Shown here piece by piece: positions 1 through 64,000 of a stretch of 64,000 nt of DNA. The stretch's first letter is position 1. Each line of letters opens with the position of its first letter. The notes beneath the pieces are model-generated. The model was given only the letters and a program-made list of their open reading frames with translations. It was not told where the DNA came from and did no database searches. The stretch is taken from positions 2,418,001 to 2,482,000 of the forward strand of contig NZ_JBFRYB010000001.1 in NCBI RefSeq assembly GCF_040892595.1. Direction: 5' to 3'. The stretch comes from Zhongshania sp. R06B22. Lineage in GTDB: Bacteria > Pseudomonadota > Gammaproteobacteria > Pseudomonadales > Spongiibacteraceae. Position numbers and translations under genes: made by a program.

Positions 1-275
1 GCTGCCGAGGACCAATGACGCGGTCGTCCTGCAACCGTATTTTGTGGAATCGTCAGGCGTCCAAAACACGGGTTGGTATGCCCTGCTTGGGCTGCACTGA
101 ACCGGAATTTCCGTTTTTTGATTTAGCGCCGGGAACGGTCTTTAAAAGCCAGACAGTAATGGGTTTCCCCAAGGATTTACCAACGGGCCTCGACAAAGTC
201 GGTTATATGAAATTGACGGCGGCAGCCAAGCAAGCTGCGCCGCAGTGGGCCGAAGACGATATATTTACTGTATAA
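1..275 (+). CDS. [NiFe]-hydrogenase small subunit, C-terminal part
   Basis: The reading frame is open from the left edge, so only about 90 C-terminal residues are visible. They carry the end of the Fe-S domain: a Cys in the SSCNR stretch, then GMPCLGCTEPEFPFF, which in this family supplies ligands to the medial and distal clusters. The protein ends soon after (WAEDDIFTV) with no hydrophobic C-terminal anchor, unlike membrane-bound group 1 uptake enzymes with a HupC/HyaC partner. It would pass electrons from the NiFe site to an acceptor that is not visible here. The N-terminus, including any Tat signal and the proximal-cluster ligands, lies outside the window. The large subunit starts 9 nt downstream. 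Confidence 0.9.
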   Translation, partial: CRGPMTRSSCNRILWNRQASKTRVGMPCLGCTEPEFPFFDLAPGTVFKSQTVMGFPKDLPTGLDKVGYMKLTAAAKQAAPQWAEDDIFTV

Positions 276-284
276 GGGCAACTC

Positions 285-1880
285 ATGAGTGAAGTGAAAC
301 GCCTTGATATCTCTCCGGTTGGCCGGGTAGAGGGCGATTTAGATATTCGGGTGGATATAAAAAACGGCGTGGTCGTGGATGCTTGGACTACCGCCGAGCT
401 ATTCCGGGGTTTTGAGGTCATCTTAAAAGACAAAGATCCGCAGGCAGGGCTTATTGTGACACCCAGAGCCTGCGGTATTTGCGGCGCGTCACACCTGACT
501 TGTGCCGCGTGGGCGTTAGATACAGCCTGGCAAACCAAGGTGCCCCGCAACGCCATTTTGGCACGTAACTTGGGCCAGATAGCCGAAAGCTTGCAAAGCT
601 TTGTCCGCCATCATTACGGCTTATTTCAAATAGATTTTACCAACATAAAGTATAAGAACAGCCCTTTTTACGAGGAAGCAGTGGCACGCTGGGCGATTTA
701 TAGGGGTCGGAATTACGAGCGCGGCATAGCCATATCAGGCCGTCCTGTAGAGATATATGCCTTATTTGGCGGACAGTGGCCGCATTCCAGTTATATGGTG
801 CCCGGGGGCGTTATGTGCGCCCCAACCTTGACTGATGTAACGCGAGCAAGAGCCATCTTGGAGTATTTCCGCACAGAGTGGCTTGAGCCAATTTGGTTGG
901 GCTGCAGCCTAGAGAGATACAGCCAGATTCGCAGTTACGATGATTTTCAAGCGTGGCTGGATGAATCCCCTAAACACGCCAATTCTGACCTCGGCCTCTA
1001 CTGGCGAATGGGTATGGATATTGGCCTCAACACCTATGGTCGCGGGCCGGATAAATTCATGAGCTGGGGCTATCTGCCCCATGAAGATCACTATCAAAAC
1101 CCCACTATCGAGGGCCGCGCCGCAGCAATGCGAATGCAAAGCGGTATTTACGACTTCAGCACTAATACCCATTCGGAAATGGATCAGGCTGCCGTGCGGG
1201 AAAATACAAGTCGAGCTTGGTATCAGGAAGGTGATGATGACGTTCATCCCTATGATCGCGACACCACACCAGCTCCGAAAAACACCATCAATCACGATGA
1301 AAAATATTCCTGGAGCACCGCGGTACTTCACAATGACTTTGGCCGTTTGGAAACAGGCGCCCTGGCGAGAAACCTGGTTGCCGCGAAAAAAGGTCAAGAT
1401 TGGCAGGTTCAAGACCCCCTGATTCTCGACATGATGAAAAACATGAAGGGCTCCAATCTGCTGCTCAGGCACTTTGCCCGAATGCATGACCTGACCAAGC
1501 TTTACAATCAAGCCCAGTACTGCCTCAGAGAATTTCGTTTAAATGATGAATGGTATATCAAGCCCAAGGAGCAAGATGGTCGTGGTTTTGGTGCCACCGA
1601 AGCCGCCCGTGGCGCCCTCGCTCATTGGATTGAAGTGAAAAAAGGCAAAATACACAACTATCAAATTATCGCCCCGACCACTTGGAATATTGGCCCCCGC
1701 GATGGTCGCGGTCATCGCGGCCCATTGGAAGAAGCACTGATTGGCGCACCGATCGCGAATTCTCTCGATCCCGTTGAAGTCGGTCACGTGGCTCGCTCTT
1801 TTGACTCTTGCATGGTTTGTACCGTACATGCCCATGATGCCGATTCCGGCAGCGAACTGGCTCGGTTTCAAATTCCTTAG
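285..1880 (+). CDS. [NiFe]-hydrogenase large subunit (uptake, high-affinity-like type)
   Basis: Catalytic subunit for H2 oxidation, 531 aa, with an AAGGG ribosome-binding site just upstream. Both NiFe-binding motifs are present. L1 is RACGICGASH (Cys63, Cys66). L2 is DSCMVCTVH (Cys509, Cys512, His515), followed by 16 residues that the maturation protease should remove after His515. The L2 reads DSC rather than the usual DPC and continues CTVH. As I recall the families, this fits the actinobacterial-type/high-affinity group 1h-1l or 2a enzymes better than standard membrane-bound uptake hydrogenases. The neighbouring NHL, NifU-like, TPR and SIS genes point the same way. The exact subgroup is not settled. 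Confidence 0.95.
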   Translation: MSEVKRLDISPVGRVEGDLDIRVDIKNGVVVDAWTTAELFRGFEVILKDKDPQAGLIVTPRACGICGASHLTCAAWALDTAWQTKVPRNAILARNLGQIAESLQSFVRHHYGLFQIDFTNIKYKNSPFYEEAVARWAIYRGRNYERGIAISGRPVEIYALFGGQWPHSSYMVPGGVMCAPTLTDVTRARAILEYFRTEWLEPIWLGCSLERYSQIRSYDDFQAWLDESPKHANSDLGLYWRMGMDIGLNTYGRGPDKFMSWGYLPHEDHYQNPTIEGRAAAMRMQSGIYDFSTNTHSEMDQAAVRENTSRAWYQEGDDDVHPYDRDTTPAPKNTINHDEKYSWSTAVLHNDFGRLETGALARNLVAAKKGQDWQVQDPLILDMMKNMKGSNLLLRHFARMHDLTKLYNQAQYCLREFRLNDEWYIKPKEQDGRGFGATEAARGALAHWIEVKKGKIHNYQIIAPTTWNIGPRDGRGHRGPLEEALIGAPIANSLDPVEVGHVARSFDSCMVCTVHAHDADSGSELARFQIP

Positions 1881-1890
1881 AGGCAAAGCA

Positions 1891-3327
1891 ATGCAGACAA
1901 TTATTGGCTGTGGCAATAGTAACCGAGGTGACGATGGTGTCGGCCCCTATATTGCCCAACAATTAAAACAGCGCCTAAGCAGCTACCAGCTCAGCGAGGT
2001 GCAAGTATTTGATGCCGGCACCGGTGGCATGGATGTCATGTTTAAAGCCCGTGGCAGCAATTCATTATTGATTATTGACGCGGCGAGCAGCGGGAGTGCG
2101 CCGGGCAGCGTATTTGAGCTGGCAGACACTGACTTGCATATCAGCACTGATCCGGTGACCAATATGCACGATTTCCGCTGGCAACATGCCCTGTACACTG
2201 GACGGCAGATTTTTGCGGAATCCTTTCCCAAAGACGTTAAGGTGATTCTGATTGAAGCCGGCGAACTTGGCCTTGCAGTGGAATTGAGTCCGCCAGTTCA
2301 GCAAGCTGCCAACTTACTGATTGAACAACTGTTCCAGCGCTTTGTGGGCGACGCTCAGACCACTCAAAGCCGAGCGCGCATTTCCCATGATATGGCCCAG
2401 CGCATGGCTGAAGAAGCCGATGCCAGCGCCGAGGAAAAAGCCGCCATGCTCGCCGAAGTCGCGGCGGGCCTGCAAAGTCAGGCGCAAAGCGCCGACGATC
2501 TACAATGTGGCATTAGCTTGTTGCGCTGCGCCATCTCTCTGGACGATTTACCTGATGAAACCTCTGCAACATTGCAGGTACAGCTGGCCGTGGCATTATC
2601 TCAGCTGCCGGGAGAAAGCAGCGAACCCTTACATGAGGCTTATCTACTGCTCGAAAACGCCATAGGTATTTTGACTTTAGACGAAGAGCGCGCCGGCGCC
2701 GAAATGCAGCAAGGCCTTGTGGTGCAAGCCCTTGCTGCCAGCGGCGCAATGGATGGGCGAATTGCTGCAACATATTATCAACGCGCACTGCGTGTCTTTG
2801 ATAGTGTTCGCCACCCCGCCGAATACGCCATCATCCACAATAATTTGGCGACTCTATGGCTATCCATGCCTAGGGACAGCGGTCAGCATCGGCTTTATGA
2901 GTCGCTGGCCGTGCAAGCTTTTGAAACCGCCTTAGCAAATATCGACGCCAAGCAACATCCCGCTGAATATGCCATGCTGCAAAATAATCTTGGTAATGCA
3001 CTGCAATACAGCGACAGCGGCGAAGCGCTGGCCAATAAACTGCGGGCCCTGGATGCCTATGATCTGGCTCTGGAATTACGACGTGACTCTCCCCTGCTCC
3101 AAGCCAACACACTGGCTAACCGCGCCAACTGTCTGCGTGATTTACCCGATGATATAAGCGAGGCAAACAGTGGCCAAGTAGCTAATATTCAGCGCGCCCT
3201 CGCCGACGCCACACTTGCCCAAAAATTATTTAGACATCAAGGTGAACACAGCAAGGCGCAGATGATGGATGAATTAATTGCCGAATTGCACGCACAAAGT
3301 GAGGGGGCTACTGCCGGTGTCAGCTGA
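1891..3327 (+). CDS. Hydrogenase maturation endopeptidase fused to a TPR-like domain
   Basis: I chose the ATG at 1891, ten bases after the large-subunit stop. The open frame extends further upstream but only inside the large-subunit gene. Product 478 aa. Residues 1-150 are a HupD/HybD-type protease: GCGNSNRGDDGVG at 6-18, and candidate nickel-binding ligands Asp15, Asp63 and His93 at the same spacing as Glu16/Asp62/His93 of HybD. Its job should be to trim the large-subunit C-terminus after Ni insertion. Residues ~190-470 are helical and repetitive, with TPR-like units (repeats of HPAEYA..HNNL and HPAEYA..QNNLGNAL). Comparable clusters usually encode protease and TPR protein separately, so this looks like a fusion. 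Confidence 0.85.
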   Translation: MQTIIGCGNSNRGDDGVGPYIAQQLKQRLSSYQLSEVQVFDAGTGGMDVMFKARGSNSLLIIDAASSGSAPGSVFELADTDLHISTDPVTNMHDFRWQHALYTGRQIFAESFPKDVKVILIEAGELGLAVELSPPVQQAANLLIEQLFQRFVGDAQTTQSRARISHDMAQRMAEEADASAEEKAAMLAEVAAGLQSQAQSADDLQCGISLLRCAISLDDLPDETSATLQVQLAVALSQLPGESSEPLHEAYLLLENAIGILTLDEERAGAEMQQGLVVQALAASGAMDGRIAATYYQRALRVFDSVRHPAEYAIIHNNLATLWLSMPRDSGQHRLYESLAVQAFETALANIDAKQHPAEYAMLQNNLGNALQYSDSGEALANKLRALDAYDLALELRRDSPLLQANTLANRANCLRDLPDDISEANSGQVANIQRALADATLAQKLFRHQGEHSKAQMMDELIAELHAQSEGATAGVS

Positions 3328-3892
3328 ACTCCAACTCAATAGTGACAATGTCGAGAGCGACGAACTTGCATTGAAAATCGATACGCTGCTTGCTGATATT
3401 GAGCAGTGGGACGCCGAGCCGCGCAGCAAGGCGCTTGAATTGAAATCGGCTATCGAAGCGTTTCATAGCAGTGCTTTGCGGAACTTAATTAAATCATTAT
3501 CCCAGCAGCCTAGCGCTAAGAACGCACTTAGAAGTGCTATCCAAGACCCCTTAGTCTACGGCATGTTGCGCCGACACAACTTGGTCAAACCGTCGCTGCA
3601 AGAACAAGTTCTCAACGCTTTGGATATTGTTAGGCCAGAGTTACAGCAGCACGGTGGCGACGTAGAACTTGTGTCTATTTCATCCTCAAGCGAGGTCACT
3701 ATACGCCTGACCGGAGCCTGCGATGGCTGTGGCTCTTCGCAAATCACCCTAGAACAAGGGGTAAAAAAGACCTTGCGCGAACACTGCGGGTGGATCAAAG
3801 ATATTTATCTCGAGCAAAAACCAAAACCCACAGACGATGTTCAGACCATTCAAATTATAAGTCCCTTTGAAACGAGTTCGCACAGTGAATAG
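3317..3892 (+). CDS. NifU C-terminal-domain-like protein of the hydrogenase operon
   Basis: About 191 aa from the GTG at 3317, which has a GAGGGGG ribosome-binding site and overlaps the previous gene by 11 nt. An ATG at 3278 would overlap by 50 nt and is less likely. The N-terminal ~95 residues are helical and unassigned. The C-terminal half matches the NifU/Nfu Fe-S scaffold domain: LDIVRPELQQHGGDVELV, then a TGACDGCGSS motif whose CxxC would bind a bridging [4Fe-4S] cluster, then a TLREH helix. A role in delivering clusters to the hydrogenase small subunit is inferred from position. Similar NifU-like genes accompany high-affinity hydrogenases elsewhere. Confidence 0.8.
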   Translation: MSAELQLNSDNVESDELALKIDTLLADIEQWDAEPRSKALELKSAIEAFHSSALRNLIKSLSQQPSAKNALRSAIQDPLVYGMLRRHNLVKPSLQEQVLNALDIVRPELQQHGGDVELVSISSSSEVTIRLTGACDGCGSSQITLEQGVKKTLREHCGWIKDIYLEQKPKPTDDVQTIQIISPFETSSHSE

Positions 3893-5042
3893 CGCCGCTC
3901 ACATTAATAGCGAAATCGATAACAAAAGTATTTGTTGCGACGATCCCCAGCGCATTTTCGGTGGAGAGTTAAACGCATTGGGCCTGCCCTCGCCTATCCG
4001 CAGCGATCGCAGCTCTCTCTTTGCGCCTAGGGGACTTTGCCGACATCCAAGTGACGGCTCGCTCTGGCTGAGCGATACCGGCCACCACCGGGTGTTGGGA
4101 TGGCAGCACCCCGAATCAGGTCAAACCGACGCCGATATTGTCCTTGGACAAGATCAAGGAGAGTCACGCAATCGCGGTAGCGAGGCCAGCGCCAATACAT
4201 TAAATGTGCCCTGCGGCATCTGCGCCCACGGCGCGGGAATTGCAGTTGCCGACAGCTGGAATCACCGAGTATTAATTTGGCTAACGCTACCAACAGAACA
4301 GCAAGCACCAGATATTGTTTTGGGGCAGCGCGATTTCAACAGTGCGCTGGCGAATCGCGGCGAAAACCATGCCGAGGCAAACACCTTGTATTGGCCCTCT
4401 GGTGTATTGAGTGATGGTGAGCGGCTATATATTGCCGACACGGGCAATCGACGCGTCTTAATTTGGGACACCAAACCCAGTGCCAATGGTCAGCCCGCCG
4501 ATCGTATTCTGGGGCAGAGTAATTTTCAATGCCGCGATGAAAATGGCGGCGCCACAGCCAGTGCTGGCAGTATGCGCTGGCCGCATGCCTTGTGTTTTTG
4601 GCAGCACAGACTTTGTGTTGCCGATGCCGGCAACAATCGGGTCTTGGTCTATAACAGCCGGCTACCTGAATCTCATGCGCAAAGTCAGTGGATTCTCGGC
4701 CAGACTGACAGTGTCAACAGTCTTCACAACGGCGGCGCTATGGGGGCCAGCGCCAAAAGTATGAGCATGCCCTATGGAATCAGCAGCTATGGCCACTGGT
4801 TAATTGTCGCTGACACGGCCAATTCGCGCCTATTGGCCTGGCATGACGGTCACCTAGAATCTGGCGCTGCTGCCAAAGCCCTGCTAGGGCAAATTGATTT
4901 TACCCACTGTGGCGACAACGCTTGGCTTGAGGTGAATAAACACAGTCTTTGCTGGCCCTATGGGATAGACGTTTACCAGAATCAAATCGCCATTGCCGAC
5001 ACCGGCAATAGCCGCGTTATTTTACGGCAGCTAGCCTTATGA
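3885..5042 (+). CDS. NHL-repeat six-bladed beta-propeller protein, hydrogenase-associated
   Basis: About 385 aa from the GTG at 3885, overlapping the preceding stop by 8 nt. A TTG at 3867 is also in frame and cannot be excluded. Six repeats are visible, each with an [ILV]xxADxxNxR[VL]Lxx core (LSDTGHHRVLGW, VADSWNHRVLIW, IADTGNRRVLIW, VADAGNNRVLVY, VADTANSRLLAW, IADTGNSRVILR). Blades are separated by an LGQ-x2-F-like element. There is no signal peptide, so it should be cytoplasmic and act as a protein- or ligand-binding propeller. NHL proteins recur beside group 1h/2a-type hydrogenases. Their role there is, to my knowledge, unproven; assembly or partner binding are candidates. Confidence 0.85.
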   Translation: MNSAAHINSEIDNKSICCDDPQRIFGGELNALGLPSPIRSDRSSLFAPRGLCRHPSDGSLWLSDTGHHRVLGWQHPESGQTDADIVLGQDQGESRNRGSEASANTLNVPCGICAHGAGIAVADSWNHRVLIWLTLPTEQQAPDIVLGQRDFNSALANRGENHAEANTLYWPSGVLSDGERLYIADTGNRRVLIWDTKPSANGQPADRILGQSNFQCRDENGGATASAGSMRWPHALCFWQHRLCVADAGNNRVLVYNSRLPESHAQSQWILGQTDSVNSLHNGGAMGASAKSMSMPYGISSYGHWLIVADTANSRLLAWHDGHLESGAAAKALLGQIDFTHCGDNAWLEVNKHSLCWPYGIDVYQNQIAIADTGNSRVILRQLAL

Positions 5043-7429
5043 ACTCCCCCGCGGCACTGTCAAAAACTCAAGCCCTCGCCGGCGAATGTATTCGCCTCAG
5101 CGGCCTGGTTCAAGGCGTAGGAATGCGGCCGAGTATTTATCGTCTAGCCACCGAATTACAATTACGCGGCGATGTTGCCAATTGTGGCGCTGATGTCTTG
5201 ATTCAGATCTGGGCTCCAGCACCCGTTCTTGAACTTTTTTTGGAGACCTTGTTTAGCCATCTGCCTCCGGGTTCACGGATAGATCAGTGTGAACGGCAAG
5301 CATTAGTCGGCCACCCACCCAATAAATTCCTAATACAGGATTCGCGCCCGCGATCCAATTCAGGTGAAGTTCATCGCAGCGGTATCATTCCCGATCGCGC
5401 TATTTGCGAGCAATGTATTGCCGAGTTATTCCAAAGCGATAACCGCCGCTATCATCACCCCTTTAGCAATTGCACTAGCTGCGGACCGCGCTTTAGTATT
5501 CTCAAAGCTCAAACTTGGGAACGCAGCAATACGTCTATGCAGAGTTTCCCGCTGTGCAGCGACTGCCAGTTGGAATTTAATTCGCCACTTGATCGCCGCT
5601 TTCAAGCGCACGCCACCGCTTGTCCAAAATGCGGGCCGACGCTGCGTTATCGTCAAAACACAGTAGATCATCAGAGTGATGTCATTGCCCTTGCCGCTGC
5701 GGATATTCTTGCCGGAAAAATCGTCGCCATTCAGGGCCAGGGTTGCTTTCAGTTGGCCTGCCACGCTCGCAATGAAGCAGCCATTGCACGACTGCGTAAA
5801 CTTAAACAGCGAGCGCAAAAACCTTTTGCCCTCATGGTGGAAAGTCCAACAGACATAGATCCGTATGCCTATTATTCAGCCGCCGAACAACAGTTGTTAG
5901 AGTCACCCGCGGCACCCATTGTGCTGTTAAAAACAAAAATGGACTTGCTTGCTAGTGAAATTGCTCCAGGGCTGCAAGATCTTGGCTTTATGCTAGCCAA
6001 CACCGCCCTGCACCATCTCATACTGACAGTGATAAAGGGGCCAATTGTACTCACCAGCGCCAACACATCCGCACAGCCACCCCTTTATAAGCTAGACCAA
6101 GCATTGCAAGTACTGGACAGTCTTTGCGACGGAATCGTATTTCACGACCGCGCCATTACTCATCGTCTGGACGACTCAGTCGCACAGTTAGTCAATGACG
6201 TGCCCCGCCTGTTGCGCCGGGCAAGAGGCTATGTTCCAGCAGCCACCGCACTGCCACCAGGTTTTGAACAATGCCCGCCGACACTGGCTTTTGGCGGGCA
6301 TTATAAAAGCAGCTTATGCCTGCTCAGTGACCGCCATGCGGTATTGTCGGCTTGGATTGGGGATCTAAACAGTCCAGCCCAATGTGAAGATTATCAACAG
6401 CAGTTAATAGATTTCTCCGCCATGAATCACTTTAAGCCAGAACTACTTACCTGCGATCAGCACCCGGATTATTTCAGCAGTACTCAGGCGGCTGAACTTG
6501 CCAGTGAGACGGGTATGAAGCTAGAGCCGGTTTGGCACCACCATGCCCACGCGGCAGCCTGCCTAGCTGAAAATGGCCGCGCATTGCAGAGTCAGCCAGT
6601 GCTTGCGGTGGTATTCGACGGCAACGGCCTCGGTCCTGATGGGACAATTTGGGGTGGGGAATTTTTATTGGTGGATTACCAAAGGTTTCAGCGCCTCGGG
6701 CACATTACCCAATTTCCATTGCTGGGTGGAGAGTCAGCAGCCCAACAACCTTGGCGCAGTTTATTGGCTCAATTACATACCAGCTTGTCTTGGTCGTCAC
6801 TTGTTGATGAATTTTCGGACTTAGCCATAATTAAATTATTAGCGGCCAAACCGATTAGAACACTAGAAGGTATGATGACAAGCCATACTAATTCGCCCCT
6901 CTGCTCATCCGTTGGACGACTGTTCGACGCGGTGGCCGCCGCACTGGAAATTTGCTTTGAAAAACTAAGTTATGAGGGTGAGGCGGCAATGAAGCTTCAA
7001 GCCCTTGCCCAACAAAGTATTGATCAGGGTAGTTATCCTATTGCGGTGGTAGACAGCATCGATGGCTCACAACTGGCGTTCAGCACAATGTGGCAAGCGC
7101 TCCTAAACGATTTGCTCAAAGGTGCCGCACACACTGATATCGCGCGGCGTTTTCATAATGGGCTTGCCAATGCAATTTCGGCAATGGCGGCTCAACTGTT
7201 TCAGCAGACGACTGACTGGCAGGAACCTACTGTGGCCCTCAGTGGCGGCGTATTTCAAAATGCCCTATTGCTAAAACTGACCATTAAAAGTTTGGAAGCG
7301 CGGGGCTTTACTGTATTAAGCCATAGCCTCATCCCCGCTAATGATAGCGGTCTGGCTTTTGGTCAGGCGGTAGTGACCGCAGCCCGGTCACTAACAGCAA
7401 ACACAGGAATGAATGATTTATGTGCTTAG
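5039..7429 (+). CDS. hypF: Carbamoyltransferase HypF
   Basis: HypF, 796 aa, makes the thiocarbamate on HypE from carbamoyl phosphate and ATP, the source of the cyanide ligands of the NiFe site. Domains in order: an N-terminal acylphosphatase domain (GLVQGVGMRPSIYRLA near residues 22-37); paired zinc fingers with CEQC, CTSCGPRFS, CSDC and CPKCGP; a YrdC-like domain (KPFALMVES, TSAN); and a C-terminal Kae1-like domain with a HHHAHAAACLAENG metal site and a late GGVFQN motif. The length is normal for the family. The start ATG overlaps the upstream stop (ATGA), implying translational coupling. Confidence 0.96.
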   Translation: MNSPAALSKTQALAGECIRLSGLVQGVGMRPSIYRLATELQLRGDVANCGADVLIQIWAPAPVLELFLETLFSHLPPGSRIDQCERQALVGHPPNKFLIQDSRPRSNSGEVHRSGIIPDRAICEQCIAELFQSDNRRYHHPFSNCTSCGPRFSILKAQTWERSNTSMQSFPLCSDCQLEFNSPLDRRFQAHATACPKCGPTLRYRQNTVDHQSDVIALAAADILAGKIVAIQGQGCFQLACHARNEAAIARLRKLKQRAQKPFALMVESPTDIDPYAYYSAAEQQLLESPAAPIVLLKTKMDLLASEIAPGLQDLGFMLANTALHHLILTVIKGPIVLTSANTSAQPPLYKLDQALQVLDSLCDGIVFHDRAITHRLDDSVAQLVNDVPRLLRRARGYVPAATALPPGFEQCPPTLAFGGHYKSSLCLLSDRHAVLSAWIGDLNSPAQCEDYQQQLIDFSAMNHFKPELLTCDQHPDYFSSTQAAELASETGMKLEPVWHHHAHAAACLAENGRALQSQPVLAVVFDGNGLGPDGTIWGGEFLLVDYQRFQRLGHITQFPLLGGESAAQQPWRSLLAQLHTSLSWSSLVDEFSDLAIIKLLAAKPIRTLEGMMTSHTNSPLCSSVGRLFDAVAAALEICFEKLSYEGEAAMKLQALAQQSIDQGSYPIAVVDSIDGSQLAFSTMWQALLNDLLKGAAHTDIARRFHNGLANAISAMAAQLFQQTTDWQEPTVALSGGVFQNALLLKLTIKSLEARGFTVLSHSLIPANDSGLAFGQAVVTAARSLTANTGMNDLCA

Positions 7430-7692
7430 GGATTCCCGGCAAAATTATCGCTATCCATAACGCCGAAAATCGGCTGGGTACAGTGGATGTCAATGGCGTC
7501 CAGCGAGTCGTTAATCTGGCTTGCATAGTGAATGAACAACACCCTATAGAAAGCTGTGTTGGCGACTGGGTGCTGGTACATGTGGGTTTTGCCATGGCAC
7601 GGATCAATGAACAGGAGGCCAGCTTGACACTAGATCTGCTAAAGAGTCTGGGTGAGCTAGGTAATGGAGAAAAAGTGGGAAGCGATGACTGA
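7420..7692 (+). CDS. hypC: Hydrogenase assembly chaperone HypC
   Basis: Small chaperone, 90 aa, which with HypD carries the Fe(CN)2CO unit and hands it to the large subunit. It starts with the diagnostic MCLGIPGK, whose Cys2 becomes the iron ligand after Met removal. The OB-like core continues through VGDWVLVHVGFAMARI, typical of HypC/HupF. It overlaps the end of hypF by 10 nt and runs into the SIS gene, so it is clearly part of the operon. Confidence 0.95.
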   Translation: MCLGIPGKIIAIHNAENRLGTVDVNGVQRVVNLACIVNEQHPIESCVGDWVLVHVGFAMARINEQEASLTLDLLKSLGELGNGEKVGSDD

Positions 7693-8365
7693 GCAACACG
7701 ACACATTGGGCTTGTTATATCCGCATTTGAGCTTGACCTCAGCGCAAGATCAGAATGCTGCCTCACGCAACACCGGCTTGCTCGAAGGCATACTGGCCAA
7801 GGCCAAAGCCAGCGAGAAAGTGCAGCAAACTTTTTTTGCCGAAAATTCTCATGCCCTACTCACTATGTCCAGCGCCCTGGCCAAAGTATTTGCCGCCGGA
7901 GACAAACTTTTGTGCATGGGTAATGGTGGATCAAGCTGCGACGCCAATCACCTAGCTGTTGAGTTTAACCACCCAGTCACCACTGGGCGTCCAGCCTTGC
8001 CCGCCATTAATCTCAGTGCCGATACCGCGATGCTAACGGCGATTGGCAATGATGTTGGTTTTGAACAAGTTTTTATCAGACCTCTTATTTCACTTGCTAG
8101 AAAAGGCGATGCCTTGTTTGGTATTTCAAGCAGCGGCAATTCTAAAAACATGAGCAAAGCCTTTGCCCAAGCTAAAGAAATGGGTGTTAACACCTTTGCC
8201 CTACTCGGCGGTGATGGGGGAAACATTGCCCGCAGCGGTGATGTTGATCACTGTTTGATTGTCAAAAGTGACAGCGTGCATCGCATTCAAGAATGCCATG
8301 TCCTCAGCTACCATATTCTGTGGGAGTTGGTGCACAGCCAATTAACAGGAAAGCCGAATGCCTAA
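7664..8365 (+). CDS. SIS-domain protein (GmhA-like sugar-phosphate isomerase fold)
   Basis: About 233 aa from the ATG at 7664. An ATG at 7685 with GGGAAG upstream is an alternative that reduces the overlap with hypC to 8 nt. A single SIS domain is evident: GNGGSSCDANHLAVEFNH binds the sugar phosphate, followed by a TAIGNDVGFEQVF stretch and GISSSGNSKNM. These match GmhA/DiaA, and the length is close to GmhA (about 190) plus an N-terminal extension. There are no LPS heptose genes nearby; instead it sits between hypC and hypD. GmhA-like genes recur at this place in several high-affinity hydrogenase clusters. Its substrate there is unknown, so I do not assign heptose synthesis. Confidence 0.85.
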   Translation: MEKKWEAMTEQHDTLGLLYPHLSLTSAQDQNAASRNTGLLEGILAKAKASEKVQQTFFAENSHALLTMSSALAKVFAAGDKLLCMGNGGSSCDANHLAVEFNHPVTTGRPALPAINLSADTAMLTAIGNDVGFEQVFIRPLISLARKGDALFGISSSGNSKNMSKAFAQAKEMGVNTFALLGGDGGNIARSGDVDHCLIVKSDSVHRIQECHVLSYHILWELVHSQLTGKPNA

Positions 8366-9503
8366 TGACGCCATGAAATATGTCGATGAATTTCGCGATC
8401 CGCAGCTTGCGAAACGGCTGCTGGCCGAGATTTCAGCCATGCTGCCATCATTAATGACAGGCCGTCAGCGGCCATTGCAAATCATGGAAGTGTGCGGGGG
8501 GCATACCCACAGTATTTTTCGCTTTGGTCTCAATGACCTTCTCCCGCCTGAAATTGAATTTGTTCACGGCCCCGGCTGCCCAGTCTGCGTATTGCCTATG
8601 GGCCGCATCGATGACTGTCTGGCCATCGCTAACAACAGCAATGTAATTATCGCCAGCTTTGGTGACGCTATGCGAGTACCGGGGTCAGCTCAAAGCCTGT
8701 TGCAAGCACGGGCCCTTGGCGCGGACATTCGCATGGTCTACTCCCCTGCCGACGCACTTGAATTAGCACGCAAAAACCCGCACAAAGAAGTGGTGTTTTT
8801 TGCACTGGGATTTGAAACCACCATGCCCGGTACCGCGTTTACGGTATTGAATGCGGCACGAGAAAAAATTGCCAATTTCTCAGTGTTTTGCAATCACATC
8901 ACTATCGTCTCTACTATCAAAGCGATCCTAGATTCCCCTGATATGCGCCTAGATGGCTTTCTCGGCCCCGGTCATGTCAGCATGATTATTGGCACTAAAG
9001 TCTTTGATTTTATCCCCCAAGACTATCGCCTGCCCTTTGTGGTGGCAGGTTTTGAACCCCTGGATATTCTGCAATCCATTTATATGGTTTTACTGCAACT
9101 ACAGAGCAAACAGCCCCATGTGGAGAACCAATATTCACGGGTGGTGCAATCCGGTGGCAGTGCTCAGGCGCTGTCAGCTATCGGCGAGGTTTTTCGGCTC
9201 AGAGATATGTTTGAGTGGCGTGGTCTTGGCTCAATCAATCACTCGGCGGTCATGCTGGCGCCTGAGTTTACTAAATTTGATGCCGAACAGCGTTTTAGTG
9301 TGCCAAATATCAGCATTGCAGATCCAAAGTCCTGTCAGTGCGGAGAGGTGCTAAAGGGTGTGATAAAACCCATGGAGTGCAAAGTTTTTGGCAATCCATG
9401 CACGCCCGAATCACCGTTGGGCGCACTTATGGTGTCCTCCGAGGGGGCCTGTGCCGCCTATTACAATTACGGAAAGCAGCGTATGGGGGCCAAGCGTGTC
9501 TAA
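8358..9503 (+). CDS. hypD: Hydrogenase Fe(CN)2CO assembly protein HypD
   Basis: HypD, 381 aa, is the [4Fe-4S] scaffold on which, with HypC and HypE, cyanide is added to iron. Visible signatures are MEVCGGHTH, FVHGPGCPVCVLP (redox-active cysteines) and FFALGFETTMPGTA. A C-terminal cysteine group around KSCQCGEVLKG, MECKVFGNPCTPESP supplies Fe-S ligands. The length is typical. It overlaps the SIS gene by 8 nt and hypE by 8 nt. Confidence 0.96.
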   Translation: MPNDAMKYVDEFRDPQLAKRLLAEISAMLPSLMTGRQRPLQIMEVCGGHTHSIFRFGLNDLLPPEIEFVHGPGCPVCVLPMGRIDDCLAIANNSNVIIASFGDAMRVPGSAQSLLQARALGADIRMVYSPADALELARKNPHKEVVFFALGFETTMPGTAFTVLNAAREKIANFSVFCNHITIVSTIKAILDSPDMRLDGFLGPGHVSMIIGTKVFDFIPQDYRLPFVVAGFEPLDILQSIYMVLLQLQSKQPHVENQYSRVVQSGGSAQALSAIGEVFRLRDMFEWRGLGSINHSAVMLAPEFTKFDAEQRFSVPNISIADPKSCQCGEVLKGVIKPMECKVFGNPCTPESPLGALMVSSEGACAAYYNYGKQRMGAKRV

Positions 9504-10539
9504 ATCGCCAATACGCCCTTTGGGTGACACCATAAACCTCTCCCACGGCAGCGGCGGCCGTGACATGCATCGGCTATTAGAGCAGCTGATTTTACCCACT
9601 CTATGTTCCGGCCCTATCGATGATGGCGATGCCGCCAGTATTGCCATGGCGGAACTCATCAACCAAGGTGATCGCCTAGCCTTCACTACAGACTCCTATA
9701 CCATTACCCCGCTGGTCTTTCCCGGCGGTGATATCGGCTCCTTGGCAGTCAATGGCACAGTCAATGATTTGGCTATGTCTGGCGCGATACCGCGATACTT
9801 AAGCTGCGCACTGATTATTGAAGAAGGATTTTCAATCAAGGCCTTGAGCAGTATTTTGCAATCCATGCGCACCGCTGCTGACCAAGCGAATATTCGAATT
9901 ATTGCCGGCGATACTAAGGTCGTCCATCGAGGTGCAGCCGATGGTTTATTTATCAATACCGCCGGTATTGGCGTGATTCCTAGCAAGCGCCAATTGGGCC
10001 GCGAACATATTCGCAACGACGACATAGTTATCGTCAGTGGTTTTATTGGCGATCACGGCGCTGCCGTGCTAGCCGCCCGCGACGAATTGCAATTGGCTAT
10101 CCCGGTTGACAGTGATTGCCAGCCCCTGCATGTTTTGACCGAAGCACTGCTTAGCGTCTGCCCCAATACACGCATTATGCGCGATGCCACCCGTGGCGGC
10201 GTGGCCAGCGTACTAAATGAATTAATTGCGGATTCTTCTTTTGGCATACAAATCATGGAAACTTTGATCCCAGTCAGGCCGGTGGTTCGCGGTGCCTGTG
10301 AAATACTTGGCTTGGATCCCCTCTACCTTGCCAATGAAGGCACGATGGTCGCGATTATTCCTGAACAGGATGAACAGCCCGCCCTGGCGGCAATGCAGGC
10401 TCAAGCAGCGGGCGTCCACGCCAGACGAATTGGCAAGGTAACGGACCATTATCCGGGACTGGTGTCGCTACTGACCCAAATGGGTGGCGAGCGTTTGATC
10501 GACATACCTAGTGGCGAGCTACTGCCGCGAATTTGTTAA
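9496..10539 (+). CDS. hypE: Hydrogenase maturation protein HypE (thiocarboxamide dehydratase)
   Basis: I chose the GTG at 9496, which has a GGGGGC site upstream and an 8-nt overlap with hypD. The frame is open to an ATG at 9388, but that stretch lies inside hypD and is not HypE-like. Product 347 aa, a PurM/ThiL-fold ATPase. INLSHGSGGRDMHRL is the nucleotide-binding start, followed by FTTDSYTITPLVFPGGDIG and GDTKVVHRG. The protein ends PRIC: the terminal Cys accepts the carbamoyl group from HypF and is dehydrated to the cyanide donor. All key elements are intact. Confidence 0.95.
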   Translation: MSKSPIRPLGDTINLSHGSGGRDMHRLLEQLILPTLCSGPIDDGDAASIAMAELINQGDRLAFTTDSYTITPLVFPGGDIGSLAVNGTVNDLAMSGAIPRYLSCALIIEEGFSIKALSSILQSMRTAADQANIRIIAGDTKVVHRGAADGLFINTAGIGVIPSKRQLGREHIRNDDIVIVSGFIGDHGAAVLAARDELQLAIPVDSDCQPLHVLTEALLSVCPNTRIMRDATRGGVASVLNELIADSSFGIQIMETLIPVRPVVRGACEILGLDPLYLANEGTMVAIIPEQDEQPALAAMQAQAAGVHARRIGKVTDHYPGLVSLLTQMGGERLIDIPSGELLPRIC

Positions 10540-10587
10540 AGAAGATAGAAACGCTACACCCTGTGATGACTTTTAGGAAAAGTACGC

Positions 10588-11649
10588 ATGAAACAACAAG
10601 GCAAACTGGATATTGATTTTTCCGATACGCAGTATCAGAAAATACTCAATGGGATCCAAAGTGATACCTCTCCATTGCTATGCGTCGGGCTGATCAAAAT
10701 AGCGGATGGTCAACGTATTAGCGCGCAAAGCAACAGTGAGAACGTCAACAAGCCAGGTGAAGTCTGGCTGTCATTAGCCGACACATTTTTTGGTGACGGC
10801 AGTCAAACTATGACGGACCTGCCCGAGGCCGCGCAGATCATTGCACTGCGCTTTAACAAAGATTATTTTGTTGGCCTGCGCCATGAAACAGTGCAGAAAA
10901 ATGTGGCTGCGCTGCTTCGTGATGAGAATCATCTAGGCCCTGCTAGCCGTGACGTTAAATTGAGAATACATAGTCACACTGACGCCATCAGCCAGTCTCC
11001 TGGCGACTATGTCTGCCTTGATCGCAGCGGTGTTCGAGTTGGCTCTGAACTCGTCAATACTGGCACTGCCGGCCAACTATGCAGTTCAGACGAATGTGCA
11101 AATGCTATCTTACAAAACTTTTTGGTAGATGGCTGTATCCCTTCTCTTACGCCACTGCTATCCGAAAATAATATTGATGCGTCAACTTTAAATGAAGTCT
11201 ATTTTGAAAGCGAAAAACACAAGGTGCTTTACAAGCGCGTACGCTTTTTACCTGATTACATTTTTATTATGGCCAGCCAGACCGAAATTAGCGTAGAGCA
11301 ATTTTACCTAAAAATGCGTAACTGCTCAGACAATATCTTGCGCTATCACATCGAAAAAATTCTTGCTGCAGGCATACACACCGACTTGAGTTTGGCTCAA
11401 GATGACCAAAGCTGGCAACATATCGTTCAGGCATTGCGGGAACAGGATGACGAGGATTTACTTGGCCTGCTGGAGACCGGTGGTTTCGCTAATCACAGCA
11501 TAGGCGGAACAAATAATGACGACCACGGTGATATCGTGTTGCGTTGTGCCGAGTGCATTTATTATTACCCCAACAGAAAATGGTGTGATTTGCCGGAGTT
11601 ACCTGTGCCGGTGGAACCACACTGGTATTGCAAATTGTGGAAGCTTTAA
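10588..11649 (+). CDS. Uncharacterised hydrogenase-operon protein with C-terminal four-Cys motif
   Basis: I do not recognise a named family for this 353-aa soluble protein. The first ~310 residues have no signal peptide or membrane segment, with scattered acidic and helical stretches. The last 34 residues carry C320-x2-C323-x9-C333-x14-C348-KLW with flanking aromatics (YYYP, HWYC). The spacing and the C-terminal WYCKLW resemble HiPIP-type or other small Fe-S/zinc-binding tails, so metal binding is likely but the metal is unknown. It lies 48 nt after hypE and 6 nt before hypA, inside the maturation genes, so a role in hydrogenase assembly or electron transfer is inferred. Confidence 0.8.
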   Translation: MKQQGKLDIDFSDTQYQKILNGIQSDTSPLLCVGLIKIADGQRISAQSNSENVNKPGEVWLSLADTFFGDGSQTMTDLPEAAQIIALRFNKDYFVGLRHETVQKNVAALLRDENHLGPASRDVKLRIHSHTDAISQSPGDYVCLDRSGVRVGSELVNTGTAGQLCSSDECANAILQNFLVDGCIPSLTPLLSENNIDASTLNEVYFESEKHKVLYKRVRFLPDYIFIMASQTEISVEQFYLKMRNCSDNILRYHIEKILAAGIHTDLSLAQDDQSWQHIVQALREQDDEDLLGLLETGGFANHSIGGTNNDDHGDIVLRCAECIYYYPNRKWCDLPELPVPVEPHWYCKLWKL

Positions 11650-11655
11650 ACTGCC

Positions 11656-11985
11656 ATGCACGAATTAGGCATCACCCGTAATATTGTCGATATCGTCAGC
11701 AAGGCGGCGGAAGGTCGCAGAGTGTTACGAGTACAGTTAAAGATTGGGGAGCTCAGTGCTATTTATCCTGATTCCATCGCTTTCTGCTTTGATGTTTGTT
11801 GCAAAAATACAGTATTAGAAGGCGCTAAATTAGACATAATGATGATTGCTGGCTGCCTTCGCTGCCGCCAATGTCACACCGAAACCACAAGTAAAACACT
11901 GTATGGCCAATGTGTTTGTGGCTCAAAGGACTTACAGTGTATTGCCGGGCAAGAATTACTGATCGGCGACATTGAATTGGATTAG
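11656..11985 (+). CDS. hypA: Hydrogenase nickel incorporation protein HypA
   Basis: HypA, 109 aa, delivers nickel with HypB. It starts MHELGI, with His2 and the N-terminus as nickel ligands, and keeps the VQLKIGELSAIYPDSIAFCFD core. The zinc loop is unusual: a normal CRQC pair is followed by QCVCGS, where most HypA proteins have CPxCGS, so the second pair is spaced CxC with an extra Cys earlier (GCLRC). Zinc could still be bound by a shifted set. It starts six nucleotides after the four-Cys protein. Confidence 0.93.
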   Translation: MHELGITRNIVDIVSKAAEGRRVLRVQLKIGELSAIYPDSIAFCFDVCCKNTVLEGAKLDIMMIAGCLRCRQCHTETTSKTLYGQCVCGSKDLQCIAGQELLIGDIELD

Positions 11986-11993
11986 GAAAAGTT

Positions 11994-12794
11994 ATGTGTA
12001 CCGTGTGCGGCTGTTCAGACAATACCCAAACCCAAATCGATGGCAACACCCTGTTTCGCTATCAAGCGCAAGCCTTGCCGATAAAGCTGAAACAACAGCA
12101 TCACAGTGCAGATCATTATCACGAACACTCGCCTGAAAAAATCAGCCTTGAGCATGACCTACTGGCAAAAAATGACGGTCTTGCGAAACACAATCGGCAA
12201 AATTTAATTCAACGCGGGGTGTTCACTTTAAACCTTCTTAGCAGCCCAGGTGCCGGTAAAACTCGAATTTTGGAACGAACAATTGCGGACCTCGGCTCAC
12301 GCTTTTGCTGTCAAGTTATTGAAGGTGATCAAGCCACTGAGCAAGACGCCAACCGCATACGCAAAGCCGGCGCAGCGGCCGTACAAATCAATACCGGCAA
12401 TGGCTGCCATCTTGAGGCTGATATGCTGGCCAGCGCCGTAGACATTCTTAAGCCCCCGCAAGGTGCGCTGCTGTTTGTAGAAAATGTCGGCAATTTAGTC
12501 TGCCCCGCCCTATTCGATTTGGGTGAGCACCGCCGGGTGGTCATCTTATCGATTACAGAGGGTGAAGATAAACCTATCAAATATCCCTATATTTTCCACG
12601 GCGCAGATCTTTTGCTGATCAACAAAATGGATTTACTCCCCCACCTAGAGTTCGATTTAGATGCGTGTATCAATTACGCAAAAACCGTCAATCCCTCATT
12701 AACAATTCTGTGCATTTCCGCTCAATCCGGCGAGGGCTTTGCTGCTTGGTATCAATGGTTGGCGGCAGAGCTTAAATCGCTGCCCAAACAATAG
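11994..12794 (+). CDS. hypB: Hydrogenase nickel incorporation GTPase HypB
   Basis: HypB, 266 aa, is the GTPase that drives nickel transfer into the large subunit. It has the N-terminal CTVCGC high-affinity nickel motif, then a short His-rich stretch (QQHHSADHYHEH, about 35-45) suited to nickel storage. The P-loop SSPGAGKT is at 83-90, followed by EGDQATEQDA, NTGNGCHLEAD (metal-site Cys-His), and NKMD for guanine specificity. It is the last gene of the operon on this strand; the next gene is convergent. Confidence 0.96.
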   Translation: MCTVCGCSDNTQTQIDGNTLFRYQAQALPIKLKQQHHSADHYHEHSPEKISLEHDLLAKNDGLAKHNRQNLIQRGVFTLNLLSSPGAGKTRILERTIADLGSRFCCQVIEGDQATEQDANRIRKAGAAAVQINTGNGCHLEADMLASAVDILKPPQGALLFVENVGNLVCPALFDLGEHRRVVILSITEGEDKPIKYPYIFHGADLLLINKMDLLPHLEFDLDACINYAKTVNPSLTILCISAQSGEGFAAWYQWLAAELKSLPKQ

Positions 12795-12901
12795 CGCCCT
12801 GTTGAATTTTTTAGCCAGACACATTCCCAGTAATGACCATTAATAATCCATAAAGTAAAAATATTAGCTGCTGTTTTTATTCAGCCACCAGAGACTAAAT
12901 C

Positions 12902-12918
12902 GGCCCGTACAGCGGGCC
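12902..12918. terminator. GC-rich hairpin between convergent operons
   Basis: GGCCCG - TACAG - CGGGCC forms a 6-bp stem in the 177-nt gap between the hypB stop and the stop of the convergent envelope gene. No T-run follows on either strand, so intrinsic termination is weakly supported. Nothing else is apparent in the gap. Confidence 0.4.
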
Positions 12919-12971
12919 AAAGTACATTCACGACATCGAAATGAAAGTCGATTCGTAGCTGACCGCAAGAA

Positions 12972-14813
12972 TCAAAAATAGCGAGTAATCGACAACTGCA
13001 GCGTGTTCTCAGGAGCAGCATCGACGGTATCTGCCCTGCGCGCTTCTAGCCGCAGCGCAAAATCACTACCCAATGTCTGCGTTGCTGAAAGTGCTGCATG
13101 ACCATAAGCACCACTGTCACCAAGCACGCTGTCGCGGTAGGCAAGTGCAACATTCATTTGTAGCGTATCGCTTACGATTATTTGCATCCCTACATCGACC
13201 GCTGCAGCCAGCTGATAGGCATCATCTAAACTGTTGCCGGCGCGGACAGAACCGCCAGCAAGTGCAAAGACAATAGCCCGCTCGCCAGCATCTAGTCCCA
13301 GCGCGCGACCATACTGATACTCCGCCACGGCGGTCAAACCATCGCTTGCATTGCGGTCAGCGCCAAAATAGCGGTATCTAGCCAAGTCCCAGGTTCCGGC
13401 TATCGGCGTCGGCAAAAAGTAAGACTGCAATAGCAGCACACTGTCTAGCTGCAAGCTGCGCTGCTCATCAATACCCAGAGCAAAGCCAATCAAGTCATTG
13501 GCCGTGCTAAGGGGCTGGCCGCGCCCATGGTCCGTAATACTATGCCCTGCCCCGCCGTATTCTAGAGAATATCGAGAGCCTGTCGATGTAGCCCTTGCGC
13601 TCATCGACAGCTGACTCGGATTATGAAGCTGCTCCGGATAGAATTCCGGGCGTATTTCTAGCGGCTCGCCGGGTGGCAAACGTCGGCGCAACTCAAGCAA
13701 ATAACCGTATTTAGGAGGCATAACCCGACCAATCATTCGATTGGCGCGGGTCTCGCGGTAACGGTAATAATCAATCGCCAGATCGAGCACCGCGGCCTGC
13801 TGCGTTTCAGAGTAGTTTTCTAGTTGCGTGGCTACAGAAATGTCGACTGCGATAGCCATTGCCAACGCCTGCTGAGAGGATGTCAATTGTGCCTCGCGCT
13901 CAGGAATCGTGCCGGCTGGGTCGGACGTACGAAATCGCTGCGCGCGAATTAGGCCTCGACTATGCAGCGCTCGCACCAAGGCGCTGGGTACATTTCGGGT
14001 CTGCATGGCAAACGAGCTCTGCAGCGAGGGATGACCTGAGACCTGCAGCGTGCGCAACAACTCGGCCGTGCAATTCTCTGAGAGGTAATTATAGCCAAGG
14101 GTGAGATCCCGCAACTCGTAAATATGATCAGCTACGGCTTGCACCTGTTCAGGACTGAAATCCAGCGCATACTCAAAAATTGAACGACCGGCGTCGCCAA
14201 TGTAATTCAAATAAGTCTTGGTATAGCTTTCTAAGCTATACACACTGGCCGTAGGCCATAGATCGGCTATACCGCCCGCTGGCGCGTAATTGTGCGCGGT
14301 AAGATCAAGTAGACGGCGGTCATCATCAAGCGGTCCTCGATCTAAACGCAAAGCAACATGGGCAAAACCGCTGCGAGCGGAGAAACCCCGAGGCTCAATG
14401 TAAATAAAGGTGATAGCAGTAACCGCCGCAAAGCGGCGATACGCTTGGTAATCTTTGCAATCCTCTAGTGCGGCTTCATCTAGCCGCGCGGGGAAGCGCT
14501 GAGCAAGATAGCGGAAGCGAGCGGGAAAGCGGCAAACTCGCCAGTCTTTATCATCAAGACCGTCGACCAGCTCAGACTCGAAGGCTGCGAGGTTTGCGAC
14601 AAGCTCCGCATTCGGGTCCTCTCTGCCGCGCTCGCTGGCAAAGAACAGCGGCGATACGGCGTGAGAATGCGCCGTCCCCAACCATCCAGCCGAGGTGTAA
14701 TGCATCAGCGCCAGCCATCGCGGATCGGGATCGGGATCGGGCACTGGCGCCCTGGCCCAAGCCCCGCAGCTAAACGCTGACAGCAGCAGTAAACAAAGCA
14801 GGCGCAAGGTCAT
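12972..14813 (-). CDS. Lnb/DUF4105-domain periplasmic protein with C-terminal beta-barrel-like region
   Basis: A 613-aa exported protein: residues 1-20 are a signal peptide (LLCLLLLSAFSCGAWA), followed by a short PDPDPDP run. Residues ~130-260 fit the DUF4105/Lnb N-terminal periplasmic domain, with SGFAHVALRL (His152) and YNYLSENCTAEL (Cys248). A Lnb lipoprotein transacylase gave this domain its name, but whether this protein acylates anything is unknown. The C-terminal ~230 residues alternate hydrophobic and polar residues (YSLEYGGAG, LDSVLLLQSY, LRLEARRAD) and end SITRYF. A terminal Phe is typical of outer-membrane barrels assembled by BAM. Its start overlaps the upstream stop (ATGA), so it is the distal gene of a four-gene operon. 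Confidence 0.8.
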   Translation of the reverse strand: MTLRLLCLLLLSAFSCGAWARAPVPDPDPDPRWLALMHYTSAGWLGTAHSHAVSPLFFASERGREDPNAELVANLAAFESELVDGLDDKDWRVCRFPARFRYLAQRFPARLDEAALEDCKDYQAYRRFAAVTAITFIYIEPRGFSARSGFAHVALRLDRGPLDDDRRLLDLTAHNYAPAGGIADLWPTASVYSLESYTKTYLNYIGDAGRSIFEYALDFSPEQVQAVADHIYELRDLTLGYNYLSENCTAELLRTLQVSGHPSLQSSFAMQTRNVPSALVRALHSRGLIRAQRFRTSDPAGTIPEREAQLTSSQQALAMAIAVDISVATQLENYSETQQAAVLDLAIDYYRYRETRANRMIGRVMPPKYGYLLELRRRLPPGEPLEIRPEFYPEQLHNPSQLSMSARATSTGSRYSLEYGGAGHSITDHGRGQPLSTANDLIGFALGIDEQRSLQLDSVLLLQSYFLPTPIAGTWDLARYRYFGADRNASDGLTAVAEYQYGRALGLDAGERAIVFALAGGSVRAGNSLDDAYQLAAAVDVGMQIIVSDTLQMNVALAYRDSVLGDSGAYGHAALSATQTLGSDFALRLEARRADTVDAAPENTLQLSITRYF

Positions 14814-15181
14814 TGCTGACTGAAATCAGTCAATACCTTACGATCTGCCACGCAGCCTTCGAGGTAAACCTGAGTCGCCTCAGCGGCTGTTACTACAATA
14901 CGAGAAGTCATACAGCCCGCCAATGCCTGTAAGCGCTGGGCTGGGCCCGCGCCAAAGGAATCAGATAACTCTGGCGCTAGCGCCAACCGCAGTGCCGCAA
15001 ATGGCCCAACCCCGCGGGCGAGGTCAGTAGCCAATACCGACCAGCCTTGGTAGAGCGCCTGTGAAGAACGGCGATCTAAACTCGACAACTCATCGCTCAA
15101 TGCTGCGTCGGACGGTCCGATTAACAGCAGAAGCCAAAAGTGCAAGGCTCGACGATATGGCCGTGAATGATACCAAGGCAT
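14810..15181 (-). CDS. Small exported protein of the envelope operon, unknown function
   Basis: 123 aa with an N-terminal hydrophobic segment (ALHFWLLLLIGPSDAALS) that reads as a signal peptide. The mature part is helical, with two cysteines (AGCMTS, EGCVAD) that could form a disulphide. I do not recognise the family. It overlaps the Lnb-domain gene by 4 nt (ATGA), so the two are probably translated together and may form one envelope system. Confidence 0.65.
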   Translation of the reverse strand: MPWYHSRPYRRALHFWLLLLIGPSDAALSDELSSLDRRSSQALYQGWSVLATDLARGVGPFAALRLALAPELSDSFGAGPAQRLQALAGCMTSRIVVTAAEATQVYLEGCVADRKVLTDFSQQ

Positions 15182-15197
15182 ATTGAGCTGTACTTAG

Positions 15198-15656
15198 TTA
15201 ATCCCAAGTACTGTCAGCATACTTTTTCCGGTAAAGTAGCATGACCTCTTGCGTCGCTTCCACCTCCGCATGCCCATCGTTACCCCTAGCAAAAGATTGA
15301 TAAGTGTCGACAACATTGCCGCCTACATCTCGAACAGTGACGGTCGTTGTTACTGTGTCGGGTGGTGGAGAAGACGTGGTGCCAGCCTCACGCTTAGTTT
15401 CTAAAGATACTTCCGGGAGCTCCCCAGGCTCCGAAAGCACTACAGTCACTGAAGGATTGTCGTGAGTTGTAATCGGAATTGGATTCGATTTTGAAGTAGA
15501 TTTTGTAGTCGATTTTGGCTCCACTTTAACTCCGGACGTCACGCCAGGCATATTACCTTGTAGGCCCGGCGGGGCGGATTGCCCAGCGACGACATGAAGG
15601 CTCATAGTGCAAAGCAGCGAAGCAAAGGCGATACGTTTTATATTCATTTGAAACAT
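15198..15656 (-). CDS. Small exported Ser/Thr/Pro-rich protein, unknown function
   Basis: About 152 aa. An internal ATG nine bases in (15647), preceded by AGGATG, is an equally good start and gives a clean signal peptide (MNIKRIAFASLLCTMSLHVVAG). The mature part begins with a low-complexity Ser/Thr/Lys segment (STTKSTSKSN) and a Thr/Val-rich strand-like region, then an acidic C-terminus. No family recognised. It is the second gene of the operon, 14 nt after the outer-membrane-like protein. Confidence 0.6.
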   Translation of the reverse strand: MFQMNIKRIAFASLLCTMSLHVVAGQSAPPGLQGNMPGVTSGVKVEPKSTTKSTSKSNPIPITTHDNPSVTVVLSEPGELPEVSLETKREAGTTSSPPPDTVTTTVTVRDVGGNVVDTYQSFARGNDGHAEVEATQEVMLLYRKKYADSTWD

Positions 15657-15670
15657 CCTATTAAATCCTC

Positions 15671-16483
15671 TTAAAACAACGGAAAGCCGATACCAATACC
15701 AAATGTCACCACTGGCCCGGCACCAGTCTCAACCCTGTTTAACACATCGGTGGCGCCCAAACTGGCCGTGATCGGCAAGCTGCGAAACGGTAGAAAGGAG
15801 AAAGCAGCGTTTAGCAGGCTGGAGTTGGCATCCAGTACGAGTGCTGTTCTGGCGGAGGGTTTAAACGCTATAGCGGCAAAAGGCGCTATCTCAGCCCCCT
15901 CAGTGCGCCCAAGGCTATCTACTGTCCGCAGACGTCCGTCACCACCGCCGACAGTCAAAGTGATCCGGGAAAACTGATCCACGCCGACTTGGGTGAGAAG
16001 GAATGTTTTAGTCACTGCGACATAAGTAGTGGTCTCGGTATCAAGATCTTTAGCCGTGCCCCAGGTGCCAAAATTTTCCACGCCAATAGCAATACTGCCC
16101 CAGCCCTCGGGTAATACCCGGTGCCACACCGCGTTAAAAGAACCACTGTCGGCAAACTCGTCCGTCAGGCTAATGATTGCCATGCTTAAATCGAGCGCAC
16201 CAAAGGTCTGACGAGGATCGAAAAAACCCGCGCCCAACACCATCGACCCATCGTAATCCTTAGACACACTTGGGTCAGGGTTTAAGTAGGCAAGGCCCAA
16301 ACCAGCATAAGCGATGCCATTAGATGCGCCGCTCCCGGTTGGAGAGCCGGCAGAAATACCAGTGCCGCCCACCAAGGGAACCTGTCCCCGAGCATTAGCA
16401 ACCTGTCCCTGCGCAAATACCGCGCTAGAAGTCAAACTAGCCAACAGCGTCAAGCCCGCCAAAGCGGGAGAATATCGAAACAT
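15671..16483 (-). CDS. Probable outer-membrane beta-barrel protein, unknown family
   Basis: 270 aa with a clear signal peptide (LTLLASLTSSAVFAQ) and Gly-rich alternating strands throughout (GIAYAGLGLAYL, SMVLGAGFF, ITLTVGGGDGRL). The protein ends FGIGIGFPLF, a C-terminal Phe consistent with an outer-membrane barrel. I cannot name the family. It is the first gene of the four-gene envelope operon, with AAGG about 8 nt before the ATG. The promoter is expected in the AT-rich sequence around 16500-16720. Confidence 0.65.
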   Translation of the reverse strand: MFRYSPALAGLTLLASLTSSAVFAQGQVANARGQVPLVGGTGISAGSPTGSGASNGIAYAGLGLAYLNPDPSVSKDYDGSMVLGAGFFDPRQTFGALDLSMAIISLTDEFADSGSFNAVWHRVLPEGWGSIAIGVENFGTWGTAKDLDTETTTYVAVTKTFLLTQVGVDQFSRITLTVGGGDGRLRTVDSLGRTEGAEIAPFAAIAFKPSARTALVLDANSSLLNAAFSFLPFRSLPITASLGATDVLNRVETGAGPVVTFGIGIGFPLF

Positions 16484-17190
16484 AAAGAAGCCTTATTTTA
16501 TGGAGCCCCTGAGGGCAAATATTACTTGGGAGCAGCCATAAACCTGCTGATTTTATCTTTCTTATCACCACCACTTGTTAACATCGCGGCGGCGCACGGA
16601 CAGTAACACGTCTCCGACACACATATTCTTTTTCACGCCAAATAACTTATGTGTAATAAAAAATTATTATAAAAAATAATATATTAGGTCTAAGTTTTTA
16701 TGTTGATACTTAGAATAGTGGGCACACAGGCTGTGATCCCAAATAGGCACGGGATGAGCACCCGAAGATCGAAACGTGGATAAGGTTTGCAGTTAGTTGA
16801 TCTAATCGATTTTAAGTCGACCTGCCCCACCGTCGGGAGTATTTAGTGCGCTAAGCGACTTTTTTTGAGTTTGAAATACCAGACACTAGATAGGGATTTG
16901 TATTGCGAGTGGCGATGATTATGCCGCTGGCTAAGGGCATGCCAGTTAGGCGAAAACCGTTACATTTACTTGGCGTGAGAAATGATGTGCTAACAAAGTT
17001 GAGTTACTGATTCTGGTGCCGCCATCAGTTTGTGGACGAGAAGACTATTTCGTTAGCCGGGCAGGTAAAAGATAATGAAGTACCGTGTATAACTAGCGCA
17101 GGTGAACTGCTTGATAACGGAGATTAACGTGCAATCATTCCCGCGTTTTCCTGCGGTTATTATCTACTGGTCGGGAAAATCCCGGAGGAA
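16484..17190. other. Non-coding gap of about 700 nt
   Basis: No convincing protein gene on either strand. The part nearest the envelope operon (about 16630-16720) is very AT-rich and likely holds that operon's promoter. A stretch from about 16720 to 16867 is more GC-balanced and ends in a T7 run after a small hairpin, so a small RNA is possible. I compared it by eye with cyclic-di-GMP and cobalamin riboswitch patterns and did not see a match. A CGGGA-AAA-TCCCG hairpin at 17172-17184, just past the tRNA-Cys 3' end, may help terminate the tRNA transcript. Confidence 0.5.
16844..16867 (+). terminator. Possible rho-independent terminator
   Basis: A short imperfect stem (AGT-G-CGC, loop TAA, GCG-ACT) is followed directly by seven T residues. 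The stem is only about six pairs with one bulge, so the support is modest. If real, it would end a transcript of unknown identity on the + strand coming from about 16720. Confidence 0.3.
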
Positions 17191-17264
17191 TGGAGGCGCG
17201 GGTCGGAATCGAACCGGCGTACACGGAGTTGCAGTCCGCTGCATGACCACTCTGCCACCGCGCC
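17191..17264 (-). tRNA. tRNA-Cys (GCA)
   Basis: On the minus strand the 74-nt sequence folds as a complete cloverleaf. The 5' acceptor strand GGCGCGG pairs with the 3' strand CCGCGCC. The anticodon loop CTGCAAC holds GCA, the T-arm is GCCGGTTCGATTCCGAC, and an encoded CCA ends at 17191. It is the second tRNA of a Gly-Cys pair downstream of pgsA, as in the glyW-cysT-leuZ arrangement of E. coli. No tRNA-Leu follows here. Confidence 0.95.
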
Positions 17265-17579
17265 TATGATCGTATTGTCTTACACCGAGGTGTACGCCGG
17301 TTCGAATCTTCCGGCACTTTCTTTTCGCTGCGGGCGCTGGAGTTACAGCCACTGCATGACCACTCTGCCACCGCGCCTATGATCGTATTGTCTTACACCG
17401 AGGTGTACGCCGGTTCGAATCTTCCGGCACTTTTTTTCGCTGCGGGCGCTGGAGTTACAGCCACTGCATGACCACTCTGCCACCGCGCCTATGATCGTAT
17501 TGTCTTACACCGAGGTGTACGCCGGTTCGAATCTTCCGGCACTTTCTTTTCGCTGCGGGCGCTGGAGTTACAGTTAACT
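17241..17579. repeat. Three tandem ~113-bp repeats containing the 5' part of tRNA-Cys
   Basis: Units start at 17241, 17354 and 17466 and are 113, 112 and 114 bp long, nearly identical. On the minus strand each unit begins with 24 nt identical to the 5' end of tRNA-Cys. In the two upstream copies (17339-17377, 17451-17489) this continues into a diverged anticodon arm (CTGTAAC for CTGCAAC) and then unrelated sequence. A worn fourth start lies at about 17564-17600. Each unit also has two hairpins: TACACC-GA-GGTGTA, and GCCGG-10 nt-CCGGC followed by a T-rich run on the + strand. The array fills the space between tRNA-Gly and tRNA-Cys. Confidence 0.9.
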
Positions 17580-17646
17580 GCATTACTCTGCCACTTTACC
17601 ACTTTGAAAAACTGCATTGCAGACACGCTGCATTGCAACGATATAT

Positions 17647-17722
17647 TGGAGCGGGAAAGGAGGCTCGAACTCCCGACCTCAACCTTGGCAAGGTTGCGCT
17701 CTACCAACTGAGCTATTCCCGC
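17647..17722 (-). tRNA. tRNA-Gly (GCC)
   Basis: On the minus strand the 76-nt sequence starts GCGGGAATAGCTCAG and has the anticodon arm AACCTTGCCAAGGTT (GCC). It carries the T-arm GGGAGTTCGAGCCTCCT and ends TTCCCGC-TCCA with the CCA encoded. All arms pair. It is the first gene after the promoter at 17801-17828 and is separated from tRNA-Cys by the repeat array. Confidence 0.96.
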
Positions 17723-17800
17723 GTCGCACTATATCTAGATAGTTTACTTGATCTCTCAAGCCCAATTTACAGCTCGGGGCTGTGCTTCAGGAAGGCGCCT

Positions 17801-17828
17801 ATTCTAGTGAGTGATTATTTTCTGTCAA
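17801..17828 (-). promoter_or_regulatory. Sigma-70 promoter of the tRNA-Gly/tRNA-Cys operon
   Basis: On the minus strand a perfect -35 TTGACA (17828-17823) and a -10 TAGAAT (17806-17801) are separated by 16 nt. A GC-rich discriminator (AGGCGCC) follows, as in stable-RNA promoters under stringent control. It lies just past the pgsA stop, so the tRNAs need not depend on pgsA transcription. Confidence 0.75.
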
Positions 17829-17857
17829 GCAAAGTCTCTGATTTAACGTGTTTTTTT

Positions 17858-18418
17858 CTAATTTCCGGCTGTATCACGCAAATCTGGCCACGCCGCATGA
17901 AGATAAATCACCATCGACCACAATGTGAGTATCGCCGCAGTATACAGACACGCAATATTGGCATAATACAATAGGCCTTCGCTATCTGGCGACACCAGCA
18001 ACCACCCAAAAATTGCCACCATTTGTACCGCTGTCTTTACCTTGCCCAAATATGACACTGCCACGCTGGTGCGCTTGCCTAGCTCAGCCATCCACTCTCT
18101 CAAGGCGGAGATGACAATTTCGCGGCCGATAATAATAATCGCCGGAATGGTAAACCAAGGCGCATCGTAGCGTTCAATTAATAGAGCCAATGCAACCGAG
18201 ATCATCAGCTTGTCTGCAACCGGGTCTAGAAACGCGCCCAGCGCCGTACTTTGCCCTAACTTGCGCGCCAGATAACCATCAAGCCAATCCGTGACCGCCG
18301 CCACCGCAAATACTACCGCCGTTAAAAAATAGGTGTGGGCCTGGGGCCAGTAAAATAAGGCCACGAGTACCGGTATTAGCAGAATCCGGAACAGTGTCAG
18401 GGAGTTAGGTATATTCAT
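17858..18418 (-). CDS. pgsA: CDP-diacylglycerol--glycerol-3-phosphate 3-phosphatidyltransferase
   Basis: PgsA, 186 aa, makes phosphatidylglycerol phosphate from CDP-diacylglycerol and glycerol-3-phosphate in the inner membrane. The CDP-alcohol phosphotransferase motif is complete: D44-x2-D47-G48-x2-A51-R52-x8-G61-x3-D65-x3-D69. About four to five membrane segments are visible (LFRILLIPVLVALFYW, FLTAVVFAVAAV, YYANIACLYTAAILTLWSMVIYL). It starts 42 nt after uvrC, completing the conserved uvrY-uvrC-pgsA-tRNA order of gammaproteobacteria. Confidence 0.96.
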   Translation of the reverse strand: MNIPNSLTLFRILLIPVLVALFYWPQAHTYFLTAVVFAVAAVTDWLDGYLARKLGQSTALGAFLDPVADKLMISVALALLIERYDAPWFTIPAIIIIGREIVISALREWMAELGKRTSVAVSYLGKVKTAVQMVAIFGWLLVSPDSEGLLYYANIACLYTAAILTLWSMVIYLHAAWPDLRDTAGN

Positions 18419-18460
18419 ATGGGTCTCATTAGGGAGAGTCGTGGCTATTCTATTCGTTTT

Positions 18461-20335
18461 CTAGGCGCTGCGCAGGCCCTCATGAATTTGTTGGGCAATT
18501 TTTTCACTAATACCTGACACCCGTCGCAAATCCTCAACACTCGCCTGCCGCACGCCGTGTATGCCACCAAAGTGCCGCAGCAAGTCACGCCGGCGCTTTG
18601 CGCCGACCCCAGGTATTGATTCAAGCGACGACTGCGTCCGGGCTTTATCTCTGCGACCTTTATGGCCGGTAATAGCAAACCGGTGAGATTCGTCGCGAAT
18701 ATGCTGAATAAGATGCAGCGCTGGGCTGTTGTCAGGCAGGCTAAGCTCGCGGCCATCATCACCGCGAATGAGTATTTCCAAACCGGCACGGCGGTCTGCG
18801 CCCTTGGAAACACCTACCATGAATAATCCGTCTATGCCGAGCTCTTCCATCACTTGCTTGGCCTGACTGAGCTGGCCTTTGCCGCCGTCAATAAATAATA
18901 TATCCGGCATCACAATCTCACCCGCTTTCACTCGCTTGTAGCGGCGGCTAAGCGCCTGACGCATGGCGGCGTAATCATCACCAGCCGCGACGCCATCAAT
19001 ATTCATTTTGCGATAATCAGACTTAAGCGGGCCGTTGCCATCGAAAACAACGCAGGAGGCGACTGTTGCTTCACCACTGGTATGGCTTATATCGAAACAT
19101 TCCATGCGCTCAGGCTTATCAGCTAACTCTAACACCGCTTGCAGCGCTTTGAATCGCTTTAATGTACTTGCCGAAGAGGCGAGCCGATTGACTAAGTTTT
19201 GCTCTGCCGCAGTCAGCGCTAAGCTCAGCCACTTGGCACGATGACTTCGCACATTGTGGCTTATGCTAACTTGCCGGCCCGCCTCCTCACTTAAGCCCCC
19301 CGCCAGTAAGGCGGCATCATCAAGTGCAATATTAGTAATGATCTCGCGGGGCATATCTGCCCGACCGGAGCCGATCAGGTAGTGTTGCGCCACAAAGGCT
19401 TCGAGTTGCGACACCAGCGGCTCTTCTAGCTGGCTTTTAGGGAAATAACTGCGGCTGCCCAACACCCGCCCGCCGCGCACGCAGAGCAATTGTATGCAAG
19501 CGGTTCCGGCGTCCATAACGCCGGCCACGATGTCGATATCCCCGGTTTCGCCTTCAATGCACTGGGTCGCTTGTACCTGCTGCAGGTGGCCTATGCGGTC
19601 TCTGAGTTCGGCCGCTTTTTCAAATTCTAAAATGCTGGCGCAGCGCTCCATTTCATCGGCTAGCTCGCGACTCACATCGCTACTTTTCCCCTGTAAAAAC
19701 ATCTGTGTATGATGAACATCTAATGCGTATTCTTGATCGCTAACCGCGTTAACACAGGGACCAGAGCAGCGCCCAATTTGGTACTGCAAACACGGCCGGC
19801 TGCGCCCGCGGTAATAGCTGTCTTCACACTGGCGCACCCGAAACACTTTCTGTAACCAACTCAAGCTTTCACGCACTGCGGCGGCACTTGGATAAGGGCC
19901 GAAATACATGCCCTTGCCTTTTTTGGTGCCGCGATGAATAGTCACTCGCGGATGCTTATGGTCGGTACTTAAATAGATATAGGGATAGGATTTATCGTCA
20001 CGCAGGAGAATATTGTAAGGCGGCTTGTATTGTTTAATGAGGTTTTGTTCAAGCAGCAAGGCTTCGCGCTCGCTCGCGGTTACCGTCACTTCTATTTGCT
20101 GAATATGCGATACCAAGGCCACGGTCTTGCTGGTAAGCCCACTAGCCCGAAAATAGCTACTCAGGCGGTTGCGCAAATTTTTGGCTTTACCAACGTAAAG
20201 CACATCTGCCTTGGCATTGAGCATGACGTAAACGCCCGCCTTAGCGGTAACATTCTTCAAAAAGGTTTTGGCGTCGAAAACGGCGGGGCCAGGATCACCC
20301 GTGGCATCAGAGGTTTCTATGTTTTCACTGCTCAT
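18461..20335 (-). CDS. uvrC: Excinuclease ABC subunit C
   Basis: UvrC, 624 aa, makes both incisions in nucleotide excision repair after UvrAB loads the lesion. The N-terminal GIY-YIG nuclease is visible (GVYVMLNAKADVLYVGKAKNLR near 34-55). A UVR motif for UvrB contact lies near 205-240, then the RNase H-like C-terminal nuclease (ECFDISHTSGE, DILFIDGGKGQL), and finally tandem helix-hairpin-helix motifs (SIPGVGAKRRRDLLRHFG, RRVSGISEKIAQQI). Full length. It follows the response regulator by 19 nt. Confidence 0.97.
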   Translation of the reverse strand: MSSENIETSDATGDPGPAVFDAKTFLKNVTAKAGVYVMLNAKADVLYVGKAKNLRNRLSSYFRASGLTSKTVALVSHIQQIEVTVTASEREALLLEQNLIKQYKPPYNILLRDDKSYPYIYLSTDHKHPRVTIHRGTKKGKGMYFGPYPSAAAVRESLSWLQKVFRVRQCEDSYYRGRSRPCLQYQIGRCSGPCVNAVSDQEYALDVHHTQMFLQGKSSDVSRELADEMERCASILEFEKAAELRDRIGHLQQVQATQCIEGETGDIDIVAGVMDAGTACIQLLCVRGGRVLGSRSYFPKSQLEEPLVSQLEAFVAQHYLIGSGRADMPREIITNIALDDAALLAGGLSEEAGRQVSISHNVRSHRAKWLSLALTAAEQNLVNRLASSASTLKRFKALQAVLELADKPERMECFDISHTSGEATVASCVVFDGNGPLKSDYRKMNIDGVAAGDDYAAMRQALSRRYKRVKAGEIVMPDILFIDGGKGQLSQAKQVMEELGIDGLFMVGVSKGADRRAGLEILIRGDDGRELSLPDNSPALHLIQHIRDESHRFAITGHKGRRDKARTQSSLESIPGVGAKRRRDLLRHFGGIHGVRQASVEDLRRVSGISEKIAQQIHEGLRSA

Positions 20336-20354
20336 AGTTATAGCAAACTGCCGC

Positions 20355-20999
20355 TTAGGTTTCCGGTGCGTCTATTAGACCATGCCGCATCGCCAATAAG
20401 GTCAATTCGACATCGCCGCTTATATCCAGTTTTTCAAACACACGGTAGCGATAGCTGTTCACCGTTTTAGAAGAGATATGCAGATTATCAGCGATCTCTT
20501 GAACTTTATGGCAATTGGCGATCATTAAGCTTATTTGCATTTCGCGCTCAGATAGCGATTCAAACGGCGAACCCTCATCACCATTCAGCTGTTTGAATGC
20601 CATATTTTGGGCAACACCGGGGCTGAGATAGCGCTGTCCTAGGGCGACCTGCCGCACGGCTAATACCATTTCTTGTTCAGACGCGCCCTTGGTTACATAG
20701 GCAGCCGCCCCTGCTTTTAAAAGCAGGCTGGGCATGGGCTCTTGATCGTAGGCACTAAGCGCTATCACTCGAGTGTCAGGCGCTATTTGTTTCAATTTAC
20801 GAGTCGCCTCTAGCCCACCGATACCCGGCATCCGCACATCCATCAAAACAATATGAGGGCGCAGGACCCTGCAGCTACTAATCACCTCTTCGCCGCTGGC
20901 AGCTTGGGCAATAACCGAAATGCCCTCGGCATCCTCTAACATTCGAACTATTCCCGCACGCACCATCGCGTGATCATCTGCCACCAACACTGTGATCAT
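20355..20999 (-). CDS. uvrY: GacA/UvrY response regulator
   Basis: A 214-aa NarL/FixJ-type regulator. The receiver domain has DD at 8-9, the phosphorylation site Asp54 (VLMDVRMPG) and Lys near 104 (YVTKGAS). The C-terminal LuxR-type helix-turn-helix includes SLSEREMQISLMI and EIADNLHISSKTVNSYRYRVFEKL. Its place in front of uvrC is diagnostic for UvrY/GacA, which with BarA/GacS switches on small RNAs that titrate CsrA/RsmA. The sensor kinase is not in this window. Confidence 0.93.
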   Translation of the reverse strand: MITVLVADDHAMVRAGIVRMLEDAEGISVIAQAASGEEVISSCRVLRPHIVLMDVRMPGIGGLEATRKLKQIAPDTRVIALSAYDQEPMPSLLLKAGAAAYVTKGASEQEMVLAVRQVALGQRYLSPGVAQNMAFKQLNGDEGSPFESLSEREMQISLMIANCHKVQEIADNLHISSKTVNSYRYRVFEKLDISGDVELTLLAMRHGLIDAPET

Positions 21000-21082
21000 G
21001 TGCTACCCCAAATCATTATGCGTAAACGATAACACTCTCAACTGAGCCTAACTAGCCTATCGGGGCCAAATTAAACGCCGCT

Positions 21083-21667
21083 CTAAAGCACGTTTCGAAA
21101 AGTTAAGTTAATACGACCTTGCCCTACCCCTTTGCGCACAGGCAGAGCATGTTGCCAGTGTTGCTGGGTCGGTGGCAGCATCACTAGCAGCGAGCCGGAA
21201 GCCAAACTCAGCTTTTCGGTTTTACCGCCCCCAGCCTTCGGTTTGAGCAAAAAATCTCGCTCTGCACCCAAGCTAATTGACGCGATACACGGCCTGTCGC
21301 CGAGCTCAGCTTCGTCGTCGCTGTGGTAGCCCATACAATCATTGCCATCACGGTAATAATTTAATAAGGCGCAGTTAAATTCATAGCCGGTATCAGCGCA
21401 TAATTGTTCGCGAAGTGCTTTAAGCGGAGCGGGCCAGGGCTCGGTGACATGAGTTGCACCGCTATAGCGGTAACTTCGGCCAGCATCGCCGACAAAACTC
21501 ACCAATCTGGGGGTGACGTGCTGGCGACCATAAACAGTAACAAGGGGTTGTTGCCAGTTAACGCCATCTCGCAGCTCTGCAAAAAGGGTCTGCGGTTTGG
21601 CTATATATTCCTCGTAATAATCTAAACCGCCACCAGGCAATGGAATATGTTGCATGCGAGCAAACAT
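21083..21667 (-). CDS. AlkB-like 2-oxoglutarate/Fe(II)-dependent dioxygenase
   Basis: A 194-aa protein with the AlkB-fold iron and cosubstrate residues: His115-x-Asp117 (GYHSDDE), His173 (HWQHALP), Arg185 and Arg191 (RINLTFR). Substrate-side elements LLNYYRDGNDCMGYHSDDE and SLGAERDFL are those of ALKBH2/3-like bacterial AlkB homologues that repair N1-methyladenine or N3-methylcytosine by oxidative demethylation. It starts with a 1-nt overlap on the murB stop (TGATG), so it is co-translated with the cell-wall genes rather than with an ada regulon. Confidence 0.9.
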   Translation of the reverse strand: MFARMQHIPLPGGGLDYYEEYIAKPQTLFAELRDGVNWQQPLVTVYGRQHVTPRLVSFVGDAGRSYRYSGATHVTEPWPAPLKALREQLCADTGYEFNCALLNYYRDGNDCMGYHSDDEAELGDRPCIASISLGAERDFLLKPKAGGGKTEKLSLASGSLLVMLPPTQQHWQHALPVRKGVGQGRINLTFRNVL

Positions 21668-22674
21668 CAGTACACCCGTGGCTCAATGTCCAGATTCACG
21701 CCATATTTTGCCAAGACATCGGCTTGAATCTGGGCCGCAAAGGCCAGAATGTCATGACCGCCGAGACCGTCATAATTCACTAACACAATCGCCTGTTTAG
21801 GATGAACACCCACCCCACCTTCGCGCCGCCCCTTCCATCCCGATTGATCGACTAACCACGCGGCAGCAAGTTTTACACGACCATCGGGCATTGACCAATG
21901 CGCGAGCGCTGGAAAACGAGCTAGTAGCTCATTGGCCTTCTCTGCCGAAATAAGCGGATTTTTAAAGAAGCTGCCAACATTTGGCTCCACCCGGTAATCG
22001 GGTAATTTTTCGGCCCTAATGGATGCCACGGTGGCCGCCACTTGCTCCGGTGTCGCACTATCCGGATCGACCAGCTCAGCACGCAGTGCTGGGTAACTGA
22101 CTTCTGGACGGGCTTCGATACTCAGCCGCAATGAGACAGAAGTAATAATAAAACGGTCTTTAAGTTGGTGCTTAAAAACACTGTCGCGGTAACTGAGTAG
22201 GCACTCTTGTGCATTCAAGGTTCGCAAGACGTTTTGCTCGCAATCCCAGCCTGTCACAGACTCAAGTACCCGAGCTAGCTCAACACCATAAGCACCAATA
22301 TTTTGGATGGGTGCGGCGCCAACTGAACCGGGAATTGCCACTAGATTTTCTAAGCCATACCAGCCTTGACCGACACAATAGCGCACCAACTCATGCCAGT
22401 TTTCACCCGCAGCGACATCCACAATGCGGTCGCGTCCACTGGCGGTGCATTCGACGCCACGCAGCGCCATCCGTATCAGCAGGGCATCAATTTTGTCGGT
22501 AAAAACAAGATTGCTACCGCCTCCTAAGACAATAAAGCGGCGCTTGTTAGTGCGGCAAAATGCCAATGCTTGCTGCAACTCCTCAAGCGTCGTAACTTCA
22601 GCAAAGTACGCGGCCATGGCGGGAACAGCGAAGGTATTGAATTCGCGAACATCTACATCTTGGGAAATATTCAC
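21667..22674 (-). CDS. murB: UDP-N-acetylenolpyruvoylglucosamine reductase
   Basis: MurB, 335 aa, reduces UDP-GlcNAc-enolpyruvate to UDP-MurNAc with NADPH and bound FAD. FAD-binding residues lie in FIVLGGGSNLVF, followed by NLVAIPGSVGAAPIQNIGAYG. The catalytic Ser is in NVGSFFKNP, and the WLVDQSGWKG and KQAIVLVNYD segments mark an E. coli type I enzyme. It overlaps the upstream phosphatase gene by 4 nt. Confidence 0.96.
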   Translation of the reverse strand: MNISQDVDVREFNTFAVPAMAAYFAEVTTLEELQQALAFCRTNKRRFIVLGGGSNLVFTDKIDALLIRMALRGVECTASGRDRIVDVAAGENWHELVRYCVGQGWYGLENLVAIPGSVGAAPIQNIGAYGVELARVLESVTGWDCEQNVLRTLNAQECLLSYRDSVFKHQLKDRFIITSVSLRLSIEARPEVSYPALRAELVDPDSATPEQVAATVASIRAEKLPDYRVEPNVGSFFKNPLISAEKANELLARFPALAHWSMPDGRVKLAAAWLVDQSGWKGRREGGVGVHPKQAIVLVNYDGLGGHDILAFAAQIQADVLAKYGVNLDIEPRVY

Positions 22675-23156
22675 TGCCTAGCGCCCTCCCGACCTCGGAT
22701 GGTTGCCAACAAACCACGAGCGGCGTCTTCGACCAGCTCTAGTACGGTCTCGAAACCATCTTCACCACCGTAGTAAGGATCAGGCACTTCTCGCTTCCAC
22801 GACGACTCGGCAAAATCTAAAAACAAAGACACATGGCATCCGCTTTTATCACCAGCCATTGCCCGCAAATCTTTTAGATTGCTCTTATCCATTGCCAACA
22901 CATAGTCGAATTCTTGGAAGTCAGCCACGGTGACCTGACGCGCGCGCAACATCGACAAATCATAGCCGCGTTTGCTCGCTGCCCGCTGGGTGCGCTCGTC
23001 CGGTGAATGACCAATATGCCAATCGCCGGTGCCCGCAGAGTCAATCTGGATACTGTCCTGAAGCCCGGCGTCCGAAACTAACTTTTGAAATACACCGTGG
23101 GCCGTTGGTGAACGGCAAATATTACCTAAGCAGACGAATAGCACCTTGCTCGTCAT
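22671..23156 (-). CDS. Low-molecular-weight protein-tyrosine phosphatase
   Basis: 161 aa with the active-site loop C9-x5-R15 (CLGNICRSPTAHG) and the general-acid Asp in DPYYGG. This is the classic low-molecular-weight PTP, which removes phosphate from tyrosine on target proteins. The target cannot be read from the sequence. The homologue in Pseudomonas also sits between kdsB and murB. It overlaps murB by 4 nt and kdsB by 1 nt. Confidence 0.93.
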   Translation of the reverse strand: MTSKVLFVCLGNICRSPTAHGVFQKLVSDAGLQDSIQIDSAGTGDWHIGHSPDERTQRAASKRGYDLSMLRARQVTVADFQEFDYVLAMDKSNLKDLRAMAGDKSGCHVSLFLDFAESSWKREVPDPYYGGEDGFETVLELVEDAARGLLATIRGREGARQ

Positions 23157-23947
23157 TAAGCGTTACCCGACAAATGCGCGCGCACGGCATTTAGATCTGC
23201 CTCGGTATCCACGCCGCCTGGAATATTAACGCAGGCAAGCTCTATATGAATACGCACGCCGTTTTCCATCGCCCGCAGTTGCTCAAGCTTTTCGACCCGC
23301 TCCAATATTCCCATCGGCCACGTGACGAACTGATGTAAAAAACCCACCCGATACCCATATATGCCAATATGGCGCATAAACGGCGCAGTTTCTGGCAGCC
23401 CGCCTTGGCCATCTCTTTGCTCACTAGCGAGCGCATCTGCCGACCATTCATCCCGGCACCAAGGCATGGGCGCGCGACTAAAATAAAGCGCAAAACCGGC
23501 GCGATCACATACGGCCTTGACTGCGTTGGGATTAAAAACCGTGGCTTTATCGCTGATCGCCTCGCCAAGAGTGGAAATACCCGCCTGGGTATTTAGCGCA
23601 AGATTATTTGCAACCTGGGCGATTGCCTCGCGGGGTATTAAAGGCTCATCACCCTGTACATTGACAACAATATCTTCGTCAGCGAGTCCAAGCTTGGCAA
23701 CGACTTCCTGAAGCCTGTCTGTTCCTGACTCATGGGTGGCAAGCGTCATCACCACATCAGCACCAAACTTCTGGCAAGCCTCAAAAACGCGCTGGTCTTC
23801 GGTTGCAATAACCACCCTTGAAGCGTCGCTCTCTTTAGCTCGCTCCCATACATGCTGAATCATGGGCTTGCCTGCAATATCCATCAGCGGCTTACCAGGC
23901 AAGCGGCTGGAGGCGAAACGGGCGGGAATGATAACGGTATATGACAT
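23156..23947 (-). CDS. kdsB: 3-deoxy-manno-octulosonate cytidylyltransferase
   Basis: KdsB, 263 aa, activates Kdo to CMP-Kdo for lipid A-core synthesis. I start it at [11 protein letters not shown] (23947), which has CGGAG 6 nt upstream. The frame is open 14 codons further, but those residues are not KdsB-like. Motifs: [15 protein letters not shown] for CTP binding, [11 protein letters not shown], and [25 protein letters not shown] near the end. The Trm112-like small gene often found between lpxK and kdsB is missing: only 77 nt separate the two. Confidence 0.95.
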
Positions 23948-24024
23948 GCAAGCTCCGAGCTGTTCGTCGCGCCCTACCGCGCAATTCAAGCGAGTAAGCG
24001 CAGCAAATGTTTGTGTGGATTACA

Positions 24025-25008
24025 TTAAGGCGTGGCTAAGCGCTCAAGTAATACTGTAAATTCGTCGTAAAAAGCTGATCCAATCTCGCCATCCACCGGT
24101 AGCATCCAGCAATTTTCAAGTTTGAATTGCGCGCACTTGACCGCGTCTTTTTCCGTCATGATTACCGGATAACGATCGGCAAAACAAATATCCGCTGTAG
24201 TAAACGCGTGGTGATCGGCAAACGCGTGTTCGATTACTTCAAAACCCTTGCTGCGCAAGGCCTGAAAAAATCGCGATGGATTGCCAATGCCGGCTACCGC
24301 GTGAATGCGGCGTTCCGCCTCTGGCCAAGCACTGAAACCGCGACGCTCGCCGCTACTCAAATTAATGGCGGTCTCGCCTACGAGTAACATGGTGTGACCG
24401 CTAAGCGTGTTGCTACCACCATTGATAATGGTGAGATCAACCTGACTCGCTCTGGCGATAGGTTCTCGCAACGGGCCTACAGGTAAGCAGAAGCCGTTGC
24501 CAAAACCACGTTGGCCGTCAAGCAATAGGATCTCTATGTCTCTGGCCAGGCGATAATGCTGTAAGCCATCATCACTGATAATGATATTACACCGCTCTTG
24601 CTCAACCAATAACTTTGCCGCGGCGAGGCGGTCCGGCGCCACAGCGACCGGCAGGCCGCTGCGGCGTGCAATCAGACAGGGCTCATCGCCGGCAATACTT
24701 GGCTCAGTAGTCGCGTCTAACAGATAGGGATAATGAGGCGCCTGGCCACCGTAACCGCGACTGACAATACCAACGCGATAGCCACGATGACGGCAGAATT
24801 CAGCCAAGGCCAATACCGCAGGGGTTTTTCCGCTGCCGCCAACCGTGATATTGCCGACAATAATGACTGGCGCACCGCAGGACTGCGGCTCAGTAAAAGA
24901 ACGCCGCAGCCCAGCAATAAGACGGAATAACAACGCGAGAGGAAACAGCAGCAACAGCCAACCGGCGCGCCCGTACCAAGCAGCGTTTATACGCTGCTCT
25001 AAGGACAT
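24025..25008 (-). CDS. lpxK: Tetraacyldisaccharide 4'-kinase
   Basis: LpxK, 327 aa, phosphorylates the 4' position of lipid A disaccharide at the inner face of the inner membrane. An N-terminal membrane-associating helix (GWLLLLFPLALLFRLI) precedes a Walker A-like P-loop (GNITVGGSGKTP). ISDDGLQHYRLARDIEI carries the catalytic Asp, followed by VGPLREP and HAVAGIGNPSRFF. It begins directly after msbA (adjacent, no gap), the usual msbA-lpxK pairing. Confidence 0.96.
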   Translation of the reverse strand: MSLEQRINAAWYGRAGWLLLLFPLALLFRLIAGLRRSFTEPQSCGAPVIIVGNITVGGSGKTPAVLALAEFCRHRGYRVGIVSRGYGGQAPHYPYLLDATTEPSIAGDEPCLIARRSGLPVAVAPDRLAAAKLLVEQERCNIIISDDGLQHYRLARDIEILLLDGQRGFGNGFCLPVGPLREPIARASQVDLTIINGGSNTLSGHTMLLVGETAINLSSGERRGFSAWPEAERRIHAVAGIGNPSRFFQALRSKGFEVIEHAFADHHAFTTADICFADRYPVIMTEKDAVKCAQFKLENCWMLPVDGEIGSAFYDEFTVLLERLATP

Positions 25009-26811
25009 TTACTGATCCTCAAAATTCTTATTGTAGAGCTGAGCATAACGTTTGTTCAGCGCCAGCAGCTCAGTGTGATTGCCCTGCTCCATCACTCGCC
25101 CTGCCTCCATCACCACAATGTTATCGGCTTTTTCAATGGTCGATAAACGATGCGCGATCACAATAGTGGTCCGGCCTTTCATGATTTCTTCCATAGCCTG
25201 CTGAATATGATTTTCAGCGCGGTTATCTAGGGCCGACGTCGCTTCATCAAGTATCAGTACCGGCGCATTTTTCAAGAATGCTCTCGCTATCGCTAGCCGC
25301 TGGCGCTGGCCACCAGACAGCATGACACCGTCTTCACCAATCATGGTATTAAAGCCATTGGGTAGTTGATCAATAAACTCGATTGCATGCGCTGCTTCAG
25401 CCGCGGCGCGAACCTGCTCAGGCGTGGACCCGGCCATTTTTCCGTAGGCAATATTATTAAAAATAGTATCGTTAAATAAGGTGACCTGCTGGGTGACTAG
25501 GGCCATCTTGTCGCGAAGATTTTCTAGCGTGTACTCGCGCACATCAATACCGTCTAAGAGTATCTCGCCTTCCGAATGGTCGTAGAAGCGAGAAATCAGA
25601 CTTACCAAGGTTGACTTACCCGAACCTGAGAGTCCGACGAGGGCCAGGGATTGCCCAGCGCCAACGCTTAAGCTTACATCCCGCAATACTTTCTCGTCGC
25701 CGTCGGCATAGGCGAAACTCAGGCCCTTAACCGCGATATCGCCCTTGGTCGTGTCGCTAACGTAGGTGCCTGTGTCTTTTTCCTGCTCGGTGTCAATGAA
25801 CTCGAATATATCTTCAGCTGCCGCCAGACCTTTTTGAATCGTACTGCTCACATCGGCAAGTTGGCGCATGGGCTTGGGTAAAAACAAGGCGGCTGACAAG
25901 TAAGCGACAAACGCCCCAGGCGACATTTCGCCACCTAAGCCCAGCGCGATCCAAATCAGTACACCGGTTGCCAATACCACCGGGAATTGGATGACCGAGG
26001 GACTAATAGCATTGTAAAAAGCCATTTTAATATTCTGTGAGCGGTTGCGTTGACTGGCCTCATTAAATCGATTCTGCTCATAACTGATGCCATCATACAA
26101 ACGAATTTCTCGGTAGGCGCTAATCGATTCGTTGGTGACCTGATTCACGTCGCCCATGGCATTTTGAATACTTTTACTGATCTTGCGAAACCGCTTGCCA
26201 ACCCAATACACAATGACCGCGATAATCGGCAGGGCCACGAAAAACACCATGGTGAGTTTCCAATTCGAATACAGCAGAAACATAATGAGGCCGATGGCAA
26301 ACGTACCTTCACGCAATACCACTTTAGTGGCGTTGACCGCTGCACCGGTGACTTGCTCTACGTTGAAGGTGATTTTAGAAATCATCACACCGCTTGAATT
26401 ATGATCGTAGTAGGCACTAGGCATGTAGAGCATTTTTTGAAATAACTCGCAGCGCAGATTGTGAACCAAGCTGTGAGAAACAATAGAAATAAAATAGTTA
26501 CCTGCGAAATATCCAATACCGCGAACAATCCCCAGGAAGACCATCATCAGCACGATCCAAAGACGAGCATCCGTTAACACAAAATCTTCGCCGCCAAGCT
26601 TCCACATAAGTTTGGCCGACAGACCGCCCTCACCTTGGACCATATTGCCGCCAATATAATCAACTATTAGCTGCATCATGTCGGCAAGTAAGACCTGCAC
26701 ACCAGAGAACACGGAGAAACCGAGTACGCTCAATAAGAACATCACCCACATCGGCAAGACATACTTTATTAGCCGTCCGTATATAGCTAGATCCGACTGC
26801 TCATTACTCAT
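25009..26811 (-). CDS. msbA: Lipid A/lipid ABC exporter MsbA
   Basis: A 600-aa half-transporter that flips core-lipid A across the inner membrane. Residues ~1-325 form six membrane helices, followed by a nucleotide-binding domain with Walker A GLSGSGKST, signature LSGGQRQRLAIARA, Walker B VLILDEATSALD and the H-loop IAHRLSTIEKAD. The length and its place before lpxK match MsbA rather than a drug exporter. Confidence 0.95.
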   Translation of the reverse strand: MSNEQSDLAIYGRLIKYVLPMWVMFLLSVLGFSVFSGVQVLLADMMQLIVDYIGGNMVQGEGGLSAKLMWKLGGEDFVLTDARLWIVLMMVFLGIVRGIGYFAGNYFISIVSHSLVHNLRCELFQKMLYMPSAYYDHNSSGVMISKITFNVEQVTGAAVNATKVVLREGTFAIGLIMFLLYSNWKLTMVFFVALPIIAVIVYWVGKRFRKISKSIQNAMGDVNQVTNESISAYREIRLYDGISYEQNRFNEASQRNRSQNIKMAFYNAISPSVIQFPVVLATGVLIWIALGLGGEMSPGAFVAYLSAALFLPKPMRQLADVSSTIQKGLAAAEDIFEFIDTEQEKDTGTYVSDTTKGDIAVKGLSFAYADGDEKVLRDVSLSVGAGQSLALVGLSGSGKSTLVSLISRFYDHSEGEILLDGIDVREYTLENLRDKMALVTQQVTLFNDTIFNNIAYGKMAGSTPEQVRAAAEAAHAIEFIDQLPNGFNTMIGEDGVMLSGGQRQRLAIARAFLKNAPVLILDEATSALDNRAENHIQQAMEEIMKGRTTIVIAHRLSTIEKADNIVVMEAGRVMEQGNHTELLALNKRYAQLYNKNFEDQ

Positions 26812-26838
26812 AATGCTGGGTGTTCCTGATACTAATAA

Positions 26839-27270
26839 TTATTGATCAACAGAAGTCATTTCTGGATCTTGAGTGCTTAGACTAAGTTTAGCAAACCCCA
26901 GTCTACCCGCCGCGTCCATTGCGGTAATGACTGATTGATGCGGGCTCTTGGCGTCGGCAGTAATTACCACTGGCACGTCACTGTTATTGGCTGCAGCATC
27001 GCGCATTGCAGTCATTAATGCGTCTAAGGTATGCACCGCTAAAGGCCGTTCATTAACGCGATAATGCCCCGCCGCATCGACCACAACCTCCAAGACCTTA
27101 TTTTCTTGCAGGGCAGCTTCGCCTCGCGCAGTAGGGAGTTCGAGCTTAAGGCGGCTTTCTTTCGTGAACGTTGTCGATACCATGAAAAAAATGAGCAACA
27201 AAAACACAACATCAATGAGGGGCGTTAAATTTACCCCGCCATCGTCCACTCGCTGACGTTTAAATTTCAC
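26839..27270 (-). CDS. exbD: ExbD/TolR-family biopolymer transport protein
   Basis: 143 aa with a single N-terminal membrane helix (LTPLIDVVFLLLIFFMVSTTF) whose Asp is the proton-carrying residue of ExbD/TolR, then a periplasmic domain (VVITADAKSPHQSVITAMDAAG). It overlaps exbB by 4 nt. Together they form a proton-driven motor that energises an envelope process. Which one is not shown: there is no tonB gene beside it, and the pair sits within lipid A genes, as in Pseudomonas. Confidence 0.9.
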   Translation of the reverse strand: MKFKRQRVDDGGVNLTPLIDVVFLLLIFFMVSTTFTKESRLKLELPTARGEAALQENKVLEVVVDAAGHYRVNERPLAVHTLDALMTAMRDAAANNSDVPVVITADAKSPHQSVITAMDAAGRLGFAKLSLSTQDPEMTSVDQ

Positions 27271-27920
27271 GCGGACTTTCCTGCCGACGAATCCTTTATT
27301 TGGACCTCACCGTGCATAGCATTAATGAGCTTTATAGCGTCTTGCTCCATGGTGACCACAATTTCATCAATTCTTCGCAAAAAATAACGATGCATAACCA
27401 AGGCGGGAATCGCCACACAAAGACCCGAGGCCGTGGTAATTAATGCTTCTGAAATACCGCCGGCAAGCACCCCGGCATTACCGGTTCCCTGCACCATGAT
27501 TTCGGTAAACACGCGAATCATGCCTAGCACCGTACCCAGCAAACCGAGCAAAGGCGCAACCGCGGCAATCGTGCCCAAGGCATTAAGGTAGCGTTCTAAA
27601 TCATGGATAATTAGCGAGGCAGTATCTTCGATACTCTCTTTCATAATCTCTCGGCCGTGCTTGGCATTCGCCAGTCCTGCCGCCAAGATCCTAGCCAGTG
27701 GAGAGCCACGGCGTAATTCACGCAGTTTTGCAGCGTCAAGTTGCTTGTTTTGCAACCAGGACCACACCTGATTCAGCAAACTTCGCGGCGCGACTTTATC
27801 GGGATTCAATTTAAGGAAGCGATCTACACAGATTGCCATCGCAATAATAGAGGACGCAATAATGGGCAGCATTAGCCAACCGCCGGCTTTCACCAATTCC
27901 AGCACATTCAATCCCTTCAA
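27267..27920 (-). CDS. exbB: ExbB/TolQ/MotA-family proton channel protein
   Basis: 217 aa with three membrane helices (WLMLPIIASSIIAMAICVDR, GTIAAVAPLLGLLGTVLGMI and SEALITTASGLCVAIPALVM), the standard ExbB topology. The second and third helices carry the family motifs GLLGTVLGMI and EALITTASGL. It is the stator partner of the adjacent ExbD. It starts just upstream of msbA-lpxK and could be transcribed with comEC, whose stop lies 49 nt upstream. Confidence 0.9.
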   Translation of the reverse strand: MKGLNVLELVKAGGWLMLPIIASSIIAMAICVDRFLKLNPDKVAPRSLLNQVWSWLQNKQLDAAKLRELRRGSPLARILAAGLANAKHGREIMKESIEDTASLIIHDLERYLNALGTIAAVAPLLGLLGTVLGMIRVFTEIMVQGTGNAGVLAGGISEALITTASGLCVAIPALVMHRYFLRRIDEIVVTMEQDAIKLINAMHGEVQIKDSSAGKSA

Positions 27921-27969
27921 TTTTTATGTGCAGGCATTATACGTAGGGAATGCCGGGGTAAAAAGCGAA

Positions 27970-30345
27970 TCAGTGTCCGGAATGCAATTTGCTGCATATT
28001 TCCTCGCCAGATTCCGGCGAATACCCATCAATTTGCCAATAGTATCGACCGCCCCCCCATATTTTTTCTAAGGCCGCGCCGAATTCGTCTAATCTAAACT
28101 GAATACTCCCATGATAGGCCGTAGACCAGCATCGAGTCCCCAGCTGCGTGTAACGCTGAGTTACCGACTCCGCTGGGTGCCCATAGCGATTATTGCGACC
28201 CGCAGAAAACACCGTATGGGAAGGTGACACCGCGCGAAGAAACTCGATGCTTGATGAGGTTTTACTGCCGTGATGGGGGGCGATTAATACATCTGCCGAC
28301 AAAGTTTGTCCGCTCGCGATCAATTCGCCCTCAATCGATTTTTCTATATCTCCCGTCAGTAGCAAGGATGTCCCGGCCAAGCTAATCCGTAGTACGCAAG
28401 ATGCGTTGTTTCCCGCCAAACTGCGGTCGCCATTGCTATTAAGGAACTCAAAATCGACCCCATCCCAAGTCCAGCGATGGGGTCTAGCGCAAACCAAAGC
28501 GCCTTTATTTACCGCAACAAGGCTTTCGCCAACACGCAACTCAGCAACGTCTATTCCTTTTAACAGCGCCGGCGCAGCCCCTGCGTGGTCCCGATCTGCG
28601 TGACTGATCACCAACACATCTACCTTATCAATACCGAAGCGCCGCAAGGCTGGAATCACCACGGCATCTGCGGTATTAAAGCCACTACTGAAGTCAGGGC
28701 CAACGTCGTATATCAAGGTTTTTGTGGCTGTTTGCACCAGCACCGACAAGCCCTGCCCCACATCTAGCGCTGTCACCCAGGCTGAGCCCACGCTAGGTCG
28801 TGGCGCTGGCATCAAGAAAAGACATATGAGCGGCACCATCGCCAACCACTTTGCGGGGGTGCCGCGGGGCAGCAGTAACACCAATATAGAAATACTCATA
28901 AATACAAAGCTGAAGATGGAAATTGGCATAAAGACTTGCGGAAAACTCCCCGCAGCTAAGGTGAGTCCATTCAGCAAAATATCAAGCAAGTAGTCTGCAA
29001 TCCGCCAACTCCTATCCGCCAGTGAAGGCGCCAAGCCCATGAATAGCAAACCGCAAAATAGTAAGGGTAGTATGAGTAATGTGAGTAGTGGAATAGCCAA
29101 TAGATTAACCGGAAAGCTAACGGGGTTGATCCCATAGCCCCACATCATTAGCAGTGGAATTAGGCCCAGCAGCACAGCCCACTGGGAACGAAATATGCCT
29201 AGAACAAGATGGCTACCTAGCTGCTTGCTGCGCCGTCGGCCCTGAAAGGCAAACAGCAACACGCCAACCGCCGCAAATGACAACGTGAAGCCCGCTCGAT
29301 GCGGCGCTAAGGGATCGACAATCAGCACCAGCAACATGGCAGTAATATATGCTTGCCACACCGAGATATTGCGCCGCAAACAAAATGCAATTAAAGCCGC
29401 CATCGCCATTATTAACGCGCGCTGCGTAGGTACCGAAAAACCGGCTAGTGCGGCATAGCCAAGCGCGAAACACAGACCGAAAATAGCGCCTATCACCAAG
29501 GTATTAGCACGTGGTACTAGCGCGCCAAACACGCGGCCGACAAGAAGCCCCCATGCCAAGACGATACCAATATGCATGCCAGATATCGCCATTAAGTGGC
29601 TGGTGCCGGTCCGCGCAAAGACCTGCCACTGCTCACGGCCAATATCGCTGCGATCAGCAAACAGCAGCGCCTTCATAATATTGCCATGGCGATACCTTTC
29701 AAGATGGCGGCCGATCTTAGCCACAATCCCCTGCCTCACGTTATTAAATGACCGCGCAGGCTTTGAATCTAGGTAGACCGACATCTCGGGCTTACGCACA
29801 TAACCGCGACCAGAATAGCCGCTAGCAAACATCCACCGGCCGTAATCAAATGCGCCCGGCGATTGATAGCCGTAGGCTTGGCGCAAACGCAGGCTCGCCG
29901 TGAAAACGTCGCCAAATTGAGGTGGTGAGTCTGCATACCAATTCAACTGCACTAAGCCAGAACCGGAGTATGACGATGGAAGACGACATTTCTTGGCGGG
30001 TAAATCGTCGTCGCACGCTAGTGCTATTAAATTTGCGTCAAATTGATAATAGGAGGTAAAGCCTTGCCGTGGCGCTGGAACGCTTACTACTTCCACCGTG
30101 GCGACAAAATCACTGGTGTTTAGACTCTCAGGTAATAATTGCGATACCCGCCAATGCCCAAAACAACTGGCGTAGCCAACAGCGAGCGAAAACGCCAACC
30201 AACTAGCGCTGAGCCTTGAGCGCAGCGCTACATGTAGCAGCGCACTCAAAAGGCAGGTTAGTCCTAATGCGACATAGCTGATCAGCGTGGAAGTAAACGC
30301 CACCGCTATAAAACCGACTATCGCTGCCGTCATCCATGACAACAT
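27970..30345 (-). CDS. comEC: DNA internalisation-related competence protein ComEC/Rec2
   Basis: A 791-aa inner-membrane channel for single-stranded DNA uptake. The N-terminal soluble domain is flanked by membrane helices (DUF4131-like). The central Competence domain has many helices (HLMAISGMHIGIVLAWGLLVG is typical). The C-terminal metallo-beta-lactamase-like domain has SHADRDHAGA and APHHGSKTSSS, so its nuclease-type metal site appears complete. Natural transformation is possible but needs type IV pilus and ComEA genes that are not in this window. Confidence 0.93.
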   Translation of the reverse strand: MLSWMTAAIVGFIAVAFTSTLISYVALGLTCLLSALLHVALRSRLSASWLAFSLAVGYASCFGHWRVSQLLPESLNTSDFVATVEVVSVPAPRQGFTSYYQFDANLIALACDDDLPAKKCRLPSSYSGSGLVQLNWYADSPPQFGDVFTASLRLRQAYGYQSPGAFDYGRWMFASGYSGRGYVRKPEMSVYLDSKPARSFNNVRQGIVAKIGRHLERYRHGNIMKALLFADRSDIGREQWQVFARTGTSHLMAISGMHIGIVLAWGLLVGRVFGALVPRANTLVIGAIFGLCFALGYAALAGFSVPTQRALIMAMAALIAFCLRRNISVWQAYITAMLLVLIVDPLAPHRAGFTLSFAAVGVLLFAFQGRRRSKQLGSHLVLGIFRSQWAVLLGLIPLLMMWGYGINPVSFPVNLLAIPLLTLLILPLLFCGLLFMGLAPSLADRSWRIADYLLDILLNGLTLAAGSFPQVFMPISIFSFVFMSISILVLLLPRGTPAKWLAMVPLICLFLMPAPRPSVGSAWVTALDVGQGLSVLVQTATKTLIYDVGPDFSSGFNTADAVVIPALRRFGIDKVDVLVISHADRDHAGAAPALLKGIDVAELRVGESLVAVNKGALVCARPHRWTWDGVDFEFLNSNGDRSLAGNNASCVLRISLAGTSLLLTGDIEKSIEGELIASGQTLSADVLIAPHHGSKTSSSIEFLRAVSPSHTVFSAGRNNRYGHPAESVTQRYTQLGTRCWSTAYHGSIQFRLDEFGAALEKIWGGGRYYWQIDGYSPESGEEICSKLHSGH

Positions 30346-30447
30346 GCTGGAGTCCCCCGCTGGAACCGTGCATAATGCCGCCCCTATATTACCGGTCTGC
30401 GGCTCGGTAGTTTTTATCTGTCAGAATAGTAAATTAGAATTGCACGG

Positions 30448-30972
30448 ATGGCTCGAAAACTATTTAAACGCTGGCTACCGACGCCCGAAAAAATGCGCGA
30501 GCACCCCTCGGTTCGTATTTTTGGAAGCTTGCTGCATGATCCTAACCTCTGGCATCTGAACCGACGCTCGGTCACCGTGGCGTCGTTTCTTGGGCTGTTT
30601 ATTGCTTTTGTACCCATTCCAACCCAAATGATCCTCGCCGCATTGGCGGCCATCGTATTTCGAGCTAATCTTCCTATCTCGGTGATGCTGGTTTGGATTA
30701 CCAATCCCATCACTATGCCCGCCATCTTTTACTTCACCTATAAACTCGGCGCCTTGGCGATGGGGATACCCCCTAATACCTTTCACTTCGAGCTATCTTG
30801 GGCTTGGCTGGCCGAGGAATTCACCCATCTCTGGCGACCGTTGATATTAGGCTGTTTTCTTACTGGCCTGCTATCGGGTCTTGTTGGCGCCGCAAGTGTG
30901 CATATTCTTTGGCGTGTCCACGTGATTAAGCGCTGGCGCAAACGGCAGCAGTCTCGGCAAGCCAGACCTTAG
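30448..30972 (+). CDS. DUF2062 membrane protein
   Basis: 174 aa with two to three hydrophobic helices (SVTVASFLGLFIAFVPIPTQ, ILAALAAIVFRANLPISVML, ILGCFLTGLLSGLVGA) and the PIPTQM...NPxTMPAIFY motif of the DUF2062 family. Function unknown. It is divergent from comEC and convergent with lolE, ending 1 nt before the lolE stop. The same gene lies between comEC and lol genes in Pseudomonas. Confidence 0.85.
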   Translation: MARKLFKRWLPTPEKMREHPSVRIFGSLLHDPNLWHLNRRSVTVASFLGLFIAFVPIPTQMILAALAAIVFRANLPISVMLVWITNPITMPAIFYFTYKLGALAMGIPPNTFHFELSWAWLAEEFTHLWRPLILGCFLTGLLSGLVGAASVHILWRVHVIKRWRKRQQSRQARP

Positions 30973-30973
30973 C

Positions 30974-32194
30974 TCAGTGACTGCGCAAGGCCTCTGCCGG
31001 TGGCATTCTGGATGCCCGCCACGCGGGATAAATTGTCGCCAATAAACTCATAATATACGCGGTAGCACACACCATAAGTACATCAGGGATTCGAACATCT
31101 GACGGCAGGTAATTTATAGGGTAGACGTCGCTCTGCAATAACTTAACGCCAAAGACGCTTTCTATCCCAGCCACTAAATCACTAATACCTAATGCCAGCA
31201 GCACCCCGACAACTCCGCCAGCCGCAGCGCCGACCGCGCCGATAACTGCGCCATACGTCAGAAAAATACGCAATATATCGCCTTGGCTGGCGCCCTGACT
31301 CCGCAAAATACCAATATCCGCGCGTTTGTCATTGACCACCATCACCAGGGTCGACACCACATTAAAAACCGCCACGGCAACGACCGCCAACAGCATAATC
31401 ACCACCAACTTACGCGACATTTGAATCGCGTGGTACATATTGCCAAATTGCTGGCTCCAATCCTTCAGCATGTAATCTCTGCCGTGAACCGATGCGAGTT
31501 CCCAGGCAATTTGAGGCGCGGCAAACACATCGTCAACTGACACTCTAAGCGATACCGGGGGCGCTTCGCTAAACAGTGACCGCGCCTGATTAATATGCAT
31601 CAACATTAGCTGCTGATCTAACTCAGTGCCCGTCGCGACCACCGCGGCCACATTCATTTGCACAAACCGGACATTTTGCCGACCCTCAGCCTGCGGTACG
31701 CCCAGCGTTACTCTATCCCCCGCTTCTATCACCAGACGATCGGCCAGCGCTTTGCCAAGAATAAGACCCGATGCGTCTGGTGTTAATATATCGAGATCAA
31801 CATATTCCTCAATAACAGAAACCCGTTTTTCCGCCGCGGGGTCTATACCAAAAAATACACTGGGCTCAACCGCAGCGCCCTTTATTAACATGGCGTTGCC
31901 CTGCACAAATGGCGCAGTGGCCAGCACATGGGGATGACGCTCAACGTCTAGCTTAAGTTGCTGCCAATCGACTTGCTGATCGGACCAAGGTTGCAGAGTG
32001 ATATGCGGCACCAAGGCTAAGATTCGATTACGCATTTCCCGGTCAAAGCCGTTCATCACCGACAGCACCACCACGAGCAGTGCAACACCGAGCACCAGAC
32101 CAAGCATCGATAAGCGCGACAAAAACGACACCAGCTGATTGCCAGATCGATCTGCGCTGTAGCGAAAACCAATATAGGCGGATAAGGAGCGCAT
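30974..32194 (-). CDS. lolE: Lipoprotein-releasing ABC transporter permease (LolE/LolC type)
   Basis: 406 aa with one N-terminal membrane helix (MLGLVLGVALLVVVLSVMNG), a large periplasmic domain, and three C-terminal helices (LVVIMLLAVVAVAVFNVVSTL, AVIGAVGAAAGGVVGVLLALG, and a last one before YPAWRASRMPPAEALR). These FtsX-type permeases extract outer-membrane lipoproteins from the inner membrane and pass them to LolA. It overlaps the lolD stop by 1 nt. It is paired with a second permease at 32940, so the LolC versus LolE naming rests on position only. Confidence 0.92.
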   Translation of the reverse strand: MRSLSAYIGFRYSADRSGNQLVSFLSRLSMLGLVLGVALLVVVLSVMNGFDREMRNRILALVPHITLQPWSDQQVDWQQLKLDVERHPHVLATAPFVQGNAMLIKGAAVEPSVFFGIDPAAEKRVSVIEEYVDLDILTPDASGLILGKALADRLVIEAGDRVTLGVPQAEGRQNVRFVQMNVAAVVATGTELDQQLMLMHINQARSLFSEAPPVSLRVSVDDVFAAPQIAWELASVHGRDYMLKDWSQQFGNMYHAIQMSRKLVVIMLLAVVAVAVFNVVSTLVMVVNDKRADIGILRSQGASQGDILRIFLTYGAVIGAVGAAAGGVVGVLLALGISDLVAGIESVFGVKLLQSDVYPINYLPSDVRIPDVLMVCATAYIMSLLATIYPAWRASRMPPAEALRSH

Positions 32195-32928
32195 TAGACC
32201 TTGGCCTCATGCAAGCAGCCATCATATAAGTTGAGCACCCTATCCATACGCCCAGCTAATGTTAAATCATGGGTCACTATCACCAAGCTAATCGCCAGCT
32301 CTTTATTTAATTCTAATAACAGCGCCTGCACGGCCTCTGCATTGTCGCCATCCAGATTACCGGTTGGCTCATCCAGTAAAACGCAAGCGGGCTCATTAAC
32401 TAGGGCTCTTGCTATCGCTACGCGCTGCCGTTCGCCACCAGAAAGTTGCGAGGGCCGATGTTTTAACCGATGCCCCAAACCAACCCGATCTAATAAAGCC
32501 CCCGCGCGCTCAAAGGCCACAGCCCGCTTGTCACCGGCAATTAACAAGGGCATGGCGGCATTTTCAAGAGCAGAGAACTCATTGAGAAGATGGTGAAATT
32601 GATACACAAAGCCCAGTTCTCGATTGCGTAAACGGCTGCGATCACGATCACTCATTGCCGCAATATCACGCCCTCTCACCAGCACTCGGCCTTGCGATGG
32701 CACATCTAGACCACCGAGCATATGCAGCAAGGTCGTTTTACCCGCGCCCGATGGGCCTACAATAGAGATACGTTCTCCGCTGGCAATATCCAAATCGATG
32801 TCGTTCAAAATGGTAAGTTGCTCTGAACCTTGAACATAGAACTTGCGTAATTTACGGCACGCTAATACAGAATCACTAGGAACCGAATCAGCAGAGGTAG
32901 AACCTGACATCACATCAGCAGTAGACAT
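32194..32928 (-). CDS. lolD: Lipoprotein-releasing system ATPase LolD
   Basis: 244 aa ABC ATPase that powers the Lol permeases. Walker A is GPSGAGKTT, the Q-loop region is RELGFVYQFHHLLNEF (the LolD-specific FxxQxHxLLxEF type), the signature is LSGGERQRVAIARAL, Walker B is CVLLDEPTGNLD, and the switch His is in VTHD. It sits between the two permease genes, the standard lolCDE order. Confidence 0.95.
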   Translation of the reverse strand: MSTADVMSGSTSADSVPSDSVLACRKLRKFYVQGSEQLTILNDIDLDIASGERISIVGPSGAGKTTLLHMLGGLDVPSQGRVLVRGRDIAAMSDRDRSRLRNRELGFVYQFHHLLNEFSALENAAMPLLIAGDKRAVAFERAGALLDRVGLGHRLKHRPSQLSGGERQRVAIARALVNEPACVLLDEPTGNLDGDNAEAVQALLLELNKELAISLVIVTHDLTLAGRMDRVLNLYDGCLHEAKV

Positions 32929-32939
32929 AACAACACTCT

Positions 32940-34187
32940 TTACTCATAGCGCAGAGCCTCCGCAGGCTGGACCCGAGACGCCTGCCACGCAGGGTACAAG
33001 GTCGCCAAAAGGCTTAATAACAAGGCAAACCCACTCACAACTGCGACATCCGACCACTGTAAAAATGACGGCAAGCGGGTAATAAAATAGACGTCCGGAT
33101 TAAAAATTTGCATACCACTTAGCTGCTCCAGCCAAGCCACTAGGTCACCGACATAAATCGCCAGCGGCACACCCACAATCAAACCCAAGCACAGACCAAT
33201 AATACCGGTTGCCATACCGTAGACCACAAAGGTCGCCATGATGGTGGCAGGTGTAGCACCCATGGTGCGGAGCACCGCAATAGATCCGCGCTTGCCCGAT
33301 ACCGCCATACTAAGAATAGAAACAATATTAAACGCAGCAATTAATACGATGAATAGCAACAATAAGCGCACCATCTGCTTCTCCATTTTCACTGCATGGA
33401 AAAGACTTCCCTGGCTATCACCCCAAGTTACCGCGATGCTACCTGCTGGCATCATTGCCGCAAGCTTGGGTAATAACTCTGGAGCGGCAAACATATCCGC
33501 TAGCTGAATACGCAAGCCTTCAACATCATCACCCAACTGATAAAGTCGCTGGGCGTCCGCAATATGAATAAATGCACTCGTGCCATCAAGTTGCGCACCG
33601 GCGCTAAATACGCCGCTAACCTGAAATCGTTTTTCGCGGGGAAACAAGCCAAAGGGGGTCACCGTCACTTTGGGTAAAATAACAGTAAGGTCATCGCCCA
33701 CATTCACGCCGAGCTGACGGGCTAGAATATCGCCTAAAATAATCTGGTACTTGCCGGCATCATCACCCAAGTACTGCCCCGCCACCATATGTTCCGCGAC
33801 CGCAGACACCGATCGCTCCTGCTGGGGTTCAATGCCGTATAGAGCAACACCACGGAGTCGCTTGAAAGATGACAACATAGCTTTCCCGCCCACATAAGGC
33901 GCCACCCCTTTCACGCCATCGCTGCCTTGGAGCTTCTGGATGTATTCAGGCCAATCAGCCAAGCGCTCTTGAGGGCCTTGTATATAGCCGTGGGGAACGA
34001 CCGACAATACCCGCTGCTGCAACTCCCGTTCAAAGCCGTTCATGACCGACATCACCACAATAAGTGACACGGTGCCAATCAGCATTCCCAGCAATGAGAA
34101 CCAAGACACCAGCGACAGGAAACGATCACTGCCAGAGGCGCGATAAAAATAGCGAATGCCAATACGAAGAAAAAGCGGAACTGCCAT
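32940..34187 (-). CDS. lolC: Lipoprotein-releasing ABC transporter permease (LolC type)
   Basis: 415 aa with the same layout as its partner: an N-terminal helix (SLLGMLIGTVSLIVVMSVMNG), a periplasmic domain that in LolC contacts LolA through a beta-hairpin hook, and three C-terminal helices ending near YPAWQASRVQPAEALRYE. It is the first gene of lolCDE and is divergent from the DAHP synthase gene, so the operon promoter should lie within 34188-34325. Confidence 0.92.
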   Translation of the reverse strand: MAVPLFLRIGIRYFYRASGSDRFLSLVSWFSLLGMLIGTVSLIVVMSVMNGFERELQQRVLSVVPHGYIQGPQERLADWPEYIQKLQGSDGVKGVAPYVGGKAMLSSFKRLRGVALYGIEPQQERSVSAVAEHMVAGQYLGDDAGKYQIILGDILARQLGVNVGDDLTVILPKVTVTPFGLFPREKRFQVSGVFSAGAQLDGTSAFIHIADAQRLYQLGDDVEGLRIQLADMFAAPELLPKLAAMMPAGSIAVTWGDSQGSLFHAVKMEKQMVRLLLLFIVLIAAFNIVSILSMAVSGKRGSIAVLRTMGATPATIMATFVVYGMATGIIGLCLGLIVGVPLAIYVGDLVAWLEQLSGMQIFNPDVYFITRLPSFLQWSDVAVVSGFALLLSLLATLYPAWQASRVQPAEALRYE

Positions 34188-34325
34188 AGCGGTGAATACA
34201 AAAATCCCTGTTGTAAATCTGCGCCTATACTATCACTAGGCACCAAATGATTGCGCTGTGATCCGAATAATTATTAAGCTGGTATGGCGCGACTACATAA
34301 TATCGATATCTGAGAGGAAGATTAA

Positions 34326-35447
34326 ATGCTTTTGATACTCCACCCCAACATCAAAGACACAGACCCTGCGTACATCAAGACTCTCGCTCACCTCCAGCAA
34401 TTATCAGGCATTACAGTACAGCACCACCAAGTCAGCGGCCAAGAGCAGCTGCTGCATGAAATATATCTGCTGGGTAGCACCCATGCCCTAAGCATCGATG
34501 AAATAGAAGCGCTGCCGGCGGTAGAAAAAGTAATCCGAATATCGGAAGAGTATCGCATTTTAGGTCGCCACAAGGCTGTCCAGCGCCAAACGGGCTTCCA
34601 GTATAAAGGCTTAAGCTTCGATCAAGACTCACTGCATATCTTTGCCGGCCTGTGCGCGGTCGACAATCCTAAACACGTCGAAGAAATGATGATCGCGCTG
34701 AAAGCTAACGGCCTCAGCTGTACGCGAATGGGAGCGTATAAACCGCGAACCAATCCCTACGCGTTTCAAGGTCATGGTAAAACGTGTTTACCTTGGGTTT
34801 TCGACTTGGCAGGTAAACATGGCATCAAGGTCATCGCCATGGAAGTCACCCACGAAAGCCACATGGAGGAAATAGATCAGGCCCTGCAGGCCGCGGGCAA
34901 TCCATGCGGCGTGATTATGCAGATCGGCACTAGAAATACGCAGAATTTCGAACTTCTAAAAGCGATCGGCAAGCAAAATGAATATCCCGCCTTGCTGAAA
35001 CGTGGTTTCGGTATCACCCTCAGCGAATCACTAAATGCCGCCGAATATCTCGCCAGCGCCGGGAACAGTCAGGTGATCTTTTGCCTCAGAGGGATGAAAA
35101 GTGAATTTGGTGCACCCCACCGAAACATGGTGGATTTTGCTCAGGTGCCCACGGTTAAACGCTTGACGAGAATGCCGGTGTGTATTGATCCGTCCCACTC
35201 GGTGGGAAGCAGAGACATCGCCCCAGATGGCGTACTTGAGCTCTGCCACGCAACTGCCCAAGGCGTGCTAGCCGGCGCGAATATGGTCTTGGTAGACTTT
35301 CACCCCGCACCACTAAAGGCACTAGTAGATGGCCCTCAGGCGTTAACCATAAATGAATTAGAGCCCTTCCTGAAGGATATGGAGATTGCTAGAGCAGCTT
35401 ATTTAGCGCGGGTGGATGCATGGAAACAGCATACGGCCAATGCATAA
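34326..35447 (+). CDS. 3-deoxy-7-phosphoheptulonate synthase, type I-beta (AroF-like)
   Basis: DAHP synthase, 373 aa, condenses phosphoenolpyruvate and erythrose-4-phosphate, the first step of aromatic amino acid synthesis. The N-terminal ~90 residues look like the ferredoxin-like regulatory domain of the I-beta class, as in Thermotoga. The barrel has SCTRMGAYKPRTNPYAFQG, GIKVIAMEVTHE, IMQIGTRNTQNFELL, LLKRGFG and CIDPSHSVG, the metal- and substrate-binding set of the KdsA/DAHP I-beta superfamily. Kdo-8-P synthase is unlikely given the GAYKPRTxP motif and the N-terminal domain. GAGGAAG lies just before the ATG. Confidence 0.9.
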   Translation: MLLILHPNIKDTDPAYIKTLAHLQQLSGITVQHHQVSGQEQLLHEIYLLGSTHALSIDEIEALPAVEKVIRISEEYRILGRHKAVQRQTGFQYKGLSFDQDSLHIFAGLCAVDNPKHVEEMMIALKANGLSCTRMGAYKPRTNPYAFQGHGKTCLPWVFDLAGKHGIKVIAMEVTHESHMEEIDQALQAAGNPCGVIMQIGTRNTQNFELLKAIGKQNEYPALLKRGFGITLSESLNAAEYLASAGNSQVIFCLRGMKSEFGAPHRNMVDFAQVPTVKRLTRMPVCIDPSHSVGSRDIAPDGVLELCHATAQGVLAGANMVLVDFHPAPLKALVDGPQALTINELEPFLKDMEIARAAYLARVDAWKQHTANA

Positions 35448-35563
35448 CTTTATGGCCATGGCCGATAGCAAATCGGAGTCAAGGAAAAATACGGCGGGAA
35501 AGGTGCACTTAAACGAAGGTATTAGTATCACTACTCTGCGCGGGCCAACACCCGCAACGAGTA

Positions 35564-35797
35564 TTAGCTAGCGTCGTAAAACTCTGTTTTAGATGCCGTC
35601 TGCCGAGATTTGTCATTCTCTTCAGTACACTTATTAGGGTCATTGCCGCAAAGATCACAAATATAATCTGGATCATTAAGGGCAGCGCCCACACCACCGC
35701 AAGAACCTGCAATCGGCTTGCGCCCCAGCAGTACCCCGATGGACATCGCGCCAACGATAAGGAGCATTACGATAAAAGCTGCAAAAACGGTCGCCAT
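35564..35797 (-). CDS. nqrM: Na+-NQR maturation factor NqrM
   Basis: 77 aa with one N-terminal membrane helix (FAAFIVMLLIVGAMSIGVLLG) and conserved cysteines in SCGG and CDLCGNDPNKC, the NqrM (DUF539) pattern. In Vibrio, NqrM is needed to place the iron centre between NqrD and NqrE. It starts 1 nt after apbE and closes the nqr operon, as in other marine gammaproteobacteria. Confidence 0.92.
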   Translation of the reverse strand: MATVFAAFIVMLLIVGAMSIGVLLGRKPIAGSCGGVGAALNDPDYICDLCGNDPNKCTEENDKSRQTASKTEFYDAS

Positions 35798-35798
35798 A

Positions 35799-36833
35799 TT
35801 AATTCTCCTCTTCTAGATAGGGGCCAAACGATGAGCTATAACGGCTACTAAACCCGTCATCTGTCTTCTCTACTAAGTAAACAGGAATAGCCAATTGTTC
35901 CGCCAGCTGCATGGTTTTTTCACCACCCAATACCAAAAATGCCGTGGCCATCGCATCTGCAAAAGCACAAGACGGGTCCAACACGGTGACTGAGGCAAGA
36001 TTATGCGTAATCGGCCGACCAGTGCGTGGATCGATGGTATGTGAGTAACGCACACCATTTTCTTCAAAGTAGTTTCGATAATCCCCGGACGTCGCCACCC
36101 CAATATTAGCTAATAAAATGGGCGTGGTTTTATCAACGTTTAAATCCGGGCTTTCAAGGCCAATTCGCCATGAGTCCCCTCGGGGGCTAAGTCCGGCAAC
36201 GCGCATTTCGCCGCCAATCTCAACTAAATAATCCGCACTGCCTAAGGACTCTAGCCATAAAGCGACGGCATCTACACCGTAACCCTTGGCTATGGCCGAT
36301 AGGTCAATACGCAGCGGCGCAGTTTTTTTAATCTTGTGCTCCGCCAGATCTAACTCGATACGGTCAAAGCCAACGTCTTGTAAGGCTTTATTAATCGCAC
36401 CCTCGTCAGGTCTGCCGTCGTGTCTATCCGGTCCAAATCCCCACAGATCAACCAGCGGACCGACGGTGACGTCAAACGCACCATTACTCAACCAACTTAC
36501 TTCTACCGCCAACACCAAAATATCAAACAGCATCGGCGTAAGCTGATGCCACTCGTCCGCTGGCATGGTATTTATCTGGCTAAGCTCGGAGTCGGAAATA
36601 TAAGTAGACGCGATTTGATTAAACGCCATAAGGCGTTCATCTAAAGCCGCTTTTAAGGACTGCTCTGTCCATTCACCGGGATTACGCAGGGTAATATGAT
36701 AGGTAGTACCCATCGTCATGCCGCTGAGCTGCAAAAATTCCGGCGGCGTTGGAGAACAGGCACTTAATACGCATAAAAGCAGCACCAAGGCTGCTTTTAT
36801 CGGGCGGTATATAATTTTAGCCACCAAAGTCAT
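35799..36833 (-). CDS. apbE: FAD:protein FMN transferase ApbE
   Basis: About 344 aa from the ATG at 36833, which overlaps nqrF by 17 nt. A start at 36884 would add 17 residues and overlap by 68. It is a lipoprotein: LLLCVLSAC gives a lipobox and acylated Cys. The core shows [27 protein letters not shown] and [13 protein letters not shown], then [11 protein letters not shown] and the metal-binding Asp in [13 protein letters not shown]. ApbE covalently attaches FMN to threonines of NqrB and NqrC, so its position in the operon is functional. Confidence 0.94.
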
Positions 36834-38040
36834 CAAGCAGGATATTGTCAGCCTCAACACCAAGGTCTTCAAGCATTTTAACAACCGCTGAGTTCATCAT
36901 TGGCGGGCCACACATATAGAACTCGCAGTCCTCTGGCGCGTCATGGTCCTTCAGGTAGTTTTCATACAAGACTTGATGAATAAAACCCGTTTTACCCGTC
37001 CAGTTATCTTCCGGCTGCGGATCTGATAATGCCAAATGCCATTCAAAATTGTCATTTTCAGCGGCCAGCTTGTCATACTCTTCTACGTAGAAGGCTTCGC
37101 GCATTGAACGCGCACCGTACCAAAAAGTAATTTTGCGCTTTGAACCAAGGCGTATAAGTTGATCGAAGATATGTGAACGCATTGGCGCCATACCAGCACC
37201 GCCACCCACAAACACCATTTCCGCGTCAGTGTCTTTTGCGAAGAACTCACCAAAAGGACCGTATACCGTAACCTTATCGCCAGGTTTGAGATTAAACGTC
37301 CAAGAAGACATTTGACCCGCTGGCAGCGACAAGTTGTTTGGCGGCGGTGTTGCAGCGCGAATATTGAATTTAACAATGCCCCGCTCTTCTGGATAATTTG
37401 CCATAGAGTAAGCGCGGATTACCGTCTCTTCGACTTTTGACTCTACGTTTAAAAAGCCAAAGCGCTCCCAGTCCCCTTTATATTCTGCGGGAATATCAAA
37501 CTCAGAATATTTTAGATGATGCGGTGGACACTCTAGCTGAACGTAACCACCTGCACGGAAGTTAACATTCTCGCCTTCGGGCAGTTTCAGCACCAACTCT
37601 TTAATAAAGGTTGCCACGTTGTTATTAGACTCAACGGTGCATTCCCATTGCTTAACGCCGAACACGTCTTCAGGTACTTCAATTTTCATGTCCTGCTTAA
37701 CCGGAGTCTGGCAGGATAAGCGCCAGCCTTCCCGGGCTTCACGAGGACTGAAATGGGTTTCTTCGGTAGCCAGCATAGAGCCGCCACCATCTGTAACAAT
37801 ACACTTACACTGCGCGCAGGTGCCGCCACCGCCACAGGCAGACGCTAAAAATACGCCCTGCCCAGATAGAGTGTTAAGCAATTTATCACCAGCTGCTACT
37901 GTAATTGTTTTCTCGCCATTGATCTCAATAGTGACATTGCCGCTACTCACTAAACGCGAGCGCGCAAATAAGATAATGCAAACCAGCGATAATACTATCG
38001 CGGTAAACATTCCCACACCGAGAATAACTACTGTATTCAT
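36817..38040 (-). CDS. nqrF: Na+-translocating NADH-quinone reductase subunit F
   Basis: NqrF, 407 aa, is the NADH entry subunit. It has an N-terminal membrane helix, a [2Fe-2S] ferredoxin domain with Cys69-x5-Cys75-x2-Cys78 and Cys110, an FAD domain with [11 protein letters not shown], and an NADH domain with [17 protein letters not shown] and [10 protein letters not shown]. All cofactor residues are intact. It is the last structural gene of the nqr operon. Confidence 0.97.
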
Positions 38041-38064
38041 AACTAGGTCTCCCGTTCTTCTCGG

Positions 38065-38673
38065 TTAAAGGACAATGCCGCCGAAGGACATAAAGCCCAA
38101 AGACATCAAGCCAACGGTGATAAAAGTAATACCTAAGCCACGTAGGCCTTCTGGTACGTCACTGTACTTCAACTTTTCGCGAATCCCCGCTAGCGCCACA
38201 ATCGCTAAGGCCCAGCCAGTACCGGCACCAGCGCCGTAAACCACCGACTCCGAGAAATTATAATCGCGTTCAACCATAAACAATGAACCACCCAAAATCG
38301 CGCAGTTAACGGTAATCAATGGTAGAAACACACCCAGCGCGCTGTAGAGCGCAGGGACATATTTATCCAAAACCATTTCCATTATCTGAACAATGGCGGC
38401 AATAACACCGATATAGCTCAACAGCCCAAGAAAGCTTAAATCCACCTCTGGGTAACCGGCCCACGCTAAACCACCTTCTCTAAGTAAGTGATTATAGATA
38501 AGACTATTAACTGGTACGGTCACAGCCATAACTACGATCACAGCAATACCCAAACCAAGCGCAGCTTGGATTTTTTTGGAGATAGCCAAGAAGGTACACA
38601 TACCCAAGAAAAAACTCAGCGCCATATTTTCAAGAAATACCGAGCGCACGAATAGGCTAATGTAATGTTCCAT
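38065..38673 (-). CDS. nqrE: Na+-translocating NADH-quinone reductase subunit E
   Basis: NqrE, 202 aa, is an integral membrane subunit with six predicted helices and the family stretches [13 protein letters not shown] and [19 protein letters not shown] Cys in each of these pairs with cysteines of NqrD to hold the intramembrane iron centre. Its start overlaps the nqrD stop by 1 nt. Confidence 0.96.
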
Positions 38674-39338
38674 TAAAAGGCCTCCTTAACACTGCGGGTA
38701 TTTTTAGTAATCTTAAAATCGGCTTCTTCAACTTGTTCTTTCTTCACGGATCGAACCACCCAAATGAAAATACCAATCAAAAAGAAGGCACTTGGAGGTA
38801 ATAGCAACATACCATTCGGAACATACCAGCCGCCATCAGTCACCAGCGGAAGTATCTCGTAGCCCAACAGCTTGCCCGAGCCAAACAACTCGCGAACCAC
38901 TGCCACGGACAACAGCACAACGCTGTAGCCTAAACCGTTACCTATACCGTCGACAAAACTCGCCACCGGCGGATTCTTCATGGCATAGCCTTCGGCACGA
39001 CCCATGACGATACAGTTAGTGATAATCAGACCGACAAACACCGATAACTGTTTACTGATTGCGAACGCGTATGCTTTAAGCAGCTGATCAACCAATATAA
39101 CCAAGGACGCAATGATTACCATTTGCACGATAATGCGGATGCTGCCAGGAATTTGCTTGCGAATCAGCGATACCAAAAAGCTCGAGCAGGCGGTAACCAA
39201 GGTCACCGCGAGACACATTACCAGTGTCACCTTCAAACTAGAGGTCACTGCCAAAGCCGAACAAATACCCAATATCTGCAGCGCAATAGGATTATTTTTG
39301 ATAATTGGATTGGTTAGGGCTTCTCTCATTGTCGACAT
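38673..39338 (-). CDS. nqrD: Na+-translocating NADH-quinone reductase subunit D
   Basis: NqrD, 221 aa, is the membrane homologue of NqrE. It contains [15 protein letters not shown] and [17 protein letters not shown], whose cysteines contribute to the iron site shared with NqrE. About six helices are visible, and a soluble C-terminal tail ([18 protein letters not shown]) follows. It starts 3 nt after nqrC. Confidence 0.96.
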
Positions 39339-39341
39339 AGT

Positions 39342-40109
39342 CTATGCCTCCCCTTGACGCAAGTTACGTAAGAATTCTTGGTAACCCAGCGCACCCATCC
39401 AGAATTGCAACAAGTTGCTGACACCACGGCTAGTTAATGTCGCACCAGATAGGCCATCCACTTTATTAATAGCGCCTGGTGTTGACGAATCCACATTACC
39501 TTTGACTAGTTCAATGGCAACCTCGCCATCATCATAAATTTCCTTGCCATGCCACAAGCCTTTCCATTTAGGGTTATCTACTTCGCCGCCCAAGCCTGGG
39601 GTTTCGCCATGCTCGTAGAATCCTAAACCAGCAACAGTATTATAATCCTCTTCTAAGGCCAGATAGCCGTAGAGAGTAGACCAAAGGCCATAACCACGAA
39701 CCGGCAAGATCACTTTTTCATAATTACCGCTTTCACCGATCAGATACACCAGCCCAAAGTTCTCGCGGCGTCGTATATCAGCCAAGTCATCGTCACCCAA
39801 TGCAATTGAGGTGTCGCTATCCTTCGCTATTTTAGACTGTTCAAAACCTTCAAGCGCAATCTCGTCGGTAAACTTACCCGTGCGCAAATCAACAATTTTT
39901 GTCGTTACTTGCTTGAACTGAGCTTCAATATCTTCACCCGGAACCAGCAAGCCCGCTGCCGCCAAAATATTCTTTTTACGGTCTAGTGCTTTATTCGCCA
40001 CCTGAGCCGGCTTCAGCATTACTGCAGCACTGGCAACAACCAGCGCGCACACAATACAGAGGACTAGGGCAACCAGCAGCGTTCTCTGTGTACTATCGTT
40101 ATTAGCCAC
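39342..40109 (-). CDS. nqrC: Na+-translocating NADH-quinone reductase subunit C
   Basis: NqrC, 255 aa from the GTG at 40109, which has GAGG 7 nt upstream and an 8-nt overlap with nqrB. A longer frame to 40145 is open but not NqrC-like. It has one N-terminal membrane helix ([20 protein letters not shown]) and a periplasmic FMN domain with the flavinylation site Ser221-Gly-Ala-Thr224, where ApbE attaches FMN to the Thr. [15 protein letters not shown] is also typical. Confidence 0.95.
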
Positions 40110-41301
40110 GTGCCAACCTCCGCTTGATGTTCGCCTCGACCACAAAATGATCGATTAAAGGTGCAAATAAATTGGCAAACAAAATTGCCAGCATAATGCC
40201 CTCTGGGAAGGCGGGGTTCACAACTCGGATCAAGATCACCATCACGCCGATGAGTACACCATAAACCCACTTGCCGGTATTCGTCATTGAGGCAGAGACT
40301 GGGTCTGTCGCCATAAACATCATACCGAAAGCCAGCCCCCCAACGACCATATGCCAGTGCCACGGCATGGCCATCATTAGGTTAGTGCTGCTATCCATGG
40401 AGTTGAATAAGGCCGTGAGCGTAAATGTACCGAGTAACACACCGGCAACAATGCGCCACGATGCAATACCGGTCCAAAGTAAAACAGTGCCGCCAATGAG
40501 TATAGCCAGTGTAGACACCTCACCCATTGAACCGTGTACGTTACCAATAAAGGCATCCATCCAAGTCATCTGCTGCTGCAGTGCAGCCATGCCGTCGCTG
40601 GCTGCAATCGACAGAGCAGTTGCCCCGGTATAACCATCGACCGCGGTCCATACTGCATCACCTGACAATTGAGCAGGATAAGCAAAGTAAAGGAACGCAC
40701 GTCCGGTTAGAGCCGGGTTAAGGAAGTTTTTGCCAGTACCGCCAAACACTTCTTTACCGATGACAACACCGAAGCTGATACCTAGGGCGACTTGCCACAG
40801 CGGAACACTCGGAGGGCAGATCAGCGCAAACAGTATAGAAGTAACAAAGAAACCTTCGTTGACTTCATGACCGCGCTTCATCGCGAACAGCACTTCCCAG
40901 AAACCGCCAGCAACAAAGGTTACCGCGTAAACCGGAATGAAGAACCAGAAGCCGTGCCAGAAATTATCCCAAATACTTGCTGGGTCGTAACCGGCCAACA
41001 TTGAAATCATGACATGGCGCCAGCCCTCACCTGCTACTAGGCCGGTATCCAGCATAATTTGGTTGGCCTGGAAGCCAATATTCCACATACCATAGAACAT
41101 GGCCGGAAAGGCGCAAAACCACACTGTAATCATCACGCGCTTCAGGTCAACACCGTCGCGAACATGAGCATTTGTCTTAGTTACGGATGATGGTGAGTAA
41201 AAAATAGTATCGGCTGCTTCATACAGCGCATACCACTTTTCAAAACGACCACCTTTTTCAAAATTCGGCTCGATATCATCGAGAAATTTTCTCAGGCCCA
41301 T
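40102..41301 (-). CDS. nqrB: Na+-translocating NADH-quinone reductase subunit B
   Basis: NqrB, 399 aa, is the large membrane subunit that holds covalent FMN and riboflavin and forms the sodium path. The FMN site reads [10 protein letters not shown] with Thr228 as acceptor; the common form is SGAT, so the first position is Thr here. About ten helices are visible ([37 protein letters not shown]). It starts 3 nt after nqrA. Confidence 0.96.
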
Positions 41302-41304
41302 GAT

Positions 41305-42645
41305 TTAACCCTCTGTCTCTATGCGGCTTAAATTGTCACGAAGGATTGGCCCATACTCATATTTGCCTGGGCAAACATAAGTACATAGCGCGAGGTCTTC
41401 CTCATCCAATTCCAAACAACCTAAGGTTTGTGCAACCTGGGTATCACCAACGATAAGTGAACGCAGCAACTGGGTCGGCAAAATATCTAGGGGCATCACT
41501 TTTTCGTATGCCCCAATTGGCACCATTGCCCGCTCACTGCCATTCGTGCTGGTAGTATAAGAAAAGCGCTTTTTGAAGAACTGCGACAAGTAAATGCGCA
41601 GCAAGGAATGTTTGTTCACCCCTGGAGATAACCAGCCCATGAATTGACGGTTATTACCTTCTGCGAGCACCGTTACTTGATTGTGGTAACGCCCTAAAAA
41701 TGCGGTTGCGCCGCGCGCCGTCCTGCCACCCAACACCGAGCCAGATACAACACGGTTGTCGCCTGGGACAAGTTGCCCCGCGCACAACTCTTCAAGGCTG
41801 ACACCCAAACGAGTTGCAATTAAACGTGGCTTCTCAACCTGAGGACCCGCGAGCGATACCACGCGGTCAACACTCAATTTACCTGTGGTGAACAACTTGC
41901 CAAACGCGATAACGTCTTGATAGCCAATTGACCACACAATCTTGGTCGCACTCGCCCCTTCCAAGAAGTGAATATGGGTACCCGCCAAGCCTGCAGGGTG
42001 GGCGCCACTAAATTCAGCGACGTGCAGTTGGTCATTATCTAAACTAGGAATATTACTGTTTGGGGCCACACACAAATGGACTTTACCGGCGGTTAAACGG
42101 CACAGCAGCTCAAGTCCATTGGTGAAATCTTGCTCTGAGCGCGCGATGATGAGCGCCGGATCAGCAGCCAAGGGCTGGGTGTCAATCGCCGTGACAAATA
42201 TTGCGGCTGGGCTACTACCAATAGTAGGGATGCGGCTAAATGGACGGGTACGAAACGCAGTCCAAAGCCCAGACTCTACGAGCTTTTCAGTCACCTGCTC
42301 TGCTGTCAATGTCGACAAGGCAGACGCTTCATACTGGGTAAAACTCTGGTAGTCGTCTTCTTCTACATCGATGACCACCGATTGCAGAACACGCTTCTCA
42401 CCGCGATTAATCGCAGAAACAAGACCTGTTGCCGGCGAGGTATAACGCACGCCTTCATTTTTCTTGTCCGTGAATAAAAGTTGACCTGTTTTGACACGAT
42501 CGCCGGTTTTGACAGCCATAGTAGGCTTCATACCAATGTAATCGAAACCAACTACCGCAACCGAACGCACTTTTGAGCCTGGCTCAATACGCTGATCGGG
42601 CTCACCCGACATGGGTAAATCCAGCCCCTTGGTAATTTTGATCAT
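41305..42645 (-). CDS. nqrA: Na+-translocating NADH-quinone reductase subunit A
   Basis: NqrA, 446 aa from [11 protein letters not shown] at 42645, with AGG 8 nt upstream. The 29 codons before this ATG in the open frame are not family-like. It is a soluble subunit that binds ubiquinone at the membrane edge, with the characteristic [10 protein letters not shown] start and [16 protein letters not shown]. It is the first gene of nqrABCDEF-apbE-nqrM; the promoter should lie between 42646 and the gap gene. Confidence 0.95.
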
Positions 42646-42840
42646 AAGTTTGCCTAACACTCTTACGGTTAAACGCGAAATTGCAAATCGGCTTAAGCGG
42701 AGTGCGAAAGCGCTCCGGAAATAATGCGACAACTGAATTCACAGCTAAGCATTAAAAAACTTCCGCAAGTATAAAGACTCACGGATGTGCTTGCTAGAGC
42801 AAGACCAAGGATAAGACCAACTTTGCAAACATTTACGGTT

Positions 42841-42872
42841 AGGCCAGCCAGGGATATTAGCTGAGCTGGCCT
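42841..42872. terminator. Hairpin after the GAPDH gene
   Basis: AGGCCAGC and GCTGGCCT form an 8-bp stem around a 16-nt loop, directly after the GAPDH stop on the minus strand. No T-run follows, so it may be a factor-assisted or weak terminator separating gap from the nqr operon. Confidence 0.4.
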
Positions 42873-42878
42873 CCTCGT

Positions 42879-44345
42879 TTAGTCCTGAGGGTAAACCGCG
42901 TAATTTACCCCGGCCATTTGCTCAAGAATGCGATGCACCTGGCAGCTGTAACCAAATTCATTGTCGTACCAGCAATACAACACCGCACTTTTGCCGTTGA
43001 CAATGGTCGCCTCACTATCGAATACACAAGCATGACGTGAGCCGACAAAATCGCTGGACACAACTTCTGGCGAGTTTGAATAATCGATCTGCTTACGCAG
43101 CGGCGAATGCAATGCCACCCGGCGCATAAACTCGTTCAACTCCTCAACCGTTGTCTCAGTCTTCAGGTTCAACTTCAAAATAGCCAAAGAGACATTAGGC
43201 GTGGGCACACGAATCGCGTTACCGCTAAGCTTGCCCAATAACTGCGGAAGTACTTTGCCAACTGCCTTGGCGGCTCCAGTTTCGGAGATAACCATATTTA
43301 ATGGCGCGCTGCGGCCGCGACGATCACCTTTGTGGTAATTATCGATTAAGTTTTGGTCGTTGGTATACGAATGGACCGTCTCAACGTGGCCACCCTCAAC
43401 GCCAAATTTATCATCTAACACCTTTAGCGGTGGCGCTATGGCATTGGTGGTACAGCTTGCAGCTGAAATAATCGTATCCGTCGGCAGGATCTCATGACTA
43501 TTGACGCCGTGAACAATATTCTTCATATCACCCTTACCGGGCGCCGTCAGAATAACCTTGGAGATGCCTGGGCAGCCCAGATGTACAGATAAACCTTCTG
43601 TATCGCGCCATTTACCAGTGTTATCCACAAGAATAGCGTCGTTAATACCATATTTGGTGTAATCAACCTCGGCAGGCGAATTAGCGTAAATAACTTTCAC
43701 TTCGACGCCATTAGCTACAAAAGACTGCCTATCTTCGTCTACACGAATTGTGCCGTTAAACGGTCCGTGTACCGAGTCACGACGCAGCAGACTTACGCGT
43801 TTCACTAAATCGTTTTCGGCGCCACCATGGCGGACAACAACGGCTTTTAAGCGTAAATTGTCACCACCACCGGCCTTTTCAATTAGCAGGCGTGCGACTA
43901 AGCGACCAATACGGCCGAAGCCGTAAAGCACTACGTCGCGGGCTGGACGAACGGGTTCTTTAGAAACCCCAATCAAGCCTGCGACCTGGCTGCGAACAAA
44001 TTCTTCTACTGATTTACCGGCTGGCTTGCCGGTTTCTTCATAGGCAACCGCAATGCGGCCTGCATCAATATGCGCAGTACCGAGATCTAGGGTAGCCAAT
44101 GCCTGAATGACGGGGAAGGTTTCGAACTCTGACAGCTCGTTTTGCTCTACCTGACGCACAAAGCGGTGCGCTTGCATAATATCTAGAACTGAGAGATTGG
44201 CCAGACTCTTTCCATAGATATAGGTTTTTACGTTATTGGTACGGTACAACTTACCAATTAGGGGAATCATCCCCTCTGCTAATGCTTCACGCTCTTTCCA
44301 ATCGGCGAAGTAGTCATCAGGACGCTCACGTCTTCTTTCAGTCAC
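42879..44345 (-). CDS. Glyceraldehyde-3-phosphate dehydrogenase, long form
   Basis: 488 aa, against about 335 for a standard GAPDH. Residues ~1-135 are an extra N-terminal helical region (LAEGMIPLIGKLYRTNNVKTY), followed by a full GAPDH: NAD-binding YGFGRIGRL at 141-149 and catalytic Cys298 in SAASCTTNAIAP. Then come HVETVHSYTNDQ with the catalytic His, and YCWYDNEFGYSCQ. The same long form lies between nqr and mfd in Pseudomonas. The direction in metabolism and the role of the extension are not readable from sequence. Confidence 0.93.
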   Translation of the reverse strand: MTERRRERPDDYFADWKEREALAEGMIPLIGKLYRTNNVKTYIYGKSLANLSVLDIMQAHRFVRQVEQNELSEFETFPVIQALATLDLGTAHIDAGRIAVAYEETGKPAGKSVEEFVRSQVAGLIGVSKEPVRPARDVVLYGFGRIGRLVARLLIEKAGGGDNLRLKAVVVRHGGAENDLVKRVSLLRRDSVHGPFNGTIRVDEDRQSFVANGVEVKVIYANSPAEVDYTKYGINDAILVDNTGKWRDTEGLSVHLGCPGISKVILTAPGKGDMKNIVHGVNSHEILPTDTIISAASCTTNAIAPPLKVLDDKFGVEGGHVETVHSYTNDQNLIDNYHKGDRRGRSAPLNMVISETGAAKAVGKVLPQLLGKLSGNAIRVPTPNVSLAILKLNLKTETTVEELNEFMRRVALHSPLRKQIDYSNSPEVVSSDFVGSRHACVFDSEATIVNGKSAVLYCWYDNEFGYSCQVHRILEQMAGVNYAVYPQD

Positions 44346-44502
44346 GGTAGATACCCTTTGCTTTCGGGGGGAGAATTTGAGCGCGTATTATCTTTATTAC
44401 TGCCCCCAAGTTCAACTGTTCAAACAATCTGAAGCAATGTAATAACTACCATTAGCAGGTTACAATGGCGTGTTAACCCTTTAAAGAAGTCGAATTTAAG
44501 CT

Positions 44503-47500
44503 GTGATTGAATTACCAACGATTGTAAAGCCAGCTAAGGGCGGAGCCCTTCACTGGGGCGGCATTCCCGCTGCCAGTCACGGCTTACTCGCCGCAGAGCT
44601 AGCTAACTCGCTAGATGCGCCACTGTTATTGCTCACCGCAGACACGGCCTCGGCATATCAACTGGAACAAAACCTGCGGTTCTTCGCAGATGGCCTGCCG
44701 GTAAAGCTACTTCCGGACTGGGAAACACTACCCTACGATAATTTTTCACCCCACGAAGACATTGTCTCTGAACGTCTGCGCACCTTAAGTGAGCTCACCA
44801 CCATGCGCCGCGGTATTTTGGTCGCACCCATCAGCACACTAATGCAGCGTATCGCGCCACCAGACTACGTCAGCAAACACAGCCTGCTGCTTGATATCGG
44901 CCAAACCCTCAATATAGATAATTTTCGCCAGCAGCTAGAGAAAAGCGGCTATCGCCATGTCGATACCGTTTACCAGCATGGCGAGTATGCCAGTCGCGGC
45001 GCTATTCTTGATATTTTCCCAATGGGAAGCGAATCACCCTATCGCATTGACCTGCTCGATGAAGACATTGACAGCCTGCGGAGTTTTGACCCCGAAACCC
45101 AGCGCGGCATCGAGTCAGTCAAACAAATACGTCTGCTACCGGGCAAAGAATTACCCTTAGATGAAGGCGGCATCGCTCTATTTCGTCGCCACTGGCACGA
45201 AAAATTCAATGTCGACCACCGAAAATGCCCAATTTACCAAGACGTCAGTGACGGAATTGCACCGGCGGGCATAGAGTACTACCTGCCGCTGTTCTTTGAG
45301 CAGACTGGAACACTATTCGACTACCTACCCGGCAACAGCTGGCTACTCACTGCCGCGGGCATTGAAGCCGCCGCAGAGCATTATTGGCAAGACATACAGC
45401 AGCGCTACGAACAGCGCTTGGGCGATATACGACGCCCAGTGCTTCCGCCAGCAACGGTGTTTCAAACCGTGCCAGAGATTTTTTCGCGACTTAAAGATTA
45501 CCCGCGAATTACCATCAGCGAGACACCTTTTCCAGATTCTGCTAAAAGCCATAATTTTGTCATCGGCAACTCGCCAACCCTGACCATAGACAGTAAACAA
45601 GCCGACCCTATCGCCGCCTTAAGAGCCTATTGCTGCGATCGCAGGATCCTGTTTTGTGCCGAGTCTCCCGGTCGCCGCGAAGCACTCATCGACCTATTAG
45701 GCCGACACAAACTCAAGCCCAAGGCGGTAAATAACTGGCGGGAATTCACCACCGGCAAAGACAGTATCAACGTCACCGTCGCCCCACTCGAAGAGGGTAT
45801 GTCTGGCGTCTCACCAAGCCCCTTCGCTCTCATTGCTGAATCCCAGCTTTTTGGCAAGCGCGTATCTCAAAGCCGACGGCGCAAGAAGGCCAGTAGTACT
45901 GCCGAAAATGTCGTTAAAAATCTGGCTGAGCTGCGAATTGGGGCGCCGGTGGTACACGCCGATCATGGCGTGGGCCGCTATCTTGGTTTGCAAACCTTAA
46001 ACATCGACAATCAAGCAAATGAATTTTTAAGCTTAGAGTATGCCGATAGCGCGAAATTATATGTTCCAGTCACATCGCTACAGCTCATAAGCCGCTACAG
46101 CGGGGCCGACGATGAGCTCGCGCCACTGCACCGATTGGGGACCGAACAGTGGAGCAAAGCCAAGCGTAAAGCAGCGGAGAAAATTCGCGATGTCGCCGCT
46201 GAGCTGCTGGATATATACGCCCGCAGGGAGGCCCGTCAAGGCCGCTCCTTTGAATTGAGCGACGAGGATTATTACGAGTTCGCCAACGCCTTTCCCTTTG
46301 AAGAGACGCCCGATCAGCAAACCGCTATAGAAGCCGTTATCGCAGATTTAAAATCTATTAAACCCATGGACAGACTGGTCTGTGGTGACGTTGGTTTTGG
46401 TAAAACCGAAGTTGCCGTGCGCGCCGCATTTGTAGCAGTACAAAATGATACCCAGGTTGCGATTCTGGTGCCCACCACCCTACTCGCCCAGCAACACTTT
46501 GAATCTTTCCGAGACCGTTTTGCCGACCTCCCCGTCAACATTGAAGTGCTATCCCGCTTTCGCAGCGCCGCCGAACAAAAATCGGTAATCGCCGAGCTGG
46601 CTGCGGGCAAGGTCGACATATTAATCGGCACCCATAAATTATTGGGCAACGAGATCGCCTATAAGAATCTTGGCTTGGTTATCATCGACGAAGAACACCG
46701 CTTTGGCGTTCGCCAGAAAGAGGCCCTCAAAAATATTCGCGCCGAGGTCGACGTTTTAACGTTAACGGCCACACCAATCCCCCGCACTTTAAATATGTCG
46801 ATGGCCGGTATCCGCGATTTATCTATTATTGCGACGCCCCCAGCGCGACGACTTTCGGTAAAAACCTTTGTGCGCGAATCAGATCCGGCGCTAATAAAAG
46901 AGTCCATCCTTCGCGAAATACTACGCGGTGGCCAAGTTTATTATCTGCACAACGAAGTTAAGACCATTGATAAGACCGCGCGGGATCTCCAAGACATGAT
47001 TCCTGAGCTACGTATTGGTATTGGTCACGGCCAAATGCGCGAGCGCGAACTCGAGCAGGTTATGAGCGACTTTTATCACAAGCGTCATAATGTATTAGTG
47101 TGTTCGACAATTATAGAAACGGGTATTGATGTACCCAACGCCAATACCATTATTATTGATCGAGCCGATAAATTTGGCTTAGCGCAACTGCATCAGCTCC
47201 GAGGTCGGGTTGGCCGGTCTCACCACCAAGCCTACGCCTACCTATTAACGCCGCCGGACAAACAGTTAACTGGCGATGCAGAAAAACGTTTAACCGCCAT
47301 AAGCGAAGCGGACGCCCTAGGCGCTGGCTTTACCTTGGCTACCCAAGACATGGAAATCCGCGGTGCTGGCGAGCTGCTTGGCGAAGGGCAAAGCGGACAA
47401 ATACACACCATCGGCTTTACCCTGTATATGGACATGCTAGACCGCGCGGTGCAGGCAATTAAAGCGGGCAAGAAAATGAATCTAGAAAATAGCAACGATG

Positions 47501-47943
47501 ATCACATTGAAGTGAATTTACGCATACCGGCGCTAATACCCGATGACTACCTGCCCGATGTCCAAAGTCGTCTAATGCTGTACAAACGTATAGCCGGTGC
47601 TTCAAGCGGTGACGCCTTACGTGAACTTCAAATTGAAATGATCGATCGCTTTGGCTTACTGCCCAACCAAGTTAAAAACCTGTTCCGCTGCGCAGAATTG
47701 CGTTTACAAGCGGTTAAAATCGGATTGAGTAAGATAGAGGCGTCGGCGATATCGGGCCGCATAGAATTTGCTGAAGACACTAGAGTTGAGCCCTTAAGTT
47801 TGGTGCAGATGGTGCAGTCCGCTCCAGCAAGCTATCAACTCGATGGCGCCACCGCACTCAAATTTAAACATGACATGGAAGAACCACAGCAGCGCTTTGA
47901 ATTTATTGAATCCCTATTAGAGAAACTAGCACCGACTCGATAG
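44503..47943 (+). CDS. mfd: Transcription-repair coupling factor Mfd
   Basis: Mfd, 1146 aa from a GTG start, removes RNA polymerase stalled at DNA damage and recruits UvrA. In order: a UvrB-like N-terminal module (LPDWETLPYDNFSPHEDIVSERL), the RNA polymerase-interacting Tudor-like domain (GAPVVHADHGVGRYLGL), then RecG-like translocase motifs: Walker A CGDVGFGKTEVAVRAAF, DEEH (VIIDEEHRFGVRQKE), TATPIPRTL and QLRGRVGRS. The TRCF C-terminal domain follows. Complete and divergent from gap. Confidence 0.97.
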   Translation: MIELPTIVKPAKGGALHWGGIPAASHGLLAAELANSLDAPLLLLTADTASAYQLEQNLRFFADGLPVKLLPDWETLPYDNFSPHEDIVSERLRTLSELTTMRRGILVAPISTLMQRIAPPDYVSKHSLLLDIGQTLNIDNFRQQLEKSGYRHVDTVYQHGEYASRGAILDIFPMGSESPYRIDLLDEDIDSLRSFDPETQRGIESVKQIRLLPGKELPLDEGGIALFRRHWHEKFNVDHRKCPIYQDVSDGIAPAGIEYYLPLFFEQTGTLFDYLPGNSWLLTAAGIEAAAEHYWQDIQQRYEQRLGDIRRPVLPPATVFQTVPEIFSRLKDYPRITISETPFPDSAKSHNFVIGNSPTLTIDSKQADPIAALRAYCCDRRILFCAESPGRREALIDLLGRHKLKPKAVNNWREFTTGKDSINVTVAPLEEGMSGVSPSPFALIAESQLFGKRVSQSRRRKKASSTAENVVKNLAELRIGAPVVHADHGVGRYLGLQTLNIDNQANEFLSLEYADSAKLYVPVTSLQLISRYSGADDELAPLHRLGTEQWSKAKRKAAEKIRDVAAELLDIYARREARQGRSFELSDEDYYEFANAFPFEETPDQQTAIEAVIADLKSIKPMDRLVCGDVGFGKTEVAVRAAFVAVQNDTQVAILVPTTLLAQQHFESFRDRFADLPVNIEVLSRFRSAAEQKSVIAELAAGKVDILIGTHKLLGNEIAYKNLGLVIIDEEHRFGVRQKEALKNIRAEVDVLTLTATPIPRTLNMSMAGIRDLSIIATPPARRLSVKTFVRESDPALIKESILREILRGGQVYYLHNEVKTIDKTARDLQDMIPELRIGIGHGQMRERELEQVMSDFYHKRHNVLVCSTIIETGIDVPNANTIIIDRADKFGLAQLHQLRGRVGRSHHQAYAYLLTPPDKQLTGDAEKRLTAISEADALGAGFTLATQDMEIRGAGELLGEGQSGQIHTIGFTLYMDMLDRAVQAIKAGKKMNLENSNDDHIEVNLRIPALIPDDYLPDVQSRLMLYKRIAGASSGDALRELQIEMIDRFGLLPNQVKNLFRCAELRLQAVKIGLSKIEASAISGRIEFAEDTRVEPLSLVQMVQSAPASYQLDGATALKFKHDMEEPQQRFEFIESLLEKLAPTR

Positions 47944-48034
47944 AACTGAGATAGTTTGTCTTGGCATTTAGAAATAATGTAACTAGATATTTAGATTGTC
48001 ACGCGCTGACAAGAAAACAAAGAGATATTTTTAT

Positions 48035-48859
48035 ATGAACACACTTCATCGACGCCCACTTTATTGCTGTTCATTTACTGCTTTACTAGCGGTGGTAATG
48101 CTAGCATTTAGCGGCGTGGCAATGAGCCAGAACGACTCGCGCTTTCACGTTGACCTGGTGGTATTCGCAAATAACGATCAATCCAGTCAATACGAGGAAG
48201 ACTGGCCGGATAATCTTCACCTCCGCTATCCACGAAATTGGCTGCGTATCGATAATAGTGGCAGTACGCTTCAGAAAGTCGACTATATGGATCCAGAGTT
48301 TGAGAAAGCATTCAACTCCCTGCGCCTGTCATCACGTTACAAACCGCTAATGCAAGCAAGTTGGCAGCAAGACTTACGCTCGCGAAAGCAAGCGCCAGCC
48401 ATTCTCATTCAGGGTGGCAAACAATACGGTAGTCACTATCAACTAGAAGGCTATATACGTGTTGCGGTAGAACGCTATCTCCACCTAGATACTAATTTAT
48501 GGATGACTAGCTTTGGTAACACGGCTGGCAACTATTACCTTCCGCGCCAGCCATTGAGCTTTAACGAACCAGAAGAAGAACCCGTTTTCGTCGACGAAAG
48601 TTTCGAGTCCAGCCCTGAATACGCAGAGTTTCTAAAACAAAACCCCAGCTATTTATCAGCGGACAATCAGGCACAGACGGCGGGCCAAAGTAATGCCGAG
48701 CCGATAGATCAAATAGTTGTAATGAAGCAGCAGCGAAGGATGCGGAGCGACGAGCTGCATTTTATTGACCATCCGCGATTTGGCGCCATCATAAAAATCA
48801 CTAAGATCCAAGCCGCCCCAGCTAGCAGTGAGGCGAGCTTAGATAAAGGCGCTCAATAA
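48035..48859 (+). CDS. CsiV-like exported protein
   Basis: About 274 aa from the ATG at 48035; a TTG at 47996 is open but not favoured. A signal peptide (LLAVVMLAFSGVAMSQ) leads to a mature protein beginning FHVDLVVFANNDQ, with YQLEGYIRVAVERYLHLDTNLW and a late HFIDHPRFGAIIKIT. This pattern (E/D-V-VVF, YLH-x-D-L) is that of the CsiV family, peptidoglycan-binding periplasmic proteins known from P. aeruginosa and Shewanella for activating CrgA-like or other envelope processes. Specific function here is uncertain. It follows mfd, as PA3003-like genes do. Confidence 0.7.
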   Translation: MNTLHRRPLYCCSFTALLAVVMLAFSGVAMSQNDSRFHVDLVVFANNDQSSQYEEDWPDNLHLRYPRNWLRIDNSGSTLQKVDYMDPEFEKAFNSLRLSSRYKPLMQASWQQDLRSRKQAPAILIQGGKQYGSHYQLEGYIRVAVERYLHLDTNLWMTSFGNTAGNYYLPRQPLSFNEPEEEPVFVDESFESSPEYAEFLKQNPSYLSADNQAQTAGQSNAEPIDQIVVMKQQRRMRSDELHFIDHPRFGAIIKITKIQAAPASSEASLDKGAQ

Positions 48860-49596
48860 TCCGCGATGCAGTGCGCCAAAATAGATTTGACCTGCAGCAT
48901 GCCAGTATCAATGACAGTCTGAATATCTTCCATAGTGATGATGTTTTCACTGAGGCCAGCACCCGGGTTCACTACCAGTGCGACTGAGGCGTATTCTATA
49001 CCCGCCTCACGCGCTAAGCTTGCTTCGGGCATCGCTGTCATTCCGACAATATCGTTACCGTCACGCGCCAGACGATTTATCTCCGCGGCCGTCTCTAAAC
49101 GCGGTCCCTGCGTGACCGCATAGACGCCATAATCTTCAAATGCAATATTGGCATCTACTGCGGCATTCGCCAAGCGCGAACGCAAGTCTTGACTGTAGGG
49201 AAAGCTAAAATCAATGTGCTCGACCTTACCGTTTTCACCATCGAAAAAGGTGTGCTCGCGCCCCCAAGTATAATCGTTAATCTGATTTGGAATCGCGATT
49301 ACGCCAGTCACAAACCGCTCACTAATCCCACCGACTGCATTTACCGATACCAGCGCATCAACCCCGACTTTTTTTAATGCCGCGATGTTTGCGCGGTAAT
49401 TAATGGCATGGGGAGGAATTTGATGACCTTTACCATGCCGTGCCAAAAACAAAAACTCAGCACCCTCGTAACGAATGCGCTGCAGCAGTGCGCTCGGCGC
49501 GCCATATACTGTCTCTACCTGTGACTCATCCAGAACTTCCGCGCCCGGCCAGTCGCACAAACCAGTACCGCCGATCACTGCAATTGTTTTACTCAT
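48853..49596 (-). CDS. S-methyl-5'-thioinosine phosphorylase (MTAP/PNP family)
   Basis: A 247-aa purine nucleoside phosphorylase of the MtnP family. Motifs: IGGTGLCDWPGAEVL with the phosphate-binding stretch, FLARHGKGHQIPPHAINYRAN, VNAVGGI, ETAAEINRLARDGNDIVGMTAMPEASLAREAGI. The neighbour of mfd in Pseudomonas (PA3004) was shown to prefer methylthioinosine over methylthioadenosine, so I call it MTI phosphorylase by position. Substrate preference is not provable by eye. It overlaps the end of the convergent CsiV-like gene by 7 nt. Confidence 0.85.
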   Translation of the reverse strand: MSKTIAVIGGTGLCDWPGAEVLDESQVETVYGAPSALLQRIRYEGAEFLFLARHGKGHQIPPHAINYRANIAALKKVGVDALVSVNAVGGISERFVTGVIAIPNQINDYTWGREHTFFDGENGKVEHIDFSFPYSQDLRSRLANAAVDANIAFEDYGVYAVTQGPRLETAAEINRLARDGNDIVGMTAMPEASLAREAGIEYASVALVVNPGAGLSENIITMEDIQTVIDTGMLQVKSILAHCIADY

Positions 49597-49600
49597 TTAT

Positions 49601-50710
49601 TTACTGCTCCATATTGCGCTCTGGCGCCTTTTCAATCGAAATAGGATCTAGCTTAATAGTGGTCGTTGGGAATGCAACATCCGCCCCTAAACCGTGGATA
49701 ATATCGAGAACTTTCAGCAATACATCCTGCTTGATCTTATGATATTCAACCCACTTAGTGGTTTTGGTAAAGGTGTAGATAAAAAAGTCTAAAGACGAGG
49801 CATTATACTGATTGAAATTTACGATCAGCGTCTTCCCTAAATCAATGTCAGCGTGATTTTCCAGCATTTCTCGTACTTGATTGATAATGGCGGGCACCAC
49901 GGCAGCGTCCTGATAACGTACACCAATGGTTTCATAAATGCGCCTATTCAACATCCGTGACGGATTTTCTACCGAAATCTGAGAAAAGGTGGCATTGGGA
50001 ACATAGAGTGGACGCTGATCAAAGGTCCGAATTCGAGTTTGCCGCCATCCGATATTTTCCACCGTCCCCTCTATGTTTTTATCCGGCGAGCGCACCCAGT
50101 CACCGACTGAAAAAGGACGATCTAAATACACCATCAAACCGCCGAAAAAATTTGCCAATAAATCTTTTGCGGCAAAACCAACCGCAATACCACCAATACC
50201 GCCAAAGGCCAGCACCCCAGAAATACTGTAGCCAAGGTTTTGCAGCACCATCAGCGCCGATACGATAATCACCGCAGAACGCACCAACTTACCTAAGGCC
50301 ATGACTGTAGTTTGATCTATAGGCTCATCTTTCGTCGTGTACTCCTCAGACAAAAGACCCAACTCTACCTGCCTAACCAGTGACACCAAGAACCAAGCCA
50401 AAATCAAGACCACGCCCACCGCACGCAGTGAATCTAACGCCGAGAAAACTTCCGCATCAGTAGACTTGCCAATCATCTCCAGTATATGACTGCCGCCGAC
50501 CGCCCAAATCATTAACAAAGCCGGCCGCCGAGAAGCCGCTAATAAGGCGTCATCCCATAGATTGTGTGTTTTTTGAAATTTAATTTCGAGATGCGCAATC
50601 AATCGACCGAGCACTAGATTCAAACTTAGTAAAATAAGTACCAATACGAACACGTCACCCAGCCAGGGATATTCCTCCGGCTGAAAATTAGTCCACCACT
50701 GCTCCAGCAT
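49601..50710 (-). CDS. MscS-family mechanosensitive ion channel
   Basis: 369 aa with an N-terminal membrane section (WLGDVFVLVLILLSLNLVLG and further helices). The pore-lining helix and beta-domain of MscS follow: VLAFGGIGGIAVGFAAKDLLANFFGG and FSVGDWVRSPDKNIEGTVENIGWRQTRIRTFD. A mixed C-terminal domain completes it. It likely releases solutes on hypo-osmotic shock. It lies 4 nt upstream of the MTI phosphorylase start, so the two are probably co-transcribed. Confidence 0.9.
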   Translation of the reverse strand: MLEQWWTNFQPEEYPWLGDVFVLVLILLSLNLVLGRLIAHLEIKFQKTHNLWDDALLAASRRPALLMIWAVGGSHILEMIGKSTDAEVFSALDSLRAVGVVLILAWFLVSLVRQVELGLLSEEYTTKDEPIDQTTVMALGKLVRSAVIIVSALMVLQNLGYSISGVLAFGGIGGIAVGFAAKDLLANFFGGLMVYLDRPFSVGDWVRSPDKNIEGTVENIGWRQTRIRTFDQRPLYVPNATFSQISVENPSRMLNRRIYETIGVRYQDAAVVPAIINQVREMLENHADIDLGKTLIVNFNQYNASSLDFFIYTFTKTTKWVEYHKIKQDVLLKVLDIIHGLGADVAFPTTTIKLDPISIEKAPERNMEQ

Positions 50711-50966
50711 TGGGGCTTCCTCTGTATGCTGCTATACAATTTCATTTCTAAACACGACGCGCTTAGACAAATGAACCATAAAAACTAATATTAAAAACAC
50801 AAAATAAGATCAAAAAGATCATCTATGCGGCTGAATATAAAGCCAATTGTATTGAAGACTGAGCTAAAACCCCAGCTCGCGCTGAAACTAACTGCGAAAA
50901 ATACCTACTGGACAGCAAATCGCTAGGTGTTAGTTTGGAAAGCGTAGATCAACCGAGGTAAAAATC

Positions 50967-51284
50967 ATGGCGACAATAAGACCCCAAGTTGGTTGTTGGT
51001 ACAAGGAAATTGAGACCGGCCAACTATTTGAAGTAGTCGCCGTCGACGACGACAGCGATTCAGTAGAAGCCCAGCTAATAGACGGCGAGCTCAGTCAATA
51101 CGATATGGATAGTTGGGATCTGCTCAATTTAGATATGGTGGAAGAACCCGAAGATTGGCGAAACGCATTTGAATTAAGCGATGACGATTACCGATTCTTA
51201 GATGACACCATGGTCCCCGAGAGATGGAACCCATTGTCAGAAATTGAATCAGATATCGTAAATGGCATAACCGACGAGTATTAA
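50967..51284 (+). CDS. Small acidic cytoplasmic protein, unknown function
   Basis: 105 aa, strongly acidic (VAVDDDSDSVEAQLIDGE, FELSDDDYRFLDDT), with a conserved-looking start (PQVGCWYKEIETGQLFEVVAVD) that suggests a small beta-barrel. No signal peptide or membrane segment. Homologues are common next to lexA in related gammaproteobacteria as far as I recall (a DUF family), but no function is known to me. GAGGTAAAAATC precedes the ATG, and a strong terminator follows the gene. Confidence 0.75.
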   Translation: MATIRPQVGCWYKEIETGQLFEVVAVDDDSDSVEAQLIDGELSQYDMDSWDLLNLDMVEEPEDWRNAFELSDDDYRFLDDTMVPERWNPLSEIESDIVNGITDEY

Positions 51285-51342
51285 TACCGGTCGGCATAGC
51301 GCCGACGAAGAATTATCAAAGCGAGGTCTCGCACTCTTCTCC

Positions 51343-51365
51343 AACCTGCTACGGCAGGTTTTTTT
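51343..51365 (+). terminator. Rho-independent terminator
   Basis: AACCTGC - TACG - GCAGGTT, a perfect 7-bp stem with a tetraloop, followed by an unbroken run of T. It ends the small acidic gene's transcript and insulates the lexA promoter about 40 nt downstream. Confidence 0.9.
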
Positions 51366-51402
51366 GTTTTCGGCCTTCCATATTCCAAATTAGCAATGCC
51401 TA

Positions 51403-51454
51403 TTGCCATCCAAATAATACTGTATATAATGCCAGTTACTGTATAAGTAACCAG
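51403..51454 (+). promoter_or_regulatory. lexA promoter with two overlapping LexA (SOS) boxes
   Basis: A -35 TTGCCA (51403-51408) and a perfect -10 TATAAT (51425-51430) are 16 nt apart. Two CTGT-N8-CCAG sites lie at 51420-51435 and 51439-51454, each one base off the CTGT-N8-ACAG consensus. The first covers the -10. The 19-nt offset places both on nearly the same face of the helix, as in the autoregulated E. coli lexA promoter. Confidence 0.85.
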
Positions 51455-51465
51455 ATGCCAACACT

Positions 51466-52068
51466 ATGGAAAAATTGACCGCCAGACAGAGTGAAGTCCT
51501 CCAGTTAATCAAAGACCATATCGGCGAAACCGGCTATCCGCCGACCAGAGCCGAGATTGCCAAACAGCTAGGATTTAAGTCACCCAATGCCGCTGAAGAG
51601 CATCTCAAAGCGTTGGCGCGCAAGGGGTCCATCGAGATTATCGCCGGTGCTTCACGCGGTATTAGGCTACCCGAGAATCTTGGTCTACCTATTATTGGTC
51701 GAGTTGCGGCCGGTAGCCCTATTCTCGCCGAAGCCCATATTGAAGATTACTGCGACATGCCTGGATCCATCTTTTCCCCAAGCGCTGATTATTTTCTCAG
51801 GGTTAAAGGGGACAGTATGATCAACGCAGGTATTTTCGATGACGACCTTCTCGCTGTGCATCGGACTAATACTGTTCGCAATGGTCAAATCGTTGTTGCA
51901 CGAATCGACAATGAAGTCACGGTCAAGCGTTTCAAACAGCAAAAAAGCAAATTCCATATCTCACTACTTGCTGAGAATCCTGATTACCCACCAATTGACG
52001 TGGACCTCCGAGAGCAAGACTTTGCAATCGAAGGCCTAAGTGTTGGTATTTTACGGCGCGGGAGTTAA
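51466..52068 (+). CDS. lexA: SOS repressor LexA
   Basis: LexA, 200 aa. The winged helix-turn-helix DNA-binding domain occupies about 1-70 ([29 protein letters not shown]). The self-cleavage site is Ala82-Gly83 (RVAAGSPI), with catalytic Ser117 (GDSMINAGI) and Lys154 (VTVKRF), the same geometry as E. coli Ala84-Gly85/Ser119/Lys156. It should be cleaved with RecA filaments after DNA damage and represses itself and sulA from the sites just upstream. Confidence 0.97.
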
Positions 52069-52073
52069 GAATT

Positions 52074-52490
52074 ATGTCATGCCTCGAACAAATGCCCTTA
52101 CATTACAATCCCCTACCAATAGCGGGCGGAGGACAGGTCACCGAAATAGCAATGCGCAGCGACGCGCATTTGTCTAGGCCCATGCTTGCCGCCATGATGA
52201 TCGAGCTAAGTGGCAACTCTGATGAGCGCTGGTTGTGCTGGGTTGCTGATAGGCCATTGCGCCCGCTGTTAAACGCGGATATACATCAGCACGGCCAAAA
52301 AATCCTGCAAGTAGTGTCTAACAGTACCCGTGATCTGAGTGAAATTGCGATAAGAGCATTAGAGCGCGGTAAAAGTCATACCGTCGCTATTTTACTGGAA
52401 AGACCACTTAGAGATGATGAGCGACAAGCTCTGGAAGTTGCAGCCCTAGCGGGCTCAGCCGAATGCCTTGTTATTTTTATGCAATCCTAG
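52074..52490 (+). CDS. sulA: SulA-like cell division inhibitor
   Basis: A 138-aa protein 5 nt after lexA, so under the same SOS promoter, as in Pseudomonas lexA-sulA. It has the SulA-type core: TEIAMRSD, a RWLCWVADRPLRPLL strand, and the RALERGKSHTVAIL helix-strand. SulA binds FtsZ and blocks septation until damage is repaired. The family is poorly conserved, so context carries much of the call. Confidence 0.8.
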   Translation: MSCLEQMPLHYNPLPIAGGGQVTEIAMRSDAHLSRPMLAAMMIELSGNSDERWLCWVADRPLRPLLNADIHQHGQKILQVVSNSTRDLSEIAIRALERGKSHTVAILLERPLRDDERQALEVAALAGSAECLVIFMQS

Positions 52491-52496
52491 CCTCTG

Positions 52497-52763
52497 TTAG
52501 TGGACGGTCTTGGCGTCTGGCCCTTGATCGTCCTCATCATCGAGATCTTCGTCGTCTATAAAGCCATCATCTTCAGCCGAGGTCGCTGCAGCCTCAATCC
52601 CCGCTTGCACCATAGCCCGTGCAACGTCTAGCACCGAACCAACAATGTGTTCTCGGGTTTCTTTTGAGAATTTAATCGTTACCAGCGGATTTTCATCACC
52701 TTCTGATCGCTGTAAGACGATATCTCCGTTTGCAAGTTCGACGAGTTCTAAATATGACAACAC
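52497..52763 (-). CDS. Small conserved protein with acidic C-terminal tail
   Basis: 88 aa. The N-terminal half (YLELVELANGDIVLQR, LVTIKFSKETREHIV) is beta-rich; the end is a run of Asp/Glu (DDGFIDDEDLDDEDDQGPD). No signal, no known domain. A similar gene lies between sulA and topA in Pseudomonas. Function unknown. Confidence 0.75.
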   Translation of the reverse strand: MLSYLELVELANGDIVLQRSEGDENPLVTIKFSKETREHIVGSVLDVARAMVQAGIEAAATSAEDDGFIDDEDLDDEDDQGPDAKTVH

Positions 52764-52849
52764 TAAAATATCCTTGATAAGGCGCTAAGGCCAACGCGGT
52801 GGCTATGACCACCTATTGTATCAAACCCGCCCAGCCTCACGCCAACCCA

Positions 52850-53320
52850 TCAATATTCCATTAAGGTGGCGCGGTGACGGGCAATCAAAGACTTCAATTC
52901 AGTAAGGCATTCCGCAAAATCCACATTAACTCGCCCGGTACCGCTTGCATCACTAGCAATGACCCCAGCGGGTGATGCAGAGGTGGTCTGTAAAAACGGA
53001 TAATCAACGATGGATTTAAGCCAACCCGTATAGGTTTCTCTATCAGCCAGTTCTATTATCTCTGGCGGCAAGTCCTGCCCCGCAAAAGAAGCCGCTTTAA
53101 ACACGCCCTGCGGAACCGCTAAGCCAAACTTGGGCTGCTGATCAACTAGGTCGGCTAAGTGACTCTGATAGGCCAACAATAGCTGCCAAACAAGGGACTC
53201 TGACGCCGCTCTATGAAAGTGACCACCCCACTCCGCAGTGTCTGTCTTTTGCAGCTGACTTAGATATTGCTCGGCAAAGTAAACGTGCAAATTACACTGC
53301 CCACGAAAGCTTTCTTTCAT
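52850..53320 (-). CDS. DUF6586-like conserved protein, unknown function
   Basis: 156 aa, helical, cytoplasmic by sequence (FRGQCNLHVYFAEQYLSQLQ, ESLVWQLLLAYQSHLADL). It resembles the uncharacterised protein that neighbours topA in Pseudomonas and relatives. There is no catalytic motif I can point to. It is 40 nt downstream of the topA stop on the same strand. Confidence 0.7.
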   Translation of the reverse strand: MKESFRGQCNLHVYFAEQYLSQLQKTDTAEWGGHFHRAASESLVWQLLLAYQSHLADLVDQQPKFGLAVPQGVFKAASFAGQDLPPEIIELADRETYTGWLKSIVDYPFLQTTSASPAGVIASDASGTGRVNVDFAECLTELKSLIARHRATLMEY

Positions 53321-53360
53321 ACAAACTCCAGCGGGCTGCCGCTATCTCGCATCATCTCGA

Positions 53361-56057
53361 TTATTTTGCTGGTTTAGCTTTTGGGGCTGCTTTCTTTGCC
53401 ACTTTCTTAACAGGTTTCTTAGCCGCTTTTGCGCGCACTACCCACTTACCGTTTTCAAAGAAGGCTGACCAACCGGAGGGCTTACCATCTACTTCGGTTT
53501 GCACATATTGTTCTTTGGTCTTGCGGCTATAACGAATCACGCTGTCGCGGCCTTCTTTATCCTTAACTGGCGCATCAAAAAGAAAGGCGTACTTCTCATC
53601 GATCTCCGCACGATGCGGTAAAATTTCTTTCACCAGCGGCGCACGAGTTTCCCGGTTACGCGGAAAACCGCTGGCGGCAAGGAACAGTCCGGCCGCGCCA
53701 TCACGTAAAATATAATGGTCGTCGACTTTCTCGCATTTCAGCTCAGGCATGGGAACCGGGTCCATTTTTGGTGGCGCGGCCTCCCCACTGCGAAGCAATT
53801 TACGAGTGTTTTTACACTCCTCACCAGTGCAACCAAAGTACTTACCAAAGCGCCCGGTTTTCAACTGCATATCTAAGCCGCACTTATCGCACTCAATAAG
53901 CGGACCTTCGTAGCCCTTAACCTTAAAGCTACCTTCTTCAATTTCATGGCCAGAGCAATCGGGGTTATTACCGCAAATATGGAGCTTGCGTGACGCGTCA
54001 ATAACGTAGCTGTCCATTGCGGTATTACACAATTTGCAGCGCTTTTTAGTCAGCAAGAGCTTCGATTCGGCTTCGTCATCCTCGTTGTCAATACTGACAA
54101 AATCATCAGCAGACACCAAGTTTATGGTCTGTTTGCAGCGCTCTTTAGGCGGCAGCGCATAACCGGAACATCCCAAAAACACCCCGGTACTGGCGGTTCG
54201 AATTTGCATGTCACGGCCGCAATTTGGACAAGGTATATCAGTGCCAGTGGGTGCGTTTTGACGCATCCCCTCTTCACTCGCCCCTGCTGCCTCTAAGGTT
54301 TTGCGGAAATCAACGTAAAACTCGTTTAGCAGTATTTTCCAATTCTTATCGCCTGAGGCGACGGCGTCGAGCAGCTCTTCCATACGCGCGGTGAAGCTAT
54401 AATCCAAGAGATTGCTAAAGCTCTCAACCAGACGATCAGTAACGATATCGCCCATTTTTTCAGCGTAGAAACGTCTATTTTCAACTTTAACGTAACCACG
54501 ATCCTGAATGGTTGAAATAATGGAAGCGTAAGTAGATGGTCGTCCAATACCGCGTTTTTCTAATTCTTTCACCAAGGCGGCTTCTGAATAACGCGGCGAA
54601 GGTTTGGTAAAGTGCTGACTAGGGTCTACTTTTAACAAATCTAGACGTTCGCCCACTTTGACATCGGGTAGCTCTTGGTCGTCTTCTTTCTTGGCAACAC
54701 CTGGCGGCTGTACTTTCATAAAACCATCGAAGCGCACTACCCGGCCGCGGGTGCGGAGCTCAAAAACCCCTGAGGTGACGGTGATTGACGTGCTAGTAAA
54801 ATCAGCAGACGCCATCTGGCAGGCCAGAAATTGACGCCAAATCAATGTATATAAGCGCTCTGCATCACGCTCCATACCCGCCAATTGGCTTGGTTCAACC
54901 GTCACGTCCGAAGGGCGGATCGCTTCATGCGCCTCCTGCGCGCCCTCTTTACTCGAATATGAGCGCGGCGATTCCGGCAAATAGCTTTTTGCAAAATTTG
55001 ATGAAATATATTCTCGACACGCGGTCACCGCGTCTGCACTCAAGTTGGTTGAGTCAGTACGCATATAGGTGATGTAACCGGCCTCATAAAGCCGCTGAGC
55101 CATCATCATGGTCTTTTTGACCCCAAAGCCAAGCCTAGTACTGGCAGCCTGCTGTAGCGTAGAGGTGATGTATGGCGCGCCGGGATGGCTCTTAGTCGGT
55201 TTATCCTCACGGGCACTGACTTTGAACTCCCCCCCCTTTAATGCTGACGCCGCGGCCATGGCGTCGGTTTCGTTATCGGGCCGAAAATTCTCGCCGGCCT
55301 GCTTCTTCACTTCTAGACGCAATTTTCCCGACGCGGATTCATTGTCAGTATGAATCTGCCAATATTCGTCGGGTATAAAAGCCCTGATTTCCTTTTCGCG
55401 ATCCACAACCAAGCGCACCGCAACCGATTGTACGCGCCCAGCGGAAAGCCCCCGTGCGACTTTTGCCCACAGCAGCGGCGACACCATATAGCCGACCACA
55501 CGGTCTAGAAAACGTCTAGCCTGCTGGGCGTTAACCCGGTCGATATCGAGCTCGGTGGGCTTTTCAAATGCAGCTTTAATCGCTTTTTTGGTGATCTCAT
55601 TAAAGACCACTCGCTTGTAACGACTATCGTCGCCACCAATGGCTTCGCGTAAATGCCATGCGATAGCTTCTCCCTCGCGATCCAAATCCGTTGCGAGGTA
55701 AATGGTGTCGGCGTTTTCAGCAAGCTTTTTGAGCTCGTTAACAACCTTTTCCTTACCAGGCAATATTTCGTAGCGCGCCTTCCAGTCGTTATCTGGGTCT
55801 ATACCCATACGCCCGACCAACTGTTCGCGGGCCTTGGTCTTTTTATGAATTTCTTTTTCTTCTGGGGACATTTTGCGGGTCAGCGCCGCCGCCTTTGCAC
55901 GCTGCTTAGCGTCAACCGGCGTGGCTTTACTGCTACCGCTCGTCGGTAAATCGCGGATATGGCCAATACTGGACTTAACGATAAAGTCGTTGCCCAGATA
56001 CTTGTTAATGGTCTTCGCCTTCGCTGGCGACTCCACAATAACTAAAGATTTGCCCAT
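53361..56057 (-). CDS. topA: DNA topoisomerase I
   Basis: TopA, 898 aa from [15 protein letters not shown] at 56057, with AAGGA 5 nt upstream; five extra codons are open further up. It relaxes negative supercoils by a type IA mechanism. The Toprim domain includes DLDREGE at 124-130, and the active-site Tyr331 is in [10 protein letters not shown]. Several four-cysteine zinc fingers follow ([25 protein letters not shown]), and the protein ends in a Lys/Ala-rich tail ([14 protein letters not shown]) for DNA binding. Full length. Confidence 0.97.
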
Positions 56058-56174
56058 ATTATCCTTCTGCAATTATATAAAAAATGTGACGCCTTAACGG
56101 CGAGAGGCGACATATATAAGTGTTCATTTCCTCAGGGTCAAGGGCGACGTGCCATCGCGACCCACACCAATCAG

Positions 56175-56423
56175 CTACAAACTCGACCCATCAGCAGGGC
56201 TAACAAACTCAAATCTCGCCCGAGATTCCCCTTCAAATTCAATAACTTCGACAAACATTGCCAGCGGCCTGACCCAGAGGGCAGCCTCGCCATATAACGG
56301 TCGATAAACAACAACTAATTCTTCGGTCTCGCTGTGAGTCGCGACCTCATAAACATAGTATTCACCACCTTTGTAGTGGCGGTAGCGACCCGGCACGAGG
56401 CTTTCCTGAGGTGTCTTAACCAT
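56175..56423 (-). CDS. DUF1653 family protein
   Basis: 82 aa with the family pattern PGRYRHYKGGEYYVYEVATHSET and VVYRPLYGEAALWVRPLAMF. A small soluble beta-rich domain of unknown function, widespread in bacteria. It overlaps the end of the upstream membrane-anchored gene by 8 nt. Confidence 0.85.
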   Translation of the reverse strand: MVKTPQESLVPGRYRHYKGGEYYVYEVATHSETEELVVVYRPLYGEAALWVRPLAMFVEVIEFEGESRARFEFVSPADGSSL

Positions 56424-56934
56424 CTACTTTACTCACTTCGTCTTCAAGGCGTCCTTCCGCGATAATCGCATTGAGACATTCAGCAATGCTTGTTACCACA
56501 TCCACATCAGCATGAATCTCCCGCCAGTAAACATTGAGGCCTAGCGGGGTTAATTCAAGCATACTTGCGTCTCTCGGCAACATCTGGCGACATTTTTCAA
56601 TGATCTCGACCATCGCCCCATCGAGCACAACGGCGTCATCATCGCCATCAGGCACATCAATTAACCAATACTTCCAGCCTGCCAGCGGTCTTTTATTGTG
56701 TAAGACCCGGGTGTAACACACCCCAAACATATCCTCTTCACGGCGGACTTTAGCACGCCGAGTTTTGGGCATAGCAACCACTTTTACCGACAAGCCCAAA
56801 GTGCGCGCCAGGGCGCGTATTTCAGCCTGCTGCGACTGGCGCCTCGAAGGCAATATCCACATAACAGGTGCCAGCATAAACCCGATAACGACAACTCCTA
56901 TTAACCAACCCATTAGTCGCTCCCTTGAGTTCAC
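56416..56934 (-). CDS. Membrane-anchored conserved protein, unknown function
   Basis: 172 aa. One N-terminal membrane helix (LMGWLIGVVVIGFMLAPVMWIL) leads to a cytoplasmic or periplasmic domain with LARTLGLSVKVV, GWKYWLIDV and MLELTPLGLNVYWREIHAD. No family named with confidence. It is upstream of and overlapping the DUF1653 gene; a similar pair occurs near topA in Pseudomonas. Confidence 0.75.
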   Translation of the reverse strand: MNSRERLMGWLIGVVVIGFMLAPVMWILPSRRQSQQAEIRALARTLGLSVKVVAMPKTRRAKVRREEDMFGVCYTRVLHNKRPLAGWKYWLIDVPDGDDDAVVLDGAMVEIIEKCRQMLPRDASMLELTPLGLNVYWREIHADVDVVTSIAECLNAIIAEGRLEDEVSKVDG

Positions 56935-56998
56935 TGGACAGATGGCGAGCTTTATACCTTAATAGCAAGGTATAAAGCGAACACAACAGGGGAATAAT

Positions 56999-57439
56999 GT
57001 GCCAAATTATAAACGCATACTTGCCGCGATAGACCTATCTGACGAGACCGAAGCGGTACTAGACCGAGCGGTTGCAGTAGCCTCAAGTGACAAGGCGGAG
57101 TTGCATCTAGTACACGTGGTAGAGCCATTGAATTTAGCGTACGGCGGCGATATACCCATGGATTTTTCCAGCGTCCAAGAGCAGTTGCAAACTCAAGCTG
57201 AAGAGGCGCTCTACAAATATGCTAAACACGCCAACATCCCCACGGAACGCTGCCACCTTTTAAGTGGCCGCCCCGACTCTCAGCTGCATGAACTTAGTGA
57301 GACCCTAAACGCCGACCTCATCATCGTTGGCAGCCACGGCCGCAAGGGTCTCGCACTAATACTGGGCTCAACCGCTAACGGCGTGCTGCACGGCGCCACC
57401 TGCGATGTATTAGCCGTGCGGGTGGGGCAAAGCAAGTAA
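56999..57439 (+). CDS. Universal stress protein (UspA family)
   Basis: 146 aa from a GTG with AGGGGA upstream. Single Usp domain: YKRILAAIDLSDETEAVLDRA at the start, and GSHGRKGLALILGSTANGVL near the end. The G-x2-G-x9-G-S/T pattern is the ATP-binding type (SHGRKGLALILGST). Likely a stress-induced soluble protein; the signal is not evident. Confidence 0.9.
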   Translation: MPNYKRILAAIDLSDETEAVLDRAVAVASSDKAELHLVHVVEPLNLAYGGDIPMDFSSVQEQLQTQAEEALYKYAKHANIPTERCHLLSGRPDSQLHELSETLNADLIIVGSHGRKGLALILGSTANGVLHGATCDVLAVRVGQSK

Positions 57440-57446
57440 GCCGACG

Positions 57447-59345
57447 CTACTCAGCCAACTCCATCCAGCGCGCCATGCACTCATCGAGCTCGAGCTGCAC
57501 GTTGCTAAGCTGATCTAGAGTCTCCGTCACTTTAAGAGCGTCCTGCTGATAAAAAGCAGGGTCGCCCGTGACTTCTCCGAGCTTGGCAATTTTCGTTTCT
57601 AGCTTTTCTATCATTGCCGGCAGGCCGTCTAGCTCACGCTGATCTTTATAGCTGAGTTTGCGGACTTTAGCTGCCGGTGCTGCCGAAGTGGTATTGCTAG
57701 ACGCCACCGGCGCAGTGTTTTTGCTTGCAGCGGCCGACTTTTCTTGAACAGCGCGACGCGCCACATAATTTGACACCTCAGTATAGCCACCGACATGCTC
57801 ACTGATCTGACCGTTACCTTCAAATAACAGGCAGCTACTCGCAACACTGTCAACAAAGGAGCGATCATGGCTAACTAACAAGACCGTGCCGCTAAACTCT
57901 ACCAATAAACTCTCAAGTAATTCGAGGGTCTCCATATCCAAATCATTGGTCGGTTCATCCATCACCAGTACGTTCGCTGGCTGACTAAACAGACAGGCGA
58001 GTTGCACTCGCGCACGCTCGCCACCAGACAAAACGCCAAAGTGGCTGCGCGCGCGTTCAGGGCTAAACAAAAAATCCCCAAGATAGCTCATAATGTGACG
58101 ATCTTTACCGTTGATCGTTACCGAGTCTCGGCCCTGACCAACAATATCGACAACGCGCTTATCTTCGTCTAAACGGTCGCGCAGCTGATCAAAGTAGGCA
58201 ACCTGCAATTTGGTACCGGCTTTTACGGTACCCGACTTGGGCTGAAGCTCGCCCAGTATTAGGCGCAGCAAGGTGGTCTTACCCGCACCATTCGGGCCGA
58301 TAAGCGCCAGTTTGTCGCCGCGGCAAACCAATAGCGAAAGATTGTCGACCAGCAACTTACCTGGCACGTCAAAGGTCACATCCGTCAATTCAGCAACCAC
58401 TTTGCCGGTTTTATCACCCACATTCACACTGAGATTCGCGGAGCCGCTGGTAACCCGTCGCTGCGAACGCTCATTGCGCATTCTTTCCAGAGCGCGAACA
58501 CGACCTTCATTACGCGTGCGGCGCGCCTTAATCCCCTGCCGAACCCACACTTCCTCTTGCGCTAAACGCTTATCAAATAGCGCATTTTGCTCAGCTTCAA
58601 CTTCAAGCGCATGCTCCTTCAGCTCAAGATAACGAATGTAGTTGGTATCGTAATTAGTCAGTATTCCGCGATCTAACTCAATAATACGCGTAGCCAGCTT
58701 TTCAATTAGCGCCCGGTCATGGGTCACAAAAAGCACACAGCCTTGAAATGACATAACGCACTGTTCTAACCACAAAATGCCATCCAAATCTAAATGGTTG
58801 GTCGGCTCGTCAAGCAACAAAATATCCGGCTCGCCGACTAAGGCTCGCGCCAAGGCAACCCGGCGACGCCAACCACCCGACAAGCTAACCACCGTGGCAT
58901 CGGCATCGAGCTCTAGGCGAGTTAAAATATTGTCGATGCGTTGCTGGAACATCCAGCCGTCATTAACTTCTATCTCGCGCTGCAGTTTTTCCAGTTCCTT
59001 TAACTCACTGTCACCCATCTCGCCGTGAATCAGCTCGTGGTATCGACTCAGAACTTTGCCCAAGCCCGCCAGCCCATCAGCAACGACGTCATAAATAGTC
59101 TGCTCTGGCGACGCAAAATCTAAGGTTTGCTCCATGCGAGCAATTTTTACTCCGGGTTGCCGCCAAATTTCGCCCGAATCGACGGTGGTATTGCCATCGA
59201 CAATACGCAGCAATGTTGACTTACCACAGCCATTACGACCCAATAAGCAAACGCGATCGCCAGCTTCTAATTGCAATTCTGCGTTATCCAGCACAATCTG
59301 TTGTCCAATACTGTGCTGTAATTGTTTGGCACGTAACAAAGGCAT
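57447..59345 (-). CDS. uup: ABC-F family ATPase Uup
   Basis: 632 aa from MPLLRAKQL at 59345; 15 extra codons are open upstream but not family-like. Two nucleotide-binding domains in one chain: GRNGCGKST and LSGGWRRRVALARAL in the first, GPNGAGKTT and LSGGERARVQLACLF in the second. The linker between them is charged (RRTRNEGRVRALERMRNERSQ). A C-terminal coiled coil follows (DQRELDGLPAMIEKLETKIAKL), which distinguishes Uup from EttA/YheS. No membrane segments. Family members act on the ribosome or on branched DNA; transposon precise-excision effects gave Uup its name. Confidence 0.92.
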   Translation of the reverse strand: MPLLRAKQLQHSIGQQIVLDNAELQLEAGDRVCLLGRNGCGKSTLLRIVDGNTTVDSGEIWRQPGVKIARMEQTLDFASPEQTIYDVVADGLAGLGKVLSRYHELIHGEMGDSELKELEKLQREIEVNDGWMFQQRIDNILTRLELDADATVVSLSGGWRRRVALARALVGEPDILLLDEPTNHLDLDGILWLEQCVMSFQGCVLFVTHDRALIEKLATRIIELDRGILTNYDTNYIRYLELKEHALEVEAEQNALFDKRLAQEEVWVRQGIKARRTRNEGRVRALERMRNERSQRRVTSGSANLSVNVGDKTGKVVAELTDVTFDVPGKLLVDNLSLLVCRGDKLALIGPNGAGKTTLLRLILGELQPKSGTVKAGTKLQVAYFDQLRDRLDEDKRVVDIVGQGRDSVTINGKDRHIMSYLGDFLFSPERARSHFGVLSGGERARVQLACLFSQPANVLVMDEPTNDLDMETLELLESLLVEFSGTVLLVSHDRSFVDSVASSCLLFEGNGQISEHVGGYTEVSNYVARRAVQEKSAAASKNTAPVASSNTTSAAPAAKVRKLSYKDQRELDGLPAMIEKLETKIAKLGEVTGDPAFYQQDALKVTETLDQLSNVQLELDECMARWMELAE

Positions 59346-59447
59346 ATATTTGATCCAGTGTGTAAGCAGCTTTGCGCTGCCTATTCTCAAGGGTTGATAA
59401 CTACGCTACTTTAGGTAATTCACGATGATTTTTAAGGCCGCAGGGAA

Positions 59448-61385
59448 ATGAAACGCCTCTTTTTACTTTTCGTCATACTCACTACCCCAGCAATACACGC
59501 GCTTGCCGATACTAGCCTCGACGAAAGCCGGGGATTATACCGCGAAGCTATGGATGAAATCAGCCGCGGTCGTCTTAACAATGCTGAAAAGCTGGCTCCC
59601 AAGCTAAATAACTACCCGCTACTGCCCTATTTAGAACTTGAGTTACTAAAAGCTCAGATCAATAACGTGTCGGCCCAGACCATCGACGTCTACCTTCAAC
59701 AGTACGGCAGCACTATTGTTGGCCAGCGCATTCGGATTTCATGGCTAAATAAATTGCGGCGCAGCAACGACTGGCCGCAGTTTGTGCGCTATTACCAAAA
59801 GAACTCCTCCGCTGCCACCAGTTGCGATTATGCTTATGCACTCAGACAAATTGGCGATCATCCCAAAGCCGATGCAGCAATTGCTGAGCTGTGGAAAACC
59901 CCCTTCTCGCTTCCCAAGCAGTGCGATACGCCAATCAAACAGTGGATGGCTCGCCTCAACAGCAATGAAATAGAAGAGCAATACTGGCTGCGAACCCAAC
60001 TAGCTTTAAAGAAAGGCCAGACCGACATGGCGCGCTACCTGATGGGCAAGATAAGTAATGCTGATCAGTATCTCGAGTTATTAAACCGCCCCAGCCGCCT
60101 TCATCAAATTGGTATGAGCCTGCCTGTTAATGAACGCAGTCAAGACGTTGCCGTACACACCTTGAAGCGTCTAGCAAAAGGAGACTTTGAACGCACCAAC
60201 ACCTTGTGGCACCAACTTGACCGCCACCTCGGCTTCACCCCAGCTCAAAATTATGGATTGCGCGATAGTTTAGCGAGACAAACTATTGCCAGCGATGCCA
60301 ACTACACTCGCGACTGGGTTATGGCCAACGACCCCAACTACGAAGATCCTTATCTTACCGAGTGGCGCGTACGCTTGGCTCTAAAAGATGGCGATTGGAC
60401 AGCGGTACAGCAAATCATTCAATTTCTGCCCCCAGAAAAACGTGAAGAAGCAGATTGGCGCTATTGGTGGGCAAGAGCTGACATCGAATTAAAAGGCGAA
60501 CTCAGCGTTAGCACTCAGCTAATTCTCCAGCAGTTGGCCGCTCAGCGCGGCTACTACAGCTTTATGGCCGCGGACATTCTTAATGAAGACTACCAACTAG
60601 AATCTACTCGCACCTTAGACCCCGCTCTTATTGCCGAGATTGAACAGCACGACGCGATTATTCGCGCTCGTGAACTCTACTTACTGGGCGAACACTTTAC
60701 TGCCAGCTTAGAGTGGATTTATGCGATGCGCAGCCTAAACAAGCCAGAACAAGTCGCTGCCGCCCAACTCGCACTAAACTGGGGGTGGTCACACCAATCG
60801 ATCATGACCGCGATTCGGGCCGGGGAATGGGACGATTTAACTCTGCGCTTTCCTACGCCTTATAAAGATACTTTTAAAGCCATCGCCAAGCGCGAAAACA
60901 TTGATCTAAAGTGGATCTACGCTATTGCACGACAGGAGAGCGCATTCTCACCCAGCGCTAACTCACCCGTTGGCGCCCGCGGCATTATGCAGCTGATGCC
61001 AGGCACGGCGCGCCTAGTTGCCCGTCAAATGGGTATCCCTAAGCCGCGAACGGAAGACTTGGTGACACCGGAGAAAAATATCGCAATGGGTGGCTTTTAC
61101 CTCGGCCAGCTTTTAGAGCAGTTTAGCGGCAACCGCATACTGGCGACCGCAGCATATAATGCCGGCCCCTCTCGCGTAGAGAGGGTACTTCTGCGCCAAA
61201 CAGGTGAGCTTCCCGCCGACATCTGGATCGAAAACCTGCCCTACGGTGAGACCCGTGAATACATTAAGAATGTGCTGGCATTTAGCGTGATTTATGCTGA
61301 TAAACTCAAGTTGGATAGACCATTACTCGCCAGTCATGAGCGCAAGATTGCCCCAAGTAATACGGTAACCGCGCAAAAAGACTAA
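59448..61385 (+). CDS. slt: Soluble lytic murein transglycosylase
   Basis: 645 aa with a signal peptide (LFLLFVILTTPAIHALA), a long superhelical U-domain of paired helices, a linker, and a C-terminal lysozyme-like SLT domain. The catalytic Glu497 is in AIARQESAFSPSANS, then GARGIMQLMPGTAR, GGFYLGQLLEQF, ATAAYNAGPSRV. It cleaves the MurNAc-GlcNAc bond to give 1,6-anhydro products. Same neighbour of uup as in Pseudomonas (PA3020). Confidence 0.96.
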   Translation: MKRLFLLFVILTTPAIHALADTSLDESRGLYREAMDEISRGRLNNAEKLAPKLNNYPLLPYLELELLKAQINNVSAQTIDVYLQQYGSTIVGQRIRISWLNKLRRSNDWPQFVRYYQKNSSAATSCDYAYALRQIGDHPKADAAIAELWKTPFSLPKQCDTPIKQWMARLNSNEIEEQYWLRTQLALKKGQTDMARYLMGKISNADQYLELLNRPSRLHQIGMSLPVNERSQDVAVHTLKRLAKGDFERTNTLWHQLDRHLGFTPAQNYGLRDSLARQTIASDANYTRDWVMANDPNYEDPYLTEWRVRLALKDGDWTAVQQIIQFLPPEKREEADWRYWWARADIELKGELSVSTQLILQQLAAQRGYYSFMAADILNEDYQLESTRTLDPALIAEIEQHDAIIRARELYLLGEHFTASLEWIYAMRSLNKPEQVAAAQLALNWGWSHQSIMTAIRAGEWDDLTLRFPTPYKDTFKAIAKRENIDLKWIYAIARQESAFSPSANSPVGARGIMQLMPGTARLVARQMGIPKPRTEDLVTPEKNIAMGGFYLGQLLEQFSGNRILATAAYNAGPSRVERVLLRQTGELPADIWIENLPYGETREYIKNVLAFSVIYADKLKLDRPLLASHERKIAPSNTVTAQKD

Positions 61386-61436
61386 TAGTAATAAATGACG
61401 GGGGCTGACATATCAGTCATTCGGGCGTGCAAGGGT

Positions 61437-62237
61437 TTACTCCAGTATCTCGACCCTTTGGCCCACCGCAAGCTCGCCTTCACCGCAATGAACGAGGTTC
61501 TGGCCAAAATAGACCTCGCCATTGCGACCACGCTCTGACCTTAACATCTTAAATACATCTGCTTCACGGGCGCCGCTGTCCAAATTAATCGTTGGTATTA
61601 CGCAGCGCGCGCAGGGCTTCACTACATCAAATTCAATGTTAGCAATACGAATGCGCCGCCAGGCATCCTCGGCAAAGGGAACAGCTCCTGACACAACAAT
61701 ATTGGGGCGGAAACGCCGCATATCCAAACCGCGCCCCAAGGCATCACTCAAGGCCGCCAGCGAAGATTCACTACAAAGTAAAAAAGGAAACCCATCGGCA
61801 AAGCTTACACGCCTTCCCAGTAACGCAAACTGCGGATCAACTTGCCGATGAGTGGTTTCTGGCATGAAGCACAGCCGCAGGTCGCGCCCCAGGAACTCAC
61901 TCAACCATTCAGCAACTTCATCGCCAGCATCTATCGCCTCAGGAGTATCGGACCACACTGCAACAAGATACCGATCTGTACCGCTGGGCTCAGGAACCTC
62001 AAAGAACAAGGATTCGTCATCCAAAGACTGGAGACGTAATCCTGACTCTGTGAGTGATGCGGCCAATCTGCACATCGTCGGCAGCTGACGCTGGGTCAGA
62101 AACCGTCTCTGGCTATCTACCACCATCCAGCGCCTGTCTAAATCTGGGCCCCAGCTATTCACTCTCATAAGCGGCAGGGACACCCCAGCCATAGATTTAA
62201 GCGGATATCGCCACAGTGATGACACGTGCAAATCCAT
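61437..62237 (-). CDS. MOSC-domain protein (YcbX/MOSC N-terminal type)
   Basis: 266 aa. The N-terminal beta-barrel domain begins VSSLWRYPLKSMAGVSLP and has DRRWMVVDSQRRFLTQRQLP. The C-terminal MOSC domain contains FRPNIVVSG and the conserved Cys in KPCARCVIPTINLDSG. Such proteins bind molybdenum cofactor and can detoxify N-hydroxylated compounds. There is no ferredoxin domain, unlike E. coli YcbX. It is 6 nt downstream of the glutaredoxin-like gene. Confidence 0.9.
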   Translation of the reverse strand: MDLHVSSLWRYPLKSMAGVSLPLMRVNSWGPDLDRRWMVVDSQRRFLTQRQLPTMCRLAASLTESGLRLQSLDDESLFFEVPEPSGTDRYLVAVWSDTPEAIDAGDEVAEWLSEFLGRDLRLCFMPETTHRQVDPQFALLGRRVSFADGFPFLLCSESSLAALSDALGRGLDMRRFRPNIVVSGAVPFAEDAWRRIRIANIEFDVVKPCARCVIPTINLDSGAREADVFKMLRSERGRNGEVYFGQNLVHCGEGELAVGQRVEILE

Positions 62238-62243
62238 TATCGA

Positions 62244-62489
62244 TCACTCCTCCGCTAGAAATTGACGAACACTGGCGGCATCAAAGGGCCAAGCCAACTC
62301 TCGGCCATCGACCACCCGCCTTAGCAGCGGAATTTTTAAGGCGTAGCGTTCGAGGCTAGCGTCATTGTCAGCGATATCTATTAGCTCGATTCGCCAGGTG
62401 TCTTCCTGCACTAGCAACGTTGCCAGCATGGCCTCTGCCACCTCGCAAAGATGACAGGCCGATGTTCCATATAACTCTAGCTCCTGCAT
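62244..62489 (-). CDS. Glutaredoxin-like protein (DUF836 type)
   Basis: 81 aa thioredoxin-fold protein with Cys12-x2-Cys15 (SACHLCEVAE) and a cis-Pro region (KIPLLRRVVDGREL). Glutaredoxin-family members of this short type may act in thiol exchange or as donors to a neighbour. Substrate unknown. It is transcribed with the MOSC gene. Confidence 0.85.
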   Translation of the reverse strand: MQELELYGTSACHLCEVAEAMLATLLVQEDTWRIELIDIADNDASLERYALKIPLLRRVVDGRELAWPFDAASVRQFLAEE

Positions 62490-62773
62490 AGTTGCTCCAA
62501 ACAGCCATTTCTATAAAGCGTAAAAGTGTCGGACTACGCGGTCCATTGCAAGAATAATTTCAAGAAATAAATTTAAGAAAGCACGAAATCGAGAATAAAC
62601 TTCTCGAGACAAAATTTCACAAAAAAGATAACTAAACTTTGAACGAAAGACTTACTGGAAACCATCCGGGCCATAGAATAATGGCTTTATAAAAGAACCA
62701 GCTCCGCAAAAAGGTACTTCGCGAGGTATTAGGAAAACTGAGGAAATCAAATCACGAAACCAGAATTTAATAA
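62490..62773. other. Gap of about 280 nt with no gene seen
   Basis: AT-rich sequence upstream of the glutaredoxin-like gene. It should contain that operon's promoter, but no single -35/-10 pair stands out. No coding frame or RNA structure recognised. Confidence 0.4.
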
Positions 62774-62811
62774 ATTATCTACCATTCCGCCAAAGCGGAA
62801 TGGTAGATAAT
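62774..62811 (-). terminator. Terminator of the amtB transcript
   Basis: A perfect 17-bp inverted repeat (62774-62790 with 62795-62811, loop CAAA) lies 9 nt after the amtB stop. On the minus strand the stem is followed by TTATT, so termination is intrinsic-like. The perfect stem could also serve as an mRNA 3'-end stabiliser. Confidence 0.75.
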
Positions 62812-62820
62812 AGCAGGACG

Positions 62821-64000
62821 CTACAAGTCGTAGCCCACCTCATTGTGGCAAGTAATATCTAGGCCTTGCGCTTCTTCGTCAGCACTAACGCGCAAACCAA
62901 TTAGCTTGTCGATAACAAAAAACAGTATTCCACTCACGACCGCAGTATATGCAAAGGTGGCAGCAATCCCGATTAGCTGCACCTTAAGCTGCGCTGCAAT
63001 CGTGACGCCCTCTGCCAAGCCTTGACCGCTGAATATACCCAGCTCACTGCTGGCGAAAATACCAGCCAAAAACGTGCCTAAAATACCACCGACGCCATGA
63101 ACCGGAAAGACATCGAGCGAGTCATCAATTTTGATAACCTGTTTAAGCCATAAGGTGCAATAGAAACATACAAACCCAGCGCTCAAACCAATCACCATGG
63201 CGCCGGCTGGGCCAACATAACCCGAAGCCGGAGTAATTGTACCCAAACCTGCAACCATGCCCGTCACCGCGCCCAAGGCACTGGGCTTACCGTAACGGAC
63301 CCATTCAATAAACGACCACGTTAGGCAGCCCGCCGCTGCCGACAGGTGAGTGACTAGCATTGCCATACCGGCATTGCCATCAGCGGCAAGCGCGCTACCG
63401 GCATTGAAGCCAAACCAACCGACCCAAAGCATACCTGCACCGATAAAAGTCATGGTCAAATTATGCGGTGGCAATGCCATTTGCCCAAAACCCTGACGCT
63501 TGCCAAGCACTATCGCCGCCACGAGAGCGGCAACACCAGCAGTAATATGAACCACTGTACCACCGGCAAAATCTAAGAGGCCCATTTCTGCGAGCCAACC
63601 GCCGCCCCAAACCCAGTGGGTTACCGGCGCATACACTGCGAGCAACCACAGCGCCGAAAATGCCATAACTGCTGAAAAACGGATACGCTCAGCAAAACCA
63701 CCGATAACCAGCGCAGGAGTGATGATGGCAAACGTCATCTGAAACATAATAAATACTGTTTCAGGAATATCCCCACTCATACTTTCCTCGCCGACACCCG
63801 CTAAAAACGCTTTGGTTAGACCGCCGACGAAAGCCGTGCCCTCAGAGAAGGCCATGCTATATCCCACAGCGACCCAGAGCAGAGAAACCAAACATGTAAT
63901 ACTGAAGCACTGCATCAACACGCTAAGTACGTTTTTACTGCGGACTAAACCGCCGTAGAACAATGCAAGGCCAGGCAGGGTCATAAACAACACCAAGGCC
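62821..64000 (-). CDS. amtB: Ammonium transporter AmtB, N-terminus cut by window edge
   Basis: The frame is open to the right edge; the visible part starts inside the first or second membrane helix (MTLPGLALFYGGLVR), so roughly 30-50 residues including any signal sequence are missing. Visible hallmarks are helices with GGTVVHITAGVAALVAAIVLG (first pore His), MLWVGWFGFNAGSAL, and FPVHGVGGILGTFLAG (second pore His), with a C-terminal tail GLDITCHNEVGYDL. E. coli AmtB ends with a HGERAY-type tail that GlnK binds; the tail here is diverged but similarly placed. glnK, if present, would be upstream, outside the window. Confidence 0.95.
   Translation of the reverse strand, partial: ALVLFMTLPGLALFYGGLVRSKNVLSVLMQCFSITCLVSLLWVAVGYSMAFSEGTAFVGGLTKAFLAGVGEESMSGDIPETVFIMFQMTFAIITPALVIGGFAERIRFSAVMAFSALWLLAVYAPVTHWVWGGGWLAEMGLLDFAGGTVVHITAGVAALVAAIVLGKRQGFGQMALPPHNLTMTFIGAGMLWVGWFGFNAGSALAADGNAGMAMLVTHLSAAAGCLTWSFIEWVRYGKPSALGAVTGMVAGLGTITPASGYVGPAGAMVIGLSAGFVCFYCTLWLKQVIKIDDSLDVFPVHGVGGILGTFLAGIFASSELGIFSGQGLAEGVTIAAQLKVQLIGIAATFAYTAVVSGILFFVIDKLIGLRVSADEEAQGLDITCHNEVGYDL

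Follow-up and report, generated by a model that had tools for sequence, protein, structure and literature searches.

Tandem repeats joining a tRNA-Cys 5' end to an inverted T-arm precede tRNA-Cys in Zhongshania and its relatives and resemble a 5'-side variant of RtT repeats

What is a tandem array of tRNA fragments doing between two tRNA genes, and which part of it is kept? We addressed this question in a 64-kb stretch of the genome of Zhongshania sp. R06B22 (hereafter the window; the genome is designated G000, and other G numbers denote genomes of relatives). The array, which is read on the minus strand, separates tRNA-Gly from tRNA-Cys and lies beside pgsA. These are the two tRNAs that ARAGORN predicted within the window, and the tRNA-Cys is the only one of its kind among the 36 tRNA matches of the genome. 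The locus, in the order of the presumed transcript, reads as follows.

17858..18418, minus strand: pgsA (TIGR00560, above cut-off), used as position marker in relatives
17801..17828, minus strand: sigma-70 promoter-like TTGACA-16-TAGAAT, 11/12, upstream of tRNA-Gly
17647..17722, minus strand: tRNA-Gly (GCC), ARAGORN, first gene of the presumed transcript
17490..17600, minus strand: unit 1, outermost, 111 bp, 5' start worn
17378..17489, minus strand: unit 2, 112 bp, 5' start intact
17265..17377, minus strand: unit 3, 113 bp, adjoining tRNA-Cys and made up of a tRNA-Cys 5'-half copy, linker, hairpin A, hairpin B and A-rich stretch
17191..17264, minus strand: tRNA-Cys (GCA), ARAGORN; nt 41-56 (17224-17209) are the possible antisense target

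Tandem Repeats Finder delimited the array at 17225-17573 (period 112, 3.1 copies, 97% matches), and a repeat search placed the copies at 17236-17348, 17349-17461 and 17461-17573, spaced by 113/112; the unit limits listed above follow minus-strand reading, starting at the tRNA 5' end. The first-pass annotation had described three nearly identical units of ~113 bp between two tRNA genes, each opening with 24 nt of tRNA-Cys followed by a diverged anticodon arm and holding two hairpins, behind a strong tRNA promoter. Repeat finding bore out the units, the anticodon arm is indeed diverged, folding predicted the two hairpins, and the promoter corresponds to the 11/12 match. The exact copy of the tRNA-Cys 5' stretch proved to be 26 nt rather than 24, and it is present in two window units only, the outermost being worn. 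On the opposite strand, promoter-like ATGACC-16-TATGAT sites (9/12; plus strand, 17243-17270, 17356-17383 and 17468-17495) fall at each tRNA-Cys 5'-end copy of the window.

The tandem array before tRNA-Cys is genuine, conserved and unusual. Arrays were also found in the relatives G011 and G004 on contigs of 3.5-4.1 Mb, which argues against an assembly artefact in general. A genome self-search returned the array as the sole strong match of the unit, with no other convincing copy and not the many genomic copies of a REP-like dispersed repeat; two weak matches of 16-18 nt (L005, L006) look like chance. No functional tRNA gene was found in the units, as ARAGORN over the window and Rfam over 16000-19000 gave only tRNA-Cys and tRNA-Gly.

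Each unit consists of four parts: (a) the 5' half of tRNA-Cys (about nt 1-40), repeated as a direct copy; (b) a linker rich in GC, AGCGCC-YGCRGCG-A-rich; (c) an inverted copy of the variable loop and T-arm of tRNA-Cys, laid across two predicted hairpins; and (d) an A-rich stretch reaching the next tRNA 5' end. The inverted T-arm, together with the likeness to RtT repeats described below, is absent from the first-pass annotation and was found in this analysis; every unit holds a 19-nt inverted match to the T-arm of tRNA-Cys (95%). Hairpin A is predicted as GCCGG, loop, CCGGC and hairpin B as TACAC, loop, GTGTA. The stretch TCGAACCGGCGTACAC, which extends from one hairpin (A) into the other (B), reads as the reverse complement of tRNA-Cys nt 41-56; its hairpin partners, GCCGG and GTGTA, are short copies of the tRNA stretch with which TCGAACCGGCGTACAC could pair.

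17265..17315, minus strand: conserved leader block of unit 3, with hairpin A at 17315-17296, hairpin B at 17294-17281 and the A-rich stretch to the tRNA
17290..17305, minus strand: antisense strand TCGAACCGGCGTACAC of unit 3, complementary to tRNA-Cys nt 41-56
17403-17418 and 17515-17530, minus strand: antisense TCGAACCGGCGTACAC in units 2 and 1

The predicted hairpin fold and the predicted leader:tRNA fold are mutually exclusive. A single window unit showed no extra stability on folding (z -0.33; 65/200 dinucleotide shuffles were as stable), and the 532-nt stretch including both tRNAs gave z -2.2. Two other folds were tried and rejected. A T-armless tRNA, in which GGCGC of the 5' half pairs with GCGCC of the linker, does not hold in G160, where the acceptor end is GGCTAGG and the linker still reads GCGCC; in a refolded 5'-half hairpin proposed by RNAalifold, each pair is broken in up to 2/18 units. 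Of 21 sequences, 7 show a C-A mismatch in the linker hairpin.

A pgsA-guided search of 57 genomes gave matches in 55 (the family member G019 had none), and the locus was read in 20 family genomes. The leader element occupies the same position in 16 of these 20; G006, G009, G012 and G013, read in the same way via pgsA, have a plain spacer of 25-38 nt and no element. This comparison of copy number at the pgsA-tRNA region, which the first-pass annotation had called for, yielded one to four complete hairpin blocks in the 16 carriers: four in G011, three each in the window genome and G020, two each in G004 and G018, and one in the remaining eleven, some of which have an adjacent remnant. Over the 120 pairs of the 16 genomes, the last leader block (~50 nt) had a mean identity of 73.7%, a value somewhat inflated because the block limits were set by a motif spanning parts of both hairpins. 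Comparison values were 55.2% for the first 25 nt after tRNA-Gly, 49.8% for the 60 nt after tRNA-Cys, 48.8% for shuffled blocks and 38.3% for pgsA fourfold sites, and the block was more alike than the downstream flank in 119/120 pairs. The 5'-half copies are worn or shortened in the outer unit of G000 and in G002, G003, G005, G008 and G010, and are missing from G001 and G007. Judged by identity, the leader block (hairpins plus A-rich stretch) is conserved among relatives, whereas the 5'-half copy is not. As separate observations on the locus, tRNA-Gly, array and tRNA-Cys form one cassette in G004 (L055 / L010) that is inverted relative to pgsA, and tandem-repeated tRNA-Gly/tRNA-Cys pairs occur at L061 (G049), L092 (G056) and L105 (G087).

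The leader is complementary to its own tRNA-Cys in 16/16 of these genomes, in an unbroken run of 12-18 nt that begins at tRNA nt 39-41 and admits G-U pairs. In the window genome, with up to 500 bp covered on each side of the 36 tRNAs, inverted copies of at least 12 nt occurred only at tRNA-Cys; direct copies of 12-19 nt were found in the flanks of two tRNA-Met and one tRNA-Ser as well. The complementary run of the 51-nt tRNA-Cys leader is 16 nt, the next best among the genome's tRNAs being 10. The predicted duplex of the leader with its own tRNA-Cys was stronger than all 60 shuffles in 18/22 genomes, and in the exceptions the real value was reached by 3 (G016), 5 (G007), 1 (G032) and 7 (G073) of the 60. 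These comparisons make antisense complementarity to tRNA-Cys well supported at the level of sequence. Calculated with energies that exclude modification, tertiary contacts and folding during transcription, the minimum-energy fold was the leader:tRNA duplex in 13/16 family genomes, 5.5-12.9 kcal/mol under the forced cloverleaf; the leader hairpins won in G007, G016 and G017, with a gap of 3.7, as for tRNA-Cys alone. Shuffled leaders also yield duplex-cloverleaf gaps, with means of 1.0-7.4, and the real gap lay above every shuffle in just 4 of 22 genomes (G000, G010, G160 and G394), so that a predicted bistability of leader plus tRNA-Cys is weakly supported.

Rarer relatives of the unit precede tRNA-Cys in three other families (f13, f16 and f47). 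Covariance model R1 matched 17/390 order genomes at E<=0.01, namely 14 of the family plus G032 (f13), G160 (f16) and G167 (f47), a count made, like all searches of more than 40 genomes, with stricter filters under which weak matches may be missed. At E<=1, 3/12 genomes of f13 were matched: G032, weakly G073, which has a recognisable unit before tRNA-Cys, and G220, in which the stretch read holds no tRNA. Model R2 matched 3/41 genomes of f16 (G160, G394, G401) and 1/10 of f47 (G167) at E<=0.1, and in the class sample 1/369 at E<=0.05, namely the window genome. G160 has two tandem units that retain linker and hairpin A and whose 5' halves match its own tRNA-Cys, of the GGCTAGG type; in G394, which also has a GGCTAGG tRNA-Cys, the 5' half equals that tRNA over 40 nt and the linker is different; the 5'-side leader of G401 lies directly after a pgsA-like gene and has a longer antisense. 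A DNA-pattern search of a named genome collection gave 9 stretches, all from Zhongshania, Spongiibacter, Litorivivens or another member of the Spongiibacteraceae. Other kinds of copy were seen in tRNA-Cys leaders: about 15 nt or more of the tRNA-Cys 5' end, in a differing partial copy with no evident inverted T-arm, at L018 (G043) and L030 (G082), and at L059 (G037) a direct copy of the tRNA's CTCCGTGTACGCCGG.

How, then, is the array best explained? The making of such an array is ordinary; the point of interest is the conserved antisense held by sense copies. Among the interpretations offered by the first-pass annotation, slippage or unequal crossing-over fits the variable copy number and the near-identical units, and a regulatory or processing leader is our best guess, since it is the hairpin block immediately before the tRNA that is conserved. 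The reading that we prefer, tentatively and without calling it probable, is that a single leader unit gave rise to the array through tandem duplication and through unequal exchange between its repeats, and that the selected part is the leader block, which would act in cis on the precursor to control the folding or processing of pre-tRNA-Cys. With the antisense held by the leader hairpins, tRNA-Cys would fold and RNase P would cut; a freed antisense would pair with about nt 41-58 of tRNA-Cys, and maturation would be blocked. The leader element may be the 5'-side counterpart of RtT, which joins a tRNA 3' end to inverted T-arm pieces. We judged such a cis effect on precursor folding or cleavage the most likely explanation, a by-product the second and a released RNA the third.

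The second explanation, which we rate as somewhat unlikely, is a functionless mutational by-product: template switching, occurring at a tRNA gene, would have produced the inverted T-arm, slippage between the tRNA repeats multiplied the units and homogenisation kept the copies alike. It would account for 5'-half copies that decay, for a copy number that is variable or zero, for the sporadic occurrence outside the family (3/41 and 1/10 in f16 and f47) and for an energy gap mostly inside the shuffle range. Base-pair covariation, which was not significant in the six- and five-pair stems (one double-sided change, within shuffles), can also be counted on its side. At the sixth position of hairpin B, 10/16 have a C-G, G-C, A-U or U-G pair and 6 are unpaired. 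Since the stems are almost frozen, covariation speaks neither for nor against them; frozen stems would be expected if their bases pair with both the covering strand and a fixed tRNA sequence, and a bound protein would be an alternative cause. What a by-product explains poorly is that the leader block is far more alike than its flanks, where identity equals that of shuffled sequence, and that the block persists in G001 and G007, where there is no second copy from which it could be homogenised.

A trans-acting RNA is unlikely. Here the spacer, cut out by RNase P, would become a small RNA or a sponge comparable to the 3'ETS of glyW-cysT-leuZ, and additional units would raise the dose. PMC7154689 describes a spacer of this E. 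coli transcript as a sponge that binds small RNAs. The same kind of tRNA cluster recurs here, with the order Gly-Cys-Leu in G048, G053, G027 and G032, and the end of each unit is the start of a tRNA 5' end. Against this, the genome self-search revealed no trans target, only the two weak matches, and the best complementarity is to tRNA-Cys itself. Quite improbable is a very small mobile element that, in the manner of integrating elements, uses a tRNA end as its insertion site and brings its own copy of that end. A direct repeat of the tRNA end does flank each unit, the presence of units is patchy, and the window unit falls outside a clade (99/98) of eight other Zhongshania-side units, among which the window pgsA is placed; but this grouping is not significant (AU p 0.10), and horizontal transfer of the window unit, for which the tree gives only a hint, was not adopted. 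The genome holds no further copies, a search of a viral collection with the same DNA pattern as above found none, a 73-nt query had no matches in phage and plasmid records at E<=0.01, and the 5'-half copies of G160 and G394 match the host's own tRNA. The decoy of tRNA 5' halves raised by the first-pass annotation is very improbable: two window units have an intact 26-nt start and leaders of several families contain 5'-half copies, but the halves are the least conserved part and decay while the hairpin block stays.

The array can be set beside several known systems. The 3'ETS-leuZ sponge is, like the window spacer, a non-tRNA part of a transcript from the same kind of tRNA cluster; it is a 3' trailer that binds small RNAs, whereas the window spacer is 5' or internal, contains repeats and has no known partner. 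In ordinary partial tRNA duplications, too, a portion of a tRNA is repeated directly next to the gene; unlike them, the window-type units share a linker and an inverted T-arm across families. None of the literature matches listed concerned such 5'-side tRNA-Cys repeats.

The repeats at tyrT have long puzzled bacterial geneticists, and RtT gives rise to an RNA product from the tRNA transcript. RtT (Rfam RF00391; E. coli rttR at tyrT/tyrV) is the closest known kind to the window array. Both are tandem units that adjoin a tRNA gene and hold a direct copy of one tRNA end, and in the RtT repeats of E. coli and G000, as in the window array, there are inverted T-arm pieces predicted to pair with local sense copies. 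They differ in position and in the end that is copied: RtT follows its tRNA on the 3' side and repeats the final 10-19 nt, whereas the window array precedes its tRNA on the 5' side and repeats the initial 26-40 nt. A search with the RtT model at E<=1 gave no match in 16000-19000 of the window or at the tRNA-Cys loci L182, L151 and L146, and the identical search does find repeats behind tRNA-Ser in the window genome. These RtT-type repeats lie outside the window, behind tRNA-Ser(GGA) at G000:C1:2391530-2391870 (L180, L186; 163 bp x 2.2), and give two matches, both under the RF00391 gathering score. At E<=0.01 the model matched 4/38 relatives searched (G000, G004, G021, G026), all behind tRNA-Ser(GGA). 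In G021 the unit repeats 10 nt of the tRNA 3' end directly; E. coli, G000, G004 and G026 have a longer direct copy, of 18-19 nt.

The inverted T-arm piece as an RtT feature was observed in this analysis and not taken from a published description. It measures 11 nt in the G000 unit (0/500 shuffles as long), 10 nt in two E. coli tyrT/tyrV units (6/500 and 5/500) and, weakly, 9 nt in the G004 unit (21/500), and is at chance level in G021 (8 nt, 94/500) and G026 (7 nt, 229/500). When four RtT units were folded (two from E. coli, one each from G000 and G004), the inverted pieces paired with local sense copies, and the predicted duplex with the own tRNA was stronger than all 100 shuffles in three of the four, with 2/100 as strong for G004. 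Likeness between linkers was not relied on: the 10 exact bases shared with the tRNA-Ser RtT unit were reached by 6/200 shuffles, and the likeness to E. coli RtT by 120/200. G401 has both forms, a 5'-side unit before tRNA-Cys and two 3'-side units behind it. The latter (L151 1674-1803) are ~65 bp repeats, each with a CGGCGTAC/GTGTACGCCG palindrome, and the first holds the last 22 nt of tRNA-Cys.

Because the RtT model does not match it and its copies come from the opposite end of the tRNA, the window array is a variant of RtT and not a member; in its sequence it is built like a 5' mirror of RtT. It is doubtful, though conceivable, that RtT (at tRNA-Tyr and tRNA-Ser) and the tRNA-Cys 5' repeats form one class of tRNA-flanking RNAs, each with a T-arm antisense held by sense copies from the same tRNA, which switch a precursor tRNA between maturing and blocked states; if so, the arrays would be the visible mark of that class. 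A 5'-side form, family-wide in marine bacteria and coexisting with the 3'-side form, provides comparative material for the tyrT puzzle and a testable idea, namely that tRNA folding is under the control of what both forms share, the antisense T-arm with the sense copies that hold it. Even if this idea is wrong, both ends of a tRNA gene are seen to be able to grow similar inverted repeats.
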